The notes under the pieces were generated by a model. That model saw only the letters and a list, made by a program, of their open reading frames with translations. It made no database searches and was not told where the DNA came from. From a virus: a stretch of 20,344 bases of DNA. The position numbers were made by a program, and so were the translations under genes. The stretch lies in the IMG/VR virus record IMGVR_UViG_3300044295_000495, positions 1 to 20,344 of that record. One strand, 5' to 3'. How positions within the stretch are numbered: the stretch's first letter is position 1; each line of letters begins with the position of its first letter. This document shows positions 1 through 20,344 of the stretch, one piece after another.

Positions 1-2014
1 TGCCCAGAATCACGGAGAGGATTTCCGAGATGGCATACTCGAGGCCATACTCGCGAGACATCATCTTCGCTTGTTCTGGATCAATATAGCACAAGTGGAC
101 CAGCGCATGGAAGATATTTATGATACGTTGTTCGAAGGACCAGCTGCGGGCCTCGGCCGACTTGAACAAGTCGATGTGGGCTTCCCAGTGGACTTGGTGG
201 TTTTCGAAGGGTTGGGGCTTGTGCAGCAAGCGCCACTTCCCCTCGGTCATGAGGATATTTTCGAGCTGCGCTTGCTCTTGATCGCGTTGATCACGTTCAA
301 TTTCAAAGTCTGAAAAAGAGAGGCGCAACATGTCTTGAGCACGGCGCTGAGTCTTGGGGTCATTGGGCGCTCCAAACATTCCTTCGGTGAACATCTGACG
401 GATCTGATCGACACGTGCGCTCCGCAGCTGGGGCATCATCGTGTCGGGTTCGATGCGAATATCCGCATGTTCATCAATGCTCTCGCGGGAGAACTCGGCC
501 ACTTCGGGGATATTCGATTTGCCTGCGATGCTCACCATGCGGGGGATGGTGTAGAACTGCTTCATGAGATGGCGAATCTTGAGGAACGCTTCCTCGAGCG
601 CCATCGCATTCCGTTGGATAGCTGGGCCGTGGACTTGGTCGGCTGCTTCTTGGAGGAGGTTGGTCTGGAATCCAGAGTTGGAGCCGCCTGCTCCACCTAG
701 CGTTGAGGGGTAGATGAGCGTGACATCATCCATTTCCTTCTTGATCATCTGGATAATGTTCCAGGCATCACCCACGACGGAGGAGGGTTGCAGAAAGGTG
801 GGAAGGGGAATCCCTGGGATCCAGTTGATGTTCAGGCGCTCGCCCGCTTCTGAGTTGTAGCTGTCGGATGATAGGCCTAGCTGGTTGGGGACGACGAGTT
901 TCGGGAAGAAGTGCATGGCGAGATTCTCGCCCAGCTTGCTGCGGTATTCATTGTATTCGCTCTGAAGGCCAATCAGGCGCTCAACAAAGGCATCTGGCCA
1001 GAACTGGCCCGGTGCGGCATCGTCGCACATCTCCACAAAGGGATAGGGATTGCGTGAGGCGTATTGGAAATTCCCAGGGAGTGTGTCGGATTCCTTGAGC
1101 AGCTTATTTCCCGCGACGACCAGATAGCGTCCCTTGGGATATTCTGGACATGGCGCGATGAATCGCTCGATCAATAGCGCGTACTTGTCCGTGGTGCCCA
1201 GGTTGTCACTCCGACTCGAGACACCTTGATACCGTGAGCCGAGGTCGGCGATCTGGCGCTGGTAGAAAAAGAGATCAACATCATTGTTCTCAGGCGCAAT
1301 GCTCCCAGCGTCGAGCGAAAAGCGCTGTTCGATTTCGTTGGTGGGAACCAGACGGACCCGCATAATCTCAGGCTGATTTGCCATCAGTTCGATTCCCGGG
1401 TCCGCTGGCAGTATTTCAAAAGCCGAGCAGAACTCTGTCTCGACCTCGCCCAAAATGGGGCGGAGTTTTCCATCAAGCTTGGTTGGAGCGTGAGCCACCA
1501 CATCGTCATTCCAACGGATCGCCCAGAACGCTTTGCCAGTGATGGGCACCCATTGCATGGCCTGCACCCACTTGGCCCGAAGTGCAGATTTCCGTGTGTA
1601 GTATTCGAGGCCCTTTTGACTGGCCTTGGCATTCAAGAGGTCTTCGCGGTCGGTGGTCGCTGGGATGACCGTGGGGTTCGGTGGAATGCGCGTATATTTT
1701 GCTACGCGTGCCACATACTTGGGCTTGATGAGGTTGATACGGAACCGCTTGCGATGGGCAGGTTCCTTCTTGACTTCGAGGCGGGCGAGCTCCACGTTGA
1801 AGCGCACATCGGGAAACCCTCGTAGGGCCGAGGCATTGATGAACCACTGAATCTCGAAGGGACGTCGGAGAGCCCGGCGCTTTTCATAGAGACTCATGGT
1901 GTCGGCGACGAGTGCCGCTTGTCGAGCAGCGGCTTGTTCGGGCGACTCCACGACTTCAACGACAACGGACGCCGTTTCTTTGGCGTCAAGGGGGGTTGGA
2001 GTGGGTGTGTCCAT
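1..2014 (-). CDS. Phage portal protein, C-terminus beyond window
   Basis: An uninterrupted minus-strand frame of 671 codons starts at ATG 2014 and runs off the left edge. The portal forms the dodecameric ring at the capsid vertex through which DNA is packaged and to which the tail attaches. The call rests on position directly downstream of the large terminase, on length (P22-type portals are about 700 residues), and on the layout: a Pro/Thr- and Glu-rich N-tail (1-40), a basic helix (about 40-60), the segment RINLIKPKYVARVAKYTRI (92-110) and a Trp/Gly-rich stretch around 150-170 (VPITGKAFWAIRW). Gln- and charge-rich helices follow. The start lies 4 bases after the preceding stop; its ribosome site is weak, which suggests translational coupling. 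The family call is by pattern; P22-like is the best guess. Confidence 0.75.
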   Translation of the reverse strand, partial: MDTPTPTPLDAKETASVVVEVVESPEQAAARQAALVADTMSLYEKRRALRRPFEIQWFINASALRGFPDVRFNVELARLEVKKEPAHRKRFRINLIKPKYVARVAKYTRIPPNPTVIPATTDREDLLNAKASQKGLEYYTRKSALRAKWVQAMQWVPITGKAFWAIRWNDDVVAHAPTKLDGKLRPILGEVETEFCSAFEILPADPGIELMANQPEIMRVRLVPTNEIEQRFSLDAGSIAPENNDVDLFFYQRQIADLGSRYQGVSSRSDNLGTTDKYALLIERFIAPCPEYPKGRYLVVAGNKLLKESDTLPGNFQYASRNPYPFVEMCDDAAPGQFWPDAFVERLIGLQSEYNEYRSKLGENLAMHFFPKLVVPNQLGLSSDSYNSEAGERLNINWIPGIPLPTFLQPSSVVGDAWNIIQMIKKEMDDVTLIYPSTLGGAGGSNSGFQTNLLQEAADQVHGPAIQRNAMALEEAFLKIRHLMKQFYTIPRMVSIAGKSNIPEVAEFSRESIDEHADIRIEPDTMMPQLRSARVDQIRQMFTEGMFGAPNDPKTQRRAQDMLRLSFSDFEIERDQRDQEQAQLENILMTEGKWRLLHKPQPFENHQVHWEAHIDLFKSAEARSWSFEQRIINIFHALVHLCYIDPEQAKMMSREYGLEYAISEILSVILG

Positions 2015-2017
2015 AGG

Positions 2018-2293
2018 TTACTGGGCATCCGTCAAGGACAGCAATTCCTGCATGTCCTGCATCGTGAGGGGTTCCCACTCCGCTGTATCGTTAAGCGCTC
2101 GAGTTTCAGCTCGCTCTTCGGGGCTCGAGGACCGCTGGGGTTGGTCAGGCACTTTGAACATATTCATCCACGACTGCAAGAGTTGTGTTTGGACATATTG
2201 GGCTTGGACCAGTTGTTCGGTGAGTTTGGCTTGCTGGGCCGACTGCTCTTTCACCAAGGTGAGGAGTTGTTCGGTCAGTTGTTTGTTAGTCAT
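2018..2293 (-). CDS. Small coiled-coil protein between terminase and portal
   Basis: A 91-residue protein of unknown function. Residues about 4-45 are a Gln/Leu-rich heptad pattern (LTEQLLTLVKEQSAQQAKL and onward) that should form a coiled coil. The C-terminal half is acidic and ends in a predicted helix (MQDMQELLSLTDAQ). The ATG overlaps the terminase stop by 8 bases, and the stop is 3 bases before the portal ATG, so all three genes are translationally coupled. Small helical proteins at this position could be packaging or head-assembly accessories, but nothing in the sequence assigns a role. Confidence 0.75.
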   Translation of the reverse strand: MTNKQLTEQLLTLVKEQSAQQAKLTEQLVQAQYVQTQLLQSWMNMFKVPDQPQRSSSPEERAETRALNDTAEWEPLTMQDMQELLSLTDAQ

Positions 2294-3881
2294 AGGCCAT
2301 TTCTTGCTGACGACGCCGAATGGTTTCCACGCCGATGTCGAATAGGGTAGGCTCTTTGGGCACCACTTTTACTGTGGGCTTGAGTTGGAGGGCTGAACTC
2401 ACTCCGAGTGCCACAACCGAGGCCACGTCATCATGCTTGCCTGGAGGAGCCGCAATACTGACTCCACCCATTGCGTTGAGTTTCCGCTGCAACTGGCTCA
2501 GTTGCTGATAGACGACGGGTTGGTCCAGCAACGTGAGCTTCTTGGTTCTTAAGAGTTGGAGCAAGCTGCCATACATTTTGGCTTTGCTCTTGCCCGTAAA
2601 GTCGTGTCCAATGATCGAGAAGCCGTGGAGCAGGGCGAGTTGTTGGAGACTCTCGAGCTGGTACTGGTCCGACACCACAAAGGCCAGCTTCCACTCTTTG
2701 ACGAGTTGGCCAATCTCCGCCATAATCACAGAGGGGTCGAGTGACTGCTTGAGACGTTTGTCTGGTGTCCACGTTTTGAGGAGGTCTTGGACAACTTGCC
2801 CATCGGGTTCCGTGTGGAAGATCGTGAAGGCAAAACTGTCGTGGCGGAACGCCGGATCCATCGCTCCCACAAAGGCCAGATCGTAGGCTCGATCTTCAAA
2901 ATCTTTTGGTGTCCTATATTTTACACCAGTTTGGGTGGCCAATGCAACTAATTCCGGCTGGATGAAGCCCGCAATGGCGGTGACAAATCGGGCGAGACTC
3001 TCACGCACAAAGGCTTCAGGGTCTTCCGCCTCGAGCTTGGCCAGCTTTTTGCGGTTGATGAGGGGATTTTCCATTGCCGCTGTGCTGGCTTGGAGTACGA
3101 GTGTCTCGTCGTACTGCTCGCGTTCTTCGTCGGTGAGTTTGAGGCCCCCTGTTCCGGCCTTCCAGTAGTCCCAGATGAGGCCTTCTTCGACGTAGGGGGT
3201 GCTGATCAGGAGTTGCTTGGCGTGGGGGAACTGGAGCTGGGCAAAGCGGACAGCGCGTTGGACCTCGTAGTCGGGGTTGGCGGCTTCGGCGGTGCGATAC
3301 CAAAAGCCCACCTCGTCCATAATGACGAGAGGCATGGCGAATCCACGACCTGTTTTGAGCACGGGCGGCTCGGGCTGGACCACAATGCCGTTGGCAAACT
3401 CGATTTTGTCGTACGACGCTTTCTTGATTTGGGCTTCAATCTTCGGACTCTTGCGGGCCATCAGGTTGATGCCGTTCATGTTGGCCTTCGCTGTGGCGAG
3501 ATCCTGGGCGATGTAGGGGACAATGATGTCTTGACCCGGTTCTACGAAGTCGAGGTGGCCCCCAAAGATAATTTCGTAGAGGGCAATGAACGCAATGATG
3601 GCATTGCTTTTGCCTGACCGTCGGCCCAAGATGCCCACGAAGGTCGAATACTCCTTCGGCGAGTATTCAGTGTCCGTCACGGAGACCGGATATCCCAGGC
3701 TATCGTAGACCACATTGTCGCTGAAGACAGCCCAGTCGGCTCGTTCTTGGGCCGACTGCAGTGGGAGGCCGTAGAAGGCTTTGACCGCCGTTTGCTGGGG
3801 GCGCGAGAGCGCCTTCCAGCAGGGTTGCATCAACTGTTTGTCCGTGATGACGTCGAGCAGGGGAAGCCGAGGAATACCCAT
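2286..3881 (-). CDS. terL: Terminase large subunit (ATPase and nuclease)
   Basis: A 531-residue complete TerL, the motor that translocates DNA into the prohead through the portal and cuts the concatemer. The ATPase domain shows a Walker A motif at 83-92 (GILGRRSGKS), Walker B with catalytic acid at 185-190 (LVIMDE) and the coupling motif LISTPY (225-230). The C-terminal RNase H-like nuclease domain carries the expected acidic residues: D342 in VGAMDPAF, D405 in FVVSDQYQLE and D484/D485 in KHDDVAS. The length is normal and no domain is broken. It lies 2 bases after the preceding gene and overlaps the next by 8. The packaging type (cos, pac or direct repeats) cannot be read from this sequence. 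Confidence 0.95.
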   Translation of the reverse strand: MGIPRLPLLDVITDKQLMQPCWKALSRPQQTAVKAFYGLPLQSAQERADWAVFSDNVVYDSLGYPVSVTDTEYSPKEYSTFVGILGRRSGKSNAIIAFIALYEIIFGGHLDFVEPGQDIIVPYIAQDLATAKANMNGINLMARKSPKIEAQIKKASYDKIEFANGIVVQPEPPVLKTGRGFAMPLVIMDEVGFWYRTAEAANPDYEVQRAVRFAQLQFPHAKQLLISTPYVEEGLIWDYWKAGTGGLKLTDEEREQYDETLVLQASTAAMENPLINRKKLAKLEAEDPEAFVRESLARFVTAIAGFIQPELVALATQTGVKYRTPKDFEDRAYDLAFVGAMDPAFRHDSFAFTIFHTEPDGQVVQDLLKTWTPDKRLKQSLDPSVIMAEIGQLVKEWKLAFVVSDQYQLESLQQLALLHGFSIIGHDFTGKSKAKMYGSLLQLLRTKKLTLLDQPVVYQQLSQLQRKLNAMGGVSIAAPPGKHDDVASVVALGVSSALQLKPTVKVVPKEPTLFDIGVETIRRRQQEMAYD

Positions 3882-3883
3882 CG

Positions 3884-4105
3884 TTAGTAGGGATTGAGCT
3901 TGCCTTCACGCACCGCATTCACGACCGCTTCTGTACACTGTCGATGGGCCTCGGCCTGGGACGATTCGGTTGTCCGAACCACGATGCCGTTGGATTTGTA
4001 TTCAGCAACCCATGCGTCGCCTTCGGGCGACTCGTGCACGTCGATTTGGAATGGGTATCGGCCCTCGAGCACGGCTTCGTAGAATTGGTTGTTATTAGGC
4101 TGCAT
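3884..4105 (-). CDS. Small protein upstream of terL, possible HicB-like fold
   Basis: A 73-residue protein starting at ATG 4105 (MQPNNNQFYEAVLEG), with a GGGA about 8 bases upstream. Upstream in-frame starts exist but would run far into the preceding gene and lack a better ribosome site. The pattern of a short beta-hairpin (DAWVAEYKSNGIVVRTTESS) followed by an Ala-rich helix (QAEAHRQCTEAVVNAVREG) is reminiscent of the small HicB/partial RNase H-like fold, but no antitoxin DNA-binding domain or HicA partner is present. It is therefore best left as hypothetical. It sits 2 bases before terL and belongs to the packaging operon. Confidence 0.65.
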   Translation of the reverse strand: MQPNNNQFYEAVLEGRYPFQIDVHESPEGDAWVAEYKSNGIVVRTTESSQAEAHRQCTEAVVNAVREGKLNPY

Positions 4106-4325
4106 GATCAAAATCCCAGGCGAGGCTCTGAATGGCCAGCATCTCGTTACAGAGTTGCCGATCCTTGGATGAGTGTTCGTTGTGCAGCGCTCGTGAGCGT
4201 CTCCACGCAGTCTTCGCAACACACCGCGCATACTTCCGCCGCATCGAGCGGGGATAGGGCGCTGAGGTGAGTTGCTGGTAGAGGTGAGTTCTGAGGGCCT
4301 GTCTGGCCTGCTGCCGGTAATGCAT
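4095..4325 (-). CDS. Small basic protein overlapping the terS 3' end
   Basis: A 76-residue ORF from ATG 4325, in a different frame from terS and nested in its last 179 bases; its stop overlaps the next gene start by 11 bases. Support is the textbook ribosome site TTGAGGAG seven bases before the ATG, and the fact that the ORF closes the gap between terS and the 73-aa gene. The protein is basic and arginine-rich in its first half (MHYRQQARQALRTHLYQQ, later MRRKYAR), with C and H residues scattered later; no motif is recognised. The alternative is that the good Shine-Dalgarno is fortuitous and only the terS frame is used here. Confidence 0.5.
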   Translation of the reverse strand: MHYRQQARQALRTHLYQQLTSAPYPRSMRRKYARCVAKTAWRRSRALHNEHSSKDRQLCNEMLAIQSLAWDFDHAA

Positions 4326-4740
4326 GATGGATCTCCTCAACAATTTCCGCAAGAATGGTATTTTCTTGCAATTCAGCGTGGTCGCGCTTCGCCGCGATAT
4401 ACGCAGCGAGGTCATCATCGGCTTTCTTGGAGGCAGGCGTCTCTGCGCCCGTCCTCAGGAGCCGCATCCCCTTGAAAATCTCGACTGCGACCTTCGCATC
4501 CCCGTCGATCAGGGCCGTTTTGATCGCGTCATGGGCGAGCGGAATGAGCTCGTTGACAATTTTGTCTTCGTACTGGCCCAGAATGTCAGCTTTTTTCGCC
4601 CACGACAAGGTTCGAGTGACCGTGTCGGGGTGCACATTGAAGTCTTTGGCTATTTGCCCAACACTTTTGCCCTGCATGACCCGTGCTTCGATCATTTTGA
4701 GGGCTCTGAGCTTCTTGAATTCGTATGCTTGGAGGGACAT
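4147..4740 (-). CDS. terS: Probable terminase small subunit
   Basis: A 197-residue protein starting at ATG 4740, chosen over the upstream start at 4863 because AGGA lies 7 bases before it and the upstream start would sit in the promoter. Small terminases bind the packaging initiation site and stimulate TerL. Residues about 14-53 form a helix-turn-helix (GKSVGQIAKDFNVHPDTVTR). They are followed by a helical segment (IPLAHDAIKTALIDGDAKVA) of the kind used for ring oligomerisation, then Ala/Glu-rich helices. The C-terminal 45 residues are low in helix, contain a short Cys cluster (CAVCCEDC) and overlap another ORF. First gene of the leftward operon. A different HTH regulator cannot be excluded. 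Confidence 0.7.
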   Translation of the reverse strand: MSLQAYEFKKLRALKMIEARVMQGKSVGQIAKDFNVHPDTVTRTLSWAKKADILGQYEDKIVNELIPLAHDAIKTALIDGDAKVAVEIFKGMRLLRTGAETPASKKADDDLAAYIAAKRDHAELQENTILAEIVEEIHHALPAAGQTGPQNSPLPATHLSALSPLDAAEVCAVCCEDCVETLTSAAQRTLIQGSATL

Positions 4741-4861
4741 CACAAGTCCTACAGGGGTTGCTTGTGGGGAGAATGGCCCGGACCACCATGCTGAACAGGT
4801 GGAGGAGGGGGCACCCGGCACGATGCGGGCCATTCTTGAAGTTGGGGCGGCGACAATGAGC

Positions 4862-4889
4862 ATTATAGCACAGTTTGGGGCCTGCGCAA
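4862..4889 (-). promoter_or_regulatory. Leftward sigma70-type promoter of the packaging operon
   Basis: On the minus strand a perfect TATAAT (4867-4862) is preceded by TGC, giving an extended -10. A TTGCGC (4889-4884) lies 16 bases upstream as the -35. Transcription would start near 4855, leaving a leader of about 115 bases before terS at 4740. This is the best host-type promoter seen in the window. Confidence 0.6.
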
Positions 4890-4894
4890 CAACT

Positions 4895-4921
4895 TTCTGA
4901 CCCCCTTGGCGGGGGTCAGAA
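4895..4921. repeat. 11-bp perfect inverted repeat
   Basis: TTCTGACCCCC (4895-4905) and GGGGGTCAGAA (4911-4921) are exact reverse complements with a 5-base loop. It lies just upstream of the leftward -35 box and 26 bases before the dyad array. There is no U-tract on either strand, so a terminator is unlikely; a protein binding site or a structural insulator between the divergent units is possible. Confidence 0.7.
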
Positions 4922-4946
4922 TATACATTTTGCTCAGTGTATAAGA

Positions 4947-4978
4947 TTTTTCACGGCCCTTTCAGGGCCTGTGAAAAA
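4947..4978. repeat. Hairpin with TTTTTCAC/GTGAAAAA outer arms
   Basis: Outer arms TTTTTCAC (4947-4954) and GTGAAAAA (4971-4978) enclose an inner stem GGCCCT/AGGGCC with a TTC loop and a single bulged T at 4970. The right-hand copy at 16267-16299 has the same outer arms but a different inner stem, and both are followed by the same 12-mer. Confidence 0.75.
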
Positions 4979-4982
4979 ACCT

Positions 4983-4994
4983 GTAAGTGATTGA
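4983..4994 (+). promoter_or_regulatory. 12-mer GTAAGTGATTGA, copy 1
   Basis: The exact 12-mer GTAAGTGATTGA starts 4 bases after the hairpin at 4947-4978. The second exact copy is at 16318-16329, again downstream of a hairpin with the same outer arms. Its role (activator site, part of an unusual promoter or origin) is unknown. Confidence 0.6.
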
Positions 4995-5028
4995 GTGGAT
5001 TGGAGTTAGAGTTTTCATGCTTTGTAGA

Positions 5029-5054
5029 TTTTCACGATGTATAAAATGTGAAAA
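5029..5054 (+). promoter_or_regulatory. Candidate rightward promoter box inside an operator dyad
   Basis: TTTTCAC (5029-5035) and GTGAAAA (5048-5054) are exact inverted repeats with a 12-base spacer that contains TATAAA (5040-5045), a -10-like box. A protein bound to this dyad would cover the box. No convincing -35 hexamer is present at 16-18 bases upstream, so the promoter would need an activator, or the box is only AT-rich DNA. Confidence 0.35.
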
Positions 5055-5175
5055 GTGGGATTTTGTCGAGAAAACGTGGGGTTTTCACGTTTTCTGGGGT
5101 GAAAACTTTGTGAAATTTTCAGGGGGTTGAAAAACGTAGAAGTCTTTTGTTTTGTTACAGTTAGGTGGGTTTGGC

Positions 5176-5196
5176 AGGGGCTTTTTTTTTGCCCCT
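5176..5196 (+). repeat. AGGGGC/GCCCCT hairpin with T9 loop
   Basis: AGGGGC (5176-5181) and GCCCCT (5191-5196) flank nine T residues. The following 30 bases are very AT-rich (TATATATTAG, ATATATAAAG). No defined role. Confidence 0.5.
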
Positions 5197-5364
5197 TATA
5201 TATTAGGGTATGAAATATATAAAGCGTGTTGGGTGGGTGGGGGCATATTTTTTCTGTGAGCCGCCGCCGCTAGGCGGGGGCGAGCGCAGCGAGCCAACTT
5301 TTGAATCGAATTGTGAGTACTTTTTGCTTCAAAATCCTGCTCTGAGCGCCTGCGTTTTTCGTAG

Positions 5365-5391
5365 GGCACCGTTTTGCGGTGCCAATTTTTT
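5365..5391 (+). terminator. Intrinsic terminator or attenuator in the leader
   Basis: GGCACCG (5365-5371) and CGGTGCC (5377-5383) form a perfect 7-bp stem with loop TTTTG, followed by AATTTTTT. It lies between the putative rightward promoter region and the first rightward gene (5659), so it would act as an attenuator unless a downstream promoter is used or antitermination occurs. Confidence 0.6.
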
Positions 5392-5436
5392 GGGGGTCTT
5401 TTATCTAAGAACCCACGTGCCCCCGGTCGAACAAGG

Positions 5437-5460
5437 GGGTGGGGCCCCGGGTGGGGCCCC
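5437..5460. repeat. Tandem 12-bp repeat GGGTGGGGCCCC x2
   Basis: Two exact copies of GGGTGGGGCCCC lie head to tail (5437-5448, 5449-5460). Each contains GGGGCCCC, so the pair can also fold into a GC hairpin. It sits in the GC-rich leader upstream of the first rightward gene. Confidence 0.7.
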
Positions 5461-5555
5461 CGAGGCGCACAGAACGCGCCCACGAATCTTCTCAATAATG
5501 GGGTCGCTGCGCTCCCTCCCTTGCTCTGTCACTCTTTGTTCTGCCCGTTTGCGGG

Positions 5556-5595
5556 GCCCAGCCTGCTGGGCTAACACAGGGCTGCGCCCTGTGTT
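5556..5595 (+). repeat. Two adjacent leader hairpins
   Basis: GCCCAGC/GCTGGGC (5556-5571, loop CT) is followed one base later by AACACAGGGC/GCCCTGTGTT (5573-5595, loop TGC). Both stems are perfect. Only CTTCT follows, too weak a U-tract for a normal terminator. They end 63 bases before the first rightward gene and add to the structured leader. Confidence 0.65.
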
Positions 5596-5658
5596 CTTCT
5601 GGGTGCAGAAAGACGAAGAGCTGGCGCTGCTGCCTGCTCACATCCCTAAGAGGCCCCC

Positions 5659-5937
5659 ATGACTGATCCGGACATGCACAACGCGCTCTGCATAGTTCTG
5701 AAATTGGACTTCCAGGCGCTGGGTGAAGATCCTGCCGCCACCGAGCCAGGCACCATCGCGCTCCCAACCACCACCTTCGAGATTGCCCTGCACGCCTTGG
5801 CCGATCTGGCTGAAGTAGCGATCTGTGACAACGATCTCGAGCTGGGTTCGAGCGTCCTGCGTCATACCCGCGAGCTGCTCAAGCTCAACCCGCGTGAAGC
5901 CCGTCCCCTGCTCAACCAGCTCAAGGCTGTCCCCTAA
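5659..5937 (+). CDS. Hypothetical acidic protein, first rightward gene
   Basis: A 92-residue protein starting at ATG 5659 with AAGAGG a few bases upstream. It is rich in Leu, Ala and acidic residues and predicted largely helical (FEIALHALADLAEVAI and later LGSSVLRHTRELLKLNPREA). No signal peptide, membrane segment or recognised domain is seen. It is the first gene after the structured leader, and its stop codon TAA lies in the loop of a perfect 8-bp hairpin (5927-5946). Function unknown; position suggests an early protein. Confidence 0.65.
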   Translation: MTDPDMHNALCIVLKLDFQALGEDPAATEPGTIALPTTTFEIALHALADLAEVAICDNDLELGSSVLRHTRELLKLNPREARPLLNQLKAVP

Positions 5938-5946
5938 CGGGGACAG
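5927..5946 (+). repeat. Hairpin enclosing a stop codon
   Basis: CTGTCCCC (5927-5934) and GGGGACAG (5939-5946) are perfect complements, and the 4-base loop is the TAA stop of the preceding gene plus one base. There is no U-tract after it. Confidence 0.7.
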
Positions 5947-5972
5947 TTCCGGCATCCAACCCGCAACAGGCA

Positions 5973-6008
5973 GGCAGCAGGCAGGCAAAAAACGCCTGCC
6001 ATGCTGCC
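5973..6008 (+). repeat. Long intergenic hairpin
   Basis: GGCAGCAGGCAGGC (5973-5986) pairs with GCCTGCCATGCTGCC (5994-6008) over 14 base pairs with one bulged A and the loop AAAAAAC. It lies between the first two rightward genes. The following bases are not U-rich, so it is more likely an RNA-stabilising or processing element than a terminator. Confidence 0.65.
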
Positions 6009-6036
6009 CATCAACCGTCCTCAACAGGAGTCCATC

Positions 6037-6162
6037 ATGTCCAACAAAACCTACGTCTGGCTTGTCTGGTCCGTGCCCTTCCTCATCGTGGCCTACCTCG
6101 TCCTGAACCTCTGGTTCTTTCTCTACGACCTGGACACCATCTTAGGGGCCTTCCCCCAATAG
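6037..6162 (+). CDS. Small single-pass membrane protein
   Basis: A 41-residue ORF starting at ATG 6037 with CAGGAG 7 bases upstream. A short charged N-tail (MSNKTY) is followed by one long hydrophobic, aromatic-rich segment at about residues 7-30 (WLVWSVPFLIVAYLVLNLWF), then a short acidic tail. This predicts an inner-membrane peptide. Its stop codon TAG runs into the next hairpin (6161-6183). Candidate roles for such early peptides include host membrane or superinfection modulation, but nothing distinguishes them here. Confidence 0.65.
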   Translation: MSNKTYVWLVWSVPFLIVAYLVLNLWFFLYDLDTILGAFPQ

Positions 6163-6183
6163 CACGACACAATGCGTCGTGCT
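6161..6183 (+). repeat. Hairpin at the stop codon
   Basis: AGCACGAC (6161-6168) and GTCGTGCT (6176-6183) form a perfect 8-bp stem that begins inside the TAG stop of the preceding gene. The ATG at 6172 lies in the loop and is not used; the next gene starts at GTG 6208. Confidence 0.65.
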
Positions 6184-6207
6184 CCTCAATTCGTGAAGGA
6201 GAACACA

Positions 6208-6471
6208 GTGCCACAGGTCCTCAACAAGCGCACGGCAAGCAAGGAACAACTCGCACAGGCCATCTACGTGGGCAGACCGACACGCTGGGGTAACCCCTAC
6301 GTCATCGGCAAGGACGGCTCGAGGGCCGACGTGGTGCGGCTCTACGCACAACACATCTTGCCGACCTTCACTGCAGCGGATCTGGCCCGTTTGCGCGGCA
6401 AAGATCTGGTCTGCTACTGCGCACCCCAGGCCTGTCACGCAGACCTCCTGCGAGCCGCTGCCAACAAGTAG
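6208..6471 (+). CDS. DUF4326-type protein
   Basis: An 87-residue protein. GTG 6208 is chosen because AAGGAG lies 7 bases before it; the in-frame ATG at 6172 sits in a hairpin loop without a ribosome site. It matches the pattern I know for DUF4326: YVGRPTRWGNPYVIG near residue 22, then LRGKDLVCYCAPQACHAD near residue 65. Two close cysteines and a histidine in the second motif (C-Y-C-x4-C-H) look like a metal site. The biochemical function of the family is not established to my knowledge; it is common in phages and mobile DNA. It is followed at once by a 10-bp hairpin. Confidence 0.8.
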   Translation: MPQVLNKRTASKEQLAQAIYVGRPTRWGNPYVIGKDGSRADVVRLYAQHILPTFTAADLARLRGKDLVCYCAPQACHADLLRAAANK

Positions 6472-6492
6472 CACACCCCGTTCGGGGTGTGC
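6471..6492 (+). terminator. Perfect 10-bp hairpin after the DUF4326 gene
   Basis: GCACACCCCG (6471-6480) and CGGGGTGTGC (6483-6492) with a TT loop begin at the last base of the stop codon. TCTTCTGT follows, a weak U-tract, so partial termination or RNA processing are both possible. Confidence 0.5.
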
Positions 6493-6518
6493 TCTTCTGT
6501 CGTTGAAAGGAGCAGAAC

Positions 6519-6683
6519 ATGTCCGAAGACGAACGTCTGCAGCTGATGGATGTCCTCGTGCAATTCGAAGAGGGCACCATCACCCATGACGAACTCATCA
6601 ACACCTTCGTAGCCCTGATGCTCGAGTGGGGCTACTGCACCCTCGCCAAGGAGACCGACGATGCCACACCCAACACCGAGTAA
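6519..6683 (+). CDS. Small acidic hypothetical protein
   Basis: A 54-residue ORF from ATG 6519 with AAAGGAG at 6506-6512. It is acidic and helical (MSEDERLQLMDVLVQFEEG, then DELINTFVALMLEWGYCTL). Phage proteins of this type are often host-protein modulators, but no family is recognised. It overlaps the next gene by 23 bases. Confidence 0.65.
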   Translation: MSEDERLQLMDVLVQFEEGTITHDELINTFVALMLEWGYCTLAKETDDATPNTE

Positions 6684-6840
6684 GACCTGCCCGCACTGCA
6701 ATCTTGCCGACCGCACCCAGCACAGCGCCCGCCGTTCGGGCCAGTGCGACGGCATTCGTGGAGGCTTCCTTCACATCACGTCTGAATCGCCCTTCCGCGT
6801 CGAGAAGACCGGCAAGGAGCGTGCCACGAAGAAGGCCTAG
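6661..6840 (+). CDS. Small basic protein with CxxC motif
   Basis: A 59-residue ORF from ATG 6661, with AAGGAG (6648-6653) 7 bases upstream and lying inside the previous gene. It carries CPHC at residues 10-13, a further Cys at 29 and His residues nearby, so a zinc-binding fold is plausible; the C-terminus is Lys/Arg-rich (RVEKTGKERATKKA). The basic tail and metal motif suggest nucleic-acid binding, by inference only. The gene is followed by a 15-bp hairpin, the first copy of a duplicated element. Confidence 0.65.
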   Translation: MPHPTPSKTCPHCNLADRTQHSARRSGQCDGIRGGFLHITSESPFRVEKTGKERATKKA

Positions 6841-6846
6841 ATTCTG

Positions 6847-6882
6847 TGCTCAGTCAGGGCCAACCCCGGCCCTGACTGAGCA
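6847..6882 (+). repeat. 15-bp perfect hairpin, copy 1 of duplicated element
   Basis: TGCTCAGTCAGGGCC (6847-6861) and GGCCCTGACTGAGCA (6868-6882) pair perfectly around loop AACCCC. The core 6850-6879 matches 11272-11301 at 28 of 30 positions. No U-tract follows; the ribosome site AAGGAG of the next gene starts in the last base of the stem. Confidence 0.8.
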
Positions 6883-6895
6883 AGGAGCTGAACAG

Positions 6896-7306
6896 ATGAT
6901 GAACACATTTCTGCAATATGAGCTCGAGGAATTTGAAGACGACAATCTCAGACCGTTGGACGACACCAAGGAAGCCTTGACCTACTTCGGCCTCCTCTGG
7001 GACGGCACCGACGACCTGCGAAGCAGTGAAGGCAGCACCCAGATGGAACGCCTGCTCAAGCAGCCCCTGCGGAAACGCCTGGGCCTGGACTTCACCCCGC
7101 CCTCGAGCCTCGAGGGATACACCTACGACGACGCGGCTCCGCTCAAGAACAAGAACGGCAGCCCCGACCCCGCCCAGTGGCTCATCGATCAATACCTGGC
7201 CTTCACCCTCGAGTGTGACCGCCACGTCCGTCGCTGCCACCGTCTCTTCGACCCTACACCCCGTCTCGTCAAGCGACGTCCGGCACTCAGCGCATCCCAG
7301 GTGTAA
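6896..7306 (+). CDS. Hypothetical protein upstream of ssb
   Basis: A 136-residue protein starting at ATG 6896 (an ATG pair; AAGGAG lies 8 bases upstream). Upstream in-frame starts would translate the 15-bp hairpin and are not used. The N-terminal 50 residues are strongly acidic (EDDNLRPLDDTKEAL); the C-terminal end is basic (PRLVKRRPALSASQV). No known domain is recognised. Codons 68-74 carry a 17-bp palindrome with two CTCGAG words (7100-7116). It is followed after 41 bases by the SSB gene, so a role in DNA metabolism is a contextual guess. Confidence 0.7.
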   Translation: MMNTFLQYELEEFEDDNLRPLDDTKEALTYFGLLWDGTDDLRSSEGSTQMERLLKQPLRKRLGLDFTPPSSLEGYTYDDAAPLKNKNGSPDPAQWLIDQYLAFTLECDRHVRRCHRLFDPTPRLVKRRPALSASQV

Positions 7307-7347
7307 GTGTCACAACCACTCGTCAACACGTCCGTCTGGAGTCTCTC

Positions 7348-7704
7348 ATGAACAACGTCAATCTCAATCGCATTCCCGCTGAAGGCATCGTCGCCACGTT
7401 CGCTGGCACCGTCAGCATCATCCGTGAGCCCCGCACGACCGCCGCTGGCCGTTCCTACCAGGGCTTCGTGCTGAACGTCCTGAACACCGTCGAGAACGCT
7501 GACGGCACCATCACCCGCCGTCTCGACCGTGTCAACTGCACCGCCTGGGAAGACATGGCCCTCGTGCTGCAGCAGGCCGAACTGCAGGTCGGGCAGAAAG
7601 TGAAGGTCGAGGGCTGGCTGAAGCCCAACACCTACATCGACTCGCAGGGCCGGGACCGCACCGGCAACGACCTGTCCGTGTCGGAGCTGACGTTCGCCTC
7701 GTAA
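7348..7704 (+). CDS. ssb: Single-stranded DNA-binding protein
   Basis: A 118-residue OB-fold protein starting at ATG 7348 (TGGAG 6 bases upstream). The succession of beta strands GIVATFAGTVSIIREPRTT, YQGFVLNVLNTVE, RRLDRVNCTAWEDMALVLQQ and KVKVEGWLKPNTYID follows the bacterial/phage SSB pattern, including the helix after the third strand and the KV-EGWLKP segment. It lacks the long acidic C-terminal tail (DDDIPF-type) used by cellular SSBs to recruit partners, so it is a compact phage form. It would coat single-stranded DNA during replication. It is followed by a strong terminator. Confidence 0.85.
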   Translation: MNNVNLNRIPAEGIVATFAGTVSIIREPRTTAAGRSYQGFVLNVLNTVENADGTITRRLDRVNCTAWEDMALVLQQAELQVGQKVKVEGWLKPNTYIDSQGRDRTGNDLSVSELTFAS

Positions 7705-7711
7705 CATCCGT

Positions 7712-7752
7712 GAGGGAGGGGGAGCTGTACGCTCTCCTTCCCTCTTTTTTTT
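7712..7752 (+). terminator. Strong intrinsic terminator after ssb
   Basis: GAGGGAGGGGGAGC (7712-7725) pairs with GCTCTCCTTCCCTC (7731-7744) with two mismatches and a TGTAC loop, followed by eight T residues (7745-7752). It closes the first rightward transcription unit. Confidence 0.85.
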
Positions 7753-7805
7753 CAACCCCGGAGGGGAGCCAGACCAGACCTCAGCCCCACTGAAAGGAGT
7801 CATCC

Positions 7806-8042
7806 ATGGAGATTGTCACCTGTCCAAACGCCCCTCTGGCACAGCGGTGGGAAGCACTTCAATGGACGGTCAAGGGGGGCGATGTGCTGCAAGAAGCACA
7901 ATCACACACCTACTGGATCTGCGCGATTGATGCTGGAAACCCGATCCTCGTCTCACTCAAAGATGGATCCATGCTCAGTCCCATCTGTACAACCAGGCGT
8001 TTCCACACCATCAAAGCCAAGCTCTTTGTGAGCAAGGAATAG
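7806..8042 (+). CDS. Hypothetical protein
   Basis: A 78-residue ORF starting at ATG 7806 with AAAGGAG 7 bases upstream. It is a mixed alpha/beta small protein with Trp-rich and Ile-rich strands (TYWICAIDAGNPILVSLKDG), no signal peptide and no recognised motif. It is the first gene after the ssb terminator. No -35/-10 pair is obvious in the 53 bases between, so read-through from the upstream unit may feed it. Confidence 0.65.
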   Translation: MEIVTCPNAPLAQRWEALQWTVKGGDVLQEAQSHTYWICAIDAGNPILVSLKDGSMLSPICTTRRFHTIKAKLFVSKE

Positions 8043-8076
8043 CCCATGCAATGCAATCTCGAAAACTGGAGTGACC

Positions 8077-8160
8077 ATGCAGCACATCCGTCAGCCACAC
8101 ACGCCTATGAGCACACGCAAGCGCAGCCCAGAGACCACATGTAGCTCGCCCGACCTCTAG
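8077..8160 (+). CDS. Possible 27-residue basic peptide
   Basis: ATG 8077 with GGAG 5 bases upstream opens a 27-codon ORF (MQHIRQPHTPMSTRKRSPET and on) that is rich in Arg, Pro and Thr. An alternative 32-codon ORF from ATG 8046 covers the same bases in another frame without a ribosome site. One of them may be translated; the gap between flanking genes is otherwise 147 bases. Confidence 0.3.
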   Translation: MQHIRQPHTPMSTRKRSPETTCSSPDL

Positions 8161-8189
8161 CGCCTCAACCTCGAGAAGGAGACACACTC

Positions 8190-8363
8190 ATGGCAAGTGC
8201 CGGATCTGCCAAGCAGAAGGCCATGCGCGACAAGCAGATGGCCAGTGAACTCAAGCGTATTGGGCAGGAGCGTACCACGGGTCGTTGCGCCCAGTGCTAC
8301 CAGATCATTACCTGTGACGGGCCCAAGTCCGTGCGTCGGCATGTGTGCCCGGGGAGTAAGTAG
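8190..8363 (+). CDS. Small zinc-finger-type protein
   Basis: A 57-residue protein from ATG 8190 with AAGGAG (8176-8181) 8 bases upstream. The N-terminal half is a charged helix (KQKAMRDKQMASELKRIGQE). The C-terminal half has C-x2-C at residues 33-36 (CAQC), another Cys at 42 and a H-x-C at 51-53 (RRHVC), which fits a small zinc finger. A basic helix plus a zinc site suggests DNA or RNA binding, as an inference. The next gene follows 2 bases later. Confidence 0.7.
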   Translation: MASAGSAKQKAMRDKQMASELKRIGQERTTGRCAQCYQIITCDGPKSVRRHVCPGSK

Positions 8364-8365
8364 CC

Positions 8366-8734
8366 ATGTCCACGCGTATCAACCAGATCTTGGCTGACAT
8401 CGATGAGCTGTTGTCCGACCCCGAATCCAAGGACGAAGCCAAGCTGTTGGCCACGCTGCTCAGCGCGATTCGTGGGCCTGACGACAGGATAGGGGATGAA
8501 TTTTATCCCCTCTTCGAGACAAAGATGTCCACCACCGCGCACATTCGGGCAACGTTGTTTCCCAAAACAGCCGAGCAGTATCGCAACAACGACAGCGAGA
8601 ACACTGGATGGATGTTTGCCGAACAGCGCTATCCATACGATCTCTCGAAGGCCAACCGGGGGGGCATTCACTTTGAAGGCCACATCTTGCAGGCCGATGC
8701 GGCACTTCATGCCATCGGTCGTCCTCTCAGCTAA
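8366..8734 (+). CDS. Hypothetical protein
   Basis: A 122-residue protein starting at ATG 8366, with GGGGAG 9 bases upstream inside the previous gene. It has an acidic helical N-terminus (INQILADIDELLSDPESKDE) and a C-terminal part rich in aromatic and polar residues (NTGWMFAEQRYPYDLSKA). No motif, membrane segment or known family is recognised. Stop and next start overlap as TAATG, indicating coupled translation. Confidence 0.7.
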   Translation: MSTRINQILADIDELLSDPESKDEAKLLATLLSAIRGPDDRIGDEFYPLFETKMSTTAHIRATLFPKTAEQYRNNDSENTGWMFAEQRYPYDLSKANRGGIHFEGHILQADAALHAIGRPLS

Positions 8735-8877
8735 TGTGGGTCCAACTCAAAGCCTTTCTCACACAGACACCTCTCGGCTATGCCGATCGGTGGCTCCTCA
8801 AAGAAGAACCACTCGGCATTGCGTGGCTCGTCCGCCAGCAGGCCTCTGAGCGTCTCGCACACAAGGCTCGTCCATGA
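8734..8877 (+). CDS. Small hypothetical protein
   Basis: A 47-residue ORF sharing the A of the upstream TAA (TAATG) and overlapping the next ATG by 4 bases (ATGA). This coupling on both sides is the main evidence. The sequence (MWVQLKAFLTQTPLGYADRW and on) is Leu/Trp-rich and basic at its end, predicted helical; no family is recognised. Confidence 0.6.
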   Translation: MWVQLKAFLTQTPLGYADRWLLKEEPLGIAWLVRQQASERLAHKARP

Positions 8878-9113
8878 GCATCGACTATCGCATCAGTGCC
8901 GTCTTGGCCATCATCAGTTTGTGTGCAGGGCTGATCATCTTTTCGAGCATCCTAGATGCAGCCGCGCCTGCTGCGCGTGTGTGGAAGAACGAGTGCTACC
9001 ATAACATCGACCAACTTGTCATGGTCTTGAACAAACTTCCAGCGAAAGACGCCGTGGACAGCAAACTCTACACCAACACACCACTCATGTATTGTGTGGT
9101 GTTTCCGAGGTAG
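8874..9113 (+). CDS. Small membrane-anchored protein
   Basis: A 79-residue protein whose ATG overlaps the preceding stop. Residues about 6-27 are one hydrophobic segment (ISAVLAIISLCAGLIIFSSI), followed by a polar domain with three Cys in total (C18, C42, C74). This suggests an N-terminal signal anchor with the C-terminal part outside the cytoplasmic membrane. It could be an envelope or lysis-associated protein, but holin or spanin features such as a lipobox or paired genes are absent. Confidence 0.65.
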   Translation: MSIDYRISAVLAIISLCAGLIIFSSILDAAAPAARVWKNECYHNIDQLVMVLNKLPAKDAVDSKLYTNTPLMYCVVFPR

Positions 9114-9115
9114 CC

Positions 9116-9319
9116 ATGCCCACTCCACCACAACAGATCCCGAACGTGCTGGCTCGCCTGCGCGATGAGCTGCTCAACCGACGAAAGAATCTTCCCACAT
9201 GGCCACACTCAACGTATGATGTCGCCTACGCAGAAGGACTGTGTGACGGGCTGGATATCGCCCTGGATGGTGTCGAGATCGCTATGGCGACATATGCAGA
9301 GGAGCACGAGCATGAGTAG
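9116..9319 (+). CDS. Hypothetical helical protein
   Basis: A 67-residue ORF from ATG 9116, two bases after the previous stop, with GAGG upstream. An in-frame ATG at 9092 is less likely because it lies inside the previous gene without a ribosome site. The protein is helical: a basic segment (PNVLARLRDELLNRRKNLP), a middle YAEGLCDGLDIALDGVEIA and a His/Glu-rich end (EEHEHE). It overlaps the next gene by 8 bases. No family is recognised. Confidence 0.65.
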   Translation: MPTPPQQIPNVLARLRDELLNRRKNLPTWPHSTYDVAYAEGLCDGLDIALDGVEIAMATYAEEHEHE

Positions 9320-9488
9320 CACACACACTCGACCATCCGTGGTCGTTTGTTGGGCCGGATCATTCGGTCTTGGACTTGGAATTTTTTGGGCTGCCAAATC
9401 CTATGTTGGGGTCTGGTGGGCCATGGTCTATGGGCTGTGCTGGCCCACGTGGCTGGGGTTCCGCCTGGCGACCTATCTCTTGCACTAA
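9312..9488 (+). CDS. Small two-helix membrane protein
   Basis: A 58-residue ORF from ATG 9312 with GAGGAG upstream in the previous gene. Two hydrophobic stretches (about 9-27, VVVCWAGSFGLGLGIFWAA; and about 31-55, VGVWWAMVYGLCWPTWLGF) separated by a short K-S-Y turn predict a helical hairpin in the membrane. Such proteins include holins, but there is no neighbouring endolysin here and the context is metabolic, so no role is assigned. Confidence 0.65.
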   Translation: MSSTHTRPSVVVCWAGSFGLGLGIFWAAKSYVGVWWAMVYGLCWPTWLGFRLATYLLH

Positions 9489-9502
9489 CGCTGGAGTCCC
9501 TC

Positions 9503-10099
9503 ATGCTGTCGTATCCTGCGTACCCCAAGATACCACGTCTCTTGAAAGACGTGGTCGTGACCGAGAAGATTGACGGCACCAACGGACTTCTGTACATCAC
9601 CGAGTGGGACGGTGAGCAACCAGCGGATCACGACAAATTGTTCGCGCTCTCACCAGACCGCAATCTGGCCCTCTACGTCGGGAGTCGGAGTCGGTGGCTC
9701 GAGGTCAATACCGCTGGGCAGAAGCATGACAACTTCGGATTTGCGCGATGGGCCGAGCAGCATCTCACCGAGATCTTTGATCTCGGTGTTGGGAAGCACT
9801 ACGGCGAGTGGTGGGGACAGGGCATTCAACGGGGCTACGGTCAAGTGAATCGCTACTTTTCCCTGTTCAATCCGTATACACCGATCCCACAGGGATCTGT
9901 CATTCGGACGGTACCTATCATGTGGCAGGGAGCCTTCATCAATCTCAACCCCATGTGGATCCTCGAAGATCTTCGTGAGCACGGCAGCTACGCCGCTCCA
10001 GGCTATGCCCACCCGGAAGGTGTCGTCGTCTATCACGAGGCGGCCACGCAGTCGTTCAAACTGACCTTCGATGATCGGCACAAAGGAGGTGTCGCATGA
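9503..10099 (+). CDS. RNA ligase of the nucleotidyltransferase superfamily
   Basis: A 198-residue protein starting at ATG 9503 (GGAG 6 bases upstream); the longer frame from 9347 would overlap the previous gene. Motif I, which carries the AMP-accepting lysine, is VTEKIDGTNG (19-28; K22). GSRSRW (61-66) resembles a nucleotide-binding motif, YGEWWGQGI (100-108) resembles motif III, PEGVVVY (171-177) fits motif IV and FKLTF (185-189) motif V with K186. This is a minimal catalytic domain without an obvious C-terminal RNA-specificity domain. It would seal 3'-OH/5'-phosphate RNA ends, for instance in cut tRNA. The gene contains two perfect inverted repeats. It overlaps the next gene by 4 bases (ATGA). 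Confidence 0.8.
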   Translation: MLSYPAYPKIPRLLKDVVVTEKIDGTNGLLYITEWDGEQPADHDKLFALSPDRNLALYVGSRSRWLEVNTAGQKHDNFGFARWAEQHLTEIFDLGVGKHYGEWWGQGIQRGYGQVNRYFSLFNPYTPIPQGSVIRTVPIMWQGAFINLNPMWILEDLREHGSYAAPGYAHPEGVVVYHEAATQSFKLTFDDRHKGGVA

Positions 10100-10569
10100 G
10101 TGTGCAGAAAACCGTCACGGCCTACCAGCTGATGAAACGAGCGGCGATGGCCATCAAGAATCACCCCGACCATTACGATCAGAATACCTTCTGCACAGTT
10201 GATCGGTGTGGAACACAGTGCTGTCGGGCCGGATGGATGGTTGCACTCACCTACAGAAATCCTCGCACGATGGAGCTGTGGGAAATAGAGGATCGCTCAT
10301 TTGAACTCATTGGGCTGTACTCACCTGATTACTGGGATTTTTCTGAAGGGAGCGATCAAACCAAGATGCAGGCGCACTTCTGCAAACTCATTGCGTCCAC
10401 GGCACAGGAGTGTGATAACCGTAGGCACGATGCGGTGCATGGCGCACAGAAGACACTCGAGTTTGCAGAACGATGGAAGCATCTGCTCACCAAGGTGAAG
10501 GTCACGGTACACCCAACTGCCTGGAAACGCGCACGCAAACAGAGTCGCTACTGCGCACCACAAAAGTAG
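10096..10569 (+). CDS. Hypothetical Cys-rich protein
   Basis: A 157-residue protein coupled to the RNA ligase by a 4-base overlap. The N-terminal third has a helix (YQLMKRAAMAIKNHPDHYDQ) leading to a Cys cluster at 33-43 (C33, C38, C42, C43; RCGTQCCRAGWM). A helical, basic C-terminus follows (WKRARKQSRY). The arrangement, a helix followed by a Cys-x-G-W/F segment, resembles two other proteins in the window (11392-11889 and 14691-15092), suggesting a shared phage family of unknown function. Confidence 0.7.
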   Translation: MSVQKTVTAYQLMKRAAMAIKNHPDHYDQNTFCTVDRCGTQCCRAGWMVALTYRNPRTMELWEIEDRSFELIGLYSPDYWDFSEGSDQTKMQAHFCKLIASTAQECDNRRHDAVHGAQKTLEFAERWKHLLTKVKVTVHPTAWKRARKQSRYCAPQK

Positions 10570-10573
10570 CCGT

Positions 10574-10753
10574 ATGGTCTATGCAGATGCACGACCGCGG
10601 CGGTGTCATCATTGCGGGGGTCTCAATACCTACCAATCATGGCGAGATCACGTGAAGAAAGAAACGCTCTACACATGCGCTGTGTGTGGAGCACAATTGT
10701 CTATCACAGACAAAGCGCGTGCATGGAGAAAGGATACACACACGCATGACTGA
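10574..10753 (+). CDS. Zinc-ribbon mini-protein
   Basis: A 59-residue ORF from ATG 10574, 4 bases after the previous stop, ending in an 8-base overlap with the next gene. CHHC (11-14) and CAVC (35-38) are separated by 20 residues, the classic spacing of a zinc ribbon, with flanking Arg/Lys residues. Likely a nucleic-acid or protein-binding module. No clear Shine-Dalgarno is seen, so translation is probably coupled to the upstream gene. Confidence 0.65.
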   Translation: MVYADARPRRCHHCGGLNTYQSWRDHVKKETLYTCAVCGAQLSITDKARAWRKDTHTHD

Positions 10754-11066
10754 GCCGACGAACGCGGCACTGGTGGAGCAAGCACGGGCGTTTGTCACCG
10801 ACTGTTGTGACGATTACTCGCCCGGTGGTGGTCCTGGATGCGACGACCGCTGCAAAATCTGCCAGTGGCCTGAGTGGGCGCACGAAGCGAGAGCGCACAT
10901 TATGGTCCTCGCCGCCCGCCTCTCGGCGCTTGAGAAAGTAGCCGTCCACATCCAGGACTGTGCGTCCTGTGGGGCTCGTTGGTACGACGACGGGTTCACG
11001 GGTACGTGTCCGATGTGCTGCCTCTCGGCGGTCCGCACAGGAGGAGCGAGAGATGGCTGCGCGTGA
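10746..11066 (+). CDS. Cysteine-rich hypothetical protein
   Basis: A 106-residue protein starting at ATG 10746 inside the previous gene. Ten or more cysteines occur in two groups: C20, C21, C32, C36 and C39 around DDRCKICQWPEWAHEAR, and C71, C74, C85, C88 and C89 around CASCGARWYDDGFTGTCPMCC. The second group has the zinc-ribbon pattern C-x2-C...C-x2-C. The segment between is a helix (MVLAARLSALEKVAVHIQ). It probably binds two zinc ions. It overlaps the next gene by 14 bases. Confidence 0.7.
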   Translation: MTEPTNAALVEQARAFVTDCCDDYSPGGGPGCDDRCKICQWPEWAHEARAHIMVLAARLSALEKVAVHIQDCASCGARWYDDGFTGTCPMCCLSAVRTGGARDGCA

Positions 11067-11301
11067 CCGCATCGGAAGCCGTGTCTACTGCACGACGTGT
11101 CGCAACCTGAAGAAGCCTATTGGTCGGAGCGCACCACTTGGCAGCTGGTATTGCGACGACGACTGCCCAGGCTACCGGGAGGAACCGCACGTGGGCTCAC
11201 TGTGGCCGGGTGAGCGTGCGTCAGAGTTTGGCTATCCGGTGTCGGATGTCGGCACTGAGCCCTCGCCCTCTTCAGTCAGGGCCGACCACGGCCCTGACTG
11301 A
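11053..11301 (+). CDS. Zinc-binding phage protein ending in a hairpin
   Basis: An 82-residue protein from ATG 11053 with GGAGGAG 8 bases upstream. C13-x2-C16 (YCTTC) and C34/C38 (WYCDDDCPGYR) form a plausible zinc site, followed by the compact segment PHVGSLWPGERASEFGYPVS. Its last 10 codons and its TGA stop are supplied by the second copy of the duplicated 30-base hairpin (11272-11301), so its C-terminus is probably an insertion or recombination product. Function unknown. Confidence 0.7.
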   Translation: MAARDRIGSRVYCTTCRNLKKPIGRSAPLGSWYCDDDCPGYREEPHVGSLWPGERASEFGYPVSDVGTEPSPSSVRADHGPD

Positions 11302-11302
11302 A
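11271..11302 (+). repeat. 13-bp perfect hairpin, copy 2 of duplicated element
   Basis: TTCAGTCAGGGCC (11271-11283) and GGCCCTGACTGAA (11290-11302) pair perfectly around loop GACCAC. The core is 28 of 30 identical to 6850-6879. Here the element is partly coding and provides the stop codon of the preceding gene (TGA 11299-11301). No U-tract follows. Confidence 0.8.
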
Positions 11303-11391
11303 CGAAGAGCCGCGCTCAATGTCGCTCATGCGAACGAGCGCAATGCCATGGAATACCTGACCATTCCTGTCACACGAGAGGAGACGTTCGT

Positions 11392-11889
11392 ATGGAGTTT
11401 GTCGTAGATCGGGCCAAGTGGCTCAATAGTGCCGTGCAGTTTGTCACCCAGTGTGGTGTGCCCTATCACGTCGATGGGACATTGTTGCATCAGCCCAGTG
11501 GGAAGATGTGTTGCTTGGGGTTTGTGTGCCAGCAGTTGGGCATACCAGAGGAGCGACTCGATGGTACAGATATGCCAGCCCAGCTCGTCAACGACTATCC
11601 AGATATAGACGAAAAGTCCTTGATTGACGCAGCCTTTACCCGACTCACGGGTAATCGTGACGGTGAGCAATGGAATAATTCCCCATTGAGTATCCAAGCG
11701 GCGAACATCAATGATGATTCTCAGCTGTCCGTGGCACAGAAAGAACAGCATCTCATTGAACTGTTCGTGCAGAACGGACACACGCTGCGGTTCGAGGGGG
11801 AGTTTCCCACAGAACCTGTGCGCATCGAGGTAGATGACCGTATGCCATGGGAAACGACTGACGAGGACATCTTCGAGGATGTTGACTAA
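11392..11889 (+). CDS. Hypothetical protein with CCLGF motif
   Basis: A 165-residue protein starting at ATG 11392 with GAGGAG 8 bases upstream. It has an N-terminal helix (RAKWLNSAVQFVTQ), then PSGKMCCLGFVCQQLGI (36-52), then a mostly acidic remainder ending in EDIFEDVD. The helix-then-Cys-x-G layout links it to 10096-10569 and 14691-15092. Phage proteins with a similar 'CCLG' segment are common in my memory but uncharacterised. It is the last gene before the tRNA. Confidence 0.7.
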   Translation: MEFVVDRAKWLNSAVQFVTQCGVPYHVDGTLLHQPSGKMCCLGFVCQQLGIPEERLDGTDMPAQLVNDYPDIDEKSLIDAAFTRLTGNRDGEQWNNSPLSIQAANINDDSQLSVAQKEQHLIELFVQNGHTLRFEGEFPTEPVRIEVDDRMPWETTDEDIFEDVD

Positions 11890-11901
11890 CCGAGAGAGTG
11901 T

Positions 11902-11976
11902 TGGGGGGTAGCATAGCGGTAATGCGCCAGCCTTTGAAGCTGTCAGACAGAGGTTCGAATCCTCTCCCCCTAGCCA
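11902..11976 (+). tRNA. tRNA-Gln (anticodon UUG), CCA encoded
   Basis: The cloverleaf folds by eye. The acceptor stem is TGGGGGG/CCCCCTA (one G-U pair), positions 8-9 are TA, and the D arm is GCAT/ATGC with loop AGCGGTA. The anticodon arm is CCAGC/GCTGT with loop CTTTGAA, giving anticodon TTG (reads CAA) and one C-U mismatch at the top of the stem. The variable loop is CAGAC and the T arm AGAGG/CCTCT with loop TTCGAAT. Discriminator G73 is followed by CCA (11974-11976), and a second CCA follows directly (11977-11979). It lies alone between two genes. Confidence 0.9.
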
Positions 11977-12016
11977 CCAATGGTGACGTGCGGAAGGTTG
12001 GAGTGAAGGCAACTGC

Positions 12017-12721
12017 ATGACATACATTCCTCCACAGACAGTACGTGTCAATCTTGAGGAAATGTCTCACCGTGTGGTCGAGACGATCAATACCCATCTT
12101 GAGGTGATTACCAAGTTTCATGAAGTGTGGTATAGGGCCCCACATACGTGGGGCTATACGTCGTTCTTGGGCGTATCCATGATGAAGAATCCCCTGGATC
12201 TCTGGATTCTCCAGGACATCATTGCGCGCACCAAGCCCCAGCAAATCATTGAAACAGGAACCTTTCATGGGGGTTCTGCCCTGTGGATGGCGTGGCTGCA
12301 GGACGTCCTGCAGATTCCTGGTGCCCGACTCATCACCATTGACATCGAGGATTATTGGGATTCGCGAATCACGAATCCAAGAATCTACAGGATTCTCGGC
12401 GATAGTGTGAGTCCACTGACGTTGTCCCAAATTCCGTCACGTCACCCCTATCCAACCACGATGGTGGTACTCGACTCAGCTCATACCTACGAGCATGTAC
12501 GAGAAGAGCTCGAACGCTATGCGCCACTCGTGAGTGTCGGGCAGTATCTGGTGGTGGAAGATACGAACATTACCATGGGAGAGGGTGAGGGTGGCCCAGC
12601 ACAGGCTGTTCGAGAGTTCCTCGAGGCGCATCCAGGGGAATTCGAAATTGATCTGTTGTGTGAACGCTATCTCTTGACGATGAATCCCAAGGGCTGGCTG
12701 AAACGAGTGAGGACAGCATGA
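12017..12721 (+). CDS. CmcI-like class I SAM methyltransferase
   Basis: A 234-residue protein beginning 37 bases after the tRNA-encoded tail. The stretch MMKNPLDLWILQDIIARTKP (55-74) followed by IIETGTFHGGSALW (77-90) matches the cephalosporin hydroxylase/CmcI-type methyltransferase family, in which the E-T-G motif starts the SAM-binding loop. LITIDIE (105-111) supplies the acidic end of strand 2, and VVLDSAHTYEHV (150-161) the later conserved Asp/His. In bacteria such enzymes methylate sugars or small molecules; the phage substrate is unknown (glycan, DNA-sugar or host metabolite). It looks like cargo. It overlaps the next gene by 4 bases. Confidence 0.75.
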   Translation: MTYIPPQTVRVNLEEMSHRVVETINTHLEVITKFHEVWYRAPHTWGYTSFLGVSMMKNPLDLWILQDIIARTKPQQIIETGTFHGGSALWMAWLQDVLQIPGARLITIDIEDYWDSRITNPRIYRILGDSVSPLTLSQIPSRHPYPTTMVVLDSAHTYEHVREELERYAPLVSVGQYLVVEDTNITMGEGEGGPAQAVREFLEAHPGEFEIDLLCERYLLTMNPKGWLKRVRTA

Positions 12722-13047
12722 CTGAACGAGTGGTAAAAAATATTCACGGAGAGTGGCGCTACTGCGTGGTAGGTCCAACCTACAGCATTGACTTTCATGT
12801 CTCATCCCCAGACTGTGCGGGTCTCGAGATTCACCGCTCTGTCCCAGCGCCCTATGACAATCCCAGGAAGCCCGTGGCCAATCGGTGTTGGCTCACCGGG
12901 GGCAAGTGTTGGTGCGACGGAACCACGCTCTACGCAACAGAGCGATTGCTCCCCCTGTTCTACAAGCAGACAACGGAGCAGTTCTGGGAAACACTCGAGC
13001 ATGAGTACAAGATGCGAGCTCCAGATGAAGAGGCTGACAATGAGTAA
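12718..13047 (+). CDS. Hypothetical protein
   Basis: A 109-residue ORF coupled to the methyltransferase by an ATGA overlap. It has a beta-rich N-terminus (EWRYCVVGPTYSIDFHVSS), four cysteines (C17, C33, C57, C64; NRCWLTGGKCWCDGTTLYA adds C66) and a helical acidic end. The Cys spacing is not a standard zinc finger. No family is recognised; the coupling suggests it may act with the methyltransferase, by context only. Confidence 0.65.
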   Translation: MTERVVKNIHGEWRYCVVGPTYSIDFHVSSPDCAGLEIHRSVPAPYDNPRKPVANRCWLTGGKCWCDGTTLYATERLLPLFYKQTTEQFWETLEHEYKMRAPDEEADNE

Positions 13048-13273
13048 GAAACTGTACGAACTGCCCCGCAACACGCAGTTGCGCATCAATGGACAGCCCG
13101 TGATGTTTCATCATATCGATGGAATGTACAGTCTCTGCTCAACCGACGAGGGGATTGTCCATCTGGCGGCCACGATTGAAATGGAACTCCAACCAGATGG
13201 CGTATGGGAGATGACGCATGCTCATTCACTACAAGACGCTGAACCCCCCACTGCAGCCGCACCAAGCGCCTGA
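13040..13273 (+). CDS. Small hypothetical protein
   Basis: A 77-residue ORF starting at ATG 13040 inside the end of the previous gene, with GAAGAGG upstream. Beta-strand-rich (LRINGQPVMFHHIDGMYSL, then EGIVHLAATIEMELQPDGVW) with an Ala/Pro-rich tail (PPTAAAPSA). No family is recognised. Its last 56 bases overlap the next gene in another frame. Confidence 0.6.
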   Translation: MSKKLYELPRNTQLRINGQPVMFHHIDGMYSLCSTDEGIVHLAATIEMELQPDGVWEMTHAHSLQDAEPPTAAAPSA

Positions 13274-13430
13274 CGAATTTGACTACGTCGACACTGAGTC
13301 AGGGGAGCGCATTCCTGTATGCTGTGTTGCACGGTACGTACATGGTGTGTTGTATGGGCCTGCCGAGTCAACTGGGCAGGAATGGATGGTGTACTTTCGT
13401 TACGGAAATCTTGTCAAGAAAGAGGAGTAG
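13218..13430 (+). CDS. Small hypothetical protein, DUF1653-like pattern
   Basis: A 70-residue ORF from ATG 13218 with GGGAG 8 bases upstream. The pattern HYKTLNPPLQ followed by DTESGERIPVCCVARYVHGV and EWMVYFRYGN loosely recalls small beta-barrel proteins with a conserved Y-x-x-L start (such as DUF1653), but the resemblance is weak. It overlaps the previous gene by 56 bases, longer than usual for this genome, and precedes DUF932 by 3 bases. Confidence 0.55.
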   Translation: MLIHYKTLNPPLQPHQAPDEFDYVDTESGERIPVCCVARYVHGVLYGPAESTGQEWMVYFRYGNLVKKEE

Positions 13431-13433
13431 GTT

Positions 13434-14438
13434 ATGGCGCATCTCATCGATCAGACTACGGGGCAGGCGGCGTTTGCCTACTTCCGTGAACCCGCATGGC
13501 ACAAACTCGGGACGCCCCTCACCGAGCAGTCATCCACCAACCTGCGGTTGGCGATGGAGCAGGCCCACGTCGTGGGTGAAATCGAATACCAGAAGACCTA
13601 TCTCGCCAACGGACAGGAGAATCCCTTCAGCCAAGCCGTCGTTCGGTTGGATACAGGTGAGGTGATCTGTAGCGTGGGGCCAGAGACGGTGCCCATTCAG
13701 AACGCCGATGCGCTGTCGATTCTCGAACCCCTGATTGACTATCACGGAGCACGCATTGATACCATTGGCTCACTGAAAAATGGGGCGCACATCTTTGCAG
13801 CCGTGAGCTTGCCCAAGCGTATCGAAGTGGCGGACGGCGATATGCAGGATGGGTACATGCTGGTCCACCTCGAGCACTCCAACATTGGCAGTCTTGAAGT
13901 CATTCCGACGATGGTTCGTGTGGTGTGTAACAATACCATGCAGATGATGCTCGGGCGGGCCAATGGGTCGAGCCTGATTCGTGTCAAGAAGAATGCGATG
14001 GCCAGCCAGCGAATCCAGCAAGCGACGGCTCTGGTGGATCGCTTTGTGTCGGCCATGGAACAAACGCAGGTGGAGTTGCGGGAGATGGCTCGGCGTACCC
14101 TCAATGAAGACGAGGTCAAGCAGTTCATTGAAGAGGTGTTTCCACAGCCTTCACTGGAAAAAACGTCGAAGCTCATGGAGGCTCGTCAGCAGACGGTGCG
14201 GCAACAGGTGTACTCGAGTCCTGGGGCTGAGCTGGCCGGGGCGAATCCTTTCACAGGGGAAGCCTCTCTGTGGGCGGTGCTGAATGGGATCTCGTCCTAC
14301 ACCGATCATGTGCGCGCACAGGAAGCCAAGAGTGAACGTGGGCAAGCTCGAGCCTATCGGTCGGCGATGTTCGGGACGCTCAATGCAGCGAAGCTGCTGG
14401 CCTTGTCGAAGGCACGGCAACTGGTTGAGGTGCGGTAA
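13434..14438 (+). CDS. DUF932-family protein
   Basis: A 334-residue protein starting at ATG 13434. The N-terminal AFAYFREPAWHKLGTPL (13-29), the middle segment VVRLDTGEVICSVGPETVPIQ (68-88) and the IPTMVRVVCNNTMQMML core (157-173) match the phage/plasmid DUF932 family (also labelled TIGR03299). Helical segments with Arg/Glu follow. The biochemical role of DUF932 is not established; members are common in phages, plasmids and accessory regions. It belongs to a run of coupled genes. Length is normal for the family. Confidence 0.85.
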   Translation: MAHLIDQTTGQAAFAYFREPAWHKLGTPLTEQSSTNLRLAMEQAHVVGEIEYQKTYLANGQENPFSQAVVRLDTGEVICSVGPETVPIQNADALSILEPLIDYHGARIDTIGSLKNGAHIFAAVSLPKRIEVADGDMQDGYMLVHLEHSNIGSLEVIPTMVRVVCNNTMQMMLGRANGSSLIRVKKNAMASQRIQQATALVDRFVSAMEQTQVELREMARRTLNEDEVKQFIEEVFPQPSLEKTSKLMEARQQTVRQQVYSSPGAELAGANPFTGEASLWAVLNGISSYTDHVRAQEAKSERGQARAYRSAMFGTLNAAKLLALSKARQLVEVR

Positions 14439-14439
14439 G

Positions 14440-14694
14440 ATGGCGGGGTGCGGAGTTGCGGGGTGTCTCGAGCTGACTATTGTGGGACGACGACATCGGA
14501 TCTACGGGAACGGGGATTACTGTCAGGGTCATGATCCAGATCGGCATGGCTATGCCAAACCGTTCTACGTGCCCGCACGAGACAGTGCCCCTTCACAGGA
14601 GCATGGGTCCACCCACAATGGGCTCACCAACGATGAGTTGGTGAGTCAGATGTTGCGAGAAGTGTTTCGATTGTTAGGGAGAGAGACCGTATGA
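14440..14694 (+). CDS. Small Cys/His protein (HNH-adjacent zinc-type)
   Basis: An 84-residue ORF starting at ATG 14440, one base after the DUF932 stop. C4-x4-C9 at the start (MAGCGVAGC) and Y-C-x2-H at 34-37 (GDYCQGHDPDRHG) form the C-x4-C...C-x2-H arrangement, a likely zinc site also seen in the 15936-16202 protein. The C-terminus is helical (NDELVSQMLREVFRLLG). Similar short metal motifs are found at the start of HNH nucleases, but the catalytic H-N-H is absent. It overlaps the next gene by 4 bases. Confidence 0.65.
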   Translation: MAGCGVAGCLELTIVGRRHRIYGNGDYCQGHDPDRHGYAKPFYVPARDSAPSQEHGSTHNGLTNDELVSQMLREVFRLLGRETV

Positions 14695-15092
14695 ATCCAC
14701 ATACACAGGTGTTGAAGCAGGCAGCGCGGATTATGCGAGAAGGCGGGTGGGTCGCAGGGGATCGTGGGCCAATCACGATGTCGAATAAGCCCCATTGCGC
14801 ACTTGGAGCGATTGACTGTGCGTGTGCAGCGGATTACCGGCCTGCACAAAAGGCTGCAGACTTCTTTGGAGAGTACCTACGCACGCACGTACTGAACGAG
14901 CCAGAGCTGCGCATTGAAGATACGTACAATGGTCGTACAGGGATATGGGCTGTAGATCGTCACACGCCGCCCAACTCAATTGTCGCGGCATGGTCCAATA
15001 CCGAAGCACCCAAGATTGCCAAGCGCATTCGACAAACGCCCCAGGAAGTGGTGGCACGGTGGCTGGGGAAGGCTGCGCGGGCTCGTGGCTAA
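14691..15092 (+). CDS. Hypothetical protein, DUF6197-like
   Basis: A 133-residue protein with a 4-base overlap at its start. The helix HTQVLKQAARIMREGGWVAG, then NKPHCALGAIDCACAADYRP (27-46), and the C-terminal APKIAKRIRQTPQEVVARWL resemble the small phage/actinobacterial family DUF6197 (helix, 'C-x-L/V-G-A' segment, later helices). It is related in outline to 10096-10569 and 11392-11889. Function unknown. It overlaps the next gene by 8 bases. Confidence 0.7.
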   Translation: MNPHTQVLKQAARIMREGGWVAGDRGPITMSNKPHCALGAIDCACAADYRPAQKAADFFGEYLRTHVLNEPELRIEDTYNGRTGIWAVDRHTPPNSIVAAWSNTEAPKIAKRIRQTPQEVVARWLGKAARARG

Positions 15093-15258
15093 ACGGGAAC
15101 CTCGCCCCTTGTGTGTGATCTGTGAGCGTCGACCAACGGTGATTGGAGATTCGATGTGCGCCCAGTGCCTCGAGCGCGTCTTGGGCACGTCGGTGTGTGC
15201 GGTCTGTTTGAAGCAAGAGTGTGTGAATCCTCGCTGTGGGGAGGATCGTGATGACTAA
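15085..15258 (+). CDS. Multi-CxxC zinc mini-protein
   Basis: A 57-residue ORF starting at GTG 15085 inside the previous gene; longer in-frame starts would overlap that gene further. Three CxxC motifs (CVIC 10-13, CAQC 25-28, CAVC 38-41) and a further C-x4-C (46-51, ECVNPRCGED) give eight cysteines in 57 residues, enough for two zinc ions in a ribbon or RING-like fold. Probably a protein- or nucleic-acid-binding module. It overlaps the next gene by 8 bases. Confidence 0.65.
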   Translation: MAKREPRPLCVICERRPTVIGDSMCAQCLERVLGTSVCAVCLKQECVNPRCGEDRDD

Positions 15259-16045
15259 ACTGCTCACCTCGCACAATTACAAACTTCAGAAATCTCGAGA
15301 CTACGGGTGGATGACCGTTGGACTGCAGCTCTCGCCTGCCACCGAGTATCGTGATGCCACAGGGACAGATGCCCCGACGTTGTGTGCAGGGGCCGGACAA
15401 TGTGCGGAGGTCTGTTTGAGTAAGACAGGCCTCAATACGCCCTCGAGTTCCATGCAGGCACGGCTCAACCGAACCAATCAATACGTACACGACTATGACA
15501 ATTTCGTCGCACGTCTGGGCGACGAAATTGCACAGGCTCGGAACACCGCTCGACGACAAAATCTTCAGTTGGCTGTTCGCCCAAATATGTTGAGTGATCA
15601 GCCCAAGCTGGCCTGGGATTTGGCACGACGATTGCCCGATGTGCAGTTCTATGACTACACCAAGCTGAAAACCGTCTTAACAGTAGGGCAACCGTCCAAC
15701 TACCATCTGACCTTTAGTGCCTCGGAGAAGAGTAGCCCACAATTTTGTGCCGATCTGCTGCGTGGGAAGATTGCGAATGTGGCAATTGTTTTCAACGTCG
15801 CTCGAGGGGACGCGTTACCATATACGCATACCCTGGATGGAGAGGTGTTTCCGGTCATTGATGGGGATCTCCATGACCTGCGATTCTTGGATCCTCCTGG
15901 GGTGATTGTAGGGTTACGCTTCAAGGGAGGGGCTCGTGCTCAAACGCTCGCGACGAATGGTGGATTCATCCGCCTTACCCAAGTGCAAGATTTCCTGGTG
16001 TCCTCTACCGCAGAGTCCGCGCTATCAACATTGTGTCGTGCATAA
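15251..16045 (+). CDS. Conserved phage protein, 'gene product 88' type
   Basis: A 264-residue protein starting at ATG 15251 (the upstream in-frame ATG at 15236 lies inside the previous gene). The pattern CAGAGQCAEVCLSKTGLNT with C45, C51 and C55, then RLNRTNQYVHDYDNFVARLG (71-90), VQFYDYTK (131-138), YHLTFSASEKS (151-161) and VIDGDLHDLRFLDPPGVIVG (202-221) matches a widespread phage family I know as Gene product 88. The three cysteines resemble a metal or Fe-S ligand set, but this is inference. Codons around 15499-15530 form a 12-bp perfect inverted repeat. The function of the family is unknown. Confidence 0.75.
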   Translation: MTKLLTSHNYKLQKSRDYGWMTVGLQLSPATEYRDATGTDAPTLCAGAGQCAEVCLSKTGLNTPSSSMQARLNRTNQYVHDYDNFVARLGDEIAQARNTARRQNLQLAVRPNMLSDQPKLAWDLARRLPDVQFYDYTKLKTVLTVGQPSNYHLTFSASEKSSPQFCADLLRGKIANVAIVFNVARGDALPYTHTLDGEVFPVIDGDLHDLRFLDPPGVIVGLRFKGGARAQTLATNGGFIRLTQVQDFLVSSTAESALSTLCRA

Positions 16046-16202
16046 AGAGAATCGGAAGGGGGATCCCGAACTTCCCCGCACCGAGCACATTGAAGCGGTG
16101 TATCGGGCCGCACTGCAACAGACGAAAGCCAAGCACTATCCATTGGGAGAACGCCGGGACATTCAGTCGAGCATGCGCTACCCACCCGTGTTTTTTCCGT
16201 AA
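15936..16202 (+). CDS. Zinc-type small protein overlapping the Gp88-like gene
   Basis: An 88-residue ORF starting at GTG 15936, supported by GGGAGG 5 bases upstream, with an alternative ATG at 15957. Its first 110 bases overlap the Gp88-like gene in another frame. C17-x4-C22 and C33-x2-H36 (QHCVVHKENR) repeat the C-x4-C...C-x2-H layout of 14440-14694. The C-terminus is basic (KAKHYPLGERRD). The start is uncertain within the overlap; the part after 16045 is better supported. Confidence 0.55.
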   Translation: MLKRSRRMVDSSALPKCKISWCPLPQSPRYQHCVVHKENRKGDPELPRTEHIEAVYRAALQQTKAKHYPLGERRDIQSSMRYPPVFFP

Positions 16203-16321
16203 TGCTGCTGATCGTGGTGGGAGTGGTCATGTTGTTTCCAGTATGTCAGTCACTGTGGTCAGGGTTTTTTCAGTCTATCTCTATAAGAGATAGTGAAAAC
16301 TCCTCAACAAACAGACCGTAA
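16202..16321 (+). CDS. Possible small membrane peptide over the control hairpin
   Basis: A 39-codon ORF whose ATG overlaps the previous stop (TAATG). Residues 1-24 are hydrophobic (MLLIVVGVVMLFPVC); the rest is polar. Its 3' half is made of the hairpin 16267-16299, and its stop falls inside the 12-mer GTAAGTGATTGA. Coding is therefore uncertain; the control-region reading is preferred and the ORF may be an accident. Confidence 0.35.
   Translation: MLLIVVGVVMLFPVCQSLWSGFFQSISIRDSENSSTNRP
16267..16299. repeat. Hairpin with TTTTCA/TGAAAA outer arms, copy 2
   Basis: TTTTCA (16267-16272), two bulged bases, CTATCTCT (16275-16282), loop ATA, AGAGATAG (16286-16293), TGAAAA (16294-16299). The outer arms equal those of 4947-4978, while the inner stem differs but still pairs. 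It is followed by the 12-mer at 16318. Confidence 0.75.
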
Positions 16322-16371
16322 GTGATTGATACAACAAGGGTTGTTCACTTTTCAGGGTTGTGAAATTTATG
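16318..16371 (+). promoter_or_regulatory. GTAAGTGATTGA copy 2 plus TTCAC/GTGAA dyad
   Basis: GTAAGTGATTGA (16318-16329) is followed by ACAAC/GTTGT and by a TTCAC (16344-16348) / GTGAA (16360-16364) dyad with an 11-base gap. TTTTCAGGG at 16349-16357 also matches the motif near 5116. The start codon ATG 16369 lies directly behind. This looks like the operator/promoter region of the ATPase operon; no clear sigma70 hexamers are present. Confidence 0.55.
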
Positions 16372-16695
16372 TCACAGACACAGACACTTGCATTCGACCA
16401 GACCGCGTCCGAACGACTGGCCGAAATTCTACTGATGACCGCGATGACCGAGTCAGCCAATCCCATGACCCAATTCAGCGGGTCGCTTATTAGCACGCTG
16501 ATCGTGGGGGGCATCGTCCTGGCCATTGCGAGCCCCGCCGAAGCCATTGAGCGTAACAAGCAGAGCCTCCTCGGGATGGTCGATGAACTTCGCAAGAACA
16601 TCGAGGCCCTTGATGACGACACATTGCAGTCGTACCGAGAGGCCTACGGGAACTTGGTGAAGGTGGACGAAGGGGCCGAGCTCATCAAGCACTAG
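16369..16695 (+). CDS. Hypothetical protein with hydrophobic helix
   Basis: A 108-residue ORF starting at ATG 16369 (AGGG about 11 bases upstream); the GTG at 16360 is also in frame but is part of the operator. It has a helical N-terminus (LAEILLMTAMTESANP), a hydrophobic stretch SLISTLIVGGIVLAIASPA (about 40-60) that could be a membrane helix, and a coiled C-terminus (MVDELRKNIEALDDDTLQSY). First gene of the unit containing the RecA-like ATPase, one base before it. No family is recognised. Confidence 0.65.
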   Translation: MSQTQTLAFDQTASERLAEILLMTAMTESANPMTQFSGSLISTLIVGGIVLAIASPAEAIERNKQSLLGMVDELRKNIEALDDDTLQSYREAYGNLVKVDEGAELIKH

Positions 16696-16696
16696 T

Positions 16697-17590
16697 ATGT
16701 TTCTTCCAGCTGACGAATACTTGGCCTTGCCTCGAGAACCCCAACCCTGGGTCGTAGACAAACTCGTGCCTGTGGGGGGACTCGTCAATGTGTTTGGCAA
16801 GCCCAAGACAGGCAAGTCTTTTGTGGCCCTGGGGATGGCGGAAGCCATTGTCACTGGCCAACCAGACTGGGAAGGATTTGCCATCAAGAAGCATGGACCT
16901 GTCGCCTACTTGCAGGTAGATACTCCACGCGAAGAGTGGGCCACACGGGTCGAGCGTATCCAGAAAGCGACGGGCCCCGACAAGTTGTGGATTGCCGATA
17001 TGTGGATGGTGCCGGAATTTCCATTCAATATTCTGAATCCACAGAATACGGAAGTCCAGTGGCTCAAAGATCACTTGGCCCGAATCAAACCCGTCATGGT
17101 CATCATCGATACCCTTCGAGAGATTCATGCAGGCGATGAAGACTCGAGCACCACCATGCGCAATGTCATTGCGAATTTGGTGGGCGCGTGTCGGCCCGCC
17201 GCCATCGTTCTTGTGAGTCATAGTCGAAAGGATTCGGTGATGACCCAGACGGGTGTAGATGATCTCATGGATCAACAACGGGGATCGTCATATATCTCAG
17301 GACGTATGGATGTCATCGCGAAGGTGACCGCCAAACGCCTCACATTCAAGGGTCGTGCCACAGGGCAGATGACCTATCCGATTCATCAAGATGAGCGAGG
17401 ATTCATTCATGTCGAACGAGACGGCGAAGACGCCTTTGAAGACGCCCGAAAGATCGTCGCCGACAAGTACGTCGGCAAATCCATCAACGTCCAAGCCGAG
17501 CACATCGCCCGGTTGGCAGGCATCAGCCACTCCACCGCGTATCGAAAACTTCGAGACTGGACTGCCAAGCACGAGCAACTCAGCGACTAA
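16697..17590 (+). CDS. RecA-like/RepA-like ATPase with C-terminal HTH
   Basis: A 297-residue P-loop protein. Walker A is FGKPKTGKSF (33-42) and Walker B is VMVIIDTLRE (133-142, acid D138). VSHSRKD (173-179) matches the sensor region of the AAA_25/RepA-DnaB-like family that also includes phage replicative helicases. After about residue 250 a short helical domain with NVQAEHIARLAGISHSTAYR (264-283) is a helix-turn-helix. The protein is probably a replication ATPase or helicase loader that binds DNA by its C-terminus. A primase domain is absent. It sits behind the second control site, which would fit an origin or autoregulated operon. Confidence 0.8.
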   Translation: MFLPADEYLALPREPQPWVVDKLVPVGGLVNVFGKPKTGKSFVALGMAEAIVTGQPDWEGFAIKKHGPVAYLQVDTPREEWATRVERIQKATGPDKLWIADMWMVPEFPFNILNPQNTEVQWLKDHLARIKPVMVIIDTLREIHAGDEDSSTTMRNVIANLVGACRPAAIVLVSHSRKDSVMTQTGVDDLMDQQRGSSYISGRMDVIAKVTAKRLTFKGRATGQMTYPIHQDERGFIHVERDGEDAFEDARKIVADKYVGKSINVQAEHIARLAGISHSTAYRKLRDWTAKHEQLSD

Positions 17591-17600
17591 GTTACTCGCG

Positions 17601-17732
17601 GTGACAACGTTGTTGGCAGCACACGTGGGCAAGAGCGGACCCTCGTACTACACTCGTACCGATGGCACACTCAACATTCCAATTCTTGAGCGGCTCATCG
17701 CGGTGGTGAACTTTTTTGAGGAGCGGTGCTGA
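17601..17732 (+). CDS. Small hypothetical protein
   Basis: A 43-codon ORF; GTG 17601 is the first credible start after the ATPase stop. The frame is open from within the ATPase gene, so the true start may lie upstream. The sequence (MTTLLAAHVGKSGPSYYTRT and on) ends in a helix ERLIAVVNFFEERC. Its stop shares one base with the next ATG (TGATG). Weak evidence beyond position and coupling. Confidence 0.4.
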   Translation: MTTLLAAHVGKSGPSYYTRTDGTLNIPILERLIAVVNFFEERC

Positions 17733-18010
17733 TGGCCACACAAGACGAATACGCAAAGCTCAATGAGCTGTTGATTGCGGCCCACAAAGCAGCCGATGAG
17801 GCGACGGAGTATGCCGTCGCCCATGATATTCCCATCGGGACGACCAGATATGGTTTGAGGCTGGAAGCGTTTGATGCTGAACGCCGAGAGTTCTTGCCCT
17901 ATGGAGAGTCACTCGATGAGCGCTATGGGTGGCAAGCGAGCTGGAATGATCCTGAAGATCGCCCCCAGTTTGATGAAGACGAAGAGTGGCTTGGGTCGGC
18001 AGTGTGCTAG
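17732..18010 (+). CDS. Hypothetical acidic protein, paralogue 1
   Basis: A 92-residue protein from ATG 17732 with TGAGGAG 8 bases upstream. A helix (LLIAAHKAADEATEYAVAHD) is followed by IPIGTTRYGLR, an acidic C-terminal part and the ending WLGSAVC. The order of segments (Y-x2-L...HD-x-P-x-G-x-T-x-Y...W-x-GS-x2-C) is repeated by the next gene, so the two are tandem paralogues of different length. Function unknown. Confidence 0.7.
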   Translation: MATQDEYAKLNELLIAAHKAADEATEYAVAHDIPIGTTRYGLRLEAFDAERREFLPYGESLDERYGWQASWNDPEDRPQFDEDEEWLGSAVC

Positions 18011-18027
18011 TCACAAAGGAGTCTGTG

Positions 18028-18231
18028 ATGGATCGACGCGAAGCCTACGAGCAACTCGCGGCAATGATTGACAGCTACAATGAGTCACGTGAGACGTTGG
18101 ATGCCTTTGCGCGAGAGCATGATCTTCCGCTCGGTTTCACATCCTATGAGGGGTATGCCCGAACAGATCCCGATTGGACAGAATCGGTTGGGTACAATAC
18201 GGAATGGTATGGGAGCGAGCTGTGCTGGTAG
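18028..18231 (+). CDS. Hypothetical acidic protein, paralogue 2
   Basis: A 67-residue protein from ATG 18028 with AAAGGAG (18015-18021) 6 bases upstream. YEQLAAMIDSYNESRETLDA, HDLPLGFTSYEGY and YNTEWYGSELCW match the segments of the preceding gene, with about 25 residues of its central acidic part missing. It overlaps the nucleotidyltransferase gene by 10 bases. Confidence 0.7.
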   Translation: MDRREAYEQLAAMIDSYNESRETLDAFAREHDLPLGFTSYEGYARTDPDWTESVGYNTEWYGSELCW

Positions 18232-19118
18232 TGGGGTCTCGTGCGCTCAGCACACATACGACTCTGTGGCGATCCGAGCGCGATATCGATCTCATCGGGT
18301 ATCCTGATGAGGCGGAAGATCTTGCTCGTGGCTACATTCAGGATGGGTGGAGTTGTGTCCCAACAGCGCAAGGTCGCTATCTGATCTTACGAAAGCCTGG
18401 CCAGAAACCCATCGAGATTGAGATGGCGTGGCCAGGAACGTCAGCTGAACAGCTCTTGCAGCACACACCTGGAGTGCAGAAGTATTGGTGGAGTGCGGCC
18501 GATCTGCGCACACTCTACATGCTCAAGCTCTCTCATCAGTATGTGAGTGGGCCGCATTTCAACAAGACGCGGAAAGACCTCGAGTGGTTCAAGCAGCAAG
18601 GACTCACACTCTCTTCGGAGTTGCAGGAGATTTTGGAACAGCGCAAGAAAGAAACCTATAACAAACCATTGCCCAAACTGAACACGTCAAAGAACGAGTT
18701 CTTCAACCCAGAAACCTATCTGCACTATGAGTACGATCATGATAGTATTCATCGTGCCATCGCCGCGCCGTTACGTCCAGCCTATCTGGAATTTCAGCCG
18801 CACGGGGCTGAGGTGTGGACCTCGAGAGAACTCTTTGAGCAGTTGCCGTGCTCAGTGCAGTTGAGAAGTGTGCTGGAGGAATCGTATGTGCTGGCGCTTG
18901 AGCGCAGTCAGATTCCGTTCAAGTTTGCGCCGAATCGCAAGAAGAGTTTTGACATGGCGCTTGAGAAAGTCTGTACAACCATTTCAAGTGGGTGGTGGCG
19001 TGAGTTCGCCTACGACAACTACGACATCGTACAATCATTGTATGATGACGGGTATGTGGACAAGTTTCAGGCAGGTCTCCAGGATGGGACGGTGAAGGAG
19101 TTTCGGCATGTTCTATGA
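18222..19118 (+). CDS. Phage nucleotidyltransferase-fold protein
   Basis: A 298-residue protein starting at GTG 18222, chosen because GGGAG lies 6 bases upstream and the NTase fold begins at once. GSRAL at residues 5-9, then RDIDLIG (20-26) with the metal-binding pair D21 and D23, then IEIEM (64-68) with a third acidic residue, fit the minimal nucleotidyltransferase core. The C-terminal 200 residues are helical (QLLQHTPGVQ, KYWWSAADLRTLYMLKLSHQ). Similar proteins occur in many phages and may add nucleotides to RNA ends or other acceptors; the substrate is unknown. In a genome with an RNA ligase and a tRNA, RNA processing is an attractive inference. Confidence 0.75.
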   Translation: MLVVGSRALSTHTTLWRSERDIDLIGYPDEAEDLARGYIQDGWSCVPTAQGRYLILRKPGQKPIEIEMAWPGTSAEQLLQHTPGVQKYWWSAADLRTLYMLKLSHQYVSGPHFNKTRKDLEWFKQQGLTLSSELQEILEQRKKETYNKPLPKLNTSKNEFFNPETYLHYEYDHDSIHRAIAAPLRPAYLEFQPHGAEVWTSRELFEQLPCSVQLRSVLEESYVLALERSQIPFKFAPNRKKSFDMALEKVCTTISSGWWREFAYDNYDIVQSLYDDGYVDKFQAGLQDGTVKEFRHVL

Positions 19119-19467
19119 GTATCACCAGAACAATAGTGGTGGCGTGTTTACCTATGATGCCAAAAATGGTATCTCGACCACAGTAATCATTGAAGCCGAT
19201 TCCGCTGAAGAGGCCAATACACGGGCCCGTGAGATTGGACTCTACTTTGATGGGGTTGATGCTGGGTCAGATTGTGCGTGCTGTGGAGATCGGTGGTATC
19301 CAGCCTGGGAAGCTGGCACAGAATCCCCCTCACATTACGGGGAGCCACTGGTGATCGAGAATAACGCCGTTGAGAAGCGACCGAGCTCAGTCAATTGGAT
19401 GGGGTCACATGCATCGTTCTTCATCCACTATAAGGATGGGCGCATCGAGGGGGCACGGTTTGCCTAA
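19108..19467 (+). CDS. Conserved phage protein (DUF7296-like)
   Basis: A 119-residue protein overlapping the previous gene by 11 bases. MFYEYHQNNSGGVF at the start, STTVIIEADSAEEANTRARE and then IGLYFDGVDAGSDCACCGDR (43-62; C56, C58, C59) match a very widespread phage family of unknown function that I know as DUF7296-type. The Cys triplet followed by D-R-W may bind metal. C-terminal strands include ASFFIHYKDGRIEGARF. Confidence 0.8.
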   Translation: MFYEYHQNNSGGVFTYDAKNGISTTVIIEADSAEEANTRAREIGLYFDGVDAGSDCACCGDRWYPAWEAGTESPSHYGEPLVIENNAVEKRPSSVNWMGSHASFFIHYKDGRIEGARFA

Positions 19468-19648
19468 CTATCGCTTTGTGTGTCCAGAGTCTACAGGGTG
19501 CGGGTGCGAGGTCATCGCGAAGGTTGAGATGGAGAAGCGCGATGAGCCGTTCCCCTGCCCCGAATGCGGGCAGAACATGCAGCGGGCGCTTGTGGCTCCA
19601 GGATTCATCATCAGAGGCTATGCCGCCAAGAACGGATACAGCGCATGA
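19460..19648 (+). CDS. FmdB-like zinc-ribbon protein
   Basis: A 62-residue ORF beginning at TTG 19460, supported by GAGGGGG 7 bases upstream (alternative GTG 19478). The sequence after the start reads PNYRFVCPES, GCGCEVIAKVEMEKRDEPFP, CPECGQNMQRA, matching the FmdB zinc-ribbon pattern (Y-R/F-x-C...C-P-x-C-G). Such small regulators are common in phages, though their target is unknown. The stop overlaps the next gene's ATG by 4 bases. Confidence 0.7.
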   Translation: MPNYRFVCPESTGCGCEVIAKVEMEKRDEPFPCPECGQNMQRALVAPGFIIRGYAAKNGYSA

Positions 19649-20127
19649 TCATCAATCTGGATCTGGATGGGACGTTGGCGGACTTCAATGGGCATTATGC
19701 ACGGTTGTTTGGGGTGCGTCCCAACATGATTGAGACGCCACCAAATTTCTGGAAGAACATTGCCGCCACCCCAGATTTCTACTTTGATCTGGAACCATTG
19801 CCAGACTTTGAAAAACTTGTGTCTGGCACACTGGCTCGTCTGCCCAGTGGACAGTTGCCTGTCATCTTGACAGGATGTCCACGCAGCATTCCAGATGTGC
19901 GACAGCAAAAGCGTCGATGGGTGGACAAGTATCTTGGCCCACAGTATCCTGTCGTGTGTACCGAGTCTGCAACGAAGTCGTGGTATTGCGATCCTGGTGA
20001 TGTGCTCATCGATGACTGGGTAAAGTATCGGCACTTGTGGGAAGAGGCTGAGGGGCACTTCATCCTGCACATCTCAGCCGTAGAGAGCTTGTATGCCTTG
20101 GACCAATACTTGTATGCACACGCATAA
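19645..20127 (+). CDS. 5'(3')-deoxyribonucleotidase-like HAD phosphatase
   Basis: A 160-residue protein from ATG 19645. HAD motif I is NLDLDGTLADF (4-14; nucleophile D6 and D8), motif II is VILTGCPR (73-80; T76), a lysine (K111, SATKSW) is in place for motif III, and motif IV is VLIDDW (120-125; D123, D124). This is the pattern of the short NT5C-type nucleotidases that dephosphorylate deoxynucleoside monophosphates. The next gene is a dCMP deaminase, so both probably adjust the deoxynucleotide pool. Overlaps it by 14 bases. Confidence 0.85.
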   Translation: MIINLDLDGTLADFNGHYARLFGVRPNMIETPPNFWKNIAATPDFYFDLEPLPDFEKLVSGTLARLPSGQLPVILTGCPRSIPDVRQQKRRWVDKYLGPQYPVVCTESATKSWYCDPGDVLIDDWVKYRHLWEEAEGHFILHISAVESLYALDQYLYAHA

Positions 20128-20344
20128 ATGGGAACGTCGGTTTCTCGAGCTGGCTCAACTGGTTTCGACGTGGTCCAAAGATCCAAGTACGCAGGTTGGG
20201 GCCGTGTTGGTGGGGCCTGATAAGCGTGTCTTGTCGGTAGGGTTCAATGGGTTTCCGGCATCGGTTCCAGATGAACCAGAAGACTATGCAGAACGGGCGA
20301 CCAAATATGCCAGGATTGTGCATGCCGAGATGAATGCGCTGCTG
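20114..20344 (+). CDS. dCMP deaminase, partial at the right edge
   Basis: The first 77 codons of a cytidine/deoxycytidylate deaminase. KWERRFLELAQLVSTWSKDP leads to STQVGAVLVGPDKRVLSVGF (25-44) and GFPAS, and the window ends just after the zinc-binding motif VHAEMNAL (69-76; H70, catalytic E72). The later CxxC half of the zinc site lies outside the window. The enzyme converts dCMP to dUMP for dTMP synthesis, in line with the neighbouring nucleotidase. Starts within the nucleotidase gene at ATG 20114. Confidence 0.9.
   Translation, partial: MHTHKWERRFLELAQLVSTWSKDPSTQVGAVLVGPDKRVLSVGFNGFPASVPDEPEDYAERATKYARIVHAEMNALL

Follow-up and report, generated by a model that had tools for sequence, protein, structure and literature searches.

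Two distant putative control regions of a phage genome share lineage-specific half-sites and a 25-bp palindromic box at a fixed distance

Inverted copies of the short word TTTTCAC crowd into the space between two divergent phage operons and recur 11 kb away in front of a RecA-like ATPase operon, raising the question of whether one protein acts at both places and what it would do there. We analysed these sites in a 20,344-bp fragment (IMG/VR virus record IMGVR_UViG_3300044295_000495, positions 1 to 20,344), hereafter the window. TTTTCAC was found 7 times versus 2.67 expected, a count reached in 0 of 100 shuffles, at 4948+, 4971-, 5029+, 5048-, 5082+, 5099- and 16293-. Six of these seven TTTTCAC/GTGAAAA copies fell within 158 bp (4948-5105), far above the two or fewer per 160 bp of shuffled DNA, which bears out the earlier note's count of at least six half-sites in 187 bases between the divergent operons; its further observation that one dyad encloses a TATAAA box also held, at 5029-5054. 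For the shorter word TTTTCA, the richest 160-bp stretch of the window held eight copies from 4972 and the second richest three from 16267, the maximum per 160 bp across 60 shuffled windows being three; all shuffled controls were first-order and modest in number. The half-site group of region 2 (16267-16366) is smaller than that of region 1 (4948-5133), and the AT-richest 100-mers of the window are these two regions. Both dyads that had been placed before the ATPase operon are present there, but only in part as described: 16267-16299 reads TTTTCAG..TATAA..GTGAAAA, with an exact half-site at one end and TTTTCA at the other, and the pair at 16344-16366 is imperfect. The features of the two regions and their flanks are as follows.

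4147..4740, minus strand: small terminase subunit (HTH), start at 4740 taken from alignment to relatives
4862..4867, minus strand: TATAAT of an extended -10 promoter (TGnTATAATGC) before the small-terminase operon, conserved in relatives
4948..4977, unstranded: half-site dyad TTTTCAC-GGCCC-TTTCA-GGGCC-T-GTGAAAA, with inner palindrome
4984..5008, plus strand: region 1 box TAAGTGATTGAGTGGATTGGAGTTA, top matrix score in the window (18.4)
5012..5017, plus strand: lone half-site TTTTCA
5029..5054, unstranded: half-site dyad TTTTCACGATGTATAAAATGTGAAAA with TATAAA inside, 26 bp from the region 1 box in the minus-strand reading
5082..5105, unstranded: half-site dyad TTTTCACGTTTTCTGGGGTGAAAA
5110..5133, unstranded: degenerate half-sites GTGAAA and TTTTCA..TGAAAA
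16267..16299, unstranded: region 2 dyad TTTTCAGTCTATCTCTATAAGAGATAGTGAAAA, centred on TATAA and containing an inner palindrome
16319..16343, plus strand: region 2 box TAAGTGATTGATACAACAAGGGTTG, 25 bp from the right half-site, second matrix score (15.8)
16344..16366, unstranded: imperfect half-site pair TTCAC/TTTTCA..GTGAAA, where the downstream gene starts
16360..16695, plus strand: small ORF of 111 aa in the region 2 operon, with a homologue at the same place in relative G019
16697..17590, plus strand: AAA_25 (RecA-like/RepA-like) ATPase with C-terminal HTH-like helices

A second element common to both regions, overlooked by the earlier note, is a 25-bp palindromic box, TAAGTnnTTGATT..AAGGACTTA. 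The 12-mer GTAAGTGATTGA, present at 4983 and 16318, is one arm of this imperfect palindrome, and terminase relatives carry the same 25-bp box upstream of their small-terminase gene. We built a box matrix from 19 boxes of relatives, excluding the window; the second regions of G019, G003, G004 and G028 had no part in it. Across the window this matrix scored 18.4 at 4984, 15.8 at 16319 and at most 7 everywhere else. Over 150 shuffles the highest second-best score was 10.6, short of 15.8, a value that the best score attained twice. The region 1 boxes of relatives match the matrix by construction, the independent matches being those of the window and of region 2 in G003, G004 and G028. Compared by eye with the IHF consensus WATCAANNNNTTR (PMC10380432), one strand of the box is exact at 16319 (TATCAATCACTTA) and has one mismatch at 4984 (ACTCAATCACTTA); since the box is conserved on both arms, we call it IHF-like only. 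In most relatives with two or more boxes before terS, these recur every 76-92 bp.

Both regions follow one layout, in which a half-site is followed after 20-30 bp by an inverted half-site, after a further 24-26 bp by the box, and then by more half-sites. A strict de novo scan for any TGAnnn dyad with the box at 24-26 bp returned two matches only in the window (16294 on the plus strand and 5034 on the minus strand), 1.58 Mb of shuffled DNA giving none, and it revealed a new region 2 in G028, at 11139. Relaxed rules gave 12 matches in 1.43 Mb of shuffles and one in 237 kb of genuine sequence from unrelated phages and plasmids. By eye, two exceptions to the layout were seen: the gap in G022 is shorter, at about 12 bp, and region 2 of G019 has an imperfect dyad with a gap of 25.

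The phage has almost no annotated relatives, megablast of the window against 50,697 phage records giving no match and a single distant terminase match being found among the same records. Relatives were those gathered with the large terminase as query (64% identity and others); the ATPase alone as query retrieved nothing, a three-sequence ATPase alignment retrieved only two contigs, both already in the relative set, and a literature search by sequence motif returned nothing relevant. One relative, G019, is 51 kb long with a 23-bp terminal overlap, indicating a probably complete genome, and is syntenic with the window through portal, terL, terS, region 1, early genes, GP88, region 2, the small ORF and AAA_25.

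The terminase relatives retained the layout, and the half-site word changed by lineage among TTTTCA, CTGTCA, GGTTCA, TGTTTCA and GTGTCA. The word enriched before the TGnTATAATGC promoter was TTTTCA in the window, CTGTCA in G001 and G005 and GGTTCA in G002 and G004; inspection and later scans gave TGTTTCA/TGTGTCA in G003, TGTGTCA in G024 and G026, CTGTCA in G022 and TTTTCA in G019. Because the words of relatives were picked after inspecting region 1, it is the agreement at region 2 that is independent, and the two regions carried an identical word in four genomes (the window, G019, G003 and G004). Across the whole G019 genome the two richest TTTTCA clusters were region 1 and the one lying upstream of AAA_25; GGTTCA in G004 likewise had its two richest clusters at the two regions, and in G003 TGTTTCA had four copies in 16.6 kb, two per region. 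A third G019 cluster, near 26.0 kb on the rotated map, was discarded, having no dyad and lying mainly in coding DNA. G028 has an ATGTCA dyad in region 2 and GTTCCA and TGACAC-like sites in region 1, words less clearly alike, so it was not counted as a matching-word case. The TATA at the dyad centre is not conserved in all relatives (CCCTTTAGGG, CCCTTAAGGG). Dyads scattered through coding DNA, or an array missing from related phages, had been named beforehand as grounds for abandoning the idea of shared control; instead, the richest G019 clusters proved to be regions 1 and 2, and the array persisted among the relatives.

As the word is lineage-specific and the same in both regions of four genomes, it is very probable that each lineage has a single trans-acting phage protein that binds both, and we consider it likely that a shared protein acts at the two regions, whatever its role. 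This agrees with the single phage DNA-binding protein proposed in the earlier note, be it a repressor or an initiator; the HTH of the ATPase, named there as a candidate, stays a candidate only. Candidate binders are the TerS HTH, which varies between lineages, the C-terminal helices of AAA_25 and a ribbon-helix-helix (RHH) protein. An AlphaFold model of the ATPase from a three-row alignment was poor (mean pLDDT 46, the C-terminal helices alone reaching about 67-86), and on the strength of this model the ATPase HTH was set aside; region 2 lies away from the ATPase gene in G028. An RHH profile from G003, G004 and G028 found no homologue in the window fragment or in the probably complete G019, and an RHH protein as universal binder was rejected, the gene being found in three genomes only. 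The RHH protein omega of pSM19035 binds arrays of short asymmetric heptads with a TCA core at several loci. The present half-sites resemble these heptads in being short and asymmetric, with a TCA core, at several loci, but they are arranged in pairs about a box whose distance is constant, and an RHH gene accompanies them in three relatives only.

The sequence itself shows the half-site array and the box, their constant spacing, the presence of two such sites and the way in which their half-sites diverge together. From this we infer that regions 1 and 2 may each be a copy of a single composite cis-element. A protein encoded by the phage would bind the half-sites as dimers on inverted pairs, recognizing a lineage-specific word (here TTTTCAC), and an IHF/HU-type bending protein, or another dimer, would occupy the 25-bp box at its fixed 24-26 bp from the dyad, a spacing that would give the same folded complex at both places. 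Such paired origin-like sites would start replication and also set adjacent promoters, those of the late operon at one side of region 1 and of the ATPase/replication operon after region 2. We tentatively favour this function, by analogy with oriL/oriR of phage SPP1. In SPP1 about 13 kb separates the two origins, which consist of repeats and AT-rich DNA and are served by one origin-binding protein; one of them is embedded among replication genes, and the other occupies a long stretch between genes that contains regulatory signals (PMC6316719). Like this lytic phage, whose origin-binding protein is gp38, the present genome carries two separate sites with the same repeats, each AT-rich; the SPP1 repeats are direct, whereas the present half-sites form inverted pairs in alternation with a 25-bp palindromic box set at a constant spacing.

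Region 2 heads the AAA_25 ATPase operon in the window and in G019, where by eye the AAA_25 gene is followed by ORFs resembling a nuclease, an ATPase and a polymerase (compare the annotated phage ctVRi840). A box array precedes an AAA_25 gene in an unrelated phage, which supports the origin reading, and several unrelated annotated phages carry a similar box near primase, helicase or other replication genes, and elsewhere too. The SPP1 arrangement, the place of region 2 before AAA_25 and the boxes near replication genes lead us to prefer paired origin-like sites to operators serving transcription alone. Against an origin stands the varying gene context of region 2, which adjoins an RHH gene in G003, G004 and G028 and in G028 is not beside the ATPase gene. 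GC skew showed no turn at either region (in G019, minimum at 11.5 kb and maximum at 26.8 kb, rotated map) and was dropped as an uninformative origin marker.

More speculatively, and with considerable doubt on our part, the constant scaffold (25-bp box and fixed 25-bp gap) together with an exchangeable word could form a two-site nucleoprotein switch in which the word is a self/non-self code; if so, no phage would initiate or control the replication of a co-infecting relative. Word variation on constant geometry amounts to a natural experiment: as lineages differ in word while geometry stays constant, the binder can be sought by co-variation and a word-swap tested directly. The layout also provides a sequence-level rule by which the pair of control sites can be located in phages that have hardly any annotated relatives.

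A close rival to paired origins, possible and by our estimate somewhat less probable, is that the sites are operators only, with a phage repressor or activator switching the divergent late and early operons and the ATPase operon, and no origin. Each region lies directly upstream of an operon, the conserved extended -10 promoter stands beside region 1, and the half-sites form inverted pairs, the arrangement that dimeric regulators usually use; the RHH gene beside region 2 in three relatives, with the heptad arrays of omega in mind, fits as well. On the other hand, we looked for a sigma-70 -35/-10 pair at region 2 and found none, the dyad-centre TATA is missing in some relatives, and a regular box array every 76-92 bp exceeds the needs of a simple operator. 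A sigma-70 promoter inside the TATA dyads was likewise considered and rejected, no -35 partner being found.

Less likely than such operators, and in our judgement improbable, is that region 1 is a cosB-like packaging site where the small terminase sits on half-sites across an IHF bend. Lambda cosB has the order R3-IHF-R2-R1 with R2 inverted (PMC9026076). It resembles region 1 in having repeated sites, one inverted, around an IHF site (I1) next to terS, although IHF is identified here by consensus only; region 1 occupies the matching position just upstream of terS, and the TerS HTH varies between lineages. Yet, unlike cosB, the same element appears again 11 kb away (16267-16366), so that a genome holds two of them, the second distant from terS, and up to four boxes are present; contig G021 has a terS without such a region in front; and the TerS recognition helices of G019 and G022 are alike by eye while their half-sites differ (TTTTCAC versus CTGTCA).

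That only the box matters, as a generic host IHF/HU site with the TTTTCAC half-sites an AT-rich by-product, we regard as very unlikely. Most boxes do fit WATCAANNNNTTR on at least one strand (consensus as in PMC10380432), and the box recurs across many unrelated elements. As at IHF sites in att, oriT and origin regions of mobile elements, one box arm fits the consensus, and comparable boxes adjoin tRNA genes and, in IncW plasmid R7K, stand upstream of a small gene that is followed by the coupling-protein and relaxase genes; but here the box is kept as a 25-bp palindrome on both arms, beyond what IHF requires. Moreover, the half-sites cluster far above shuffles, their word changes jointly in both regions, words such as GGTTCA and CTGTCA are not AT by-products, and the dyad-box gap is fixed. 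Chance clustering of the half-sites, contradicted by both the shuffle controls and conservation among relatives and with no point found in its favour, can be dismissed.

The box was also seen in plasmids, in bacterial genomes and away from replication genes, a further point against the origin reading. Many of those in bacterial genomes look like tRNA-flanking terminators or the repeat family of one Microscillaceae MAG, so the bacterial matches are not evidence for phage function. In MAG Prado074 (L107 and other contigs) the palindrome TAASTSNTTGANNNTCAANSASTTA occurs 35 times, often next to the common flank cagcaattcccacta; these copies probably belong to a repeat or transposon family. The 12-mer GTAAGTGATTGA was discarded as a phage-specific repeat after a viral-contig scan gave mixed, mostly unrelated contexts. 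The arm CGTAAGTCGTTGATTTT has three copies before a TATAAT in phage DLP_6 (L206/L231), and its near-full palindrome lies upstream of mobilization-side genes in plasmids R7K (L204) and BPP5P1 (L205). Phage ctVRi840 (L269), which has a distant AAA_25 gene, carries repeated ATTTCCGC/GCGGAAAT half-sites upstream of terL at about 34500-34700, a region from which the 25-bp box is absent.

The window encodes a structured leader RNA (4770-4836, minus strand) that lies between the promoter and the start of terS and forms a long hairpin with an unpaired CU-rich loop, CCTCCTCC. No Rfam family matches it; relatives of the leader occur in G001-G005, G019, G024 and G026-G028, and a GTTGCAG/ATTGCAG bulge is conserved in those aligned. 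Across six relatives, 14 of 27 pairs showed changes on both sides, a number reached in 0 of 500 shuffles. A tRNA-Gln (anticodon ttg) lies within the early gene block at 11902-11976, and two perfect palindromes, CAGTCAGGGCC..GGCCCTGACTG, nearly identical to each other and lacking a T run, occupy 6848-6881 and 11271-11302. Near the early-gene start of G019, three near-identical, operator-like palindromes of the type TTTTGGGACATGATGTCCCAAAA lie at 5004, 5765 and 6625 of the rotated map.
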